Shown piece after piece: positions 1-64,000 of a stretch of 64,000 nt of DNA. Position 1 is the first letter of the stretch. Every line of letters starts with the position of its first letter. A program made the position numbers and the translations under genes. Source of the stretch: Bartonella sp. DB5-6 (GTDB taxonomy: Bacteria > Pseudomonadota > Alphaproteobacteria > Rhizobiales > Rhizobiaceae); contig NZ_JH725114.1 in NCBI RefSeq assembly GCF_000278115.1, forward strand, positions 127,409 to 191,408, written 5' to 3'. The notes under the pieces are model-generated. The model worked only from the letters and a program-made list of their open reading frames with translations. It ran no database searches and was not told where the DNA came from.

Positions 1-326
1 ACAGTTGCATTGCCACCAGTAGAAAGCGCATCGGTGTTTAAAACGGTTTCCACACCTTCAACATTTGTGCGCCCTGCATCCAAGCGGATGTTGTTCTCCG
101 CAACCATAACAGCATCACCACCAGCAGCAAAATGCCCTCCTTGACCGAGAATATCCCCACCATGCACATGCAATTGCTGTGAAGCATTTATCCGCCCTGA
201 ATTGGTTATCGTGGAATTGCTGGTATTTTGGCTGGTGATATTGACATCATCCCCCATGATCAAGGCATTTGTTACTATCTCTGCTCTATGTGCTAGAGCA
301 ATTATCAAATGTTTCTTCTCTTGAAA
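1..326 (-). pseudogene. Filamentous haemagglutinin (FhaB/TpsA-like) fragment, 5'-truncated, runs off the window
   Basis: A minus-strand frame is open from 326 to the left edge after a TAA at 327-329. Its translation has the look of haemagglutinin repeats: short beta-type stretches such as MGDDVNITSQNTSN, GRINASQQLHVHGGDILGQG and VAENNIRLDAGRTNVEG, rich in G, N, T and alternating hydrophobics. This is typical of the repeat part of secreted TpsA/FHA exoproteins, which are exported by an outer-membrane TpsB partner. There is no signal peptide and no N-terminal TPS secretion domain before the repeats. The first ATG in frame is at 257 and has no clear Shine-Dalgarno. I therefore read this as the broken 5' edge of a larger fha gene or a remnant; the part beyond base 1 is not visible. 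Family assignment is by repeat pattern only. Confidence 0.6.
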
Positions 327-365
327 TTATCAGCTATTTTTTTTAAATCAGCTCTTATTTGTATC

Positions 366-1742
366 CTAATACGCTTTGCTTTTTTTTAAATTATAAAGTT
401 TAAACGTATAGAAACAAATAACAAGTAAAATAATCCAACTAACACCTACAATCAAAACTGGCCGTGTATCATCAAAAAACCACAACAAAATAAAAATAAA
501 AACCATAAATAAAATAGAAAGAATTGATCCTATGGGCCAAAATGGAATTGGAAATCTTAAACTACACTGTACCTCTTTAGACATTTTTACTCGCATAAAA
601 ATTTGCGAAAGCAAAATCATTATCCAAACAAAAACCGTTGCAAATGTTGCCATTGCTGCAATGAGAAAAAAAAGCCCTTCATGGTAAAAATAATTAAGGA
701 TAACTCCAAGAAGAAATATGATAAATATCAGTAAAATAACAAAAATTGGTATACCGTTTTTTGATAAATACTGAAATTTTTTTAAAGCATAACCTTCCTG
801 CGATAACCCATGTATCATGCGACAAGCACCGTACATTCCACTATTCATCGCTGAAATAGCCGCCGTAACAACAACAATGTTTAGAATATTTGCTGCGGAT
901 GAAATCCCAAGATTTTCAAAAATTGAAACAAAAGGGCTGTCCATAAGGCCAATTTCATTCCAAGGATAAAGTGACATTAAAATGGCTAACGTCATGATAT
1001 AAAATAGTAAAATACGAACTGGAGTAGAATTAATTGCCTTTGAGATGGTTTGATGAGGATTTTGTACTTCCATCACTGCCATCCCTATGATTTCTATACC
1101 ACCAAAAGCAAAAACAACAACGCTAAAACAAGCCAAAAAACCAAACCAACCATTGGGAAAAATACCACCATTTTCCCACAAATTTTGAATACGAACCGCT
1201 GAAGAATTTGTACTTGTATTCCAACCACATAAAATAATTGCTATCCCTAAAATAATCATAGCAATGATAGCAATAATTTTAATGAAAGATAGCCAGAACT
1301 CCAGTTCACCATACACTTCTACCGCTGCTAAATTAATCCCTGTAATGATCAGTGTAATGCTGAGTGCCCATATCCAAGGTGCAACATCAGGATACCAAAA
1401 CCCCATATAAGTCGCAAAAGCTGTGATATCAGCTAAACCAACGAGAATCATCTCAAATACATATGTCCATCCCGTTAAAAAACCAGCTAATGGTGATATG
1501 TAATTTGCAGCATAACGAGCAAAAGAACCGGACAGTGGATTATGAATAATCATCTCACCGAGAGCTCGCATAACCATAAAAATAGCTAAACCAGCAATAC
1601 AATAAGCAATTAAAACACTCGGACCAGCAAGTTTAATAGCTTGTGCTGATCCATAAAAAAGACCCGTTCCAATAGCCGAGCCAAGAGCTAAAAAAATAAC
1701 TTGGCGCTTGCTCATACCTCGTTTCAGTTCATTTGTTACCAT
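366..1742 (-). CDS. Amino-acid permease, APC superfamily (AAT/ProY-HutT type)
   Basis: A 458-residue inner-membrane transporter. The N-terminus has the family signature: a short cytoplasmic stretch, KRGMSKRQVIFLALGSAIGTGLF (residues 7-29) with the GSAIGTGLF unwound-helix substrate motif, then about twelve hydrophobic segments. RALGEMIIHNPLSGSFARYA (59-78) is the TM2-TM3 motif of the amino-acid transporter group that includes ProY, HutT, AroP and GabP. Full length for the family, with no break. The start is the ATG at 1742, after an A/G-rich stretch; an internal ATG at 1715 begins the conserved core. It lies on the same strand as hutH but about 1.3 kb downstream, so a shared transcript is uncertain. 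Histidine or proline is the likely substrate by subfamily and by the hutH neighbour; this is inference. Confidence 0.85.
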   Translation of the reverse strand: MVTNELKRGMSKRQVIFLALGSAIGTGLFYGSAQAIKLAGPSVLIAYCIAGLAIFMVMRALGEMIIHNPLSGSFARYAANYISPLAGFLTGWTYVFEMILVGLADITAFATYMGFWYPDVAPWIWALSITLIITGINLAAVEVYGELEFWLSFIKIIAIIAMIILGIAIILCGWNTSTNSSAVRIQNLWENGGIFPNGWFGFLACFSVVVFAFGGIEIIGMAVMEVQNPHQTISKAINSTPVRILLFYIMTLAILMSLYPWNEIGLMDSPFVSIFENLGISSAANILNIVVVTAAISAMNSGMYGACRMIHGLSQEGYALKKFQYLSKNGIPIFVILLIFIIFLLGVILNYFYHEGLFFLIAAMATFATVFVWIMILLSQIFMRVKMSKEVQCSLRFPIPFWPIGSILSILFMVFIFILLWFFDDTRPVLIVGVSWIILLVICFYTFKLYNLKKSKAY

Positions 1743-2229
1743 TTTTTTCTTTCTTTATTGAAATGTCGATAAAATCCATATCACGACGACAACTCTATAA
1801 TAAATAAAGCCTCATGTTTCTCTCCCAAATATTGTTTAAAAAAGGCATTGCATAATGGCGCGTTAAACACTCAACCTTAGACAATAAAAAACATTTCTAT
1901 TGCAAATTATTTAGCTATTTTTATGGACTACAATTTTGTATCATTTTATCAAAATCAAGTGGTAATAAAATTTTTTATAATTATCATTTGAGTCATTTTC
2001 ATATCCTCTACTTTTCTGCAAAAAAATAGAGGATATAATGCGATATCAATCCGCATACTTTCTTTTCTGTTTACTGAAAAAGAAACTTAAAAACTCGTAC
2101 AGCTAAATTCAGGGATGAGTGCATTAAATTTTCTACTGCGACATTAAGCAAACTCTCCATTATTTTTAGCCAATAACAATCGTAAGTTGTATACAACAGT
2201 GGATGAAGCAACTTTTAAATAGCTAAAAA
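1743..2229. other. Intergenic stretch, no gene seen
   Basis: An AT-rich gap between the permease and the small orphan gene. I see no open frame with coding character, no tRNA and no strong hairpin. The permease promoter should lie here, but I cannot place it with confidence. Confidence 0.5.
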
Positions 2230-2595
2230 TCAGTGATACAGTGAAACTTGCCACTCTCCATAGGCTTGAGAAAGTATTTCTCCAACCCATATCTTAAGAA
2301 ATCTAAACGTTTTTAACACGAAGCTTCTTAAAAAAATGGTCATTGTAGTAGTGACAGCCTTTTTAAATTCTTTTCTGATAGTAGTAGATTCACTCTTTTC
2401 TCTAGCGCTTTTATCTAAAATGCCAACGGCAATCATATTTGTCTCCTGAACAGAGATATCTTTCTCTTGTACAACCATAGCAATGAGAACGCCTTCTTGA
2501 GATCGGACTCTCCAAAAATTCTCATTAACCTCCACAATTTGTAAAAAACAAAAAACAGTTGTCATTAAAATACATAATGTGTGATTTTTAAACAT
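2230..2595 (-). CDS. Small orphan protein of unknown function
   Basis: A 121-residue frame that I do not recognise. It has a good Shine-Dalgarno (GAGGGAG, five bases before the ATG at 2595), which is why I keep it. Residues 1-20 (MFKNHTLCILMTTVFCFLQI) look like a signal peptide or membrane anchor without a clean cleavage site. The middle is charged (a KSAREKSES stretch). The C-terminal 45 residues are basic and aromatic with hydrophobic patches (TMTIFLRSFVLKTFRFLKIW) and could be a second membrane-associated segment. It sits alone in a gene-poor region between hutH and the permease. It may be a degraded or lineage-specific secreted protein. Confidence 0.4.
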   Translation of the reverse strand: MFKNHTLCILMTTVFCFLQIVEVNENFWRVRSQEGVLIAMVVQEKDISVQETNMIAVGILDKSAREKSESTTIRKEFKKAVTTTMTIFLRSFVLKTFRFLKIWVGEILSQAYGEWQVSLYH

Positions 2596-3056
2596 TTTTC
2601 TCCCTCTGTTTTGATTTCAAAACATAAAAAGCAACTCTAAAACATCATAAAGCACCTTAAAAAAAGAGAAGCACACAATAAGATTATTAATCTTTACTGG
2701 ATATAAAACACATAATTTATCCTTTATAAAGGCGAAATTGTAATAAAATATATATGAGATCACAATCTATAACTTGTGATTTTATAGAGGATATTCTTAA
2801 ATAAGACAGCCCAAACCACTTCAAAAAACAGTTTCTCAAATATTAGCTTGCATAACCTTGTTTTGATAAATCAAATCGCCATGAGGCATAATATTAGGGA
2901 AATAAATTGAGGACAAATACCCAATATAGACGTACCGGCTAATAAACAAGCACATATTTATTTAATTACTCAAGTATATCTAGAGCCACAAAACTATATA
3001 TGAGAAAATCAAATAATTAACTGTCTTTCCTTCCATATTGATCTCAAAAATAAATA
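2596..3056. other. Intergenic stretch with a small inverted repeat
   Basis: AT-rich gap downstream of hutH. It holds a perfect 7-bp inverted repeat, ATCACAA at 2759-2765 and TTGTGAT at 2774-2780, followed on the plus strand by TTTTA. It could be a weak terminator or an operator. No gene is visible. Confidence 0.4.
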
Positions 3057-4595
3057 TTACTTGGGTCCCAATTGAGGAAAAATTGTTTCCGATATAACGG
3101 ATAATAAGTATCCTTCACGCACAAGAACATATCCTTTATGAAGATCTGGAGCCATATAGCGATCTCCCTTAAGAGTATCAACATTTTTACGCAGATGCTC
3201 CATAACAGACTGCAAAAAGGAGCTTGTTTTTAAAGGCGCACGGTATTCGATTCCTTGTGCTGCAATAAGCGTTTCAATACCAATAATAGTAAAAAGGTTT
3301 TCACTCATTGTTAATAATCGACGAGCACCATGACAAGCCATTGAAACGTGATCTTCCTGATTTGCTGAAGTTGGTGTTGAATCAACTGAAGCAGGATGTG
3401 CCATTTGTTTATTTTCAGCCATTAAAGCAGCTGCAGTTACTTCAGCAATCATAAAACCTGAATTAAGACCCGCATTTTGCGCTAAAAAAGCTGGAAGTCC
3501 ATAAGAAACTGCTGGATCAACCATAAGAGCAATACGTCTTTGGGAAAGAGAGCCTATTTCACATAAAGCAAGTGCAATCTGATCAGCAGCAAATGCTACA
3601 GGTTCAGCATGAAAATTTCCACCTGATACAACCTCTCCATTCCTTAAAATCAACGGATTATCCGTGACTGCATTCGCTTCAATAATGAGTGTTTTTGCTG
3701 CTGCGATAAGAATATCAAAACATGCTCCCATAACCTGTGGTTGGCAACGTATACAGTAAGGATCTTGTACACGATTATCATCACATAAATGTGCAGACCG
3801 AATTCCTGAATCCTCTAAAAGCTTTTTTAATGTTTGTGATACAGCAATCTGCCCATAATGCCCCCGTAAAATATGGATATCAGGATGAAACGGTGCCGTT
3901 GACCCCATGATGGCATCTGTTGTCAATGCCCCTGCAAGAAGTCCACCACACAAAGCCCGATGACTATGAAAAAGACCCGCAAGGGCAAGTGCTGTTGATG
4001 TTTGGGTGCCATTGATAAGAGCTAGGCCTTCTTTTGCTTCTAAAATAATAGGGGACAATCCTGCTTTCTCTAAAGCTGCTGCTCCACCCATACGAATGTT
4101 TTGAAAGAATGCTTCTCCCTCTCCTATCATAACAGCAGCCATGTGAGCAAGCGGTGCAAGATCACCTGATGCACCAACAGACCCCTTTTCAGGAATAACA
4201 GGAATAACACCTTTTGCAAGCATATTTTCTAGCAAATGTACCAACTCTAAACGGACACCAGAAGCCCCTCGCCCTAAAGAAAGAAGCTTTAAGGTCATCA
4301 TCAAACGCACAATATTTTCTGCTAAAGGTTCTCCCACACCACAACAATGTGATAAAATAAGATTTCTTTGTAAAAGAGCTACATCGTTTGCCGCAATTTT
4401 AATCGAAGCCAATTTGCCAAAACCAGTATTAATGCCATAAACTGGCTCACTTCCGGCAGCAATTTCAGCAATACGCTCTGCTCCTTTTTTGATAGCTAAA
4501 TGTGTGTTACTGTGAAGTTTGCTCACTTTACCATGGAAATAAATAGCTTCAAGTTCACCAAGCGTTACCTCACCTGGTTTTATTATAATAGTCAT
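3057..4595 (-). CDS. hutH: Histidine ammonia-lyase
   Basis: A cytosolic enzyme that deaminates L-histidine to urocanate and ammonia, the first step of histidine breakdown. At 512 residues it is full length. The Ala-Ser-Gly that cyclises to the MIO electrophile is at 142-144 in [16 protein letters not shown]. The active-site tyrosine loop [11 protein letters not shown] is at 53-63, and the C-terminal [15 protein letters not shown] motif is intact. The start is the ATG at 4595 behind AAGAAAG. No urocanase (hutU), imidazolonepropionase (hutI), hutG/hutF or hutC gene is in this window, so the urocanate made here would need genes elsewhere or be an end product. Flanking DNA on both sides is non-coding and AT-rich. 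Assignment is firm; the physiological role is open. Confidence 0.95.
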
Positions 4596-6188
4596 AATTT
4601 TCTTTCTTGTTTATTTAAAGTGTAATACTTAGCATTATTGCCCCTTCTATAAAACAAAAAAGGTATGACTGCTCTCTAGAAGGTTTAAAATAGAACAAAT
4701 AAATAAACTTTGCCTATTCTTTAATTTATAATGATCATTTACCTTTTTTAGCGTTAATTTAATAAGATTACACATCCTTTTCCATCTTGAAGTGAAATCC
4801 GTTTTTTATTATTTAAGGAATCTGTTGTGTATTTTTTGTATCATTACTCCCTAAAAATAATAAAAAATCTATTAAATTTATATTGTTAAAATATAAATAT
4901 ACAAAAATTGATGTATTTATACATACTATAAATAGTGTTAAAATTAAATATATTAAAAAACTCAAAAATTAAAAATGCATATATTAATATAATATATGTT
5001 ATTCAGTTAAGCAGTAATGCTTAATCAGTAAGAGCCATTCAAAATCACATATTATTCAAATTAAGAGATTAAAATAATAAAAATCGCCTGTAATACATAT
5101 TGAAGCTTTTGTAGCTTTTTTCTGTTTTAATGTTATTGAAATGCACTAGGGCAGATAATTTAAAATCAATACGATAAGCTTCACCCAAAATATGTGATCT
5201 TATCATGGTAGTTATAAAATATGGCAATAGTTAATTTGAGAAATATATCGTGGCGTTGCGAATTAATCCTCCAAGATTTGATATTTTAAAGCTCATGCAA
5301 TACGATACGATTCTCTCACTTAGCAGTATCTAAAAAATCATTATAGCAAAATCTGGTTCTTAAATACGCAGAAAATTTTTGAGAGAGCATTAACAACATC
5401 CCGCAGCAAAATGGCAAGATATGATATATGTATAATATTTTATACTAAATATTACTCTAAGACAGTATAGAATTTATAATTTTGATAGCTTTTCAACATT
5501 TTTTTTACTACTTATTGTATAGTTTTACAGTAATCGGTTATTTTTTAAATTCACTTCTCAAAACTATTTGTAACTGTATTTATAAAATACCTTCATAATA
5601 GCATTTGGCAAACTTTTTACATAAAAACTAGTTATTTATTAACTGTAATACTGTTACACAGAATTATATTGCTCTTGGGTGTGATCACCTTGTGAACAAA
5701 GCCGTCTGGTATAAATAGCAACAAAGGATTTGGGCGTTTTGCACTGTTAAAGAGAAGTGCTTAGCACGCCGTTTCTATTGTCAACCGTTTCATTAACTTA
5801 TGAAAATCATAGATCGATACTGCTTTGTGAATAATTTCCATGGAACATTTTCTTAAGCAGATAATAAAAAACGTTCTCACTTTGTTTACAGAAAGAAATT
5901 AAGAAATCAGAAATGCAGTTCTTAGATTTCAATCCATTGATGAAGCAAAAAAGGAAAAATGGTTTTACATAATAAACCCTTCCATGGCGCATCGCTTCCC
6001 TTTATCTCAATATTCAACGTACTTAAAAGAAAAGGTTACATAGATAACAAAAATTTCATTTCTTTAAAATCATTTGCTTATTCTGTACATAACTTAACCG
6101 GCAACCCCAACAACCATTTTAATAAAATGGCTGCGTCTTTTCTAAGCAATCCTAGCATAAAAATAATACGAGACAAAACTGAAAAATT
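4596..6188. other. 1.6-kb AT-rich region without a convincing gene
   Basis: The longest gene-free stretch in the window. Much of it (4700-5640) is poly-A/T-rich with stops in all frames. It holds a small perfect hairpin TTAAGCA-GTAA-TGCTTAA at 5007-5024, and near its right end a less AT-rich patch (about 5665-5775) with a nested stem, listed separately. Short frames at 5807-5992 (minus) and 5959-6282 (plus) have no coding character; the second runs into the tRNA. Confidence 0.6.
5733..5770. other. Nested stem-loop in the gene-free region, possible structured RNA
   Basis: The outer arms GGCGT (5733-5737) and ACGCC (5766-5770) enclose the inner arms GCACT (5741-5745) and AGTGC (5756-5760). This gives a two-part stem with a small internal loop and a ten-base apical loop. 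No T-run follows on the plus strand. It sits in a locally less AT-rich patch inside AT-rich DNA. It may be part of an unrecognised small RNA or an old terminator; I do not match it to a known family. Confidence 0.3.
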
Positions 6189-6265
<77 letters not shown>

Positions 6266-6508
6266 TTAAAACTGAACAGTGATCTTTTAACTGATCATAC
6301 CCTCAGCTTCAATGATGAATTATCATTTTTAAAAAATACTCGTTTATGGTTTATATCACGATACAATCTTTTCGTCCTATCTTGCTATGATACATAACTT
6401 AAACAAATTACTTTTCATGTATATTCTTAAAAAACGGTTTTTATATACAGCTTCAAAATTTCTCAAAAATACACTAGAAAATAAGTTCAAATATCAGGAT
6501 AATTCTTA

Positions 6509-7282
6509 ATGACCACATTACCAAGCCGCTTTCATTTCATTTCCGCTGAAACTAAAGAAGCCATCAAAGCTACTCATAAATTAATTTCCGTTTATGGTCA
6601 TTCTTCTCTGGAAGAAGCTGACGTTATTGTTGCAATCGGTGGCGATGGAACAATGTTGCAAACAGTACGAGATGTTATGAACACCGGAAAGCCTATTTAC
6701 GGCATGAATCAAGGCTCTGTAGGATTTCTTATGAATGAGTTCTATGAACAAAAATTACCAACCCGTATTGCTACCGCACATAAAAAAGAAATTCATCCCC
6801 TGCGCATGATTGCAGAAGCTGAATGTCAAGGAACTATTGAAGCACTCGCTATCAATGAAGTTTCTCTCTTTCGCCAATCTTATCAAGCAGCTAAAATTCG
6901 TATTAGTATTGATAACAACGTACGCATGGAACAATTAAGTTGCGATGGTATCCTTGTTGCCACACCAGCAGGATCCACGGCCTATAATTTGTCAGCACAA
7001 GGACCTATTTTGCCTCTCATGGCTCCACTGATGGCACTTACCCCCGTTAGTCCGTTCCGCCCTCGGCGCTGGCATGGAGCATTGCTTCCCAATACAGCAA
7101 CAGTACGCTTTGATATGCTCGAGTTTGACAAACGTCCTGTAAATGCTGCAGCCGATAATATTGAGGTTAAATCTGTCCATTCAGTTATTATTTCAACAGC
7201 AACAGAAGTAACAGCCTCAATCCTGTTTGACTCTAATCATTCGTGGGACGAGCGTATTTTATCAGAACAATTTCGCTACTAA
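6509..7282 (+). CDS. nadK: NAD kinase
   Basis: Cytosolic enzyme that phosphorylates NAD+ to NADP+ using ATP or polyphosphate. At 257 residues it is the size of the short alphaproteobacterial form. The GGDG motif is at residues 44-47 (VIVAIGGDGTMLQ), followed by GMNQGSVGFLMNE. Further on are the AINEVSLFR motif and CDGILVATPAGSTAYNLSAQG, the NAD-binding and diglycine signatures. The start is the ATG at 6509 after AGGA about nine bases upstream. It is a single plus-strand gene between the tRNA and the helicase; nadE lies 3 kb away on the other strand, so the two NAD genes are not co-transcribed. Confidence 0.95.
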   Translation: MTTLPSRFHFISAETKEAIKATHKLISVYGHSSLEEADVIVAIGGDGTMLQTVRDVMNTGKPIYGMNQGSVGFLMNEFYEQKLPTRIATAHKKEIHPLRMIAEAECQGTIEALAINEVSLFRQSYQAAKIRISIDNNVRMEQLSCDGILVATPAGSTAYNLSAQGPILPLMAPLMALTPVSPFRPRRWHGALLPNTATVRFDMLEFDKRPVNAAADNIEVKSVHSVIISTATEVTASILFDSNHSWDERILSEQFRY

Positions 7283-7428
7283 GTTATTGTGTTATGCTTT
7301 TTATGCGTATATGGCTGTTATAGTTGACTTTTTTGTGAAGGCACCTTAACCCTCTAAAATAGTGTAGAATACTTAATCTCACGAATAATTTGGATAGCGA
7401 AATTAAAATCGCAGAGCAATTGATAAAA

Positions 7429-8832
7429 ATGATGCCAACTTTAAATAGTTTCGATGATTTAGGTCTTTCCGCAAAGGTAATTAAAGCGGTAAAATCAGCG
7501 GGATATACAGTTCCAACGCCTATTCAGAGTGGGACGATTCCCCACGTGCTTCAAAGAAAAGACGTTTTAGGAATTGCTCAAACAGGAACGGGAAAAACAG
7601 CTTCTTTCGTTTTGCCTATGCTCACGCTACTTGAAAAAGGTCGCGCGAGAGCGCGAATGCCCCGTACTCTCATATTAGAACCAACACGGGAACTTGCAGC
7701 TCAAGTTGAAGAAAATTTCGATAAATACGGAATAAATCATCGTCTAAATGTTGCACTTTTGATTGGCGGTGTTTCTTTTGAGCAGCAAGATCGTAAACTT
7801 GAACGAGGAGCTGATGTTCTTATAGCAACACCAGGACGTCTTCTTGATCATTTTGAACGCGGTAAATTGCTCCTGATGGGTGTTGAAATTCTTGTTATTG
7901 ATGAAGCTGATCGCATGTTGGATATGGGATTTATTCCTGATATTGAACGCATCTGTAAACTAACCCCCTTTACGCGTCAAACTTTGTTTTTTTCGGCAAC
8001 AATGGCGCCAGAAATTACCAAACTAACAAAGCAGTTTTTACATTCTCCTGTATCTGTTGAAGTTACAAAAGCATCCTCAACAGCCACCACAATTACACAA
8101 CGACTCGTCAAATCTGGAAATAAGCCATGGGATAAAAGAGCTGTTTTGCGAGAACTTATCCACAATGAAGGCAATGACCTTAAAAATGCTATTATTTTTT
8201 GCAATCGAAAGAGGGATATCTCCGAACTTTTTAGGTCGCTCATCAGACATCATTTTAGTGTAGGCGCCCTTCATGGGGATATGGACCAATATTCACGCAC
8301 AAATACATTGGCCGATTTTAAAAATAACAAAATCACACTTCTTGTTGCTTCTGATGTTGCTGCCCGTGGACTCGATATCCCAGCTGTAAGCCATGTTTTC
8401 AACTATGATGTTCCTACACATGCTGAAGACTATATTCATCGAATTGGTCGTACAGGACGTGCAAATCGTAGTGGAAAAGCTTTTACAATCGTCACAAAAG
8501 ATGACCAGAAATATGTCAATGCTATTGAGGAAATGAGCAACGAAAAAATTGAATGGCTCAATGGAGATCTCTCTACTTTAACGGCCGATGATCAAGAAGA
8601 CGACATCGTTTTAAAGAAAAAATCTCCAAAACCGTCTAAGAAAACTGCTCCCAAAGAACGTATTGTTCCAACCAAAAAATCTTTAAAAAATGATAAAGTA
8701 GATTATGTTCAAACCGAAAAGAATAAATTAAAACCGTCTGAGCAACATCATCCTCAAAAAAATAAGGATTTTTCTCCTCTTGGATTTGGCGATGATATCC
8801 CAGCATTTATGCTCATAAAAACCCGCACTTAA
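7429..8832 (+). CDS. rhlE: DEAD-box ATP-dependent RNA helicase, RhlE-like
   Basis: Unwinds or remodels RNA with ATP, probably in ribosome or mRNA metabolism. In order it shows the Q motif (FDDLGLSAKVIKAVKSAGY ... TPIQ), Walker A AQTGTGKT, PTRELAAQ, TPGRLLDH, the VIDEADRMLDMGF box, SAT in FFSATMAP, ARGLDIPAV and HRIGRTGR. A lysine-rich tail of about 100 residues follows and ends in a short FSPLGFGDDIPAFM peptide; from memory, a similar ending occurs in alphaproteobacterial RhlE-type helicases. I take the ATG at 7429 as start (467 residues). The frame stays open to a TTG at 7390, but that has no Shine-Dalgarno. It converges on gltX1 with a 9-bp gap. Confidence 0.9.
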   Translation: MMPTLNSFDDLGLSAKVIKAVKSAGYTVPTPIQSGTIPHVLQRKDVLGIAQTGTGKTASFVLPMLTLLEKGRARARMPRTLILEPTRELAAQVEENFDKYGINHRLNVALLIGGVSFEQQDRKLERGADVLIATPGRLLDHFERGKLLLMGVEILVIDEADRMLDMGFIPDIERICKLTPFTRQTLFFSATMAPEITKLTKQFLHSPVSVEVTKASSTATTITQRLVKSGNKPWDKRAVLRELIHNEGNDLKNAIIFCNRKRDISELFRSLIRHHFSVGALHGDMDQYSRTNTLADFKNNKITLLVASDVAARGLDIPAVSHVFNYDVPTHAEDYIHRIGRTGRANRSGKAFTIVTKDDQKYVNAIEEMSNEKIEWLNGDLSTLTADDQEDDIVLKKKSPKPSKKTAPKERIVPTKKSLKNDKVDYVQTEKNKLKPSEQHHPQKNKDFSPLGFGDDIPAFMLIKTRT

Positions 8833-8841
8833 ACTAGAAAC

Positions 8842-10224
8842 TTATTCTCCTTGAAGTGTCAATCTTTCTATTACTTTCTCACGTCCTAAGAGTTGCAAAA
8901 GTTTTCCCATTTCAGGTCCATGGTCCATTCCAGTAAGCACCTGACGTAATGGCATAAACAGAGCTTTTCCGCTGCGACCTGTTTTCTCTTTTAATGCCGT
9001 TGTCCAAACTTTCCAACTTTCATCATTCAATGCACCTTCAGGCAAGAAATTGAGTGACTTACGCACAAATGCACGATCCTCAAGCGTCACTTTATCAAAG
9101 TTCTGCTGTTCATCATGAATCATTTTCCACCACAAAACAGCATCATTTACTTTGTCAATATTGCCTCTTATCACATTCCAAAAACACTCTGCTTTGTCTC
9201 CATCAATAGAAAGATTTTTAAGTCGCGTTTTAACTTCCGCATAGGTTAACTCATGCACAAGATAACTATTCAAAGCAAAAAGATCAGCAATATCAAATTT
9301 CGCAACTGATTTTGACGTATCTTGTAGATTAAAATGCTCTAAAAGCGCTGCTTGATTGGGATACGGATGCACATTTTGTGATGTCCCAATTAAAACAGCA
9401 AAGCATTGAACAGCAATAGATTCAAATCCTTCCTCTCGTAGAGAGCGAATAGAAAGATCATTGTTACGTTTTGAAAGCCCTTTTCCTAAAACTGTAGACA
9501 ATAAATTGATATGGCCAAAAACTGGCAATTCTGCACTGAGAGCTTTAAAAAGAGCAATCTGAGCGCCTGTATTTGTAATGTGATCATCCCCACGAATAAT
9601 ATGAGTAATGGCCATATCTATATCATCAACGACAGAAGGCAATGTATAAAGATAACTTCCATCTTCACGAATTAAAATAGGATCTGAAAGAGAGGACAAA
9701 TCAATCGTCTGTTTTCCTTTTACCGCATCATTCCAGCAAATTTCTGTTCGCCTTGTTTGCAAAGGATTATTTTCAAAATTAGGGAGAAGAAAACGCCAAT
9801 GAGGTTTACGACCTTGCAATTCAAATGCTTTTCTATCTTCTGGTGTTAATTTCAATGCAGCGCGATCATAAATAGGGGGTAATTTGCGAGAAAGTTGGAT
9901 TTTACGGCGCCGATCTAATTCTTCCGCAGTCTCATAACAGGGATAAAGAAGACCACGTTGTTTGAGAGTTTCCGCAACTTCATCATATCGACTAAACCGT
10001 TTAGATTGATAATAAATCTCATCTGGTTGAATACCAAGCCACTCAAGATCAACTGCAATAGCATCAATATATTCCTGTTTAGAGCGCTCAACATCTGTAT
10101 CGTCGTAACGCAAAATAAACGCTCCATTATGCGCTTGCGCATAAAGCCAGTTGAACAATGCACTACGGGTATTGCCAATGTGAATATAACCTGTTGGAGA
10201 AGGTGCAAAGCGGACTTTTATCAT
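8842..10224 (-). CDS. gltX: Glutamate--tRNA ligase, first paralog
   Basis: Charges tRNA with glutamate, class I aminoacyl-tRNA synthetase. The N-terminus [20 protein letters not shown] carries the HIGH-type motif (HIGN). The KMSKS-type loop is KGLSKRNND. It has 460 residues from the ATG at 10224; a GTG 24 bases further out at 10248 is in frame but would overlap the end of nadE, and the family begins at the inner ATG. The protein is divergent from the second copy at 19264-20691. Many alphaproteobacteria carry two GltX proteins, one of which makes Glu-tRNA(Gln) for the GatCAB amidotransferase; which copy does what here cannot be read from the sequence. It follows nadE on the same strand with a 10-bp gap. 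Confidence 0.93.
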   Translation of the reverse strand: MIKVRFAPSPTGYIHIGNTRSALFNWLYAQAHNGAFILRYDDTDVERSKQEYIDAIAVDLEWLGIQPDEIYYQSKRFSRYDEVAETLKQRGLLYPCYETAEELDRRRKIQLSRKLPPIYDRAALKLTPEDRKAFELQGRKPHWRFLLPNFENNPLQTRRTEICWNDAVKGKQTIDLSSLSDPILIREDGSYLYTLPSVVDDIDMAITHIIRGDDHITNTGAQIALFKALSAELPVFGHINLLSTVLGKGLSKRNNDLSIRSLREEGFESIAVQCFAVLIGTSQNVHPYPNQAALLEHFNLQDTSKSVAKFDIADLFALNSYLVHELTYAEVKTRLKNLSIDGDKAECFWNVIRGNIDKVNDAVLWWKMIHDEQQNFDKVTLEDRAFVRKSLNFLPEGALNDESWKVWTTALKEKTGRSGKALFMPLRQVLTGMDHGPEMGKLLQLLGREKVIERLTLQGE

Positions 10225-10234
10225 AAAATAATGC

Positions 10235-11896
10235 TCAAATTTTATCACGAAACCGATTTACAATGGGATAACGACGATCACGCCCGAAGTTTTTATAACT
10301 GATTTTTACGCCGGGTGCAGATTGTCGTCTTTTGTATTCGGCCACATAAATAAGATGTTCAATTTTTTCAACTGTTTCCCGTAAATATCCACGTTTAACA
10401 ATATCACAAATACTCATGTCATTTTCTACAAGAGATTGCAAGATATCATCTAAGACAGGATAAGGTGGAAGAGAGTCTTCATCTTTTTGATTTTCTCGTA
10501 GCTCCGCAGAAGGTGCTTTCTCTATAATATTGGATGGGATCACAATCCCTTCTGGACCCAACAAATTTTGCAAGTGATTTTTATTGCGCCACTTCGCTAA
10601 TGCATAAACCTGCATTTTATAAATATCTTTAATAGGATTAAACCCTCCATTCATATCACCATAGAGTGTTGCATATCCAACGGCCATTTCTGACTTATTG
10701 CCTGTTGTTACCACCATTGAGCCAAATTTATTTGAAAGCGCCATCAAGATAGTACCACGTATACGACTTTGAAGATTTTCTTCTGTCACATCAGATGGAA
10801 ACCCTAAAAAAATAGGTGCCATTGTCTTCAAAAAAACCTCAACAGGTTGCACAATTGGTATTACTTCATAGTGACATCCTAAAAGACGTGCACACTCTTT
10901 AGCATCTTTCAATGACTCTTGTGAAGTATAATGATAGGGCATCATTATGGTGCGAACCCTCTCAGCGCCAAGAGCATCCACTGCCATTGCTGCACAAAGA
11001 GCTGAATCAATTCCTCCTGAAAGACCAAGAATAACATCCTTAAAACGATTTTTATTGACGTAATCTCCTAACCCCAAAACACAAGCTTGGTAATCAGCAG
11101 CTAATCCATTAAGAAGATTTTCATTTGGGCCAGAAATACATTGCCATCCTGCCGTTTTTCTCTGCCAATGACTTAAAGCAATATGGCTTTCAAAATGTTT
11201 CATTTGAAACATCATTTTGCTTTGCCCATTTAGTGCAAAAGATCCCCCATCAAAAACAAGCTCATCCTGCCCCCCAACGGGATTAGCATAAATAATCGGC
11301 AGACCAGATTGAAGCGCTTGCACACGAACAACTTCTATACGCTTTAGTGCTTTATTACGATAATAAGGAGAGCCATTAAGAACGAGAATGATCTCTGCTC
11401 CTTTATTGCCAAGCTTTGCACACAAAGAAGAATCATTCCAAATATCTTCACAAATCACTATTCCTAATCTTATCCCCTGATAGACAATTGGCTCAGGATA
11501 TGGACCTGGGGAAAATAGTCGTTTTTCGTCAAATTCAGCATAATTAGGTAAATCAAACTTGAAGCTTTCAGCAACTATCTGTCCTTCATCGAGAATCACG
11601 GCACTATTATAAATATTACCATTACGCCTGAGAGGAAGACCAATTACAATTCCTGGTCCCCCTACTGTTATCTTTGCTAATTTCTTAACAGCATCTTCAC
11701 ATGTTTTTATAAAAGCAGGTTTAAGAACAAGATCTTCCGGCGGATAAGCACTGATAAAAAGCTCCGTGAATAAAACAAGATCAGCACCTTCTGCTTTAGC
11801 CATTTGATGCGCCATAACGGCAAGAGAATAATTTCCTTCAATATCACCAACGATAGGATTTAATTGGGCAACTGCTACCCGAAAATCATGTTTCAT
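10235..11896 (-). CDS. nadE: Glutamine-dependent NAD+ synthetase
   Basis: Last step of NAD+ synthesis: amidates nicotinate adenine dinucleotide, taking ammonia from glutamine. 553 residues in two domains. An N-terminal nitrilase-type glutaminase (about 1-265) has the catalytic triad E45 (LFTELFI), K113 (SFKFDLPNYA) and C149 (VICEDIWND). A C-terminal synthetase has the ATP-pyrophosphatase loop SGGIDS at 293-298 and the GNKSEMAVGYATLYGD segment. The ATG at 11896 has only a weak AAAGA ahead of it. It lies directly upstream of gltX1, probably in one transcript. Confidence 0.95.
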   Translation of the reverse strand: MKHDFRVAVAQLNPIVGDIEGNYSLAVMAHQMAKAEGADLVLFTELFISAYPPEDLVLKPAFIKTCEDAVKKLAKITVGGPGIVIGLPLRRNGNIYNSAVILDEGQIVAESFKFDLPNYAEFDEKRLFSPGPYPEPIVYQGIRLGIVICEDIWNDSSLCAKLGNKGAEIILVLNGSPYYRNKALKRIEVVRVQALQSGLPIIYANPVGGQDELVFDGGSFALNGQSKMMFQMKHFESHIALSHWQRKTAGWQCISGPNENLLNGLAADYQACVLGLGDYVNKNRFKDVILGLSGGIDSALCAAMAVDALGAERVRTIMMPYHYTSQESLKDAKECARLLGCHYEVIPIVQPVEVFLKTMAPIFLGFPSDVTEENLQSRIRGTILMALSNKFGSMVVTTGNKSEMAVGYATLYGDMNGGFNPIKDIYKMQVYALAKWRNKNHLQNLLGPEGIVIPSNIIEKAPSAELRENQKDEDSLPPYPVLDDILQSLVENDMSICDIVKRGYLRETVEKIEHLIYVAEYKRRQSAPGVKISYKNFGRDRRYPIVNRFRDKI

Positions 11897-12019
11897 AAGT
11901 CTTTATATCATTTCATCAGCTTGACAACCACAACTTTATTTTAATTATTGAAAACATTTCTTTTCAAAAAAACTCTTCTCCCATAAACATTTTAAATGGA
12001 ATATGATGGGACTTTTTGT

Positions 12020-13399
12020 CTAACAATTTGCAGCAAAATCCACTGAATCAGTATCACGATTTTTCTTAAGCAGTTCTGCAACAAGAAAAGCTAGTTCTAA
12101 CGCTTGATCTGCATTTAATCGCGGGTCACACTGGGTATGATAACGATTAGACAAATCTTCTACAGAAATAGCATGTGCCCCACCTGTACATTCTGTTACA
12201 TCACGACCAGTCATTTCAATATGAATACCTCCTGGATAAGTTCCCTCTCCATAATGTACTGAAAAAAAATTCTCTACCTCTTTTAACACATAATCAAAGG
12301 GACGCGTCTTATAACCATTTACAGTAACCGTATTGCCATGCATTGGATCACACGACCATATAACCTTACGCTTCTCGCGCTCAACTGCTTGAATCAATTT
12401 GGGAAGATAATTCTCAACCTTATCATAACCAAAACGCGTAATGAGCGTCAATCGTCCTGCGTCATTTTCAGGGTTTAGAATATCAATTAACCTCAAAAGC
12501 TCATCGGGCTCAATGGAAGGACCACACTTCAATCCAAGTGGATTTTTAATACCACGACAATATTCAACGTGCGCATGATCAATCTGACGTGTACGATCTC
12601 CAATCCATAGCATATGACCAGAGGTTGCATACCAATCTCCAGAAGTCGAATCAATCCGCGTCAAAGCCTCTTCATAGCCAAGCAAAAGCGCTTCATGACT
12701 GGTATAAAAAGATGTTTCACGTAATGAAAAATTTGTTTTGGACGTAATCCCTATGGAACGCATAAAATCAATCGCTTCCGAAATACGTTTTGCCAATAAC
12801 TCGTATCGCTCGCCCTGCGGGCTATTAGAAACAAAACTCAACATCCATGTATGGACATTTTCTAAATCGGCGTACCCCCCTTGTGAAAAAGCACGCAAAA
12901 GATTCAATGTTGCTGCAGACTGGCGATAAGCCATAGACATTCGTTGCGGATCAGGAATACGAGAATCCACGCTAAATTCAATACCATTAATAATATCCCC
13001 CCGATAAGAAGAAAGCTCAACTCCTCCTTTGCTTTCCGTATCAGAAGAGCGTGGCTTTGCAAACTGACCTGCGATGCGACCGATTTTAACAACGGGTTTA
13101 GAACTGCCAAAAGTTAAAACAATCGCCATTTGCAAAAATACACGAAAAAAATCACGAATATTATCAGCTTCATGTTCTGCAAAGCTTTCTGCACAATCTC
13201 CACCTTGTAATAAAAAAGCCTGACCTTGTGCAACAGCTGCTAATTCATTTTGCAAATCACGTGCTTCACCGGCAAAAACCAAAGGTGGATAGCTACGTAG
13301 CTTTCGTTCAACATCTGCTAATACAGATTTATCCGGATAAATCGGAACTTGTTTAATTGGTCTTGTTCTCCAAGAGTCAGGCGCCCATTCTTTTATCAT
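12020..13399 (-). CDS. aroG: 3-deoxy-7-phosphoheptulonate synthase, class II
   Basis: Condenses phosphoenolpyruvate and erythrose 4-phosphate to DAHP, the entry to the shikimate pathway and aromatic amino acids. The plant/Actinobacteria/alphaproteobacteria class II type is shown by [15 protein letters not shown] near the N-terminus, [42 protein letters not shown] and CDPMHGNT. 459 residues from the ATG at 13399, which has a strong GGAGAG seven bases upstream. The frame runs on to a GTG at 13426 that would lie upstream of this site, so I reject it. The symbol varies between genomes (aroF/aroG). Confidence 0.92.
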
Positions 13400-13471
13400 T
13401 GCACTCTCTCCAGAGCTAAAAATCACAGCTTATCGTATTAAAATTTGTTCGCTTACCACAACATGTGCTGT

Positions 13472-14863
13472 TCAATTTTCTATTTTCTTCCCATTTTCAT
13501 AGATATAACTTGGCTTATACATCGTTACCAATTCTTCTGCCATAGTTGGATGCACTGCCATAGTTTCATCAAAAACATCTTTTGTCAGCTTTCCCTTGAG
13601 AGATATGCCAAGGAGCTGTGCCATCTCACCAGCGTTCTCACCTAAAATATGGGCACCCACAACAATACGACTTTCACCATCAACAATAAGCTTCATAAAT
13701 ATTTTTTCCGAGCTCTCAGAAAAAACATTGCGCATAGAACGAAAAACTGTACGATAAATCTCGAGACGTTTATAACGATGTAGCGCATCTTCTTCTGAAA
13801 GACCCACCGTTCCAATCTCAGGTTGTGAAAAAACCGCCGTCGGCATTAAATCATAATCAGGTGTCGTGGATATATTCTCAAATGCAGTCTTAACGAAACA
13901 TATTGCATCATGAATCGCAACAGGTGTTAATTGAATATGACCTGTTACATCACCTACAGCCCAAATGTGGGGAACATTTGTTGTCATTCTTTCATCAACA
14001 ATAACTGCACCAAACTCATTCACTTTAACACCTGCTCGCTCGAGTCCTAAACCCATTGTATTTGGTACGCGCCCCGTGGCTAACATTACCTGATCAGCAC
14101 TGATCGTTTGCCCACTGGATAAAGTAACATTATAACAATTTCCTAGAGCTTGCACTTTGGAAACTGTCTCCCCGTAGATAATGGAAATCCCTTTTTCAAC
14201 CATTGCATCACTGAGCAGTTGTCGCAAATCATGATCAAAGTTACGAAGAATTAGATCACCTCGATGAAGAAGTGTTGTTTTCACACCTAACTCATAAAAA
14301 ATGTTAGCAAATTCAACACCAATATACCCGCCACCAACAATTACTATTGATTTTGGGAGTTTTTCAAGGTCAAAAATTTCATTGGAAGTAAGACACAAAT
14401 CACTGCCTTTTATTGCCGTACTTGATGCAATTTTTGCACCCGTCGCGATTAAGATTTTTTCCGCGCTTACCCGTTCACCTGTCACAGAAAGCTCTAATGT
14501 ATGATCATCCACAAAGATAGCGCGACTTTCATAAATATGAACATTATTATTTCGCAGTCCTTGGCGATAAATCCCTTCTAATCTTGATATTTCTTTATTT
14601 TTAGCTGCAACTAAATTTTCCCAACTAAAAACTGGTTCAGCATATTTCCAACCGAAACCAACGCTTTTACGGAACTCATTTGCATATTGTGAGGCATAAA
14701 CATACAATTTCTTCGGAACACAACCGCGAATAACACAAGTCCCCCCTATACGATACTCCTCTGCTATAGCGACACGCTTCCCAAGTCCTCCAGCAAGGCG
14801 TGCAGCACGCACTCCACCAGAACCGCTTCCAATAACGAATAAATCAAAGTCAAAAGAACCCAC
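13472..14863 (-). CDS. gor: Glutathione-disulfide reductase
   Basis: FAD- and NADPH-dependent reduction of oxidised glutathione in the cytosol; oxidative-stress defence. 463 residues. The FAD-binding GSGSGG is at 12-17 and the redox-active disulfide C43/C48 in GGTCVIRGCVPKK. The NADPH-binding segment is IVIVGGGYIGVEFANIF, and the C-terminal HPTMAEELVTMY carries the catalytic histidine. The start is a GTG at 14863 with AAGGG upstream. It lies first of three minus-strand genes with the DUF2059 gene and rpiA upstream, but a terminator at 15000-15016 separates it from them. Confidence 0.95.
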   Translation of the reverse strand: MGSFDFDLFVIGSGSGGVRAARLAGGLGKRVAIAEEYRIGGTCVIRGCVPKKLYVYASQYANEFRKSVGFGWKYAEPVFSWENLVAAKNKEISRLEGIYRQGLRNNNVHIYESRAIFVDDHTLELSVTGERVSAEKILIATGAKIASSTAIKGSDLCLTSNEIFDLEKLPKSIVIVGGGYIGVEFANIFYELGVKTTLLHRGDLILRNFDHDLRQLLSDAMVEKGISIIYGETVSKVQALGNCYNVTLSSGQTISADQVMLATGRVPNTMGLGLERAGVKVNEFGAVIVDERMTTNVPHIWAVGDVTGHIQLTPVAIHDAICFVKTAFENISTTPDYDLMPTAVFSQPEIGTVGLSEEDALHRYKRLEIYRTVFRSMRNVFSESSEKIFMKLIVDGESRIVVGAHILGENAGEMAQLLGISLKGKLTKDVFDETMAVHPTMAEELVTMYKPSYIYENGKKIEN

Positions 14864-14999
14864 GAACTATCCCTTCTTCATATGTATGCAATAATAAGCT
14901 ATGATCATTCATCATCAAATGAAAACCTTTTTGTTTTTCAAGCAGCATTTTTTATTATAAATAAAGTAATATCCTGAAAAAATCTGCTTTTATTAAAAA

Positions 15000-15016
15000 C
15001 AGCGGGGGCACCGCTG
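15000..15016 (-). terminator. Intrinsic terminator after the rpiA-DUF2059 pair
   Basis: Six-base-pair G+C-rich stem CAGCGG/CCGCTG with a five-base loop. On the minus strand it is followed directly by TTTTTAATAAAA, the classic Rho-independent form. It ends transcription from rpiA and the DUF2059 gene before gor. The plus strand also shows ATTTTT after the stem. Confidence 0.75.
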
Positions 15017-15066
15017 ATTTTTAAAATAAACTCAAAGAATCATACACTTGAACAATATAAATCAAA

Positions 15067-15624
15067 CTATTTTTGATTTTTTGAAGAGCCCGATTTTATA
15101 GGCGTAACGGAGTTGTTTAAATGAAGTGTTTCAGACATCTCCTTTTTCACATTTTTTATAAGATCCTGCATAAGAGCAGAACGCCACATATCAAATGTAG
15201 AATAAGCATCACGCGCAATATTTGGAACTTCAGCTAAAAACTTTTTACCAGTATCAGAACTATAAAATGCCGTAATTGCATCAAGTTCTTCTTGGGTAAA
15301 ATATTTTGCATACACATGAGCAATTTCTTTTTCTAAATCAGAGCGCCGCTTAGCTAAAGCAAGTGCCTGTTTATCAACAATATCAGAAATAGAAGTTGCC
15401 AAATTGGGATCGTCGTTGATCAATTCATTTTTGAGATCATGCGCCGCACTCGGTAAAAAACTATCAAACTGATCAGTTGCACGAATAGCACTGATAGCCT
15501 TTCTTGCTGAATCTAAATGCTGATCACTCACGCCTTGTGCATAAACCATCCCAACATTGATTACCAAAATGGCAACCGCACCACAATACGCTACAAAACG
15601 CTGAAAAGAAAATATTGCTTTCAT
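15067..15624 (-). CDS. Exported DUF2059 family protein
   Basis: 185 residues with a clear signal peptide (hydrophobic 8-28, likely cleavage after VYA at 27-29), so probably periplasmic. The mature part is helical; the DUF2059 core is recognisable at KYFTQEELDAITAFYSSDTGKKFLAEVP, the pattern that names the domain. The last 25 residues are lysine- and serine-rich and look disordered. Function is unknown in the family. It sits between rpiA and gor, an order I recall from related rhizobia. The ATG at 15624 has CAGGG upstream. Confidence 0.8.
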   Translation of the reverse strand: MKAIFSFQRFVAYCGAVAILVINVGMVYAQGVSDQHLDSARKAISAIRATDQFDSFLPSAAHDLKNELINDDPNLATSISDIVDKQALALAKRRSDLEKEIAHVYAKYFTQEELDAITAFYSSDTGKKFLAEVPNIARDAYSTFDMWRSALMQDLIKNVKKEMSETLHLNNSVTPIKSGSSKNQK

Positions 15625-15695
15625 TTAATGATTACCCTGATGACTAAATTATAATCCAAATTCTTTAATTTTATCCAAAACTTTCAACACCCTTT

Positions 15696-16436
15696 TTATT
15701 GTGCTAGCATATCCTCATGCAAATTGTCTTCTCTAAAATTAAACGGTTCTAAAACTTTTATTTGTCCACTAGACATTGCTATAACTGCACGCGAAGCCAA
15801 TCCCAAAAAAAGACCATGCTCCACAACACCAGGAATAGCAAGAAGCGAATCCGATAATAGTTTTGGCTGTAAAATATGCCCCCAAGATGCATCAAAAATG
15901 AAATGACCACCATCTGTTTCAAAAGGAGTCTCTCCATTCATACGTAATACAACTTCTCCAGAAAGCCCTAAATCAGCGGCTACTTTTTCGATAGCTCTGC
16001 GTGTAGTATACATACCAAACGGATTCACTTCAATCGGTAATGCAAAAGCACCAAGTCTTTTTACCATCTTTGTTTCATCAGCAATAATAAGCATTGCACG
16101 AGAAGCCGATGCTACAATTTTTTCATGTAACAGTGCTCCCCCTCCCCCTTTAATGAGAGACAACCCTGGACCAATTTCATCAGCCCCATCAATATCAAGG
16201 TCTAGTTCAGGTATCTGTTCTAACGTACTGATAGGCACCCCAAATTTACGACAGAGTTGCTCAGAATACCGTGAGGTAGCAACACCAATCACACGAAGAC
16301 CATCTGCAACACGCTCACCTAAGAGGCGAATAAATTCATTTACCGTCGAACCAGATCCGATACCAAGCCGCATATCATCTTCAACAAATTCAAGTGCTTT
16401 AACAGCCACCACTTTCTTTAACTGCTGAACATTCAT
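15696..16436 (-). CDS. rpiA: Ribose-5-phosphate isomerase A
   Basis: Interconverts ribose 5-phosphate and ribulose 5-phosphate in the non-oxidative pentose phosphate pathway. 246 residues. The phosphate-binding loop [13 protein letters not shown], the catalytic [10 protein letters not shown] and the [15 protein letters not shown] lysine motif are all present. It reads toward the DUF2059 gene with a 71-bp gap. A typical soluble homodimer-type enzyme with nothing unusual. Confidence 0.95.
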
Positions 16437-16880
16437 GAATTACTTTACCTTTTACCAATCAGCGATATCTATTAAAAATCGATAATATATGAATCTATGA
16501 CCTCAATCTGCCATAAATTTGCCCATTACCTTTTGATTAAAGAAGTGTTAATGATTATAAAGACATATGATAATAATAAAATAAAATAATTAACAATTTT
16601 ATCTCTTTATAAAATCCATTGACATTTTTCGTATCAAATAAGCATTTTTAGTTTATCTTTCACTATGAATGAGGTGCATGCATAAAATGCTTCTACAAGA
16701 TTATATATTGTTCAGATATCAATAAACCGTCTGTTTTGAAAAACTACAAATAATTGAGGCAGCTCTAGCGAAATTGATACCCCTATAACAAAAATATAAT
16801 AAAGCATAATCAGAAAAATGTGCCGATCATTTCCTATTCTGTTGTTGCTTGGCATCAAGAAGGATCGAGAACGCGATAAG
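16437..16880. other. Intergenic stretch, no gene supported
   Basis: A 444-bp AT-rich gap between rpiA and comEC. In several rhizobia lexA lies beside comEC; no lexA frame is visible here. An 82-residue minus frame at 16712-16960 overlaps the comEC 3' end and has no recognisable features. Confidence 0.5.
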
Positions 16881-19157
16881 TTATAGAGTCCTTGTGGAAG
16901 GCTGCCTGTATATATTCCACGGTCTATAAAACCCCTTTGAAGACCAAATGACATTACCACTTTTGGTCATCATAACACTCCCTCGTGATAGCAATTGTTG
17001 GGGAGTAAATATTATTTTTGTCTTCTTGTTACATGTTTGATTACTCATTGCCAATGTATTAACCATAATGTCTGCCTCTATGCATTGATCTGTTTTTCCA
17101 CGCAAGATGACCACTCTTAATCCATTTTCTAATAAGGACGCACAAACATGGTTATCACAAACAAACTGCTCATAAAACGAAGGACCATATTTCGTTGGTT
17201 TTATCATCTCATTCACACGAAATGATTGTTCCCATATGGAAGTTGTGAATTTAGAAATATGGTAACGATCAATATATAATTTCTTTTTATTAATAACCCC
17301 CACGAGTTTCATATTATCTGCTATAATGAGTTGTATAGGTGGATACGACCAACAAACATAAATACCAGCCAAGATAAAAAGACAAAAAAAGAACCTGATG
17401 GATGTTTTGAAAAAAATTAACCCAACCAAACCTATACTCAATAAAACTAACGCAGATAACGGCATAAATCCAGGATTCAAATCAGGAGAAATTGCTTTTA
17501 TAGCGTGAGCAATTTTTATCACAAGACCAACACCAAAACCCATAATTTGAAGCGGTAACCATTCAACTCCCCAAAACATTGCAAAGACTGCTATTAATCC
17601 GAAAGGTATAATGAGGATTGATACTATTGGCACAGCTAATGCATTACTGATAATGCTAAAAGTTGCAATATTAGAAAAATGATAAGCAGCATAAATTCCA
17701 CTAGCAGCACCCGCCACAAATGACGATACACATGTTGAAAGTATCGTTAAGAGCACAAAACGAATCATTCCACCTCCAACGTAAGATGGTGTTGTTTTTC
17801 TTTTACGAAAAAGTGCCCCCCCGTTCCACCAATCAAAAGACGCAATCAAAGCTGCTGTTGCAGAAAAAGACATTTGAAAGCTGGGACCTAATATTTCATG
17901 CGGCGTAAAAGCAAGGGTTATTAAACCTGCAATAGCAAAATTACGTATTGTTACGGCAGAACGATTACACAATACAGCAATCAACATAACAGCAATCATC
18001 ACAAAGCTTCTCTGTGCTGACACAGCGGCGCCAGAGAGTAGCAAATAAAAAGTTGTCATCATTAATGCCGCAATAGCAGCGAATTTTTTAGCAGAATAAT
18101 AGGACGAAAAAACTGGGAAGAGTGCTAAAAAACTGCGAATACACACAAGAACTATGCCACTCAACAAAGCCATATGCAAACCTGATATTGATAAAATGTG
18201 TGCTAATCCAGCCGTACGCAACGCTTCATTTGTATCATTTGAAATACCGCCCCGCTGTCCGGTTATAAGAGCAGCCGCAACACTACCTTTTTCTCGATCA
18301 ATCGCTGTACGGATTCTCTGTGTCAGATTTGTCCGTAAATTTTCAATTTTCTGTCGGACTATATTTAATATTTTATCCGACTGTAAAATTGATATTTTAA
18401 TTGGTTTTCCTAAATAAACTCCCTGAGCACCAATTCCTTTAAAATAATTATGAAAACTAAAATCGTAGCCTCCTGGGCGTACCGCCCCAGATAACGCACG
18501 GATCTTGACTTTCCCATATAGGCCATCACCAATTGCTAATCCATAGGGTAAATACCTTGCTAACAAACGAATTCGACGAGGACTATGGTGTAATATTGGC
18601 TTTTTTGTACTCAAAACATCTAGAACTAAACGAAAGCCCCCATTTTGCCTTGAATCAATAGAAACAATCCTTCCTGTCAATGTGGTAACAACTTCTCCAC
18701 TCAACATTATTGTAGATACACGCCACGTTTCTATTTTTGCTGCCAAAGCACCCAATACAATACAAAACAAAAATCCCGTGATAATCCATACTTTCCTATA
18801 AAAACGTGAAACATACAGTATTCCAAGAAAGATGCTAACCAACACACCAATTTGCCCCCAGCTTGGCTCTCTCTCCACACTAAAATAATAAAGGATGCCT
18901 ACGGAAAAAAAGATTAAAATCAATGAAAAAAGAATTCCAAAAGAAATTTCTTTGTTTATGCAATCTACCAACCACTTCCAGAAAAAATTTATTGCTTCTT
19001 TTAAAAGTGTAAATAAAAAAATCTTTGCTTTGTTAAAGCTACCGTTATTCGTATTATAAAGCGTAGAAAAAGCATCCAGCCGTATCACACTCAACTTTTT
19101 GCTTTCTATCAAACTGCTTATGGATAAAATATCCTTAACTTTATTTTGATTAAACAT
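16881..19157 (-). CDS. comEC: ComEC/Rec2 family competence protein
   Basis: Polytopic inner-membrane protein of the DNA-uptake channel family. 758 residues from the ATG at 19157 (GGGG upstream). It has an N-terminal DUF4131-like region with three hydrophobic segments (about 70-150), a soluble OB-like stretch with GRIVSIDSR and RIRLLARYLPYG, then the Competence domain with LAHILSISGLHMALLSG and about eight more membrane segments to residue 620. The C-terminal 130 residues are soluble but lack the HxHxDH metallo-beta-lactamase motif found in long ComEC proteins. It is divergent from gltX2. Whether it imports DNA in this organism is unknown. Confidence 0.85.
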   Translation of the reverse strand: MFNQNKVKDILSISSLIESKKLSVIRLDAFSTLYNTNNGSFNKAKIFLFTLLKEAINFFWKWLVDCINKEISFGILFSLILIFFSVGILYYFSVEREPSWGQIGVLVSIFLGILYVSRFYRKVWIITGFLFCIVLGALAAKIETWRVSTIMLSGEVVTTLTGRIVSIDSRQNGGFRLVLDVLSTKKPILHHSPRRIRLLARYLPYGLAIGDGLYGKVKIRALSGAVRPGGYDFSFHNYFKGIGAQGVYLGKPIKISILQSDKILNIVRQKIENLRTNLTQRIRTAIDREKGSVAAALITGQRGGISNDTNEALRTAGLAHILSISGLHMALLSGIVLVCIRSFLALFPVFSSYYSAKKFAAIAALMMTTFYLLLSGAAVSAQRSFVMIAVMLIAVLCNRSAVTIRNFAIAGLITLAFTPHEILGPSFQMSFSATAALIASFDWWNGGALFRKRKTTPSYVGGGMIRFVLLTILSTCVSSFVAGAASGIYAAYHFSNIATFSIISNALAVPIVSILIIPFGLIAVFAMFWGVEWLPLQIMGFGVGLVIKIAHAIKAISPDLNPGFMPLSALVLLSIGLVGLIFFKTSIRFFFCLFILAGIYVCWSYPPIQLIIADNMKLVGVINKKKLYIDRYHISKFTTSIWEQSFRVNEMIKPTKYGPSFYEQFVCDNHVCASLLENGLRVVILRGKTDQCIEADIMVNTLAMSNQTCNKKTKIIFTPQQLLSRGSVMMTKSGNVIWSSKGFYRPWNIYRQPSTRTL

Positions 19158-19190
19158 CCGCAAATCCCCACTTTACTTATAATGCGGCTC

Positions 19191-19218
19191 TTGCACACCT
19201 TATCATCTATGCTAACAT
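19191..19218 (+). promoter_or_regulatory. Predicted promoter of gltX2
   Basis: TTGCAC at 19191-19196 and TAACAT at 19213-19218 with a 16-bp spacer, in the comEC-gltX2 divergent gap and 45 bp before the start codon. It resembles the housekeeping sigma factor consensus. Predicted by eye. Confidence 0.4.
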
Positions 19219-19263
19219 ACCTCTTCCATAAAGTTCCATAAGTTAATTTAAAGGAAAATATCC

Positions 19264-20691
19264 GTGCCCGTTATTACCCGTTTTGCTCCCTCACCAACAG
19301 GCTTCCTTCATATTGGTGGTGCCCGTACTGCCCTCTTTAATTGGCTTTATGCAAAACATACTGGGGGAAAAATGCTTCTACGGATTGAAGATACAGATCG
19401 AGAGCGCTCAACAGAAGCGGCTGTAAAAGCCATTATAAATGGCTTACACTGGATAGGACTTAGCTACGACGGTGATCCTATTTCACAATTCGAGCGGGCA
19501 GAACGTCATCGACAAGTTGCTGAACAATTAGTAAAAGATGGCAAAGCTTATTATTGCTATGCTTCTCCTGAAGAATTGGCTGAAATGCGTGAAAATGCCC
19601 GTATAGAAGGCCGACCACCGCGTTATGATGGACGTTGGCGAGATCGTGATATTTCTGAAGCTCCAAAAGATATCAAACCTGTTATTCGCATCAAAGCTCC
19701 CCAACATGGGGAAACAATCGTGCGCGACCGCGTTCAAGGTGATGTTCGCTTCCCTAATAAAGATCTAGATGATTTTGTTATTTTGCGTTCCGATGGCTCA
19801 CCCACCTATATGCATGCTGTCGTCGTGGATGATCATGATATGGGGATAACACATATCATACGCGGCGATGATCATCTCACAAATGCAGCTCGCCAAACAA
19901 TCATTTTCAATGCAATGGGATGGGATATTCCTATTATGGCGCATATTCCACTTATCCATGGTGAAAATGGTGCAAAATTATCAAAGCGGCATGGCGCACT
20001 AGGTGTCGATGCTTATCGAACAATGGGATACCTTCCTGCTGCTTTACGCAATTACCTCGTCCGTCTAGGTTGGAGTCATGGTGATGACGAACTCATGTCA
20101 ATCGAAGACATGATTTCTTGGTTTGATATCGATGATATTAATAAGGGTGCAGCGCGTTTTGATCTCAAAAAGCTCGATGCCATTAACGGACACTATATAC
20201 GCATGAGTAATGACCAAGACCTCTTTGATGCCGCTCTTAATATTTTACCAGAAATTGAAGGTGGATTAAAAATAATTGAAACACTTAATGAACAACAACG
20301 TACTCAATTTCTAAAAGCTATACCAAATTTGAAAGAACGTTCAAAAACGCTGTGTGAACTCATTGATAATGCTTCCTTCATTTTTAAGCAACGGCCGTTA
20401 CTTCTCGATGAAAAAGCACAAACACTCTTAGATAAAAATGGGCTAGCTATCTTAGAAGATATCTATCTTACCCTGAAAACATGCTCTCATTGGGATGTAA
20501 AAAGCTTGGATGAAACTCTTCGACATTACACAGAAAGACAAAATCTCAAATTTGGAGCTGTTGCCCAACCTCTTCGCGCAGCTCTCACAGGACGTGCAAC
20601 ATCGCTGGGAGTTTTTGATGTTCTTGCTTTATTAGGACAAGATGAGTCTCTTAACCGCATCAATGACCAACTTATAACAATGAAATACTAA
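19264..20691 (+). CDS. gltX: Glutamate--tRNA ligase, second paralog
   Basis: 475 residues, class I synthetase. The N-terminus [20 protein letters not shown] has the HIGH-type motif at 16-19, and the KMSKS-type loop [12 protein letters not shown] lies near residue 240. The start is a GTG at 19264 after AAAGGAAAA. This copy sits at the conserved rhizobial position between comEC and gltA and is nearer to the standard GltX. It carries the same fold as the copy at 8842-10224 but is clearly divergent in sequence. One of the two probably handles tRNA(Gln) mischarging. Confidence 0.95.
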
Positions 20692-20869
20692 TGATATGTA
20701 TATAATTTATCATCTCAATAGGTATCACCTACAAATATTTCTACACAAATTGAAAGCTATCTTTTCTCTTAGATAGTGGAAATACATTTTTGATTTGGTA
20801 AAATTGCAAATAAAAAATATTTTTAGATTGCATGTGTCAACTTTTAAGGTAAATCTACCCTTCAAAATA

Positions 20870-20904
20870 GGTAGGAGAAACTTCGGTCATATGTCTCCCT
20901 ATCT
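20870..20904 (+). promoter_or_regulatory. Imperfect hairpin in the gltA leader
   Basis: Arms AGGTAGGAGA (20870-20879) and TCTCCCTATCT (20894-20904) pair with one bulge and one G-U, 53 bp before the gltA ATG. No T-run follows, so it looks like a leader structure rather than a terminator. The decoy GGAG sequence in its left arm would be buried in the stem. Role inferred only. Confidence 0.35.
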
Positions 20905-20956
20905 GATGAAACGGCGTCTTGATTTTTAGAAGCGAGGAATCTGAAAGGAATATCTA

Positions 20957-22252
20957 ATGTCCGAGAATAAAGCATACATTACAGTGAAAGATAAAAAAAT
21001 AGAATTTCCAGTGCGTAGAGGCACGAGTGGACCTGATGTCATTGAAATTGCTTCTCTCTATAAAGAAACAAATACTTTTACTTATGATCCTGGCTTTACC
21101 TCAACTGCTTCTTGTGAATCAAAAATTACTTACATTGACGGTAATAAAGGAATATTGCTTTATCGTGGTTATCCCATCGACCAACTAGCTGAAAAAGGAG
21201 ATTTTCTCGAAATCTGCTACCTTTTGCTTTATGGTGAACTCCCAACAAAACAAGAAAAAAATGACTTCGATAATTGTATTATGCAGCACACGATGGTACA
21301 TGAGCAATTGGCGCGGTTTTTTCATGGATTCCGTCGTGACTCCCATCCTATGGCCGTTATGGTTGCATGCCTTGGAGCTATGTCTGCATTCTATCACGAT
21401 TCTATTGATATTACAGACTCACAACAAAGAATGATTGCTTCTGTTCGCCTCATCTCAAAGGTTCCAACTCTTGCTGCGATGGCATATAAATATAGTATCG
21501 GGCAAGCCTTTGTTTATCCACGCAATGATCTTAGTTACGCTGCTAATTTCCTCCGTATGTGCTTTTGCGTTCCTTGTGAAGAATACAAAATCAATCCCGT
21601 TCTTACTCGAGCAATGGATCGAATTTTTATTCTTCATGCAGACCATGAACAAAATGCTTCTACATCCACTGTACGCCTTGCAGGATCATCAGGTGCTAAT
21701 CCGTTTGCATGTATTGCAGCAGGTGTTGCATGCCTTTGGGGACCAGCGCATGGTGGAGCTAATGAAGCATGCTTAAAGATGCTACAAGAAATAGGTTCCG
21801 TTGAGAGAATTCCTGAATTCATTGCACGTGCAAAAGATAAAAATGATCCTTTCCGCCTTATGGGGTTTGGGCACAGAGTCTATAAAAATTATGATCCGCG
21901 TGCAAAAATCATGCAAAAAACCTGCCATGAAGTTTTAAAAGAGCTTAACATCCAAGATGATCCACTTCTTGATATAGCTATAGAACTTGAAAAAATCGCC
22001 CTGAACGATGAATATTTTGTTGAGAAAAAGCTTTATCCAAATGTCGATTTCTATTCTGGAATTACATTAAAAGCTCTAGGATTCCCAACTGAAATGTTTA
22101 CTGTTCTTTTTGCATTAGCACGTAGTGTAGGTTGGGTAGCGCAGTGGAAAGAAATGATTGAGGATCCCGCACAAAAGATTGGTCGTCCACGCCAACTCTA
22201 TACAGGCTATGCCATGCGTGAATATGTTCCTATAGATAAACGTACAAATTAA
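20957..22252 (+). CDS. gltA: Citrate synthase, type II
   Basis: Condenses acetyl-CoA and oxaloacetate to citrate, first step of the TCA cycle. 431 residues, the Bartonella size. Catalytic residues are present: His in [12 protein letters not shown], His in [13 protein letters not shown], Asp in PNVDFYSG. The N-terminal small beta domain of the hexameric, NADH-sensitive type is present (TCES-like segment near residue 55). The ATG at 20957 has GAAAGGAA upstream. 21738-22116 is the segment commonly amplified for Bartonella species typing. A perfect hairpin follows the gene. Confidence 0.97.
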
Positions 22253-22263
22253 AAAAAACAAAC

Positions 22264-22295
22264 CACTAAAGCTTCAATTTACTGAAGCTTTAGTG
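22264..22295 (+). terminator. Perfect 13-bp hairpin after gltA
   Basis: CACTAAAGCTTCA (22264-22276) and TGAAGCTTTAGTG (22283-22295) form a 13-bp stem with a six-base loop, eleven bases after the gltA stop. The T-run is on the minus-strand side (A-run before the stem on plus), so it may act in both directions or protect the 3' end. Confidence 0.65.
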
Positions 22296-22821
22296 TGAAT
22301 AATCAAGTAGCACAATTTAAAAGTATTTGACATCGATTTTGAAACTATCTCTAAAAATATAATACTATCATAAAAGCTATGAGAAACGTTTTTTGATGGC
22401 TTTTTTCCAATAAATCAATAGAGACCAAAACGCTCTTTCTTAAGATCAGAAAGACATTTCTGTCAAAAAGAGGTGAAAGAATCAACTTTTAAGCCACATT
22501 CCTCTAAATTAGGTGTATTCTCCATCATTCCCTATACAAAAAGCCTTATCACATACTAAACTCAATGATGTTTAAGAATTCTTTTCCTTTGTTCCTAAAA
22601 AAACATCACCAAAGAATAATTGAAAAATGCTTTTTTTTTACAACTATACACCAAACACTTCTTATTTCTCTTTAGTAGATAAGGAGAAAAACAAAACACT
22701 CTCTTAAAACTTTCCTAAGCAAAATGAATACTTATAAATTTTTGCATTGCTCCAGAAAAGCTTACAGATTATAAAATACATGATAGTCCCATGTTTTCAG
22801 CTTATTCGACAGGAGAACATA
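22296..22821. other. Intergenic stretch before the importer genes
   Basis: AT-rich, with no gene seen. From about 22722 it is homologous to 23897 onward, the left edge of the tandem duplication. A promoter for the first binding-protein gene should lie here. Confidence 0.5.
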
Positions 22822-23574
22822 ATGAAATTATTAGCAGTCACTCTTATAATAAGCGCAACATTTTTCACCCAATTAACCAATGCTCAAACGCTGAAAATTG
22901 CAAGTGACGCTTCCTATCCCCCTTTTAGTTATATTGATTCAAATAATGAACTCCAGGGTTTCGATATTGATATATCTTACGCACTTTGTAAAAAAATGAA
23001 TGTTGAATGTACTCTCATCACCCAAGACTTTGAGGGAATGATTCCTGGTCTTCTTGCAAAAAAATACGATGCGATCATTTCTTCCCTTGCTCCTACACAA
23101 GAGCGCTTACAAAAGATTGACTTCACAGATCCTTATTACAACACGGCACTCGCTGTAATTGTTACCAAAGATTCAGAAATTAAAGAGATCTCTGTTGAAG
23201 CTTTTAAAGGTAAAAATATTGGCGTGCAATCAAATACAACACAAGCTGCATACGCAGAAGACCATTATGCTCCTAAGGGGGTAAGCATTAAACTCTATCC
23301 TACAACAATAGAAGTTAATCGTGATCTTTTAAGTCGCCGGCTTGATGTGGTTATCTTTGATAAACTAAAGGCATTAGACTGGCTCAACAATGGAGGGAAA
23401 GATTGTTGCCAACTTCTAGGAATTTTGGAAGAAACAAAGTTTCCTATTGCAATTGCACTACGTCAAAACAATAATGACCTCAAAGATAAGTTTAATGAAG
23501 CAATAAAAGAGATCCGTCTAGATGGAACTTATGAAAAAATTATGAAAAAATATTTCACATTCAATATTTATTAA
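22822..23574 (+). CDS. Amino-acid ABC transporter periplasmic binding protein, copy 1
   Basis: 250 residues; the ATG at 22822 follows AGGAG closely, so the longer frame to 22747 is rejected. Signal peptide 1-21 (cleavage after TNA). Solute-binding family 3 of the lysine/arginine/ornithine-histidine (LAO/HisJ/ArtJ) type: SYPPFSY, GFDIDISYALCKKM, SSLAPTQERLQKIDFTDPYY, GVQSNTTQ, and a C-terminus LDGTYEKIMKKYFTFNIY that matches the LAO ending. Cysteines at CKKMNVEC could pair as in that family; a second CC is in GGKDCCQLLG. It differs from copy 2 at 23 of 250 positions by my count. Basic amino-acid binding is inferred. Confidence 0.88.
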   Translation: MKLLAVTLIISATFFTQLTNAQTLKIASDASYPPFSYIDSNNELQGFDIDISYALCKKMNVECTLITQDFEGMIPGLLAKKYDAIISSLAPTQERLQKIDFTDPYYNTALAVIVTKDSEIKEISVEAFKGKNIGVQSNTTQAAYAEDHYAPKGVSIKLYPTTIEVNRDLLSRRLDVVIFDKLKALDWLNNGGKDCCQLLGILEETKFPIAIALRQNNNDLKDKFNEAIKEIRLDGTYEKIMKKYFTFNIY

Positions 23575-23649
23575 ATCTTAATATGTATTGAAATTGAACA
23601 CTCTGTTATTTCTAAATACGTCATTTAACTCTTTGTGAGGAATGCAATA

Positions 23650-23679
23650 ATAATTGAGAATTTAGCATTCTTATCATCC
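23650..23679 (+). pseudogene. Stub of a duplicated permease start
   Basis: The first codons of the permease at 24832 are repeated here after an identical GAGGAATGCAATA, but the start is ATA instead of ATG and similarity ends after about nine codons. A breakpoint scar of the tandem duplication, not a gene. Confidence 0.75.
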
Positions 23680-24001
23680 CTTACGAGAAGATTCACATTT
23701 ATTCTCGAGTAATGATCGATTTTTATATATTTTTCAATATCTAAACCTTTCATAACACCTGTGATAAAAATGATATTTTAATTTTGTTTTCTTGAGATCT
23801 AAACTTTTTTATAGTCAAATTGGATAGTTTTTTCAAAGCTAAATTCTATATCTTTTAAATCATGCTGTTCATTATAATGATAACAACATGAGACACAAAT
23901 GAATTTTTATATTGCTCCCAAAAGGGCTTCCAGATTATAAAATACATGATAACCCCATATATGCGCATCATATTTTCCCGCTTATTCGACAGGAGAACAT
24001 A
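23680..24001. other. Spacer between the two binding-protein copies
   Basis: Non-coding and AT-rich. About 23680-23896 is unique to this position; from 23897 the second duplication unit begins. No hairpin with a T-run was seen. Confidence 0.5.
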
Positions 24002-24754
24002 ATGAAATTATTAGCAGTCGCTCTTATAATAAGCGCAACATTTTTCATCCAATTAACTAATGCTCAAACGCTAAAAATTGCGAGTGAAGGCTCTTACCCT
24101 CCATTTAGTTATATTGACTCAAATAACGAACTCCAAGGTTTTGATATTGATATATCTTATGCACTTTGTAAAAAAATGAATATCGAATGTACTATTACTA
24201 CTCAAGATTTAGAGGGAATGATTCCTGGTCTTCTTGCAAAAAAATACGATGCGATCATTGCTTCTCTTGCTCTCACACAAGAGCGCTTACAAAAAATTGA
24301 TTTCACAGATCCTTATTACAACACAGCACTCGCTGTAATTGTCACAAAAGATTCAAAAATTAAAGAGATCTCGGTTGAAGCCTTTAAAGGTAAAAATATT
24401 GGTGTGCAATCAAATACAACACAAGCTGCATATGCAGAAGATCATTATGCTTCTGAAGGAGTGAACATTAAACTTTATCCTACAACAATAGAAGTTAATC
24501 GTGATCTTTTAAGTCGTCGACTTGATGTGGTCATCCTTGATAAACTGCAAGCATTAAACTGGCTCAACAATGAAGGAAAAGATTGTTGCCAACTTTTAGG
24601 AACCTTGGAAGAAACAAAATTTCCTATTGCAATTGCACTACGTCAAAATAATAATGACCTTAAAAATAAGTTTAATGAAGCGATAAGAGAGATCCGTTTG
24701 GATGGTACTTATGAAAAAATTGTGAAAAAATATTTTACATTCGATATTTATTAA
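24002..24754 (+). CDS. Amino-acid ABC transporter periplasmic binding protein, copy 2
   Basis: 250 residues from the ATG at 24002, same AGGAG context as copy 1. Signal peptide 1-21. Same LAO/HisJ-type motifs. Differences from copy 1 include changes close to the ligand pocket: SDAS to SEGS before YPPF, and ISSLAPTQER to IASLALTQER, which alters one of the serines that contact ligand in LAO/HisJ proteins. The copies may therefore prefer different amino acids. The copy is directly upstream of the permease genes (77 bp) and is probably the original partner of the transporter. Confidence 0.88.
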   Translation: MKLLAVALIISATFFIQLTNAQTLKIASEGSYPPFSYIDSNNELQGFDIDISYALCKKMNIECTITTQDLEGMIPGLLAKKYDAIIASLALTQERLQKIDFTDPYYNTALAVIVTKDSKIKEISVEAFKGKNIGVQSNTTQAAYAEDHYASEGVNIKLYPTTIEVNRDLLSRRLDVVILDKLQALNWLNNEGKDCCQLLGTLEETKFPIAIALRQNNNDLKNKFNEAIREIRLDGTYEKIVKKYFTFDIY

Positions 24755-24831
24755 ATACCAACACAAACTAAAATTGGACAAACTGTTTATTTCTAAAAAA
24801 CATTATCTAACTCTTTGTGAGGAATGCAATA

Positions 24832-25551
24832 ATGATTGAGAATTTAGCATTGCTATCATTTAGCAATGGTGGATGGGGTATGGTTATACTTTCTAGTGCG
24901 GGGATGACATTATCGTTGGCTTTGTGCTGTGGAATCTTGGGGCTTCCTTTAGGTCTTCTGAGTGCTGTGATGATTCGATCCAATATTAAGATAGCTAAAG
25001 CTATAGCAATCACCTTTTCATCGATCTTCCGTGGACTACCAGAGCTTTTAACCTTATTTTTAGTTTACTACGGCCTGCAAAATATTATTCAGATTGTCCT
25101 TGATTATTTTAATATTGAAATAATACTTAGTATTAATGCTTTTGTTGCTGGTGTTCTTGCACTCAGTATGGTTCTTGCGGCTTTTTCTTGTGAAGTTTGG
25201 CTCGGAGCATTCAATGTTTTTGATAAAGGTCAATATGAAGCGGCGAAAGCTCTAGGACTTTCAAATTCAACCACATTTTTTCGTATTGTCTTTCCTCAGC
25301 TTATTCGAAATGCCTTACCAGGACTTTCTAATAATTGGCTAACTTTGCTTAAAGATACATCCTTGGTATCAACTATTTCACTTGTTGATCTTATGCGACA
25401 AACAAATCTAGCAGTCGCAGCCACCAATAAACCTATGCTGTTTTATCTTGTGGCTTGCTTACTCTATTTGTTATTTTCAGCGTTTTTTTCTGCAATCCTG
25501 CACCATCTGGAAACATATACTCAAGCAGGATATAGAAAGGTATTTGGCTAA
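24832..25551 (+). CDS. Amino-acid ABC transporter permease, first subunit
   Basis: 239-residue inner-membrane subunit of the HisQ/HisM (ArtQ/ArtM) family with five hydrophobic segments. The cytoplasmic EAA loop that docks the ATPase is EAAKALGLSNSTTFFRIVFPQLIRNALPG. RGLPELLTLFLVYYGL is the second family motif. I take the ATG at 24832 (GAGGAA eight bases upstream) over the GTG at 24817. Its stop codon overlaps the next start (TAATG), so the two permeases are translationally coupled. Confidence 0.9.
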   Translation: MIENLALLSFSNGGWGMVILSSAGMTLSLALCCGILGLPLGLLSAVMIRSNIKIAKAIAITFSSIFRGLPELLTLFLVYYGLQNIIQIVLDYFNIEIILSINAFVAGVLALSMVLAAFSCEVWLGAFNVFDKGQYEAAKALGLSNSTTFFRIVFPQLIRNALPGLSNNWLTLLKDTSLVSTISLVDLMRQTNLAVAATNKPMLFYLVACLLYLLFSAFFSAILHHLETYTQAGYRKVFG

Positions 25552-26258
25552 TGATTCCTGAGTGGCTTTATTTCCTTTTTAATCCTGCTCTTTTGGACCG
25601 TTACGGGCTAAAATTTATTTATGGCTTTATTGTTACTTTGGAGCTTGTTTTTATTTCTTGCTCTCTCGGCTTTTTTCTTGGTATGCTTATTACGTTTGCA
25701 CGTTTATCAAATAATAAGTTTTTACAATATATTGTCCGTGCTTATGTTTATTTTTTCCGCGGATCTCCTTTATTAGTCCAACTTTTTCTTTTTTACTACG
25801 GACTTGGTTCAATGAACAACTTCTGGCAACAGGTCGGTCTATGGTGGTTCTTTCAAAACGCTTGGTATTGTTGCCTTTTCATTTTTGCACTCAATTCTGC
25901 TGCCTATCAATCCGAAATTTTTAAAGGAAGTTTTCTATCCGTAACAACTGGGCAACGTGAAGCATCAAAAGCATTAGGGTTGAGCAATTCTGTAACATTT
26001 TTGAAGGTTATTTTTCCCCAAGCTATGGTTGTAGCATTACGCCCTCTAGGAAATGAGTTTATTTTAATGATTAAATCCAGTGCTATTGCCTCACTCATCA
26101 CTATTTATGATCTAATGGGGATTGCCAAACTCACTTATTCACGCACATTCGATTTTCAAGTTTACGTTTGGGCTGCTCTTATTTATCTTCTGATCGTTGA
26201 GCTTATTCAGCGTTTTATTGTTTTTATCGAATATCGTCTAACTCGGTATTTACGGTAA
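25551..26258 (+). CDS. Amino-acid ABC transporter permease, second subunit
   Basis: 235 residues, HisM/ArtM type, five membrane segments, RGSPLLVQLFLFYYGLG motif and EAA loop EASKALGLSNSVTFLKVIFPQAM. It starts on the last base of the preceding gene (25551). Together the two permeases would form the heterodimeric channel of the importer. Confidence 0.9.
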   Translation: MIPEWLYFLFNPALLDRYGLKFIYGFIVTLELVFISCSLGFFLGMLITFARLSNNKFLQYIVRAYVYFFRGSPLLVQLFLFYYGLGSMNNFWQQVGLWWFFQNAWYCCLFIFALNSAAYQSEIFKGSFLSVTTGQREASKALGLSNSVTFLKVIFPQAMVVALRPLGNEFILMIKSSAIASLITIYDLMGIAKLTYSRTFDFQVYVWAALIYLLIVELIQRFIVFIEYRLTRYLR

Positions 26259-26337
26259 ATAGAATGGTAACAAGAACCGTTACCAAATCAAAATGTTAAA
26301 TTAATCAGTTTATTTATCAGTGAAAGAATACAACAAG

Positions 26338-27111
26338 ATGAATTTGGAAAATAATCAATCCGTCCACACCGCTAAGAACTCTGTGATTTCTATTCGAAAT
26401 TTAAATAAATGGTATGGAGATTTTCAGGTACTTTATGATATTAACTTTGATGTTGAAATTGCCGAACGCATTGTTATTTGTGGCCCTTCCGGATCAGGAA
26501 AATCAACTTTGATTCGTTGTATTAATCAATTAGAAAAAGCACAAAAAGGTTCCATTTGTGTTCATAATATTGATATTCATGCTGCTCCTTTACACAAACA
26601 AAAAAATGTTCTCCGTAAAATAGGAATGGTTTTTCAGAACTTTAATTTATTTCCCCATATGAGCGTTATACAAAATTGCATTTTAGCACCTATGACAGTT
26701 CAAGGGCTTTCTAAACAACAAGCAAAAGAACGAGCAATTCGTTATCTTACAGATGTTGGAATTGAAAAACACTGTAATAAATATCCTTTACAACTCTCTG
26801 GTGGACAACAACAGCGTGTTGCAATTGCTCGTGCACTTTGTATGGAACCTGAAGTGATGCTTTTTGATGAGCCAACGTCAGCTCTTGATCCAGAAAGTGT
26901 TGGCGAAGTTTTAGAAGTTATGGTTCAGTTGGCCAATACAGGCATTACAATGCTTTGCGTTACTCATGAAATGGGGTTTGCACGTGAAGTTTCAGAAAGA
27001 ATACTCTTTCTAGAAAACGGAAAAATTATTGAAGATGCAGCATCTGACGAATTTTTTATCAATCCTAAAAGCCAACGCGCTTGTGATTTTCTTGCTAAAA
27101 TTAAGCATTAA
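26338..27111 (+). CDS. Amino-acid ABC transporter ATP-binding subunit
   Basis: Cytoplasmic ATPase of the importer, HisP/GlnQ/ArtP family. Walker [11 protein letters not shown]-loop [13 protein letters not shown], signature [15 protein letters not shown], Walker [13 protein letters not shown] and switch VTHEMGF are all intact. 257 residues from the ATG at 26338; a GTG at 26320 is also in frame, and neither has a strong Shine-Dalgarno. Last gene of the binding-protein, permease, permease, ATPase operon; it converges on lpxB across a shared hairpin. Confidence 0.93.
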
Positions 27112-27116
27112 CCATC

Positions 27117-27141
27117 AACATTGTTTTATTTATACAATGTT
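27117..27141. terminator. Bidirectional hairpin between the importer operon and lpxB
   Basis: AACATTGT (27117-27124) and ACAATGTT (27134-27141) form an eight-bp stem with a nine-base A+T loop between convergent genes. The lpxB stop codon lies inside it. T-rich sequence follows on the plus strand (CCTATTTTTT). Confidence 0.5.
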
Positions 27142-28326
27142 AATCCTATTTTTTAGAAGAGTGATAATCGTTTGCGCACCAACAACCCCCGATGGTACTT
27201 CAGTTTTCATTTTCTTTTCCACCAACTCAAAAGCATCAAGTTGCGCCTGTCGCACTAAAGGATTATACAAAAGCTGTTCTATCTGCCTTGCTAACAAACC
27301 AGGGCGCAAAAATTCATTAAAATATTCTGGCACAAACGGCTTATCAGAAATAATATTGGGAAGAGCAGCACTCCATAACATTATTTTGGGCAAAATGAAT
27401 AATTTAGAAAAATGATCAAGTTTATAACAAAGGACCATGGGGATTTTCGCTAACGCTAGTTCAAGCGAAACCGTTCCATGAGCTGCAAGTGCAACGTCTG
27501 CTTGTGCAAAAGCACGCCATTTTGCGTCTTCACCAACAACAATTTCTACTTTGCTTTTCCAATTCTGTAAAAAATCACGAATTTTATCCACCAAATGTGG
27601 TAGAGTTGGTAAAATAATACGTAAATGAGAGATACGTTGTGCAAGAATTTCTACTACTTCTCGAAAAATAGGCATTAAAGAGCGAATCTCTAAATTGCGT
27701 GATCCAGGTAAAATAACTAACGTAGGCGGTGATATTTGCTTGCCATATAAATGTTTTTTTTCTGATTGGCGCTTTTTTTTTGCTTGGGCAGTCAAAAGCA
27801 GAGGATAAGTTAAAAGACGATGCCCGACATAAGTAGTAACAGGACCTCCAAAATCTTGCATAATCTTTTCTTCAAAAGGAAACGCTGCTAAAACATGGTC
27901 AACAAATTTGCGCATAGCTTTAGCGCGCTTCGGCCGCCATGCCCAAATAGTTGGTGCAATGTATTTAATGATAGGAATTGAAGGTGCTAAAATGCGCACT
28001 TTTTTTGCAACGCGATGGGTAAAATCAGGACTATCAATAATAATTAAACAATCGGGTTGTTCTTGCGCAATAAATTTAGATAAATTGTGAATATGCATCA
28101 GCAGTGATGGCAATTTTTTTAATACTGCACCTAAGCCTATTAAAGCAATCTCATGAGAATCAAAAAGGCTTTTTAAACCTAACTCCTTTAAATGCCTCCC
28201 ACCAACACCAATCAAATGAATATCGCATCCTGTCTGTTCTGATAAACAAGAAATCAAATCAGCTCCAAGAAAATCACCAGATTCTTCTCCTGCGACAACA
28301 GCAATTTTTAAAATACAATTATTCAT
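27130..28326 (-). CDS. lpxB: Lipid-A-disaccharide synthase
   Basis: Joins UDP-2,3-diacylglucosamine and lipid X into the lipid A disaccharide, a peripheral inner-membrane glycosyltransferase. 398 residues from the ATG at 28326, which overlaps the lpxI stop by 8 bp. Recognised by VVAGEESGDFLGADLI at the N-terminus, YIAPTIWAWRPKRAKAM, LPGSRNLEIRSLMPIF and AHGTVSLELALAKIPMV. A longer frame to 28341 would overlap lpxI further and is not needed. Last gene of the minus-strand envelope block. Confidence 0.94.
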   Translation of the reverse strand: MNNCILKIAVVAGEESGDFLGADLISCLSEQTGCDIHLIGVGGRHLKELGLKSLFDSHEIALIGLGAVLKKLPSLLMHIHNLSKFIAQEQPDCLIIIDSPDFTHRVAKKVRILAPSIPIIKYIAPTIWAWRPKRAKAMRKFVDHVLAAFPFEEKIMQDFGGPVTTYVGHRLLTYPLLLTAQAKKKRQSEKKHLYGKQISPPTLVILPGSRNLEIRSLMPIFREVVEILAQRISHLRIILPTLPHLVDKIRDFLQNWKSKVEIVVGEDAKWRAFAQADVALAAHGTVSLELALAKIPMVLCYKLDHFSKLFILPKIMLWSAALPNIISDKPFVPEYFNEFLRPGLLARQIEQLLYNPLVRQAQLDAFELVEKKMKTEVPSGVVGAQTIITLLKNRINIV

Positions 28327-29191
28327 GATCAAATTTTTCAAACGTTTCTATAAACAGGGAATATTTGTTAGCTTTTTCTACTGTTGTTTGCACTGATAAT
28401 ATCAGACTTTTATTTGCTTCTACCGCAATGCCACACAATCCACTCTTTGCAATATTTATTATTGTTGTAGGTCCAATTGATGGTAAATCAACGCGATGAT
28501 CTTGTTGTGGTTTCGCACATTTAACGAGAACACCACCTTTAGCCGGAATTTGCCCTCTTTCTCGCATTTCGCAAATCCGCCATAGCATATTATCAGTTCC
28601 CTCTGCTCCCTCAACAGCAACAACTCTCCCATTAATAGCAACAGCTGCTTGCCCTATATCTAAGCGACCTAAAAGCTTTGCTGCTTCTGCTGCTAAGAAA
28701 ATATCTTTCTTTTCTTTTCGCGTCGCTCGCCGTAATGTTAAATTAAATTCCATTGGTGCTAAAAGATCTGGTACTATCTCATGAGCCCCAAGTATACAAA
28801 ATCCGTGCGCTTCAATAACTCGTATAAAAGCTTTTAATAACGCATCATCTCCCTTCTTCAAAGCCCCGATTAACTTAGGGAGAGCTAAAAATGTTGTCCA
28901 ATCGAGTCGCAATTGCGTAAGAAATGGCCGTTTTTTTATACCGCCGGCCAAAACAATATTATAAATTCCAGCTGTTTTTAAAACTTTAACGAGTTGTGCT
29001 AGCTCCACAATCGATAACTCGCAATGCTCATAGCGATAAAGCACAGCATCTGCTTCATCACGCAAAAGGACAAGAAAAGGATTTTGTCCATTCTTCTCAA
29101 GCTCTTGAGCGACAGTGATAGGGAGAACACCATTTCCTGCTATAATGGCAGTGCGGCCGAAAAGAATACTTCTGGCACCAGAAACAGACAT
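28319..29191 (-). CDS. lpxI: UDP-2,3-diacylglucosamine pyrophosphatase, LpxI type
   Basis: Hydrolyses UDP-2,3-diacylglucosamine to lipid X; the alphaproteobacterial replacement for LpxH. 290 residues with both LpxI (DUF1009) halves: an N-terminal domain starting ARSILFGRTAIIAGNGVLPI and containing VLAGGIKKRP, and a C-terminal domain with LLGRLDIGQAAVAINGRVVAVEGAEGTDNML. The ATG at 29191 has AAGGA upstream. It sits between lpxA and lpxB, as in rhizobia. Confidence 0.93.
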   Translation of the reverse strand: MSVSGARSILFGRTAIIAGNGVLPITVAQELEKNGQNPFLVLLRDEADAVLYRYEHCELSIVELAQLVKVLKTAGIYNIVLAGGIKKRPFLTQLRLDWTTFLALPKLIGALKKGDDALLKAFIRVIEAHGFCILGAHEIVPDLLAPMEFNLTLRRATRKEKKDIFLAAEAAKLLGRLDIGQAAVAINGRVVAVEGAEGTDNMLWRICEMRERGQIPAKGGVLVKCAKPQQDHRVDLPSIGPTTIINIAKSGLCGIAVEANKSLILSVQTTVEKANKYSLFIETFEKFDHE

Positions 29192-29193
29192 TT

Positions 29194-30018
29194 TTAGTCC
29201 TTATTTTTTCTTACTCTATCACCTTCAAATTTAGGTGTACAATAAAAGCGTTTTCCTTCTTCTTTAATAAAATTAACTACGTCAATAACAGACTGAGACG
29301 TGGAATAAAAAGAAGCAACATCGTTTACACGCTCTTTAAACGGCTTGCTATGATCAAAAAGCATGGAAACTGCATGACGTAGCGCATGAATATCTTTGCG
29401 GTCAAGTCCAGCACGTTTCATCCCAATAATATTTAATCCCGCGAGCTTTGCCTGCACACCAACAGCTGTTCCGTAAGGAATCAGATCGCCAACCAATGCA
29501 GATACACCACCAATAAACGCATAACACCCAACACGAACAAATTGGTGAACAGCGGATCCGCCACCAATAATAACACAATCACCAACAGTAACATGCCCTG
29601 CAATCATTGCATTATTCGCAAAAGTCACATGATTACCTACATGACAATCGTGGGCAACATGAGCATAACAAAAAAATTGACAATTATCACCAATAATCGT
29701 CATTCCTACACTTGAGTCGGAGCCTCTATGCATCGTTACGCCTTCACGAATCGTACAATTTTTACCAATAGAAAGAATTGTATGACCTCCTCTATGTTTA
29801 TTATTTTGCGGTTCTGCTCCCAAAACTGCATGCGAAAACACTTTACTATTAGCTCCTAACGTTGTCTTACCCATTATCACAACATGACTCATCAAACTGC
29901 ATTCATCACCAATAATAGCATCTGCACTAATATGACAAAACGGCCCAATTCGTACATTCTCACCAAGCTGCGCTCCTTTCTCCACAAGAGCAGTTGGATG
30001 AACTTTTGTACCGGACAT
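29194..30018 (-). CDS. lpxA: Acyl-[ACP]--UDP-N-acetylglucosamine O-acyltransferase
   Basis: First step of lipid A synthesis. 274 residues. The N-terminus VHPTALVEKGAQLGENVRIGPF starts a left-handed beta helix of hexapeptide repeats; the catalytic histidine is in YAHVAHDCHVGNHVTFANN; the C-terminal helical domain begins near residue 190 (GLNIIGMKRAGLDRKDIHALR). AGGA precedes the ATG at 30018. Three bases separate it from lpxI. Confidence 0.96.
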   Translation of the reverse strand: MSGTKVHPTALVEKGAQLGENVRIGPFCHISADAIIGDECSLMSHVVIMGKTTLGANSKVFSHAVLGAEPQNNKHRGGHTILSIGKNCTIREGVTMHRGSDSSVGMTIIGDNCQFFCYAHVAHDCHVGNHVTFANNAMIAGHVTVGDCVIIGGGSAVHQFVRVGCYAFIGGVSALVGDLIPYGTAVGVQAKLAGLNIIGMKRAGLDRKDIHALRHAVSMLFDHSKPFKERVNDVASFYSTSQSVIDVVNFIKEEGKRFYCTPKFEGDRVRKNKD

Positions 30019-30041
30019 TTTTAAATTCCTACTAATATCGT

Positions 30042-30509
30042 TTATTCTTTTTCAATAATCATCGCAGCAATTTCCGCTTCGGCGACACGAATATCTTCTA
30101 CTTTTGCAATACACGAAAAACGCCTTATACCAGATCTCTTTTTTAAAAGCTGAACATGAATCTTTAGTTGATCGCCAGGCACAACCGGCTTACGAAATTT
30201 CGCATTATCAACAGTCATAAGATAAACCAAATTTTGTTGCTTATCCCCTAATTTTAAAAGTGAAATTGCTCCTGCTGTTTGTGCCATAGCCTCTAAAATT
30301 AAAACCCCAGGCATAACCGGTTTCGCGGGAAAATGTCCCGTAAAATGTGGCTCATTAATCGTTATATTTTTAATACCAATAGCTTCCTGCTCACCATCAA
30401 TTTCAACTATGCGATCAATCAATAAAAATGGATAACGATGTGGTAATATTGATAGCAATTTTTCAATATCTACAGCTTCTAAATTTCTAATTTCTCTGGG
30501 GTTGATCAT
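30042..30509 (-). CDS. fabZ: 3-hydroxyacyl-[ACP] dehydratase
   Basis: Dehydrates 3-hydroxyacyl-ACP in fatty acid elongation and competes with LpxA/LpxD for hydroxyacyl-ACP. 155 residues from the ATG at 30509, which has AAGGAGA nine bases upstream. The frame extends 30 bases into lpxD, but I reject that start. Hot-dog fold with [14 protein letters not shown] (catalytic His) and [23 protein letters not shown] (catalytic Glu). Confidence 0.95.
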
Positions 30510-30510
30510 A

Positions 30511-31557
30511 TTAGCGTTTCTCCTTTTTAATTTTGCCAATATTACGCAACGCCGCTACTTCACGAAACCACTGCTTGAATGGTCGTGCCGGACTTCCTCC
30601 CCATTTTTCTCCATCCGGAATATCATTCATAACACCACTACCAGCAGCAATCTGAACACATTTACCTATTACGATATGATCGGCTACCCCGACGCTCCCT
30701 CCTAGTTGAGACATATCACCTATGGATGTACTCCCAGCAATTCCACATTGAGCAGCAATAAGACAATAGCGACCGATCTTCACATTGTGAGCAATCTGTA
30801 CCAAATTATCAATTTTGCTCCCTTCACCAATAATAGTGTCTTCAAATGTTCCACGATCAATAGTTGTATTTGCACCAATTTCCACACTATCTTCGATGAT
30901 AACACGGCCAAGCTGTGGGATTTTTTCAATTCCAGAAACACTTCCAACATAACCAAAACCATCTTGCCCAATGCAAACGCCAGGATAAAGCTGAACTCTA
31001 TCACCTATTAAAGAATACTGAACTGTTACCTTAGGGGCAATATAGCAGTCACGCCCAATACGGCAATTTTCTCCAATAACAGCCGTGGATGAAATAAGAG
31101 TCCCTGCACCAATCTCAACATTTCGACCAATAACAGCTCCCGCCTCAATACATACATCATGTGCAAACTTAGCACTTGGATGAATATGCGCATGCGGTGA
31201 AATTTCTCTCTGTCCAAACCAAGGCATTGGCTTGACAGAATCAGGAAATAAGATGCGCCCAATCTGGGCAAAATCACGCTGCGGTGTAGATGTCACCAAA
31301 ATTGCCATGGATTCAGGAACTTTAAAAACGATTTCATTCGTACAAAAAACAGCAACAGCAGAACTTCCTAAGAGAGCATCAGAAAATTTTCGATGTTCCA
31401 CAAACACAAGAGAACCTTCCACAGCACCCTCAAGCGAAGAAAGAGTATTTATAACTGTGTTAGAAAACTCTGGATTAAGAAGCTTTGCACCTGTTAACTC
31501 TGCAACATTAGCAACCGTCAATCGCCGGGACGGCGTAAAAAAAAATGTATCCGCCAT
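30511..31557 (-). CDS. lpxD: UDP-3-O-(3-hydroxyacyl)glucosamine N-acyltransferase
   Basis: Third step of lipid A synthesis. 348 residues from the ATG at 31557 (the frame reaches a TTG one codon further out). N-terminal uridine-binding domain (about 1-100), then hexapeptide-repeat beta helix with [24 protein letters not shown] carrying the catalytic histidine, and a short C-terminal helix. Its stop overlaps the fabZ Shine-Dalgarno region. Downstream of bamA, as in other Proteobacteria. Confidence 0.95.
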
Positions 31558-31622
31558 CAAAACACTTTCTCTCCCAGCTAGCTCATTATCTTCAAAGCTT
31601 TTCCTTCTAAAGAAAATTCAAA

Positions 31623-34019
31623 TCAGAACTTCGTAGAAATACCAAAGTTCAATTTCTGTACACGATCACCTGACTGCTTTTTTATTGGCCAAGCATAATC
31701 AAAGCGCAGCGGTCCAAATGGAGAATCCCACATCAAACTCACACCTGCAGACGAACGCCATGCGCTTTTGGTATTTATAACCGGCGCTTCACCCTGAAAA
31801 ACAGGTTTATAATTATTGCCATAAAGCGTTGCAATATCTGCAAATAAAGCACCGCGCAATCCTAGCCCTTCAGGCACAACAGGTATAGGAAACTGTACTT
31901 CAGCTGTCGCATTCATATAAGTTGTCCCCCCTAAGAAATAAGCTTCACCTTTATTGGAAACTTGGAGCGGGCCTATTCCGTTGTATTTGAACCCTCGGAT
32001 CATATCAGAATTCGCTTTAAACATATCGAAAATACGAACACCGTTTCGGCCTATTTCGTGAATATATCCTCCCCCAAAGGAAAATAAACCAACAAAATCC
32101 ATCTGCTCAGAAAGCGTCTTGTACATCATCGCTTTACCAGTTGTCTTTAAGAACTTTGCACTCCCTCCAAGACCTGCATACTCCTGAAGAACACGCACGT
32201 ACCACCCATTATGTGGGTTTTTCATATCGTCGATAGTATTATAGGTCAAACCATAACTAATGGATGAACGCTTCCAAGGGCTATGCTTTGCTGCTTGAAC
32301 AATTGCTCCAGAATACTTCCCATATAATTCTCTTATGTCAGCCTCTTTACTTAAATCATATTTCTTACCAAAATCATATTCTTCCTGTACATAAGAATAA
32401 GCCAAATTAGCAGATAATTGATCATTAATAGGCATCGCAAATCGAAGAGATCCACCTGTCTGTCGGACATCATATGCTTTATCAGCACGGTAAGTACTGC
32501 GGAAAATATCAACACCTGCAGATAAGCGATAACCTAAAAAATAAGGGTCAACAAACGACAAATTGTAATTACGGGATTTTTCTTGCCCAGCACCTAATCC
32601 CAAACGAACATACTGACCACGTCCTCCAAGATTACGTTCGGTAACAGACACCTCAAGCGACATACCAGGGCTTGTACCACCCGTTGTATATCCTCCAGAC
32701 AAAGAAAGATCCCCTGTCGAAGCTTCAACGACATCTATAACCAAGGTAACCTGATCAGACTGATCTGTAGGAACCATTGAAATATTAACGGCCTTGAAAA
32801 AACCCAAATTTTCTAGACGACGCTTTGCCCTTTGCACTAAGGTTTGATTGTAAGCATCCCCTTCATTTAAATCAAGCTCACGGCGAATAACATAATCACG
32901 CGTCTTTTCATTACCGCGTATTTCAATGCGCTGAATATAAGCTCGCGGACCTTGTTCAATATTATACAAAATTGAAATTGTATGATTTGCCAAATCACGA
33001 TTTCCTCGTGGTTCAACTTTAGCAAAAGCATATCCGGAATCAGCAACCTTATTATTGATAATCTCAACAGATTGTTCAATACTTTCTGCGTTGTAAATGT
33101 CACCTGATCGAGTTTTAAGAAGCCCTTTTACAGATTTTACATCAATTCCGTCAATATCGCTTTCAACTTGAATATCACTAATTTTATAGCGCACGCCTTC
33201 ATCAAGAACAAAATAAACGTTATATGCGTTACTCCTTTCATCAAAAATTGCCTTAGAGGAAACAACACGAAAATCTGCATAACCACGATTATAATAAAAG
33301 CGACGTAGAGCGTCTTCATCGGCAGCCAACCGCTCTTCACTATAAATATCCCCGCCCAACAACAATGAGAATACTCCTGAAGGCTTTGTTGAAATCACAT
33401 CACGCAGACGGCGACTTCCAAAAGTATGATTACCCTTAAAAATAATATCATTAATCTTTGTCTTCCGCCCTTCAATAACATTGAAGACCACATTTACTCG
33501 TCCTTTTCCTAAGTTAATAGTCTGAACTGTAACAGCAACATTATTACGCCCAACCGTTTTATAAGCTTCACGAATCGTATTAATATCCTTTGAAAGCTTA
33601 GCAGAATTGAAAGGCTCATTCGGCTTCAAAGAAATAAACCGTTTAAGATCAGGGTCCTTAAAAGATTTATTTCCCTGAAACAATACCTGATTGACTACCT
33701 CATACTCTTTGACGAACACAACTAACTTATTGCTAACCTGATTTATTTTAACATCATAAAACAAACCCAATCCGAAAAGACGCTTCACTGCAGCATCGAC
33801 ATCGCCACTGGAAAAACTCTGTCCAGCTTTAATGCCCATATTGTCGCGCACTATCTGAGCACTTACAAACTTATTCCCACGAACCTCAATAGAATGGACC
33901 ACAGATGCTTGCACTTCTCCAACCATCGCAATTGACATAAAGGCTGTTGTTGGAGCAACTACTCCCATACCTAACACCAACACAGATGCTACATTTAAAA
34001 ACTTCGAATTTGTAGTCAT
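31623..34019 (-). CDS. bamA: Outer membrane protein assembly factor BamA
   Basis: Central component of the machine that inserts beta-barrel proteins into the outer membrane. 798 residues: signal peptide 1-38 (cleavage near VQA), five POTRA domains (the first begins VVHSIEVRGNKFVSAQIV; later ones start KINDIIFKGNHTF and YIQRIEIRGNEKT), then a 16-stranded barrel from about 430 with the RGF-type loop motif MIRGFKYNGIGP and the conserved ending in phenylalanine (LNFGISTKF). Complete, in its standard place between rseP and lpxD. Confidence 0.96.
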   Translation of the reverse strand: MTTNSKFLNVASVLVLGMGVVAPTTAFMSIAMVGEVQASVVHSIEVRGNKFVSAQIVRDNMGIKAGQSFSSGDVDAAVKRLFGLGLFYDVKINQVSNKLVVFVKEYEVVNQVLFQGNKSFKDPDLKRFISLKPNEPFNSAKLSKDINTIREAYKTVGRNNVAVTVQTINLGKGRVNVVFNVIEGRKTKINDIIFKGNHTFGSRRLRDVISTKPSGVFSLLLGGDIYSEERLAADEDALRRFYYNRGYADFRVVSSKAIFDERSNAYNVYFVLDEGVRYKISDIQVESDIDGIDVKSVKGLLKTRSGDIYNAESIEQSVEIINNKVADSGYAFAKVEPRGNRDLANHTISILYNIEQGPRAYIQRIEIRGNEKTRDYVIRRELDLNEGDAYNQTLVQRAKRRLENLGFFKAVNISMVPTDQSDQVTLVIDVVEASTGDLSLSGGYTTGGTSPGMSLEVSVTERNLGGRGQYVRLGLGAGQEKSRNYNLSFVDPYFLGYRLSAGVDIFRSTYRADKAYDVRQTGGSLRFAMPINDQLSANLAYSYVQEEYDFGKKYDLSKEADIRELYGKYSGAIVQAAKHSPWKRSSISYGLTYNTIDDMKNPHNGWYVRVLQEYAGLGGSAKFLKTTGKAMMYKTLSEQMDFVGLFSFGGGYIHEIGRNGVRIFDMFKANSDMIRGFKYNGIGPLQVSNKGEAYFLGGTTYMNATAEVQFPIPVVPEGLGLRGALFADIATLYGNNYKPVFQGEAPVINTKSAWRSSAGVSLMWDSPFGPLRFDYAWPIKKQSGDRVQKLNFGISTKF

Positions 34020-34219
34020 TGGCTTCTTTTACCTTATCTTATTCCTTGGACATGATGCCTCAAAAGCTAACTGCCATAACAACCCTTATAGTGAGACTTT
34101 CCATTCCTTAATTACTTATTACAACACACAACGCCACAACATTTTGTGGACATGGTAAACAACCTTTAATTTATTCTTCCCATTATTACCCAATTTATAA
34201 AATGTTTTCCATAATTTAA

Positions 34220-35368
34220 TTAGCTAAACCAACAAAAATAATCATTAAAGAACGCAAAAATCATAAATAGGAGAACAATGAAAAAGCCTAAGCGAAAAAC
34301 AATTTCCCGAATTTTAGCAGATATTGGTCTCTTAGTAAGAACCTCAATGAGGTGAAATAATAAATGCCCACCGTCAAGCGGTGGAATCGGAAAAAGGTTA
34401 ATAAGCCCAATACTTATGGAAAGAAAAGCTGCAAAATTCAACAAAGATATAAAACCTGTTTCACTCACTTTCCAAGCAATTTTAACGGTCTTAGAAGGTC
34501 CACTTAGCCGGCAATAATCTTCTTTCCCTCCTATTAAACGACTCATAAAAAGAATTGTTTGGGTGACAATAAACATAGTACGTTCTGACGCTTTTCTTAC
34601 AGCTCCGCCAAAACCGTAGCGAATATGTTTTACATAAGTTGGATTTAAACGCGTAGGATTATCTGGATCAACAGGGACACCAACACCTATCACTCCACTC
34701 TGAACCAAATTCCCAAAACCATCATCTCTCTCAATCACTTTTGGTGTAATGACCGTCGTAAATACCCGCCCCATGCGTTCTATTTTAAATTCTATAGGAT
34801 TTCTACCATGAAAAGTCACATAGCTCATCAAATCTTCAAAACTTTCAACCTGACGACCATCCATTTCAACAAAACGATCACCTAATGCTAAACCAGACTG
34901 AATAGCGGGGGCATCTTTTACCAAAGAACCAACAACAGGTTCAATAGCTACACGACCATAAACAAAGAAAAAAAATGTTAAAATAACAACAGTGAAAAGG
35001 GCATTGAATAAAGGACCAGCGAAAACAGTTGCTGCTTTTTTCCAAGCATGCGCATTAGCAAATGAACCATCAACTATCGGAAATGATTGAGACGATGGGA
35101 CATCAGCTTCTCCTTCATCCCCAATAAACTTTACATACCCTCCCAAAGGAATAAGCGCTAAACGCCACTGTGTGCCATGCTTATCTGTGTAATCAACTAT
35201 TTGTGGCCCGAACCCAAGAGAAAAAACCGATGCCTTAATACCACACCATCGCCCAATGAGATAATGCCCAGCTTCGTGCACAAAAATGATAATCATAACA
35301 ACGAAAAGAACGCCAAAACTTCTCAAAAGAAAGTGACCTATAACAATTATATGATCCCAAAAATCCAA
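34220..35368 (-). CDS. rseP: Membrane site-2 zinc metalloprotease RseP
   Basis: Intramembrane protease of the S2P family that cleaves anti-sigma factors and leftover signal peptides. 382 residues. Zinc motif HEAGH at 31-35 in the first membrane segment, a PDZ domain (about 130-220, GDRFVEMDGRQVESFEDLM), and the second catalytic motif NLFPIPPLDGGHLLF in a late segment. The start is a TTG at 35368, supported by GGGAG eight bases upstream; no ATG fits. It follows cdsA with a 15-bp gap. Confidence 0.93.
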   Translation of the reverse strand: MDFWDHIIVIGHFLLRSFGVLFVVMIIIFVHEAGHYLIGRWCGIKASVFSLGFGPQIVDYTDKHGTQWRLALIPLGGYVKFIGDEGEADVPSSQSFPIVDGSFANAHAWKKAATVFAGPLFNALFTVVILTFFFFVYGRVAIEPVVGSLVKDAPAIQSGLALGDRFVEMDGRQVESFEDLMSYVTFHGRNPIEFKIERMGRVFTTVITPKVIERDDGFGNLVQSGVIGVGVPVDPDNPTRLNPTYVKHIRYGFGGAVRKASERTMFIVTQTILFMSRLIGGKEDYCRLSGPSKTVKIAWKVSETGFISLLNFAAFLSISIGLINLFPIPPLDGGHLLFHLIEVLTKRPISAKIREIVFRLGFFIVLLFMIFAFFNDYFCWFS

Positions 35369-35383
35369 GATATCTTCTCCCTA

Positions 35384-36211
35384 CTAAACCATGCGAAAAA
35401 GATTAAAAGGTGTATCCATATCTGACATAAATGAACCAATTAAATAGAGGAGAAAAGCAGCTCCGACTAATCCATCCATACGATCCATAAACCCACCGTG
35501 TCCTGGCAATAAAGAACTAGAATCTTTAACAGAAAAATGCCTTTTTAGCCACGATTGCCCCAAATCACTCAATTGTGAGAAAATTGATAAAATAAGAGCA
35601 AGGAATAGCACAAAAGAACTGGTTAAATTTATGTTAAAAAATTGAAATGCAACCAATATGCCACCAGAAACTCCGACAAATGTACCACCAATCGCCCCTG
35701 CCCATGTTTTGTTAGGAGAAAATTTTGGTGCTAATTTAGGACCGCCAAACGCGCGTCCGCTAAAATACCCAGCAATATCTGTTCCCCACACTATAGTAAA
35801 TAAGAAGATAACAACTCCAAACCCTAGGGTTTCATTCCCCCGTAAAAAGGATAAAGCCGCAACTGGAAAAGATGTATATAAAAAACCAAAAAAAACCCAC
35901 CCACTCTTTTGTACAGGACCAATTGCCAACACTGTTGCCAAAACTATCAAAACACAAAAAACCAGTGAAGCAGATATATCTGATACTAAAAAAAAGCCAA
36001 AAACCAAATAAAAAATACTCGCTAATATTTTTTGTAAAACACACCACTTCTCTTTAGTGATACTAATCCATTCATAAAGAATAAAACCGCCAATAATCCA
36101 TACAAACAAAAAAAATAAAATTCCTCCAAACCATGTTAAACACAAAGCAATAATGCCAAAAACAAAAGCTGTCAGAATACGATAAACAAGATTAGACAAA
36201 ATAACATCCAA
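35384..36211 (-). CDS. cdsA: Phosphatidate cytidylyltransferase (CDP-diacylglycerol synthase)
   Basis: Makes CDP-diacylglycerol for phospholipid synthesis. 275 residues, about eight membrane segments. The family signature is complete near the C-terminus: SDLGQSWLKRHFSVKDSS, then LLPGHGGFMDRMDGLVGA. SPNKTWAGAIGGTFVG is the second conserved block. The start is a TTG at 36211; I see no Shine-Dalgarno and the frame is closed a few codons upstream, so the N-terminus is less certain. The DNA just upstream is the decayed uppS region, so loss of that gene may have changed its translation start or promoter. Confidence 0.9.
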   Translation of the reverse strand: MDVILSNLVYRILTAFVFGIIALCLTWFGGILFFLFVWIIGGFILYEWISITKEKWCVLQKILASIFYLVFGFFLVSDISASLVFCVLIVLATVLAIGPVQKSGWVFFGFLYTSFPVAALSFLRGNETLGFGVVIFLFTIVWGTDIAGYFSGRAFGGPKLAPKFSPNKTWAGAIGGTFVGVSGGILVAFQFFNINLTSSFVLFLALILSIFSQLSDLGQSWLKRHFSVKDSSSLLPGHGGFMDRMDGLVGAAFLLYLIGSFMSDMDTPFNLFRMV

Positions 36212-36429
36212 ACAATATAAATAGAAAATACAAGCTTAAAAATTGATACAAGCAAAGAACTTTCCCAAGCAGTATTTTTATATTCACACTTTTGCAAACT
36301 TTTCTTACAATTTAGCATCAATAATCCAGTATACCAAAATAACGTTTATAAGATCAATAATCAGTAAAAATGGCTTCAAAAGTCTATGTATCAAGATCAA
36401 TCCCAAAATATGTTTCCAATAATCTCAAC
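36212..36429. other. Remainder of the frr-cdsA gap, non-coding
   Basis: AT-rich, no open frame. The cdsA promoter or leader should lie here, since the gene upstream has decayed. By length this is where the end of uppS would fall, but I see no recognisable uppS residues. Confidence 0.4.
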
Positions 36430-36848
36430 CTTCAAAAGGAAAAAGCCGCTACTCACGACCTACGTGAATTATGAAATTCCAGATCTGATATTTGCTTCGT
36501 ATAAAAGCATTTTTTATTAAAATATCAGTCATCTAGAAACAAATTGGCAAAACAGCGATCGCTCGCTTCATCCCATCACATCTCTTATAATGGAAAGTAA
36601 GAGCAAGATTAAGGCATTATCCTTTGAGTCATATTTCCCCCCTCCTAAAATTTGCCATGGAATATTTGAATAATCCCCAATAATGAAAACACTTCCTCAT
36701 ACAACTTAACAAAATTCTTCTACTATCTTGTTAAATAGCTTACCCCAGCAGGAAGCCTTATCCAAGGCTCAGATAAAGATACTCTAAAAAACACTCACCA
36801 CTTCACATCGATGTTATTTTTATAGTATAGAATTGCAACGTAACGCAT
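36430..36848 (-). pseudogene. uppS: Decayed undecaprenyl diphosphate synthase (uppS) remnant
   Basis: In rhizobia uppS lies exactly between frr and cdsA. Here the gap has no intact frame, but the minus strand keeps uppS-like blocks in the right order. From an ATG at 36848: RYVAI (for RHVAI), then IDVKW-stop-VFFRVSLSEPWIR (for a GVKYLTLFSFSSENWxR type segment), then PAGVSYL (36732-36752), two stops, FVKLYEEVFSL and a final HG near 36650. In another frame at 36434-36469 lies IIHVGRE-stop-RLFPF, matching the IRTSGEQRLSNF motif position by position with mostly single-base changes. About 28 residues including the catalytic DGNGRW are missing. Homology is by eye; gene order supports it strongly. 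Confidence 0.7.
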
Positions 36849-36958
36849 CTTCCCCTGCTTCATATGCTACTATCAGTAGCACACATAACCTCCACCTTTT
36901 TTCCACAAACCTTATATGACAGACGTAATAATATTCTTTTACCAGTGTCAAAATCGCC

Positions 36959-37519
36959 TTAAACATGCATAATTTCAGATTCTTTCACAGCCAAAATCTT
37001 ATCAATATCAGCAATAGTCTCATCCGTGAGTTTTTGAATTTTCTCAGATAAGCCATGAGCTTCATCCTGACCAATTTCACCTTCTTTTTCTAATTTTTTT
37101 AAATTATCCATGCCATCTCGGCGCACATGGCGGGTAGCAACACGCGCTTGTTCTGCATATTGATGTGCAATCTTTACAAGCTCTTTACGGCGTTCTTCAT
37201 TTAATTCAGGTAAAGGAATACGTAAATTCATACCATCTGTGATAGGATTCAATCCAAGTCCAGAGTCACGAATAGCACGCTCTACAGCTCCTACCATCGT
37301 TTTATCCCACACAGAAACAGAAAGCATCCGTGGTTCAGGAACAGAAATATTTGCAACCTGATTTATATGCACAACAGAACCATAAGCCTCAACTGTTAAT
37401 GGCTCTAATAAACTGGTCGAAGCGCGTCCTGTTCGCAAACCACCTAATTCATGTTTAAAAGCGGAAATAGCACCATCCATGCGACGTTTCAGATCATCCA
37501 TAATCGATGTAATACTCAT
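36959..37519 (-). CDS. frr: Ribosome-recycling factor
   Basis: Splits the post-termination ribosome together with EF-G. 186 residues, standard length. Recognised by [21 protein letters not shown], the central [24 protein letters not shown] and the C-terminal helix. The ATG at 37519 has AAGGAG. Follows pyrH by 31 bp in the rpsB-tsf-pyrH-frr order. Confidence 0.96.
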
Positions 37520-37550
37520 ATCTGTGTCTCCTTCAATTACACCTTGAAGC

Positions 37551-38276
37551 TTATCCTTTTTCTGATACTATTGTAAACTGTCCTGTTCCATTTAATACCT
37601 TGGCTAAACCACCTTTTTCATGAATGGAATATACAATAATCGGTACATTGTTCTCGCGTGCTAAAGTAACTGCTGTTGTATCCATCACGGACAACCCCCA
37701 TTGCAAAATCTCCACATATGTTAATTGATTAAAACGCTTAGCTGTCGGGTCTACCTTTGGATCTGCAGAATAAATACCATCAACCTGTGTTCCTTTCAGC
37801 AGAACATCTGCACCAATTTCTGCTGCACGTAAAGTAGCAGCAGAATCAGTGGTAAAAAAAGGATTACCCGTACCACCAGCAAAAATAACGACTTTTCCCT
37901 GATTCATATAACCTATTGCTTTACGCTGCGAGAAGCTCTCACAAATTTGTGGCATAGCAATCGCAGATAATACCACCGTTTCGATCCCTAATTTTGTCAA
38001 CGATGTTCGCAACGCTAAAGAATTAATAGCAGTTGCAAGCATTCCCATATGATCACCTGTCACACGATCCCCACCATGTGAAGCAACAGCAACTCCACGA
38101 AAAATATTTCCCCCACCTATAACAATAGCGACTTCTACTCCCATCGCCCGCACTTCAGCAATATCAGCAGCGATACGATCTGCAACGGAAACATCAATTC
38201 CAAAGCTTTGCCCTCCCATAAGAGCCTCACCAGAAACCTTTAAAAGAATACGTTTGTACTGTAGCGCTAACGTCAT
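37551..38276 (-). CDS. pyrH: UMP kinase
   Basis: Phosphorylates UMP to UDP; hexameric bacterial amino-acid-kinase-fold enzyme. 241 residues from the ATG at 38276 (GGGAG seven bases upstream); the longer frame to 38363 is rejected. Conserved [38 protein letters not shown] and [13 protein letters not shown]. Confidence 0.96.
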
Positions 38277-38433
38277 TGATAATCTCCCAAAAAGCACATT
38301 TGCTTTTTGCTTTCGACACACTAAGAGCACCACTTTATCGCGTGACGACCTCTTAATAATCATACTTTCTCATATCAGCGACTGTATAAATCAATGGTGT
38401 GATTCTAAATCACTGAAAATAATCTACAAATAG

Positions 38434-39357
38434 CTACCCTTTTGCAGCAGCCGCAACTTCTGCAGCGAAATCAGAATTCTCTTTTTCCACACCTTCTCCT
38501 AGCGCAAAACGAATAAAACCTGTGATTTTTGCCGGCGCACCAATAGATTTCTCGGCATCCTTTAAAGCCGCTTCAACAGTCATATCAGGATTCATAACAA
38601 AAGCCTGAGAAAGCAAAACAACTTCTTCGAAGTACTTACGCATACGCCCTTCCACCATTTTTTCAATGATATTTTCAGGCTTGCCAGACTGACGTGCCTG
38701 ATCTGAAAAAATCGCCTTTTCACGCTCAACAGCACTGGCATCAACATCTTGCGCTGTCAGTGCTAACGGATTAGTTGCAGCAATATGCATAGCAACCTGC
38801 CGACCAAAAGCTGTTGCCGCTTCTTTATCCCCTGTCGTTTCAATAGCAACCAAAACACCAAGTTTTCCAAGATTATCGGCCACACTATTGTGTATATAAC
38901 TGGCAACTACACCATTCTCAACGGAGAGTTTGGCAGAACGCCGAAATTCCATATTCTCACCAATGGTACCAATCGCATCTTTAATTGTAGCCTCTACAGT
39001 CTTTTCAGAATTAGGGTAGAGAGACGCCGAAACAGCATCAACACACCCTTGGGTTCCCAAAGCAGCTGTTGCCACTTTCCGCACAATGTCTTGAAATACA
39101 TCATTGCGCGCTACAAAATCTGTTTCTGAATTAATTTCAACCAAAACTGCGCTTGAATCCTTTGATGCAATTCCTATTAATCCCTCAGCCGCAGTACGAC
39201 CGGCTTTTTTATCTGCTTTGGCTATCCCTTTTTTACGAAGCCAATCAACAGCAGCCTCCATATCACCACTGGTCTCTACCAGCGCTGCCTTACAATCCAT
39301 CATACCAGCACCTGATAATTCCCGAAGTTCTTTTACTTGTGCAGCAGTAATACTCAT
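38434..39357 (-). CDS. tsf: Translation elongation factor Ts
   Basis: Exchanges GDP for GTP on EF-Tu. 307 residues. N-terminal module [21 protein letters not shown], then the core with SETDFVARN and [18 protein letters not shown] precedes the ATG at 39357. Downstream of rpsB, with a hairpin between them. Confidence 0.97.
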
Positions 39358-39442
39358 ATTTGCCTCTTTATTCTGTAACAGTGAAAGCGTGCAAAAAGAA
39401 AAACTCGTGCACGCCTATAATCTATTCTTTAAAAAATTAAGC

Positions 39443-39462
39443 AGCCTAATAGGCGCTTTTTA
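39443..39462 (-). terminator. Hairpin between rpsB and tsf
   Basis: On the minus strand an imperfect stem AGCGCCTA/TAGGCTGCT is followed by TTAATTTTTT, just after the rpsB stop. It could partly terminate or set the ratio of rpsB to tsf. Confidence 0.5.
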
Positions 39463-39465
39463 ACA

Positions 39466-40239
39466 TTACTCAGAAACTGGAACCGCATTTTCCAAAACAG
39501 GTTCTACAGGTGCTTCAACTTGAGCTCCTAAATCAACGCCCATTGCACCTTGTTGGCGAGCAATACCATCAAGAGCTGCACGAGCAAAAAGATCACAATA
39601 AAGAGAAATTGCACGTGACGCATCGTCATTACCCGGAATCGGATGCGTAACGTTATCAGGATCGCAGTTTGTATCAATAATAGCAATAACCGGAATACCC
39701 AAACGTTTCGCTTCTTGAAGTGCAATATTCTCTTTATTTGTATCAATAATAAATATAAGATCTGGAACAGATCCCATATCCTTAATGCCACCAAGCGCAC
39801 GATTAAGTTTTTCACGATCGCGTTCAAGATTTAAACGCTCTTTTTTAGTGAAACCTTGTGCTTCAGCAGCGAGAATTTTATCCAGCTTACGTAAGCGATG
39901 TATTGAATGAGAAATCGTTTTCCAGTTTGTGAGCATACCGCCAAGCCAACGCGCATTAACATAATATTGTGCAGAACGATTCGCTGCATCAGCAATAATA
40001 TCAGATGCCTGCCGCTTAGTACCAACAAAGAGAATGCGACCACCCCGTGCAACCGTATCTGAAACAAGTTTAAGGGCTTGATGCAAAAGAGGAACAGTTT
40101 GAGCCAAATCAATAATATGAATATTATTACGCTGACCGTAAATATAAGGAGTCATTTTGGGATTCCAGCGATGAGTCTGGTGTCCAAAGTGCACACCTGC
40201 TTCTAAAAGCTGGTGCATAGTAAAATCTGGTAGTGCCAT
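39466..40239 (-). CDS. rpsB: 30S ribosomal protein S2
   Basis: 257 residues. Begins [28 protein letters not shown], with the LIFVGTKRQ-like [13 protein letters not shown] and the [15 protein letters not shown] segment. A C-terminal acidic/proline tail (from about 228) is typical of alphaproteobacteria. AAGGA precedes the ATG at 40239. Confidence 0.97.
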
Positions 40240-40253
40240 AATTTATCCTTTCC

Positions 40254-40285
40254 GGTTTAACCTCCGCGGAAAAAGCAGGTAAACC
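40254..40285 (-). promoter_or_regulatory. Hairpin in the rpsB leader
   Basis: GGTTTAACC (40254-40262) and GGTAAACC (40278-40285) pair with one bulge and enclose a CCGCGG palindrome, ending fourteen bases before the rpsB start. Position and shape fit an autoregulatory S2 leader. Inferred. Confidence 0.35.
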
Positions 40286-40397
40286 TACTACCGGCGGACA
40301 TTTGCTAGATTTTCCTTGCAAACACCCAAACTCCGCGTGTGGAATATCGCGAACATACTAATATTTGATTCTTTTTCAAGTTATTTTCTGCAATCAC

Positions 40398-41222
40398 TTA
40401 ATGTTTACATTGATTAAGATCTTTTCCAACTTCGAGAAATTCAAGACTACTCAATTTTGCACGCACTGAAAAAGTCCCTTTGTCTATATGAATATCACGC
40501 ATAACGCCGCTCTCGTATAAAAGAAAACTAGTACGATAGACTGGCAAACCATCTTTTTTTTCTACATCATCAAAATAAGAAATCGTAATGGGCCAATATT
40601 CCTCCTCATCCAATTTTTCTATTTTTTTCGTTTCAGAATCAGAGAAAGGAAGTTTCTTTTCCCCAATGACCACACTTTCTCTTTTGACTTTGTCGGCTTT
40701 ATCTGTTCCATCAAATACGGTAACGTGGTAGAAACGATGACCTGCTTTTGCATGGCGGATGATATTCTTCAGTTGCATAATCGGAAACTCGGCCATTGCA
40801 AGCTTGTATTCTTTTTCCTTTGGCTTCTTTAGTTTAACTATAATTCCATCTTGAATACGCTCAGCTACACCTTCAGAACGATGCGCAACCTCTTGTCCAA
40901 CTTGATCTGTAACACTAAAATGAAATGTACGGCTATCACCAGTTTCATAACTCGTCGTCTGTTGATCAGTTACACGCTCCAACATATCTCCAAGATGAAT
41001 ACGGCTGATAAAACGAAAACGTGTGGTATAGCCCTGACATACCGAACCAGTCAGTTCGTAGACCATTCTCCCTGACATCCCCGAAATTGTCATGTCATGA
41101 GAAACACTATCGAGCTGAAAATCATAAATTGCTCGATGAGGTGCAATAAAAATAGACTCTTCTGCTTTCGCAATACATAAAAAAGCAACATATAAACTTA
41201 TTATAAATAATAATCTGAACAT
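40398..41222 (-). CDS. eipB: EipB-type periplasmic cell-envelope protein (DUF1849)
   Basis: Exported protein related to Brucella EipB, a periplasmic beta-spiral protein needed for envelope integrity. 274 residues from the ATG at 41222. Signal peptide to about residue 20 (cleavage after AKA). The start of the domain is APHRAIYDFQLDS, followed by ISGMSGRMVYELTGSVCQGYTTRFRFI. The two cysteines expected to form the EipB disulfide are present: one in GSVCQGY (62 from this start) and one three residues from the end (DLNQCKH). Function is from the family, not tested here. Confidence 0.8.
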   Translation of the reverse strand: MFRLLFIISLYVAFLCIAKAEESIFIAPHRAIYDFQLDSVSHDMTISGMSGRMVYELTGSVCQGYTTRFRFISRIHLGDMLERVTDQQTTSYETGDSRTFHFSVTDQVGQEVAHRSEGVAERIQDGIIVKLKKPKEKEYKLAMAEFPIMQLKNIIRHAKAGHRFYHVTVFDGTDKADKVKRESVVIGEKKLPFSDSETKKIEKLDEEEYWPITISYFDDVEKKDGLPVYRTSFLLYESGVMRDIHIDKGTFSVRAKLSSLEFLEVGKDLNQCKH

Positions 41223-41366
41223 TCCCAACTTCCAATCCTATCCCCATTGCATAACATCATACAATAAGGCAAAAAAGGACTACCCCTCAATTAACCACAC
41301 ATTTCCTTAAATCAAAAAATAGTTTATGCAATTGATTTACTATAGAATAGCTATGGAGTTTAAATT

Positions 41367-41828
41367 ATGACCAACGCGATTGAAAACCACCTGAAAAAAT
41401 TTGGAATCACTCTTCCTGAAGCAACACAACCCATTGCCAACTACGTAGCAGTTTCACAAAGCGGCAATCAACTCTTTATTTCTGGGCAGCTCCCCCTTTT
41501 TGATGGAAAGCCAATCGTAACCGGCAAAGTTGGTGCAACTGTTAGCGTTGAACAAGCAAAAAAATCAGCAGAAACCTGTGCACTCAATATCCTCGCGCAA
41601 ATCAAGGCAGCTCTTGGTGATTTAAATAGAATAAAACGTGTAGTAAAAATTACTGTTTTTGTTGCCGTAGACCCTCATTTTACTGATATCCCCCTTATCG
41701 CCAATGGAGCTTCCGATTTACTCACTAATATCCTTGGTGAAGCTGGGAAACATGCTCGTTCTGCTATTGGTGTTGCCTCTCTTCCTATGAACGTTCCAGT
41801 AGAAGTTGAAGCCATCATAGAAATTTAA
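41367..41828 (+). CDS. ridA: RidA/YER057c/UK114 family protein (enamine/imine deaminase)
   Basis: 153 residues, the larger RidA subgroup. RidA proteins hydrolyse reactive enamine/imine intermediates of amino-acid enzymes, such as those made by serine dehydratases. Motifs: YVAVSQSGNQLFISGQLP, AKKSAETCALNILAQIKAALGDLNRI and the C-terminal RSAIGVASLPMNVPVEVEAI with the arginine that binds carboxylates. The ATG at 41367 has GGAG upstream. It stands alone, divergent from eipB. Confidence 0.88.
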   Translation: MTNAIENHLKKFGITLPEATQPIANYVAVSQSGNQLFISGQLPLFDGKPIVTGKVGATVSVEQAKKSAETCALNILAQIKAALGDLNRIKRVVKITVFVAVDPHFTDIPLIANGASDLLTNILGEAGKHARSAIGVASLPMNVPVEVEAIIEI

Positions 41829-41965
41829 GCCCTCATCAATAACAACACGTTCATAAAATGACAACCAAATACGAAATCTCTCTTTAATTTTGGCTCTCTA
41901 TTAACCATTACATGCTTTAGTTTTTTTAAAATTCTGAATTACAAAGCCTAAAAGGAAATATTTGT

Positions 41966-42388
41966 ATGAAACAGACTTATGATGACAATAATATTTTTGC
42001 TAAATTGATTCGCAATGAAATTCCTTCAGTTCGTGTCTATGAAGATGATGATGTTATTGCGTTCATGGATATCATGCCACAAGCACCAGGACACACGCTG
42101 GTTATACCAAGAAAAGGCTCTAGAAACCTACTGGATGCGGATACTGAAACATTATTTCCAGTTATTAAAGCTGTTCAAAAAATCGCCAATGCCGCCAAAA
42201 AAGCCTTTCAGGCAGATGGTATAACAATCATGCAATTTAATGAATCTGCTAGTCACCAAACCGTTTATCATCTCCATTTCCATATTATACCACGTATGAA
42301 AGGAATAGAGCTTTGCCCCCATAATGATGTTATAACGCCTACAGAAATACTTGAAGAAAATGCAAAAAAAATCCGTGCAGCTCTTTAA
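41966..42388 (+). CDS. HIT family nucleotide hydrolase/transferase
   Basis: 140 residues. The histidine triad is seen as HQTVYHLHFHIIPRM (HxHxH), with the HTLVIPRKGSRNLLDAD segment before it. Hint-type nucleoside phosphoramidase or related activity is likely; the substrate is unknown. AAGGAAA precedes the ATG at 41966. Converges on clpA with a 7-bp gap. Confidence 0.9.
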   Translation: MKQTYDDNNIFAKLIRNEIPSVRVYEDDDVIAFMDIMPQAPGHTLVIPRKGSRNLLDADTETLFPVIKAVQKIANAAKKAFQADGITIMQFNESASHQTVYHLHFHIIPRMKGIELCPHNDVITPTEILEENAKKIRAAL

Positions 42389-42395
42389 AGTGCCC

Positions 42396-44747
42396 TTAAG
42401 TTATTGAGCTTTTTTTCTTCACACGTTTTTTTATCAAATGCGTTGTTGCGTTATTCTTTGAATCAACAGACATACCGGAAGGTGAAATTTTTAACTGTAA
42501 TTTCTCTTTTCCTCCATTTGATCTTTGTGTCAATACGCGAACTGTGCCACCATTGCGCAATTTTCCAAATAAAATTTCGTCAGCTAATGGCTTCTTAATA
42601 TATTCTTGTATAACACGATTCAATGGGCGTGCTCCCATCTGAGAATCGTATCCTTTATTGGCAAGCCAAGTCATAGCAAGAGGAGTTAATTCAAAACAAA
42701 TTCCTCGATCAGCTAATTGGGCTTCAAGTTGAAAAATAAATTTTTGTATGATCTGATTGATGATTAACTGAGATAAAGGTGCAAATGGTATGATTGCATC
42801 TAGCCGGTTACGAAATTCCGGTGTAAAGAGCCGATTAATTGCTTCAATGTCATCACCCTCACGGAGCACTTTGCCAAATCCGATAGCTGGCTTTGCCATA
42901 TCTGAAGCACCAGCATTGGTCGTCATAATTAAAATGATATTACAGAAATCAATTTTTTTGCCATTGTGATCTGTTAACTTACCATAATCCATCACCTGTA
43001 ATAAAAGATTAAATAGCTCTGGATGCGCTTTTTCAATCTCATCCAGTAATAAGACAGCATGAGGCTGCTGATCAACTGCATCTGTAAGGAGACCGCCTTG
43101 ATCAAACCCTATGTAACCTGGAGGTGCCCCGATTAAGCGCGCCACTGTATGTCGTTCCATATATTCTGACATATCAAAACGTAATAATTCAACGCCTAAA
43201 GAAGATGCAAGTTGTTTTGCAACTTCCGTTTTTCCTACGCCTGTTGGTCCTGAAAATAAATAACTTCCTATCGGTTTGTCTGATTCGCGCAATCCTGCTC
43301 GCGCCAGCTTAATTGATGACACTAATGCTGAAATTGCCTGATCTTGTCCATAAACAACACGCTTAAGTTCTCTTTCAAGCTTGCTAAGCATCTTTTGATC
43401 ATCACCAGAAATTGATTTTGGTGGAATCCTTGCCATAGTAGCAATAGTCGCTTCAATTTCTTTAACTCCTATACTTTTTTTTCGTTGTTTTTTTGGCAAG
43501 AGCTTTTGCGCTGCACCACTTTCATCAACAACATCAATTGCTTTATCAGGTAAGCGTCGATCAATCATATAACGTGAAGATAACTCTACGGACGCTCTTA
43601 TCGCTTCATCAGTATATTTGATCTGATGGAACTTTTCAAAATAAGGCTTCAACCCTTGCAAAATCTTAATCGCATCAATAACAGAAGGCTCGTTCACATC
43701 AATTTTCTGAAAACGGCGTTCTAAAGCGCGATCTTGTTCAAAAATTTTGCGATATTCTCTGTACGTAGTCGAACCAATACATCGAATAGTTCCGGAAGAT
43801 AATGCAGGTTTTAAAAGATTTGCCGCATCTATATTCCCCCCCAATGTAGCTCCTGCTCCAATCAAGGTATGAATTTCATCAATAAATAAAACAGCATCTG
43901 GATACTGCTCAAATTCTTTCATAACTTGCTTTAACCGTTCTTCAAAATCACCACGATAGCGTGTACCAGCAATAAGTCCTCCCATATCAAGGGAAAATAT
44001 CGTTACATTTGACAAAACTTCAGGCACGTGCCCATCAACAATGCGTTTTGCTAATCCTTCAATCATGGCAGTTTTTCCAACTCCAGGATCACCAACCAAA
44101 AGAGGATTGTTTTTTGATCTTCGGCATAACACCTGAATCATGCGTGAAATTTCCATTTCACGACCAATTAATAAATCAACTTTTCCATTGCGTGCTTTAC
44201 AATTGAGATCAACACAATAACTCGTAAGTGCACTCGTTACCTTTTCACCATTGTCTGAAATCTGCTGATCTAATTGCTCTTCAAGCCCCTCAAGTAACAT
44301 GGATAATCCCTCATCTCGCGTGATACCATGTGAAATAAAACGCACAGCATCATAACGTGTCATTCCCATCTCTTGAAGGAAATATGCCGCATAACTTTCG
44401 CGCTCAGAAAAAATTGCAACGAGGACATTCGCTCCTGATACTTCGTCTTTTCCAGCTGATTGAGCATGAATCACCGCACGCTGGATAACACGCTGAAAGA
44501 ATGTTGTTGGTTTTGTATCCTCATCAGCTCTAATCTGTACATCCAATTCTGACTGGATATAGTTGGTTAAGCGCTCTCGCAATTCTTCTACGTCTACCTG
44601 ACAAGCTTGAATAACTGAATTTGCATCAGCATCATCTAACAAAGCAAGCAGAAGATGCTCCAATGTAGCATACTCATGCCGCGCTTGAGCAGCAATTGTT
44701 AATGCACGGTGCAAAACCTCTTCAAGACTAGGTGTAAAAGATGGCAT
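42396..44747 (-). CDS. clpA: ATP-dependent Clp protease ATP-binding subunit ClpA
   Basis: AAA+ unfoldase that feeds ClpP. 783 residues: Clp N-domain repeats (PSFTPSLEEVLHRALTIAAQ...), first AAA+ module with GDPGVGKT and VLFIDEIHTLIGAGAT, second with GPTGVGKT and LLLDEIEKAHPELFNLLLQ, and a basic C-terminal tail (KKRVKKKSS). The ClpP-binding IGL-type loop is expected between the second Walker motifs. GAGG precedes the ATG at 44747. clpS lies 6 bp upstream; clpP is not in the window. Confidence 0.95.
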   Translation of the reverse strand: MPSFTPSLEEVLHRALTIAAQARHEYATLEHLLLALLDDADANSVIQACQVDVEELRERLTNYIQSELDVQIRADEDTKPTTFFQRVIQRAVIHAQSAGKDEVSGANVLVAIFSERESYAAYFLQEMGMTRYDAVRFISHGITRDEGLSMLLEGLEEQLDQQISDNGEKVTSALTSYCVDLNCKARNGKVDLLIGREMEISRMIQVLCRRSKNNPLLVGDPGVGKTAMIEGLAKRIVDGHVPEVLSNVTIFSLDMGGLIAGTRYRGDFEERLKQVMKEFEQYPDAVLFIDEIHTLIGAGATLGGNIDAANLLKPALSSGTIRCIGSTTYREYRKIFEQDRALERRFQKIDVNEPSVIDAIKILQGLKPYFEKFHQIKYTDEAIRASVELSSRYMIDRRLPDKAIDVVDESGAAQKLLPKKQRKKSIGVKEIEATIATMARIPPKSISGDDQKMLSKLERELKRVVYGQDQAISALVSSIKLARAGLRESDKPIGSYLFSGPTGVGKTEVAKQLASSLGVELLRFDMSEYMERHTVARLIGAPPGYIGFDQGGLLTDAVDQQPHAVLLLDEIEKAHPELFNLLLQVMDYGKLTDHNGKKIDFCNIILIMTTNAGASDMAKPAIGFGKVLREGDDIEAINRLFTPEFRNRLDAIIPFAPLSQLIINQIIQKFIFQLEAQLADRGICFELTPLAMTWLANKGYDSQMGARPLNRVIQEYIKKPLADEILFGKLRNGGTVRVLTQRSNGGKEKLQLKISPSGMSVDSKNNATTHLIKKRVKKKSSIT

Positions 44748-44753
44748 AGTCCC

Positions 44754-45125
44754 TCACTTCCATACCATTACACACTGTAATGGATGTTCATTTTGACATG
44801 CGCATTCTCTAACTTGTACTACCTTCATTTCAGCAACTTCATAACTATAAATTCCGCATTCGCCTACCCCATTGTGATGAACATTTAACATAATATGTGT
44901 TGCTTCTTCGAAACTTTTTTTAAAAAAGTTTTTCAAAACAAAAACAACAAAATCCATAGGTGTATAATCATCATTGAGTAAAAGAATACGATATAACTTA
45001 GGCTTTTGAATTTTTAGTTTAATTGTGGGCATTATAATAGCATCATGCCTGCTTTTATCCCAATTCTTGCCCTTTTCATTGTGCATAATGTGCGCTATAG
45101 GGTTCGTTGTTAGCTTCTGTACCAT
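44754..45125 (-). CDS. clpS: ClpS adaptor protein
   Basis: Presents N-degron substrates to ClpAP. 123 residues from the ATG at 45125 (GAGA seven bases upstream). The frame is open to an ATG at 45173, where the Shine-Dalgarno is too far away. The core [52 protein letters not shown] contains the residues that bind ClpA and the N-degron. The N-terminal 30 residues are basic and probably disordered. Operon with clpA. Confidence 0.92.
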
Positions 45126-45368
45126 TGTCGTTTCTCGTGTAGCACATTTTTTATTAACCTTAAGTTCTTCCATAACTATTGTAATACCTCTTTATGTGAA
45201 GAAGAAAATTTCCTACTATGGTTAGATTGCAAATCAAATATGGAACCTCAAAATAATTTCTGTAAATAAATTAGTAATACCGTTCGTCTAAATTGCATCA
45301 ATAAGCTACAAAAAATAAGGAGCTTAACAAAAGATCTTTAGAGTAAATGGTGAAATAGGATAGTGCAA

Positions 45369-46718
45369 GTGTATATTAACTGCCAAAAAATTATGTATTG
45401 CTATAAAAAGATAGCAATTGTTTTTATTGTTTTAGCTTTTTCTTACTCTTGGGCATCAGCTACCCCTCAAGGTGCCTATCCTGATAAGTACGCTGCTATC
45501 GTTATAGATGCAAATACAGGAAAAACTTTATTTCAAGCTAACGCAACACTGAAACGTTATCCTGCTTCTTTAACAAAAATGATGACGCTGTACATACTCT
45601 TTGAAGCAATGCATATGCGTCGTGTAACACCAAATACACCAATCCCTATCTCACATTATGCAGCAACACGTCCACCAACAAAAATCGGATTTAAAGCAGG
45701 CCAAACAATTTCTGCACAAGCAGCGGCTAAAGCGCTCATTACAAAATCAGCAAATGATGTTGCTACTGCTATTGCAGAATATCTCGGCGGTAATGAAAAG
45801 AAATTCGCTCGAATGATGACAGCTAAAGCCCGCAAACTTGGCATGATACATACGAATTTCGCAAATGCTTCAGGACTCCCTGATACGCGTAACTATTCTA
45901 CGGCACGTGATATGGCCACTTTATCATTGGCCTTGCGCAAACATTTTCCAAAACAGTATAACTTGTTCAAAATAAAAAGTTTTAATTTTCGTGGACATAC
46001 AATTAACAGCCACAATAAACTTATCAAAATAATGAAAGGTGTTGATGGAATTAAGACAGGCTATACACAAATGTCAGGTTCTAATTTAGCAACTTCAATG
46101 CGTCTTGAGGGGCGCTCTATCGTTGCTGTCGTTATGGGAGGTAAATCGTCTACCGCACGTGATGAGCATATGGCCAGCTTATTGAACCAGTATTTCCCAA
46201 AAGCAAGCCGGATGAAAAGCGATAGAAATTTTATGGCTTCTTTACACTATAACTTACCCACTGGCGCAAAGACTCCTATACCGATTTTAAAAACTGAGCC
46301 AACCAATTTTGATGATGAAATTTCTACTATGCTGACAGCATTTGTAGAACAATCTAAAAATTCCAATATGGCAATAGCTGCTGTAAACCAAGCAATTATA
46401 CCAATTCCTAACCCACAAAAAACAACGCCTATTGAGACTCATAAAATTGTTACGGCCTCTTTATCCACAGGCGCCGGATGGGCCATCCAAATTGGTTCTC
46501 TGCCCAATAAAGAACAAGCACAAGCTCTGCTTTTAAAAGCAAAAAACACAGCTTATTCTGCTTTAAAGAATGCGTCGTCACATATGCAACTGTTTGAAAA
46601 AAGTGGGCGTCGTTATTATCGTGCGCGATTTATAGGCTTTCAATCAAAAAAAACTGCATTCGATGCTTGTTCTACGTTAAAGAAAGCAAATTTTAACTGC
46701 TATACTGTAGCTTACTAA
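45369..46718 (+). CDS. D-alanyl-D-alanine carboxypeptidase with C-terminal SPOR domain
   Basis: Trims the D-Ala from peptidoglycan stem peptides in the periplasm (PBP5/6-type, S11 family). 449 residues from the GTG at 45369 (AGGA eight bases upstream). Signal peptide 10-30 (cleavage after WASA). SxxK at 67-70 (PASLTKM), SAN at 126-128 and KTG at 228-230 are all intact. A linker follows (about 300-365), then a SPOR domain (371-449, WAIQIGSLPNKEQAQALL) that binds denuded glycan at the division site. Complete. Confidence 0.92.
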   Translation: MYINCQKIMYCYKKIAIVFIVLAFSYSWASATPQGAYPDKYAAIVIDANTGKTLFQANATLKRYPASLTKMMTLYILFEAMHMRRVTPNTPIPISHYAATRPPTKIGFKAGQTISAQAAAKALITKSANDVATAIAEYLGGNEKKFARMMTAKARKLGMIHTNFANASGLPDTRNYSTARDMATLSLALRKHFPKQYNLFKIKSFNFRGHTINSHNKLIKIMKGVDGIKTGYTQMSGSNLATSMRLEGRSIVAVVMGGKSSTARDEHMASLLNQYFPKASRMKSDRNFMASLHYNLPTGAKTPIPILKTEPTNFDDEISTMLTAFVEQSKNSNMAIAAVNQAIIPIPNPQKTTPIETHKIVTASLSTGAGWAIQIGSLPNKEQAQALLLKAKNTAYSALKNASSHMQLFEKSGRRYYRARFIGFQSKKTAFDACSTLKKANFNCYTVAY

Positions 46719-46749
46719 AGGTTTTCGAATTCTGCGTAAGGATAGTATC

Positions 46750-47028
46750 ATGACACATAATGCTCTTGCTTCATCCCCTGAAAAAGAAAAATTATTGAAG
46801 CAATCATTTTTCCTCTCATTGCGCTCTCTTCACGATGCTGCAACAAGACTTGCTGGCTTAAAATATACTCCCACGACATTAGACACGCAGTCTCTTGTAA
46901 AACTTCTCATTTGCCAAACAACACGAAATCGTCGCCTCACAATGCCGCCTGTACGCATTCATTTACGCGTTGCCAGTAAAACCGGTAATGTACCGATTAA
47001 AATCCGTCTAGGTGCAACAAACGTTTAG
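46750..47028 (+). CDS. Small protein of unknown function
   Basis: 92 residues, not recognised. The ATG at 46750 has AAGGA eight bases upstream, which is good support. The N-terminal half is helical and the C-terminal part is basic (RNRRLTMPPVRIHLRVASKTG). No signal peptide or membrane segment. It follows the carboxypeptidase by 31 bp and may share its transcript. Confidence 0.55.
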   Translation: MTHNALASSPEKEKLLKQSFFLSLRSLHDAATRLAGLKYTPTTLDTQSLVKLLICQTTRNRRLTMPPVRIHLRVASKTGNVPIKIRLGATNV

Positions 47029-48052
47029 TTATATAGGTAATTTTCGTAAGAATTATTTTGTTAAAAAATATTTTCTTGCTTACAAGCTCTAAAACCCTTT
47101 AGAAGATGTACTTCTTCCTTTAATTTATAAGAATTGCGCCTGTAAATTTCTCTCCAACTCTCAGATCAACTTTCCCATAAAACCATCCCTTAGAGTGCCA
47201 GAAAATAGCAAATGTTTACTTATTTTTGGATTTGATACCCAAATTATCCTTGATATTCTTTCATAAGAAAAAAGTGGCTCCCAATGGATGCAAGCTTTTT
47301 AAATTTGTTAGATACTATCACAACAATTCAATGAAAAAAATTTTCTTCAATAACATATAAGTCCTTCCAAGAAACATAAACTCTGTACCAATTACCTAAA
47401 CCGTTTTTTTTAACTTGTATTCTTTTAAAAACACAAAACAATTTTAAGATACAACCCTTTACAGCTCTCCAGCCCCACTTCTCACCACCTCTCACGAATC
47501 GCCATAATCCAACAACCACTTTCCTCCTCCATACTCGCGCTTATACACCCAAAGGCCAGCGCCATCCTTATATTTGCCAATGTCCACGTGTTATTACTAC
47601 TTTTGCACTCACACAATTTGTTACACGCACGCCAACCCATCTCTCTCATTGCGATTGAATGGATTCTGCTGTTTTTTGCCAATAGTGAATGAAACTGAAA
47701 TATATTGTAATATCAAATAGTCTGCTATGATACGAAAAATCATGATATACACTTAGATATCAACTTCTTAACTCTTATTCAATATATCTTTATAAATATA
47801 ATTCATCGTTTTAACACTTGAGTAAGAGCCTCGAATATGGAAGTACCCTCTCATTTTTAATCTATTTTAAAGTAAATCAATAAAAATCGTTTATTAAGAA
47901 AAGACTAGAAACATACCTCTTTATGAGGCATTTCACTACAAGAACCGTTGGCGATACTGAGAGCTGACAGATATAATGAGAGTGTCTGCTTGTACTTTCA
48001 CAAACAATAAACAATGTGTAAAAAATTCTTAGATTAAGTACTTCTGCACACT
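47029..48052. other. 1-kb gap with a composition shift, no gene supported
   Basis: Flanks are AT-rich, but 47460-47660 is richer in C on the plus strand. Two overlapping minus-strand frames (47328-47519 and 47482-47682) in different frames cover it; neither has a Shine-Dalgarno or a known motif. It could be the remains of a gene broken by a frameshift, or non-coding. No tRNA or terminator seen. Confidence 0.45.
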
Positions 48053-49450
48053 TTAACAAGATATTGCATTGACTGCAAGGCCGGCTTTACTTGTTTCTTT
48101 ATAGCATTCACTCATATCATGCCCTGTCTGACGCATTGTTTCTATACAAGCATCAAGAGAAACAAAATGATCCCCATCACCATGTAAAGCAAGAGAAGAA
48201 GCTGTCACCGCCTTAACGGCTCCCATCGCGTTGCGCTCAATACAAGGAACCTGCACAAGACCTGCAACCGGATCACATGTCATCCCTAAATGATGCTCAA
48301 GCGCAATCTCTGCAGCATTTTCAATTTGAGCGGGTGTACCACCTAATGCTGCTGTCAGTCCTGCTGCTGCCATTGAAGATGCCGTTCCAACTTCACCCTG
48401 ACAACCAACTTCTGCACCAGAAATAGATGCATTGTGTTTAATGACACCACCAATGGCTGCAGCTGTCAGCAAAAAATTATGTATCCCCTGTCGATCTGAA
48501 CCATCATTAAATTGAAGATAATAACGCAAAACTGCGGGTACAACACCAGCAGCCCCATTCGTCGGTGCTGTAACAACACGACCACCAGCGGCATTTTCCT
48601 CATTCACGGCTATGGCATATACAGAAAGCCAATCGTTTGCCCAAAGTGGATGATTGCGATTTTTCCTTCGATTTTCCAAAAGCTTATCATGTAATTTTTT
48701 AGCACGCCTTGGAACATGCAACCCACCTGGCAACTCACCCTCTTTTGAAAGACCTCTATCAATACAATTTGTCATAGCTGAAAAAATCTCATCTAGCCCT
48801 GTATCAAGGACAGAACGCTCCATCTTCGTCTCTTCGTTTAGACGCTTCATTTCAGCAATTGAAAGTCCTGACTTTTCTGCCATTGATAACATTTTACGTG
48901 CCGAATCAAAGGGATATGGCACCTCAAGGGTTTCTTGTTGTATATTTCCATGCATATGGCTTAATTCATCCTCAGTCACAACAAAACCACCGCCGATAGA
49001 ATAATAAATCTGTCGCAAAAGAACATCTCCATCAGCATCAATTCCTTCAAACACAAGCCCATTAGCATGTCCAGGAAGGACTCTCTCTCGTTCAAAAATA
49101 AGATCACTTTGCAAATCAAACTGGTAAGCAGGATGGCCTTCTGGTTGCACTTTTTTTTCACGTGCAACCTTTTCTAACAGGAATCCCATAGAATCAGGAT
49201 CAACCGTAGAAGCTTTTTCTCCCAAAAGCCCTAATATAACAGCTCTATCTGTAGCATGACCAATTCCTGTGAAAGCCAAAGAACCATGAAGATAAACACG
49301 TATACGAGAAACTTCAGCACTAGAAGACTGAGAAAAATTTCGTACAAAAATTTCCTGCAAAAACATATTAGCCGCAGTCATCGGCCCCATTGTATGTGAG
49401 CTAGAAGGGCCAATACCAATTTTAAAAAGTTCAAAAACAGATAAAAACAC
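48053..49450 (-). CDS. sdaA: L-serine dehydratase, iron-sulfur type
   Basis: Deaminates serine to pyruvate and ammonia using a [4Fe-4S] cluster. 465 residues, single-chain form with beta and alpha parts. [16 protein letters not shown] begins the beta part; [28 protein letters not shown] and [19 protein letters not shown] the alpha part; cluster cysteines in [18 protein letters not shown] and near the end. The start is a GTG at 49450 behind AAGG; the codon before it is a stop. Serine is an important carbon source for intracellular bacteria; the RidA at 41367 could serve its product. Confidence 0.94.
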
Positions 49451-49786
49451 TCATCACCTTAAAACTACATATGGCTTGAGTATACGATCTTTTACCACAC
49501 TTGTCTCATTTAAAATCAAATTGTGAGATAAGCTAAAAAGATGACAGCAATAAATATGAAGGTCGCTCGTCTTGCTACCAACCAACATTTTCTTTCTACA
49601 GCACTTTCCATAGCTAACCTTTGAAACTGACAATAATTTCTTCTCACTGTCTTGATGCGTCAGCGTAGTAAAATAAGTGTTAATATGCAATATAAAAATC
49701 CAATAAGAATGAAAAATTCTCACTAAAATATTTTTCATCAAGCTCTAAAATTTTATATTCAATAGTATAAAACATTCTATGGATAT
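49451..49786. other. Intergenic stretch
   Basis: A 95-residue minus frame (49454-49741) fills this gap but has no coding features, is stop-adjacent to sdaA and lacks a convincing ribosome site. I treat the stretch as non-coding upstream DNA of sdaA. Confidence 0.5.
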
Positions 49787-50467
49787 TTAAATAAAACGTA
49801 CAAAGTTCTCAATTGGTTCGCGTTCAGTCTCAAAATTGTTTTCTGGAGCATGCGTATCGCGATAGCCAAGTGCCATACCACAAATAATTTGCCGATCAGA
49901 AGGCACAGATAAAAGGGTACGAATTTGTTTATGATAATCAGCAAAAGCAGCTTGAGGACACGTATCTAATCCAAACCCACGTGCTGCTAACATAATGGTC
50001 TGCATAAACATGCCCAAATCAAGCCAACTCCCCATTTCCATATCGTGATCCATTGTAAACAAAAGTCCAATAGGTGCACCAAAAAATGAAAAATTCCGCG
50101 CCTTTTGGTGAAGTATTTTTTCCTGTTCATCTTTTTGAATTCCAAGACTCTTGTAAAGATCCAAACCAATTTTTCGGCGCCTTGAAAGATAAGGCTCACG
50201 CCATTGACGTGGATAATAATGAAATTTACGCTCTCCTTTTACACCGGAGAGTACGAGTTGTGAGAGTTCTTGTCCTACTTGCTGTAATACATTCCCTGTA
50301 AGAACAATTACTTGCCACGGTTGGAGATTTGTTCCAGATGGTGCACGTGATGCAAATTTTAAGATTTCTTTGATCGTTTCCTGTGAAACTGGTTGATTAG
50401 TAAAAGCTCGAATTGACTTACGTGACAGAATAGATTGGAAAATATCAACAGTAGAGCCCTCTGTCAT
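49787..50467 (-). CDS. Nitroreductase family protein
   Basis: FMN-dependent reductase fold, 226 residues. Typical N-terminus SRKSIRAFTNQPVSQETIKEILKFASRAPSGTNLQPWQV (written here as one family block at residues 14-52), FMN-binding arginines included. The C-terminal part has ICGMALGYRD. Substrate unknown: quinones, nitroaromatics or flavin. GAGAAAG precedes the ATG at 50467. Single gene. Confidence 0.88.
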   Translation of the reverse strand: MTEGSTVDIFQSILSRKSIRAFTNQPVSQETIKEILKFASRAPSGTNLQPWQVIVLTGNVLQQVGQELSQLVLSGVKGERKFHYYPRQWREPYLSRRRKIGLDLYKSLGIQKDEQEKILHQKARNFSFFGAPIGLLFTMDHDMEMGSWLDLGMFMQTIMLAARGFGLDTCPQAAFADYHKQIRTLLSVPSDRQIICGMALGYRDTHAPENNFETEREPIENFVRFI

Positions 50468-50690
50468 TGTTTTTACTTTCTCTTTTGAAAAGTGAACTTA
50501 AATATCGTTGTTTTCATATTCAAAGCCAAGATGTTTGAAAACACCTCTACAATCCTTTTCATCCAACCTATTTCTTCTATACAACTTGTATATTGAATAC
50601 TCAATTAATGACTGCTATTAGAAAGCAATACAGCTTATCTCTTTTTAATGGAGAAGAAGCCATTAGGAATGAATGCAATAAACTTTAAAA

Positions 50691-51077
50691 TCAACGATTA
50701 ACTCCCAATTCGGCTAAACTCTCAAAAAAAGTTTCCTCGATGTGTTCTAGGTCATGTAAAAGATCATCAATATCACGTTGCATCTGCTGTAAATCTGCCC
50801 GTTTTTTATTAATCCCTGCAATTAATTCTTTAAGCTTTTTCTCATCATCAGGTGGCTTTCCAACCATAATCAACATATCAGATATTTCAGACAACGAAAA
50901 TTTAACTCTTTTCGCACGTAATATTTGTTTTAATTTATGACGATCTGTTTGCGTATAAAACCGCATCCCCCCACGCCGGAAGGGTACCAGAAGCCCTTCT
51001 TCTTCATAATAACGCAAAGTCCGAGCAGTTATTGAAAATTCGCGAGTCAATTCACTAATTGAATAATATCCGTACAT
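50691..51077 (-). CDS. MerR family transcriptional regulator
   Basis: 128 residues. N-terminal winged helix-turn-helix YYSISELTREFSITARTLRYYEEEGLL, wing FRRGGMRFYTQTDRHKLKQI, then a dimerisation coiled coil (about 80-120). No conserved metal-binding cysteines at the C-terminus, so not a metal sensor of the MerR/CueR kind. The target is unknown; the nitroreductase downstream is one candidate. Confidence 0.88.
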   Translation of the reverse strand: MYGYYSISELTREFSITARTLRYYEEEGLLVPFRRGGMRFYTQTDRHKLKQILRAKRVKFSLSEISDMLIMVGKPPDDEKKLKELIAGINKKRADLQQMQRDIDDLLHDLEHIEETFFESLAELGVNR

Positions 51078-51494
51078 TTTATCATTCTGTTTTTATAAAA
51101 TTTTAGTTAGCATTTTATTCTTTTCTTTCCTGAAACTTTTAATAAAGAAATACAGAGTTTACTCGTCATGCAAGCATTCTTTATAGAAGATATCAATTCC
51201 AAAAAAAATTCTGGGAATATTCAAAATAAGTAGTTACCTTGTTTTCAGATAATATACCCGTTTTCCTCAACACATAGCGGCATTATCCTATGCGCTCTTC
51301 GACTTTAAATGTTTTGGAAATAAACTTTCTATCTGACACAGAAATAAGAAACTTTATAAATGAAGCAGCAAAAAAGATAAATATCATTATAAGAAAACAA
51401 CAACAAGCTACTAAGGATGCTTGAAACGGTAATAATCCTATAATTTTTACAGCCCTATTTATCAGAAAACACGTAACTTCTACATTTTGAGATC
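51078..51494. other. Intergenic stretch between rpoC and the MerR gene
   Basis: No gene seen. In many rhizobia the rpsL-rpsG-fusA-tuf cluster follows rpoC; here it does not. Confidence 0.5.
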
Positions 51495-51530
51495 TAAAAA
51501 ACGCCCTAATTATACCTTCGGGCGCTTTTG
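51495..51530 (-). terminator. Intrinsic terminator of the rpoBC operon
   Basis: On the minus strand, CGCCC (complement of 51520-51524) and GGGCG (complement of 51502-51506) with a 13-base loop are followed by TTTTTTAG. About 30 bp after the rpoC stop. Confidence 0.7.
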
Positions 51531-51558
51531 TATCTCTTTTTTTTAGAATGCATTCGAA

Positions 51559-54500
51559 TCACTCAACAACTGCTTCAGTTGTCATATTCATCAACATAGC
51601 CTTAGCCATCTCATTATTGCTAGACTTACGCCGCTCATCTACAATCAAATCATCACGAACTGCAGCAATACGACGGATTTGAGCAATAGTACCACCCGTA
51701 CCTGCAGGAATAAGACGACCGACAATAACATTCTCCTTAAGTCCTTGCAAAGTATCAATTTTACCAGAAACTGCTGCCTCAGTAAGAACCCTTGTTGTTT
51801 CCTGAAACGATGCCGCTGAAATAAAAGAGGGTGTTTGCAGAGAAGCCTTCGTAATTCCAAGAAGAATAGGAGTACCAGATGCTGGTCTCTTCCCTTCTGC
51901 AATCAAATTATCATTTATTTCATCAAGTTCAATACGATCAACATTATCTCCTGGAATATAGCCAGAATCTCCAGATTCAGTAATTTCAACTTTTTGCAAC
52001 ATCTGGCGAACAATTACTTCGATGTGCTTGTCATTAATCAAAACACCCTGCAAACGATAAACTTCTTGAATTTCATTAACAAGGTAAGACGCCAAAGCCT
52101 CAACCCCCTTAATCGCTAAGATATCATGAGGAGCTGGATTACCATCAAGGATATAATCTCCTTTTTCAATTTGGTCGCCTTCTTGAAAGTGAAACAACTT
52201 ACCCTTTGGAATCAAATATTCTACTGCTTCAAGAGTTTCATCATTTGGTTCAATAATAATACGACGCTTATTCTTATAACCACGACCAAATCGAATTGTA
52301 CCACTGATTTCAGCAATAATAGCATGATCCTTCGGACGCCGTGCTTCAAAAAGCTCAGCCACACGCGGTAGTCCACCTGTAATATCTTTTGTCTTAGCAC
52401 TCTCCATTGGCAAGCGAGCAATAACATCACCTGCCTTAACATGAGAACCAGGTTCAACCGAAAGAATGGTTTCCACTGACATCATATAACGGGCTTCACC
52501 TCCCTTATACAATTTGGCAATGGTTTCACCTTTTTTATCTGCATGGATGATAATAGCTGGCTTTAAATCAGCCCCACGCGGATTAGCACGCCAATCAATC
52601 ACCAACCGCTTCGTAATCCCCGTAGATTCATCAGCTGTTTCAGTAACTGATAAACCATCTATCATATCTTCAAAGCCTACATAGCCCTCAACTTCAGTTA
52701 AAACTGGACGTGTATAGGGATCCCATTCCGCTATACGTTGTCCACATTTAACTACGTCACCATCATCAACAAAAATATGCGCACCATAGCTAACACGATG
52801 CACCACGCGCTCTTTTCCGGACTCATCCTTGATAAGAATAGCTACATTACGCCCCATAACAACCAAATGACCTTCAGAATTGCGAACCACATTGCGATTA
52901 CGAATCTCCACCGTACCTTCATAAGAGGCTTCTAAATGAGATGAATCAACAACCTGTGCCGTTCCTCCTAAGTGGAAAGTACGCATAGTAAGCTGTGTCC
53001 CCGGTTCACCAATTGATTGAGCGGCAATCACACCAACTGCTTCACCTTGATTAACCGGTGTCCCACGTGCCAAATCACGACCATAGCATTTAGCACAAAC
53101 ACCAAGGCGAGTTTCACATGTCAAAGCAGAACGGATTTGAACAGACTGAATTCCAGCTTCTTCAATCTTAGCAACATCAGCCTCTTCAATCATCGCACCA
53201 CCTTCAAGGATAACTTCTCCAGAAACTGGATGCAAAATATCAACAAGTGCTGTACGACCAAGAATTCTTTGCCCAAGAGATGCAACTATTTGTCCTGCAT
53301 CAACAATCGGCTGCATAGTAAGTCCTTTTGCAGTACCGCAATCAACTGCTGAAATAATAGCATCCTGTGCAACGTCAACAAGACGCCGTGTTAGATAACC
53401 AGAATTGGCTGTTTTTAACGCCGTATCAGCAAGACCTTTACGTGCCCCATGGGTTGAGTTGAAATACTCGTTAACGGTTAGACCTTCCTTAAAGTTTGAA
53501 ATAATTGGTGTTTCAATAATCTCACCCGATGGCTTTGCCATTAATCCACGCATGCCAGCCAACTGCTTCATTTGGTTAGCAGAACCGCGTGCACCAGAAT
53601 GCGACATCATATAGATTGAGTTCATTGGTCGTTGACGACCCGTTTTGGGATCAAATTCAACAGCCTGAATACGTTTCATCATTTCATCCGCAACGCGATC
53701 CGTACATTTACCCCAAGCATCTACGACCTTGTTATATTTTTCACCTTGCGTAATTAGACCATCATTATATTGCTGTTCATATTCTTTAGCCAAAGCTTCG
53801 GTTTCTGCAACCAAACGCGATTTGCTATCGGGGATAACCATATCGTCCTTACCGAATGAAATTCCTGCACGACAAGCATACGAAAAGCCAAGTTGCATAA
53901 TACGATCACAGAAAATAACTGTCTCTTTTTGTCCACAGTGCCGATAAACCTGATCAATCATTTTAGAAATATTCTTTTTCGTCATTTCTTGATTGACAAT
54001 ATCAAACGAGATATTTGGATTTTTTGGCAAAAGTTCCCCGATAATTAAACGACCGGGTGTTGTATCATAAAGCTTAGGAGCACAGTTCCCATCCTTGCCC
54101 ATATTTTTAACACGGCCTTTTATCTTCGTATGAAGAGTTATAACCTTATTTTCCAAGGCGTGGTGGAGTTCACCTATATCGGAGAAAGCCATTCCTTCAC
54201 CCGGTTCTTTTTCAGAAACAATCGAAAGATAGTAAAGACCAAGAACCATATCTTGTGATGGAACAATAATTGGTGCACCATTGGCTGGATGAAGAATATT
54301 ATTAGTTGACATCATCAAAACGCGGGCTTCAAGTTGTGCTTCAAGAGAAAGCGGAACGTGAACCGCCATTTGATCACCATCAAAATCCGCATTAAAAGCA
54401 GTACACACCAATGGATGAAGCTGTATAGCTTTCCCTTCAATCAGTATAGGTTCAAAAGCCTGAATTCCCAAACGGTGTAGTGTCGGAGCACGATTAAGCA

Positions 54501-55770
54501 AAACAGGATGTTCACGAATAACCTCATCCAAGATATCCCAAACTTCCGGATGCTCTTTTTCAACAAGTTTCTTTGCCTGTTTTACAGTGGATGAATACCC
54601 TTTCGCATCAAGCCGCGCATAAATAAATGGTTTAAATAATTCAAGAGCCATTTTTTTGGGAAGACCACATTGATGCAATTTTAGCTCTGGACCCGTCACG
54701 ATAACAGAACGCCCAGAATAATCAACACGCTTTCCAAGTAAGTTTTGACGGAAACGTCCTTGTTTACCTTTTAGCATATCCGAAAGAGATTTGAGCGGAC
54801 GCTTATTTGCTCCGGTAATCACACGCCCACGCCGACCGTTATCGAACAATGCATCAACAGCTTCCTGCACCATACGTTTCTCATTGCGCACAATAATTCC
54901 AGGAGCACGCAATTCAATCAGACGTTTCAGACGGTTATTACGATTTATAACGCGCCTATAAAGATCGTTCAGATCCGATGTTGCAAAACGTCCACCATCG
55001 AGTGGTACCAATGGACGTAGATCTGGTGGAATAACTGGAATCGTCTTCATAATCATCCATTCTGGTTTATTGCCAGATTCAAGGAAATTTTCAACGATTT
55101 TAAGCCGTTTTATCAGCTTTTTCTGTTTTAACTCTGAAGTCGTTTCAGCTAATTCGGTGCGCAAATCATTCGCGATTTTCTCTAACTCCATGCTCGCTAG
55201 AAGCTCGTAAATAGCCTCCGCACCAATCATGGCTGTAAACTGATCTTCTCCGAATTCATCAATAGCAAGCATATATTCTTCTTCCGAAAGAAGCTGATGC
55301 AGCTTAAGAGATGTCAATCCTGGTTCCGTTACAATGTAATTTTCAAAATAAAGAACCCGTTCAATATCTTTCAAAGTTAAATCTAAAAGTGTGGAAATAC
55401 GACCTGGTAACGATTTAAGAAACCAAATGTGAGCAACGGGCGCTGCAAGTTCAATATGCCCCATACGCTCACGACGTACGCGCGAAAGAGTAACCTCTAC
55501 ACCACATTTTTCACAGATAATACCTTTATATTTCATGCGTTTATATTTACCGCATAGACACTCATAGTCCTTAATAGGGCCAAATATACGTGCACAAAAA
55601 AGACCATCACGCTCTGGCTTAAAAGTCCGATAATTAATAGTCTCAGGCTTCTTGATCTCACCGTATGACCAAGACAAAATCTTCTCAGGACTCGCAATGG
55701 AAATACGAATAGAGTCAAATGTCTGCGCTGGCGCTTGAGGATTGAAAAGATTCATGACCTCGTGGTTCAT
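51559..55770 (-). CDS. rpoC: DNA-directed RNA polymerase subunit beta'
   Basis: Catalytic subunit of RNA polymerase. 1403 residues from the ATG at 55770, which has AAGGAG six bases upstream; an in-frame start at 55785 is rejected. Zinc ribbon [20 protein letters not shown] near residue 70, the Mg-binding [12 protein letters not shown] of the active site, and a bridge/trigger region with [10 protein letters not shown] and the second zinc site ([15 protein letters not shown]). Complete and ordinary. Confidence 0.98.
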
Positions 55771-55944
55771 GCCGTTCTCCTTCAAAGATTCTTAGAACCT
55801 ATTGTAATATCTCTTTAATTTTATCACAGATCTTAATTTAAAATCTATTTCTACTTTTTAAACTATCTGCGTTACCTTAATAGAAGTTTCTTTATTTAGC
55901 CTTCCAAGACAATAAGAGCGCACTCTTTTCGCGCGCTCCCTGAA

Positions 55945-58900
55945 TTATTGTTTTGCTGTATCAGATAACGCGCGTTGCGCAATAAGTTCACGCGCATCAT
56001 CAAGTTCTACATTAAGAGCCAGTGAACGCATTTCTTTTACTAAAACATTAAAGCTTTCTGGTATCCCCGCCTCAAATGTATCATCACCGCGCACAATTGC
56101 CTCGTAAACTTTTGTTCGACCAGCTACATCATCTGATTTCACTGTCAGCATCTCTTGCAAAGTGTATGCTGCACCGTAAGCTTCAAGTGCCCAAACCTCC
56201 ATTTCACCAAAACGCTGACCACCAAATTGTGCCTTACCACCTAATGGCTGCTGCGTAACAAGAGAATATGGTCCAATCGAACGCGCATGAATCTTATCAT
56301 CAACTAGGTGATGCAATTTCAACATGTAAATGTAGCCCACTGTCACCGGACGATCAAAAGGCTCTCCAGTACGACCATCATAAAGCGTAACCTGCCCTGA
56401 GCTATCTAAGTCTGCATCTTCCAACATCATGTTGATATCAGCTTCATGCGCTCCATCAAAAACAGGCGTTGCAATTGAAACACCTTTCCTCATCTGCAGC
56501 GCCAATTTGTAAAGACTTTCATTATCATACTGACGTACTGATTCATTATGATTATTATCAGGCATAAGATTCTCAATGCGTTGACGCAAAGGAAGTATAT
56601 CCCCAGTTTCTTGATATAACTCTACCAAATCGCCAATCTTCTTGCCCATACCAGCACATGCCCAACCAAGATGTGTCTCAAGAATTTGTCCAACATTCAT
56701 ACGACTAGGCACACCAAGCGGATTCAATACAATATCAACATGAGTTCCATCTTCAAGGAATGGCATATCCTCCACTGGAAGAATACGTGATACAACTCCT
56801 TTATTACCATGACGCCCCGCCATTTTGTCACCTGGTTGAATTTTGCGTTTCACAGCAACAAAAACCTTCACCATTTTCATGACACCAGGAGGCATTTCAT
56901 CGCCTCTTTGAACCTTCTCAACTTTATCCATAAAGCGGCGTTGTAATGCTTCTTTTGATTCATCATATTGCTTGCGCAAAGCTTCAATTTCACTCTGAAG
57001 CTTCTCATCTTCAACAGCGAATTGCCACCATTGTGAGCGTGGATAATGACCTATTATCGTATTGTCAAGCTTCTTACTGTTCGAAAAACCTTTTGGACCT
57101 TCTATAGCAACTTTACCTATCAACATATCAGCAAGGCGCGCATAAACGTTACGATCAAGAATAGATTGTTCATCATCACGATCTTTAGCTAAACGCTCAA
57201 TTTCCTCACGTTCAATTGCCATCGCACGTTCATCTTTTTCCACACCATGACGATTAAAAACACGGACCTCAACAACAGTTCCAAAAGTCCCAGGAGGCAT
57301 TCGCATAGAAGTATCACGAACATCTGAAGCCTTTTCTCCAAAAATTGCACGCAGAAGCTTTTCTTCCGGCGTCATAGGACTTTCACCTTTTGGTGTAATC
57401 TTGCCAACCAGAATATCACCAGGTTGAACTTCAGCACCAATATAGATGATACCAGCCTCATCAAGATTCCTCAACGCTTCTTCTGCAACATTAGGAATAT
57501 CGCGCGTAATTTCTTCAGGACCAAGCTTTGTATCACGTGCTGCAACTTCAAATTCCTCAATATGAATCGAGGTAAAAACATCATCGGCAACAATACGCTC
57601 GGATAACAAAATGGAATCTTCGTAATTATATCCATTCCAAGGCATAAAAGCCACAAGAACATTCCGACCAAGCGCTAAATCACCAAGATCTGTAGACGGA
57701 CCATCTGCAATAATATCACCCTTCTCGATCCGATCGCCAACATGCACAAGAGGACGCTGATTAATACAAGTAGACTGATTGGAACGCTGAAATTTCTGTA
57801 AACGGTAAATATCAACACCAGATTTTGAAGGATCTAAGTCTTCTGTTGCACGGATAACAATACGGGTTGCATCAACTTGATCAACAATACCACCACGCTT
57901 TGCACTAACCGCTGCACCTGAATCACGAGCAACTATCGATTCCATTCCTGTACCAACAAATGGCGCTTCAGCGCGTACAAGCGGAACCGCTTGACGCTGC
58001 ATGTTCGATCCCATCAACGCGCGATTCGCATCATCATTTTCCAAAAATGGAATAAGAGCTGCTGCTACCGAAACCAACTGTTTTGGTGAAACATCCATCA
58101 AATCTACATGATCGCGCGGCGCCATCAAAACTTCACCTGCATGACGACAAACAACAAATTCTTCTGTAAAGCGTCCTTCAGCATCCAATGAAGAATTGGC
58201 TTGAGCTACATAATGTTTTGATTCCTCCATAGCAGATAAATAAATAACTTCTGTTGTCACCTTACCATCAATGATTTTGCGATATGGACTTTCAATAAAA
58301 CCATACTTGTTAACCCGTGCAAATGTTGCCAAGGAATTAATCAGTCCAATATTAGGACCTTCTGGCGTTTCAATCGGACAAATACGACCATAATGCGTAG
58401 GATGTACGTCACGAACTTCAAAACCCGCACGTTCACGAGTCAAACCACCTGGACCAAGAGCAGAAAGACGGCGCTTATGGGTAATCTCTGATAATGGATT
58501 GGTTTGATCCATAAACTGCGATAATTGTGAAGATCCAAAAAATTCGCGAACCGCTGCTGCCGCAGGTTTTGCGTTTATCAAGTCCTGTGGCATGACTGTA
58601 TCAATTTCAACCGATGACATCCGCTCTTTTATCGCACGCTCCATACGGAGTAAACCAATGCGATACTGATTTTCCATCAATTCTCCAACCGAACGAACAC
58701 GACGATTACCAAGATTATCAATATCATCAATCTCACCACGACCATCACGCAACTCAACTAACATCTTAACAACAGCAAGAATATCTTCTTGACGCAAAAC
58801 GCGAACCGTATCTAAACAATCAAGATCCATGCGTAAATTCATCTTAACACGCCCAACGGCCGAAAGATCATAGCGCTCCGGATCAAAAAACAACGAATGG

Positions 58901-60096
58901 AACATAGCTTCTGCTGTATCCATTGTTGGTGGCTCACCTGGACGCATTACCCGATAAATATCAAACAATGCATCCTGCCGGCTCTCATTTTTATCTGCTT
59001 TTAGAGTATTACGAATATATGCCCCAATATTCATGTGATCAATATCAAGGATATCGATTTGATCCGCATTAACGTCAAACAAAATCTTTAATATTTTTTC
59101 GTCAATTTCATCACCAGCTTCAAGATAAATCTCACCTGTTTGGTAATTGACTATATCTTCCGCTAAATAGCATCCTAATAAATCATCTTCACTGACCTTA
59201 ACCGCCTTGAGACCTTTTTCTGCCAAAGATTTTGCAATACGAACCGTTATCTTTTTACCAGCCTCAGCAACAACTTCACCGCTATCTGCATCTATAAGAT
59301 CAGAAACGAGCTTCATCCCTTTAAAATGATCAACAGAATAAGGAATACGCCATCCGTCTCCATCTCGCTCATAAGTAATTTTATTATAAAACGTGGATAA
59401 AATATCTGATGCATCCATGCCCAACGCCATTAAAAGACTCGTAATAGGAATCTTACGCCGCCGATCAATACGCGCATAAATGATGTCCTTAGCATCAAAT
59501 TCAATATCGAGCCAAGAGCCACGATAAGGAATAACGCGAGCGGCAAAAAGAAATTTTCCTGATGAATGCGATTTTCCTTTATCATGATCAAAAAAGACAC
59601 CTGGAGAACGATGCATCTGCGAAACAATAACACGCTCGGTACCGTTAATAATAAAGGTACCATTCGTCGTCATTAAAGGCATGTCGCCCATATAAACGCC
59701 CTGCTCTTTAATATCTTTTATATCCTTTGAGCCAGTATCCTCATCAACATCAAAAACGATTAAACGCAATATCACCTTTAATGGTGCAGCATAAGTCAAA
59801 TCACGCTGACGGCATTCTTCAACATCAAATTTTGGTAAATCAAATTCATAACCAACAAACTCGAGCATAGCTGTACCGGAAAAATCCGAAATAGGAAATA
59901 CCGATTTAAAAACAGCCTGCAAACCTTCATCTGGTCGTCCACCTTTCGGTTCCTCAACCATGAGAAACTGATCGTATGACGCTTTTTGAACCTCAATAAG
60001 ATTCGGCATCTCTGCCACTTCAGGAATCTTACCAAAAAATTTGCGTACGCGCTTACGACCATTGAATTGAGACATCATCGCTAGGGTCTGAGCCAT
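55945..60096 (-). CDS. rpoB: DNA-directed RNA polymerase subunit beta
   Basis: 1383 residues from the ATG at 60096 (AAGGAG upstream); the frame to 60123 is rejected. The rifampicin-binding region is wild type: [20 protein letters not shown] then [10 protein letters not shown], with D, H and S at the usual resistance positions. Other blocks: [38 protein letters not shown]-type segment ([20 protein letters not shown]), [23 protein letters not shown] near the C-terminus. Confidence 0.98.
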
Positions 60097-60344
60097 CGTC
60101 GCTCCTTGATTTTTACTCTCCAAGGTAGACTAAACCTTGAAAGCTTTATGTCATTAACCTGCACATGCAGACCAGTTCACTTGATACCCAATATGAGTAT
60201 CACCAATTTGCCCCACTAACTCAAGCCATCTGTTCACTTGGCTCCACAATGAGGGGGCTAAAATAAACCCTATCCCTATTACAGCTACTAGACTGTTGGG
60301 AAAAAGTTTTCACTGATCTTTTCCCTTTTTTCAGGAGACAGGAA

Positions 60345-60370
60345 ATCGGCGAACATAAATGCTCGCCGAT
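60345..60370 (-). other. Strong hairpin between rplL and rpoB
   Basis: ATCGGCGA (60345-60352) and TCGCCGAT (60363-60370) form a perfect eight-bp stem with a ten-base loop, ten bases after the rplL stop. No strong T-run follows on the minus strand, so it fits an attenuator or RNA-processing site that sets the ribosomal protein to polymerase ratio, as in other bacteria. Confidence 0.6.
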
Positions 60371-60380
60371 AAAATAAAAT

Positions 60381-60752
60381 TTACTTAAATTCAACTTTAG
60401 CACCAGCAGCTTCAAGTTGTGCTTTAATCTTTTCTGCTTCGTCTTTAGAAGCTCCCTCTTTAATAGGTTTAGGCGCCCCTTCAACAAGATCTTTAGCCTC
60501 TTTAAGACCAAGCCCAGTAAGAGCACGAACTTCCTTAATGACATTAATTTTTTGTGCACCACCTTCAACAAGAATAACATCAAATTCTGTTTTTTCTTCA
60601 GCAGCTGGAGCAGCAGCACCAGCAACAGCAGCTACAGCTACAGGAGCAGCAGCAGAAACCCCCCATTTTTCTTCAAGCAACTTAGAAAGCTCAGCAGCTT
60701 CCAAAAGGGTGAGGTTAGAAAGGTCTTCTACGATCTTCGCTAGATCAGCCAT
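60381..60752 (-). CDS. rplL: 50S ribosomal protein L7/L12
   Basis: Stalk protein that recruits translation factors. 123 residues: N-terminal dimerisation helices, a flexible alanine/valine/proline-rich hinge (about 36-52), and a C-terminal domain with [29 protein letters not shown] precedes the ATG at 60752. Confidence 0.97.
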
Positions 60753-60853
60753 TTTTAAATTCCTTCAATTAAAAGATTTGAACCATTATTTAACTTATTC
60801 AAAAAAACAGAAAAGCACCAAAGCTCTTCCATAAATGTGAATACCAAACAGCC

Positions 60854-61372
60854 TTAAGCCGCCTTATCCTCCTGAGCATATGCTCCAATGACACGCGCAA
60901 CCTGACCAGCAGGTGCATTAACAACCTGTGCAATACGGGCCGCAGGAGTAGAAATCATACCTACGAGTTTTGCCCGCAACTCATTCAGTGAAGGCAATGA
61001 AGCCAATGACTTCACAGCATCTACACTTAAATTTGTTGCACCCATTGAACCGCCAAGGATGACAAATTTGTCATTGCTTTTCGCAAAATCAACAGCAACT
61101 TTCGGTGCCGTAATTGGATCTTCTGAATAAGCAATAAGTGTTTGCCCAGTAAACAAATCCACTATCGATTCAGATTCCGTGCCCTGAAGAGCGATTTTAG
61201 CAAGACGGTTTTTGGCGACTTTAACGGCACCGCCAGCTTCACCCATTTTCGAACGAAGATCATTCATTTGTGAAACTGTCAGACCGGAATAATGTGCAAC
61301 AACAACAGAACCAGACTTTCGAAAAGCCTCGTTAAGCCACGTAACAAATTCGCGTTTCTCCGCTCTATTCAC
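60854..61372 (-). CDS. rplJ: 50S ribosomal protein L10
   Basis: 172 residues from a GTG at 61372 with GGAGAG five bases upstream; the in-frame start at 61432 would add 20 residues not found in the family. Begins [20 protein letters not shown], then [20 protein letters not shown] and the C-terminal helix that binds L12 dimers. Confidence 0.95.
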
Positions 61373-61741
61373 TTTCTCTCTCCATTTAACAGACTTGCTT
61401 AAAACAAACCTGTTGGTTACCTTTGATAACATAAGAATATCCTATGCTATCGATGAGGATCCTGTCCCCTTTTTCACGCAGAGCGATCAAAGGCAACCTT
61501 GGCTCAAACCCTTTAAGTTTTTTAACTCTCAGTTTTTACCCCCAGTCTCATGCAGGTTTTTTTTTCGATTAAGATACTCAAATAGTATCACCCACAATCT
61601 CGGACAGGATATTCCGGAATTTCTTCCGGTACAACCCAAGCTTTATAAAGCTTAGATAGCCAAATGCCGATAAAAACCGACACTGTAAATACAATCTTGA
61701 TATTCACATACCCCAAAACAAAATTTTAAACCTTCTCAGAT
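61373..61741 (-). promoter_or_regulatory. L10 operon leader with two hairpins
   Basis: The 369-bp rplA-rplJ gap is where the L10-(L12)4 complex binds its own mRNA in other bacteria. Two perfect hairpins are visible: CCGGAA/TTCCGG (61614-61629) and AAGCTT-TATA-AAGCTT (61638-61653). A promoter may also lie here. Confidence 0.45.
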
Positions 61742-62440
61742 TTACTCCGAACGAACAGTCGCAGGATCCACTTTAACTCCAATCCCCATAGTCGAAGAAA
61801 CTGCAACACGCTTAATATACTCACCTTTCGCACCCTGCGGCTTAGCTTTCATAACAGCACTAGCGAAAGCTGTAATATTTTCTACTATTTTTTCAACCCC
61901 AAAAGAAGCCTTACCAATACCAGCATGAACAATACCAGCTTTTTCAGCACGAAATTCAACAGCACCACCTTTAGAAGCTTTGACAGCACTAGCAACATCA
62001 AGCGTTACAGTACCAACTTTTGGATTTGGCATCAAACTTCGTGGACCAAGAATCTTACCAAGACGACCAACAAGTGGCATCATATCTGGCGTAGCAATAC
62101 AACGATCAAAATCTATTGTTCCACCATTAACACTTTCAAATAAATCCTCAGCTCCCACAATATCAGCACCAGCAGCCTTAGCTTCATCTGCTTTGTCTCC
62201 ACGCGCGAAAACAGCGACGCGTACATTTCGCCCAGTCCCATTAGGTAAATGAGCAACGCCTCGAACCATTTGATCTGCATGACGAGGATCAACACCTAAG
62301 TTCATTGAAATCTCAATTGTTTCATCAAACTTAGCAATCGCACGCTCTTTGACCATCGAGACGGCATCTTTTAAAGTGTAAAGTTCATTAAAATTAACAT
62401 CTTTACGGATGTTTTTTACTCTCTTTGCTATTTTTCCCAT
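61742..62440 (-). CDS. rplA: 50S ribosomal protein L1
   Basis: 232 residues. Signature [38 protein letters not shown] and the conserved C-terminus. Four bases after rplK. L1 also represses its own operon in other bacteria. Confidence 0.97.
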
Positions 62441-62444
62441 AACG

Positions 62445-62873
62445 TTAGCCCACCACTTCTAAGCCCATAGAGCGAGCAGAACCTTCAACCATGCGCATCG
62501 CCGCCTCAATATCATTTGCGTTAAGATCCTTCATTTTTGCTTGTGCAATTGAACGAACTTTATCACGAGAGATACTCCCTACAGAAACCTTACCAGGCTC
62601 TTTCGAACCAGATTTTAAATTCGCTTCCTTCTTCAAGAAAAACGATACGGGAGGCGTCTTTAAAGAGAAAGTGAAAGACTTATCTTGATAATAAGTGATA
62701 ACTACTGGAATCGGTGCCCCCTTCTCCATTTCTTGCGTAGCTGCATTAAAAGCCTTACAGAATTCCATAATATTAATACCGCGCTGCCCAAGAGCAGGAC
62801 CAATCGGTGGAGATGGGGTAGCAGCTCCCGCAGGAACCTGCAACTTAAGCTGACCTATACTTTTTTTTGCCAT
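62445..62873 (-). CDS. rplK: 50S ribosomal protein L11
   Basis: 142 residues, starting [30 protein letters not shown] (residues 4-33), ending with the rRNA-binding C-terminal domain [21 protein letters not shown]. Full length. Confidence 0.97.
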
Positions 62874-63023
62874 AACAATCTGCCTTCAATTTCACTGGTA
62901 AGCTGACAATTCACCTTGTCTGCTACCCGCCGCAGTCAAGTGGTCCGGATCATCAAGCCGACAAAAGCCATAAATCACCTCCCACAAATTACTTAAAGTG
63001 ATTAAAAACCACTCTAAATCTAA

Positions 63024-63554
63024 TCAAAGTTTTTCAACCTGACCAAACTCCAAATCAACAGGCGTAGGACGCCCAAAAATCAATACCTCAACCTTAAGAC
63101 GAGAACGCTCTTCTTCAACCTCTTGAACAATACCATTAAATGAAACAAAAGGACCATCAGCAACACGAACTTGCTCTCCAACCTCAAACAATACGGAAGC
63201 TTTTGGAGAGTCAACCCCCTCCTGAACCTGTTTAAGAATTTGCTCAATTTCCCGATCAGAAATGGGAACAGGACGCGCATCTGATCCCAAAAAGCCCGTC
63301 ACTTTAGGAGTATTCTTAATGAGATGATAAACCTCATCCGTCAACTCAGCACAAACAAGAACGTACCCAGGAAAAAACTTTCGCTCAGCATCAACCTTAC
63401 GCCCACGACGAACCTCTACAACACGCTCCGTTGGAACAAAAATCTTTTCAAATAGATGATCAAGTCCCTTTTGCTTTGCTTCCTTTTCAATAGCTTCCGC
63501 TACCTTCTTCTCAAAATTTGAATATGCTTGAACAATATACCAACGAGCAGCCAC
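63024..63554 (-). CDS. nusG: Transcription termination/antitermination protein NusG
   Basis: 176 residues from the GTG at 63554, giving the usual alphaproteobacterial N-terminus AARWYIVQAYSNFEKKVAEAI; AAGGA lies nine bases upstream. Earlier in-frame GTG/TTG codons (63560, 63578) are possible but less family-like. NGN domain with FFPGYVLVCAEL, C-terminal KOW domain with EQVRVADGPFVSFNGIVQEV that contacts Rho or S10. Confidence 0.95.
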   Translation of the reverse strand: MAARWYIVQAYSNFEKKVAEAIEKEAKQKGLDHLFEKIFVPTERVVEVRRGRKVDAERKFFPGYVLVCAELTDEVYHLIKNTPKVTGFLGSDARPVPISDREIEQILKQVQEGVDSPKASVLFEVGEQVRVADGPFVSFNGIVQEVEEERSRLKVEVLIFGRPTPVDLEFGQVEKL

Positions 63555-63574
63555 AGTCACACTTCCTTGCACTA

Positions 63575-63787
63575 TCAACTAAAAAGATACTTTAGAAGAT
63601 CAATCCCTCGCCAAACACTAAAATGCATAACCTGATCCACAATAAAAAAGAAAGCTGAGGCCAATGCAGTTACCAATAATACCATAACAGTAGAAATCAC
63701 TGTCTCACGACGCGTAGGCCACTTTACTTTAACTGTTTCTGCATAAACCTGTTTTAAAAAGGTAATTGGATTGGGTTTAGATGTCAT
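63575..63787 (-). CDS. secE: Preprotein translocase subunit SecE
   Basis: 70 residues, one membrane segment (about 34-56). FLKQVYAETVKVKWPTRRET is the conserved amphipathic region before it. Directly upstream of nusG, the usual pair. Confidence 0.95.
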   Translation of the reverse strand: MTSKPNPITFLKQVYAETVKVKWPTRRETVISTVMVLLVTALASAFFFIVDQVMHFSVWRGIDLLKYLFS

Positions 63788-64000
63788 CAGTCACACTATA
63801 TACTTTCTAACCTTATTATGATTTATACGATATAAATAAATATAACAAAAAATGCAAAAAACCAATCTTCAGCCTTATGCAGCTTCCTCATTCTCTAATC
63901 AATACCGATTCATACACAAAAAAACAAGCCCTATGCAAAAAAAAGCGAAAAAGGCAGGAAAACTCACCTCCTCACAGTTGAAATCTCATCCTCCCTTGGC
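63788..64000. other. Upstream of secE, no gene seen to window end
   Basis: AT-rich with long A-runs. I looked for tRNA-Trp, which often lies before secE, and did not find it in the 213 bases available. Confidence 0.5.

What the first reader, a model, noticed from the sequence alone, without database searches (positions are those of the whole stretch)
22722..24859. Tandem duplication of the binding-protein gene with a breakpoint scar in the permease start
Seen: two roughly 960-bp units, each with shared upstream sequence, a 250-codon gene and the first codons of the next permease. In the left copy the permease ATG is ATA and homology stops after about nine codons, so the exact extent of the duplicated block can be read. 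The proteins differ at 23 of 250 positions by my count.
Basis: seen in the sequence. Interest (0 to 1): 0.5.

Follow-up and report, generated by a model that had tools for sequence, protein, structure and literature searches.

The report
Twin amino-acid-binding genes kept different
Many Bartonella species carry two side-by-side copies of a gene for a nutrient-catching protein; the copies appear to keep overwriting each other, yet in all 38 two-copy genomes examined the same ligand-pocket residues differ between them, which suggests the pair is kept because the two proteins catch different nutrients.

Summary
In detail: two tandem 250-codon binding-protein genes (22822-23574, 24002-24754) differ at 23 residues, with a permease start reading ATA behind the left one. 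(1) It is a tandem duplication: 38 of 70 Bartonella loci have the pair, and the permease remnant is recognisable behind 16 of 38 left copies, in both main clades. (2) The block is about 1,180 bp, not 960. The 'spacer' is the right copy's duplicated upstream region; the left copy's was later deleted, so the left edge at ~22720 is a deletion scar. (3) Copy divergence cannot date the event: outside one 19-genome clade the copies group largely by species (concerted evolution, presumably gene conversion). (4) Even so, residues 29, 30 and 87 are D/A/S in every left and E/G/A in every right copy (38 of 38). Residues 29 and 87 align with ligand contacts Asp11 and Ser69 of the lysine/arginine/ornithine-binding protein. 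Along the gene, trees group the copies by position only near these codons and near codon 180. Best reading: two binding proteins of different preference feed one ABC importer, and selection keeps the pockets apart. Binding was not measured; conversion-tract tests were significant in only 4 of 38.

The parts
22822..23574 (+). Left binding-protein gene (SBP_bac_3), 250 codons; pocket type D29/A30/S87 (codons 22906-22911, 23080-23082)
24002..24754 (+). Right binding-protein gene, 250 codons; pocket type E29/G30/A87 (codons 24086-24091, 24260-24262) and L70 (24209-24211)
23650..23677 (+). Remnant of the permease start (ATA for ATG, nine codons)
   Evidence: sequence; profile hit E 6.6e-16
23667..23690 (+). 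Duplication junction: end of permease remnant meets start of the duplicated upstream region
   Evidence: homology to upstream regions of other genomes starts at profile positions 93-105 in ten sequences (8 left copies, 2 single-copy genomes)
23678..24001 (+).
22718..22733 (.). Scar of a ~380-bp deletion (relative to L034) that removed the original left edge of the block in the left copy
   Evidence: window upstream positions 12-481 and 466-569 align to L034 upstream 18-481 and 864-970
22718..22821 (+). Surviving promoter-proximal part of the left copy's upstream region, shared with right copies and single-copy genomes
24755..24859 (+). Right-copy downstream region and first nine permease codons, counterpart of the remnant
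24832..25551 (+). Permease 1 (best NCBIfam model ArtQ, below its cut-off)
25551..26258 (+). Permease 2 (best NCBIfam model ArtM, below its cut-off)
26338..27111 (+). ATP-binding subunit (amino-acid ABC importer type)

Best explanation
An ancestral gltA - binding protein - permease - permease - ATPase locus underwent one tandem duplication of about 1.2 kb: some 325-400 bp of upstream region (the shorter value is what the window keeps), the binding-protein gene and the first ~9 permease codons. The result was two binding proteins, each with its own upstream region, in front of one permease/ATPase set. The left copy changed two ligand-contact residues, and a neighbour, from the ancestral E/G/A to D/A/S (LAO positions 11, 12 and 69). 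Since then recombination between the copies, presumably gene conversion, has repeatedly homogenised the rest of the gene in many lineages, while selection kept the pocket residues different. The two proteins most likely bind different or differently ranked cationic amino acids and dock on the same importer, like ArgT/HisJ on HisQMP. Shown: a common junction, a concerted-evolution pattern, fixed pocket differences. Inferred: gene conversion as the process, selection as the keeper, differing ligands, shared importer.
For: 38 of 70 loci have two adjacent SBP genes before one permease set; gltA was matched in 55 of 70. Permease-start remnant at E < 0.01 behind 16 of 38 left copies in both clades (best 6.6e-16), against a best E of 3.7 in shuffled controls and 1.7 in single-copy loci. 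Right- and left-copy upstream homology begins at the junction in ten sequences. Whole-gene tree needs 9-10 label changes, at least 6 forced by starred branches; AU p 0.022 and 0.026 against one left and one right clade. Paralogue dS below the median orthologue dS in 28 of 38. Residues 29, 30, 87 separate left from right in 38 of 38, while residue 90 (LAO 72) is the same in both copies of every genome, S in 19 and A in 19. Of 19 sites nearly fixed (at least 15 of 19 in each copy) in the 19-genome clade, these three hold in 16 of 16 other genomes tested, the remaining 16 sites in 0-6 of 16. Label changes: 14 outside the pocket segments, 1-2 inside, 7-16 in 40 random placements; troughs at codons 27-35, 83-91 and 179-187. 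LAO Asp11 and Ser69 are starred ligand contacts in Table 3 of PMC5740067 (passages). Left-right synonymous divergence is highest at codons 17-31 (0.39-0.49 against 0.23 overall). dN/dS of the window pair is 0.10.
Against: A fragment test for conversion tracts gave p < 0.05 in only 4 of 38 genomes. In 10 of 38 genomes, all in the 19-genome clade, paralogue dS is above the median orthologue dS. The AU p-values are modest. The remnant is not recognisable past the permease start in 22 of 38 left copies. The pocket segments were chosen after seeing the fixed sites. With codons 29, 30 and 87 removed, the 'by position' signal around 29 disappears (10-12 changes), is weaker around 87 (7), and stays near 180. 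Silent positional signal across clades is not significant at 20-40 (10 positive, 6 negative) or 80-95 (9, 3). No binding or transport was measured. Both copies fall below the curated LAO, HisJ, ArtI and ArtJ cut-offs, so no ligand can be assigned. Three of the four nearest single-copy genomes carry the left type (D/A/S), so the order of duplication, pocket change and loss is unresolved.
Confidence: 0.66

Rival explanations
1. Dosage only: two functionally equal binding proteins raise binding-protein supply for one importer; the pocket differences are incidental.
For: Both copies under purifying selection (dN/dS 0.10-0.24 across 38 pairs); Tyr32, Ser88, Arg95, Gln136 and Asp180 are the same in all 76 copies; both keep a conserved upstream element.
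Against: Three sites, two of them at ligand contacts of LAO, differ in the same direction in 38 of 38 genomes although most other sites do not.
Confidence: 0.18
2. Independent tandem duplications in many lineages, each followed by convergent change of the same residues in the left copy.
For: Explains grouping of copies by species without conversion; in 22 of 38 left copies the remnant is too decayed to show the junction.
Against: Where readable, permease remnant and upstream breakpoint coincide across both clades; two-copy genomes are compatible with one clade (AU p 0.58); it needs many convergent changes in the same orientation (9 label changes).
Confidence: 0.06
3. One old duplication without conversion; the grouping by species is an artefact of a short, saturated gene.
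For: 750 columns, 25 open forks; few significant conversion tracts.
Against: The free tree is about 200 log units better than one with all left copies together; within-genome dS is 0.12-0.13 against orthologue medians 0.59-0.72 in L033, L036 and L047; 389-nt identical run in L047; L033 upstream regions 98-100% identical over 200 bp.
Confidence: 0.05
4. A variant of the main reading: the duplication is older than the split from the B. henselae group, which then lost one copy (left type kept in L061, L062, L126; right-like residues 29 and 87 in L067).
For: The pocket-segment tree puts the four single-copy genes with all left copies, support 100/96; residues D/A/S in three of the four.
Against: AU does not reject left and right copies together without them (p 0.27), and without codons 29, 30, 87 the support vanishes; no junction remnant in their upstream regions. 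It is compatible with the main reading and changes only the date.
Confidence: 0.4

Closest known systems
argT-hisJQMP and artJ-artPIQM of E. coli
   Same: Two related periplasmic binding proteins of cationic amino acids in one gene cluster; HisJ and ArgT (70% identical) associate with one HisQMP complex, ArtI and ArtJ are supposed to share ArtQMP (PMC6640053, passages).
   Different: Here the window copies are 91% identical in protein, look repeatedly homogenised, a remnant of the duplication junction is still readable, and ligands are unmeasured.
LAO (ArgT) binding protein, and OccJ/NocT of Agrobacterium
   Same: Same sequence family (E about 1e-49 for the left and 1e-46 for the right copy to LAO chains). 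Left copies carry LAO's Asp11/Ser69 pair, right copies the Glu/Ala pair of OccJ/NocT (Table 3 of PMC5740067, passages).
   Different: Both copies have Asp at LAO 161 (as LAO) and Gln at LAO 117 (as OccJ), so neither matches LAO or OccJ as a whole; LAO-type models are not met at cut-off.
Primate red/green opsin genes (selection against gene conversion)
   Same: Tandem duplicates more alike within than between species except for a peak of divergence at functional residues (PMC3924837, passages; Teshima and Innan 2008 seen only as its reference 46).
   Different: Bacterial, one ~1.2-kb unit, 38 genomes as replicates; silent hitch-hiking around the first pocket site is weak.
RF1/RF2 gene conversion in bacteria
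   Same: Bacterial paralogues with different specificity exchanging the shared-function domain (PMC4530459, abstract and opening text).
   Different: RF genes are ancient and two conversion cases were reported there; here a tandem pair looks repeatedly homogenised.

Membership tests
SBP_bac_3 (PF00497) extracellular solute-binding proteins, family 3 | score above Pfam gathering cut-off | tested here: met
   143.7 and 138.8 bits against 26.4
LAO subfamily TIGR01096 / ArgT / HisJ equivalogs | curated NCBIfam cut-off | tested here: not met
   211.5 and 215.7 against 256.35; ArgT and HisJ 172-179 against 440-459
ArtI / ArtJ equivalogs | curated NCBIfam cut-off | tested here: not met
   155-165 bits against 510-522
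Polar amino acid permeases TIGR01726 | curated cut-off for the downstream permeases | tested here: met
   49.9 and 69.1 against 42.2
Binding-protein pair sharing one importer (argT/hisJ type) | two adjacent related binding-protein genes beside one permease/ATPase set | tested here: met
   gene order of the window and the other two-copy loci, 38 of 70
Binding-protein pair sharing one importer (argT/hisJ type) | different ligands, same membrane complex | not testable with these tools
   needs binding and transport assays
Tandem duplicates under gene conversion with selected divergence islands | paralogues closer within species than orthologues | tested here: met
   below the median orthologue dS in 28 of 38, below the largest in 38 of 38; trees. 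The 19-genome clade groups by position.
Tandem duplicates under gene conversion with selected divergence islands | fixed functional differences at small islands | tested here: met
   fixed differences at ligand-contact positions; their functional effect is untested
Tandem duplicates under gene conversion with selected divergence islands | linked silent divergence around the selected site | tested here: inconclusive
   within-genome synonymous peak at codons 17-31 (circular shifts of the three pocket sites reach the observed value in 2 of 250 for 16 genomes, 16 of 250 for the 19-genome clade, 11 of 250 for all 35) but little positional signal once the selected codons are removed
Tandem duplicates under gene conversion with selected divergence islands | statistically detectable conversion tracts | tested here: inconclusive
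   4 of 38 genomes at p < 0.05

The most novel reading that the evidence does not exclude
A bacterial counterpart of the opsin case, replicated in 38 genomes: persistent conversion erases nearly all differences between two tandem binding-protein genes, and selection restores or protects only a few pocket codons, so the map of 'by position' signal along the gene points directly at the residues that set ligand specificity (codons 29-30, 87, and a segment around 179-189).
Probability: 0.55. Interest if true: 0.65.

Novelty: new variant of a known kind. Interest (0 to 1): 0.5.

Why it matters
It turns an apparently routine tandem duplication into a natural experiment on how new specificity survives homogenisation, with many replicate species and a simple biochemical read-out (ligands of two purified proteins). 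It also warns against dating tandem duplicates in Bartonella by copy divergence, and against reading duplication breakpoints from one genome.

Tried and rejected
Spacer as inserted foreign DNA: rejected; a profile of the intergenic region matches the upstream region of left copies and of single-copy genomes.

A decayed second binding-protein gene in the upstream regions of single-copy genomes such as L067: blastn and tblastn listed no hit.

Conversion tracts by a run-length permutation test: weak, 4 of 38.

Promoter and terminator scan of 22200-25000: no more hits than in shuffles; not used as evidence.

Literature. Searches searched Bartonella with transporter, duplication or conversion terms; no title or abstract start that was listed describes this pair (1 of 1 listed: 8 of 8: 20 of 119: 12 of 115). 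Passages of PMC4864206 and PMC3483213 were read; they do not describe it. One search (argT, hisJ, tandem duplication) found no paper. Searches were background searches, seen as listings. Passages were also read in PMC5740067, PMC3102756, PMC6640053 and PMC3924837, and the abstract and opening text of PMC4530459.

Rows dropped: G018 was not fetched (one match). L066 and L089 were left out (89 rows). From then on, the binding-protein trees also leave out the bee-type genomes L078-L088 and L133 (94 rows: 76 copies of 38 genomes and 18 single genes); searches use two-copy genomes (one search also four single-copy ones). L125, L129 and L131, near duplicates, were left out of the second genome set (16 of 19 kept). 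The species tree used all 70 loci, that the 57 without bee-type genomes and L089.

Recalled, from no call: that contig length 1,931,047 (L126) is B. henselae Houston-1; that HisJ has Leu at LAO position 52; that ArtI/ArtJ-type proteins often have Glu at LAO 11. Other species names come from contig-length matches to record titles. The gene names gltX, gltA, comEC, lpxA, lpxB and lpxI in the window are recalled from the translations, not from a database call; 'GltS' in the scripts is the gltX query.
Full report
OBSERVATION. Two direct repeats are present as described. blastn of the left against the right region gives 851/976 identities, and the start-to-start spacing is 1180-1182 for the long families. 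Each repeat holds a 250-codon gene (22822-23574 and 24002-24754). The proteins differ at 23 of 250 positions. The left permease start is ATA (23650-23652) and the match ends after nine codons. The products are family-3 solute-binding proteins, followed by two permeases and an ATPase of the polar amino acid importer type, between gltA and lpxB (names recalled).

DISTRIBUTION. All 71 held genomes of the genus have the binding protein. I fetched the locus from 69 other genomes; with the window that makes 70 loci, of which 38 have the tandem pair and 32 one gene. Two-copy genomes include, by contig-length match to the named records, B. taylorii (L131, with L031 the nearest to the window), B. vinsonii, B. 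grahamii, B. tribocorum, B. elizabethae and B. doshiae. On a tree of flanking genes (gltA, two permeases, ATPase) the two-copy label needs 2 changes; holding the two-copy genomes together is not rejected and even gave a likelihood 9 units higher than the free search (AU p 0.58). Their neighbours are four single-copy genomes (L061, L062, L067, L126).

EXTENT OF THE BLOCK. A profile of the region between the two genes was searched against the gltA-to-gene region of left copies and of single-copy genomes. In 14 of 38 left copies the match reaches back to profile position 145 or less; in the other 24 it is shorter, and in the window, L031 and L131 it starts only at 415. Ten sequences (8 left copies, counting split matches, and the single-copy L062 and L126) start at 93-105, which is where the permease remnant ends (window 23667-23690). 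So the 'spacer' is the duplicated upstream region, and the block in the right copy is 23678-24859, about 1,180 bp, equal to the repeat period. In the window only the last ~104 bp survive before the left gene. Its upstream region aligns to L034 positions 18-481 and then 864-970, so about 380 bp, including the original left edge (L034 position 571), are missing. L031 and L131 share the short match, so the loss belongs to this lineage. A profile of the right-copy downstream region finds the permease remnant, past the start codon and at E < 0.01, behind 16 of 38 left copies: 10 in the 19-genome clade (for example L057 4.3e-06, L055 7.7e-06, L044 1.8e-04) and 6 outside it (for example window 6.6e-16, L033 2.6e-13, L129 4.2e-10). 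In 22 it is not seen at that level; L034, L041 and L043 have no hit at all. The best shuffled control has E 3.7, the best single-copy locus 1.7.

CONCERTED EVOLUTION. On the tree of 94 binding-protein sequences the label left/right changes 9-10 times, and starred branches force at least 6. Holding all left copies together costs 202 log units (AU p 0.022) and all right copies 198 (p 0.026). Copies cluster by position inside a 19-genome clade and in small groups, and by genome or species group elsewhere. Within-genome dS ranges from 0.12 to 0.89; it is below the median orthologue dS to the other two-copy genomes in 28 of 38 genomes and below the largest in 38 of 38; the 10 exceptions are all in the 19-genome clade. 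L033 has upstream regions 98-100% identical over 200 bp, and L047 an identical run of 389 nt. Against this, a run-length permutation test on silent codons reached p < 0.05 in only 4 of 38, so individual tracts are mostly not demonstrable.

THE POCKET STAYS DIFFERENT. At residues 29, 30 and 87 every left copy has D, A, S and every right copy E, G, A (38 of 38 each). The 14 deeper single-copy relatives and the 12 bee-type genomes counted have E, G, A, as have the two left out, L066 and L089, so the right copy keeps the ancestral state and the left copy is derived. The alignment to LAO is ungapped from residue 22 to about 122, which places residue 29 at Asp11, 70 at Phe52 and 87 at Ser69; after a one-residue gap, 180 falls at Asp161. 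Table 3 of PMC5740067 (passages) marks Asp11 and Ser69 as ligand contacts and lists Glu and Ala at these places in OccJ and NocT. Other pocket positions (32, 88, 95, 136, 141, 180) are identical in all 76 copies; residue 90 is S in both copies of the 19-genome clade and A in both copies of the other 19, so it changed in step while 87, three codons away, did not. In the window lineage (window, L031, L131) the right copy has also changed Phe52 to Leu. Of 19 sites nearly fixed for different residues in the 19-genome clade, 29, 30 and 87 show the same residues in 16 of 16 other genomes examined, and the other 16 sites in 0-6 of 16.

MAP ALONG THE GENE. Trees of 29 sliding 21-codon windows need 9-20 label changes except at centres 27-35 (2), 83-91 (3-4) and 179-187 (5-6). 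The three segments together need 1 change between left and right; 40 random placements of segments of the same sizes, avoiding codons 29, 30 and 87, need 7-16; the rest of the gene needs 14. The segments were chosen after the fixed sites were known. With codons 29, 30 and 87 removed the segments need 5 changes, and with all semi-discriminating codons removed 8. The first trough then disappears (10-12), the second is 7, the third is unchanged. Synonymous divergence between the copies is highest around codons 17-31, but silent positional signal across clades is significant only at 160-190 (13 positive, 2 negative, p 0.007; not at 20-40 or 80-95). So the protected islands are small.

READING. Two binding proteins with different side-chain preference serve one importer; conversion homogenises the rest. 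This works like ArgT/HisJ with HisQMP (PMC6640053, passages), and the evolutionary pattern is like primate opsins (PMC3924837, passages). The proteins do not reach the curated LAO, HisJ, ArtI or ArtJ cut-offs, so I file them only under SBP_bac_3 and leave the ligands open. The nearest single-copy genomes carry D/A/S (L061, L062, L126) or E/A/A (L067). In the pocket tree they join the left copies (100/96), but AU does not exclude the alternative (p 0.27). The duplication may therefore predate their split and have been lost there; this is open.

Noticed in passing
   Followed up: no
L066: The single-copy binding-protein match stops at residue 242 and the reading frame runs on to 813 bases: possibly a frameshifted C-terminus.
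   Followed up: no
L073: No ATPase match between the permeases and lpxB; the other 69 of 70 loci have one.
   Followed up: no
L063:1124-2535 (oriented): The gene before gltA (glutamyl-tRNA synthetase by recall) matches as two overlapping pieces, suggesting a frameshift.
   Followed up: no
L078-L082, L086-L088, L133: Bee-type genomes (label recalled) have no gltA match in the fetched stretch and about 1.3 kb between permease 2 and the ATPase.
   Followed up: no
window 22740-22776 and 23904-23943: Upstream element TTTTTGCATTGCTCC...CTTACAGATTATAAAA is strongly conserved before left, right and most single copies in the alignment; probably the promoter of each copy, function untested.
   Followed up: partly
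window 23860-23885: A TGATAATGAT...CATCAT-like dyad stretch lies upstream of that element before right copies and many left copies but is missing before the left copy in the window lineage: the copies may be regulated differently.
   Followed up: no
window 22264-22295: Hairpin just after gltA, terminator-like on the minus strand.
   Followed up: no
PMC4864206 (B. bacilliformis), passages: An amino acid ABC transporter gene (BARBAKC583_0595) is listed there among positively selected genes; whether it is this locus was not checked.
   Followed up: no
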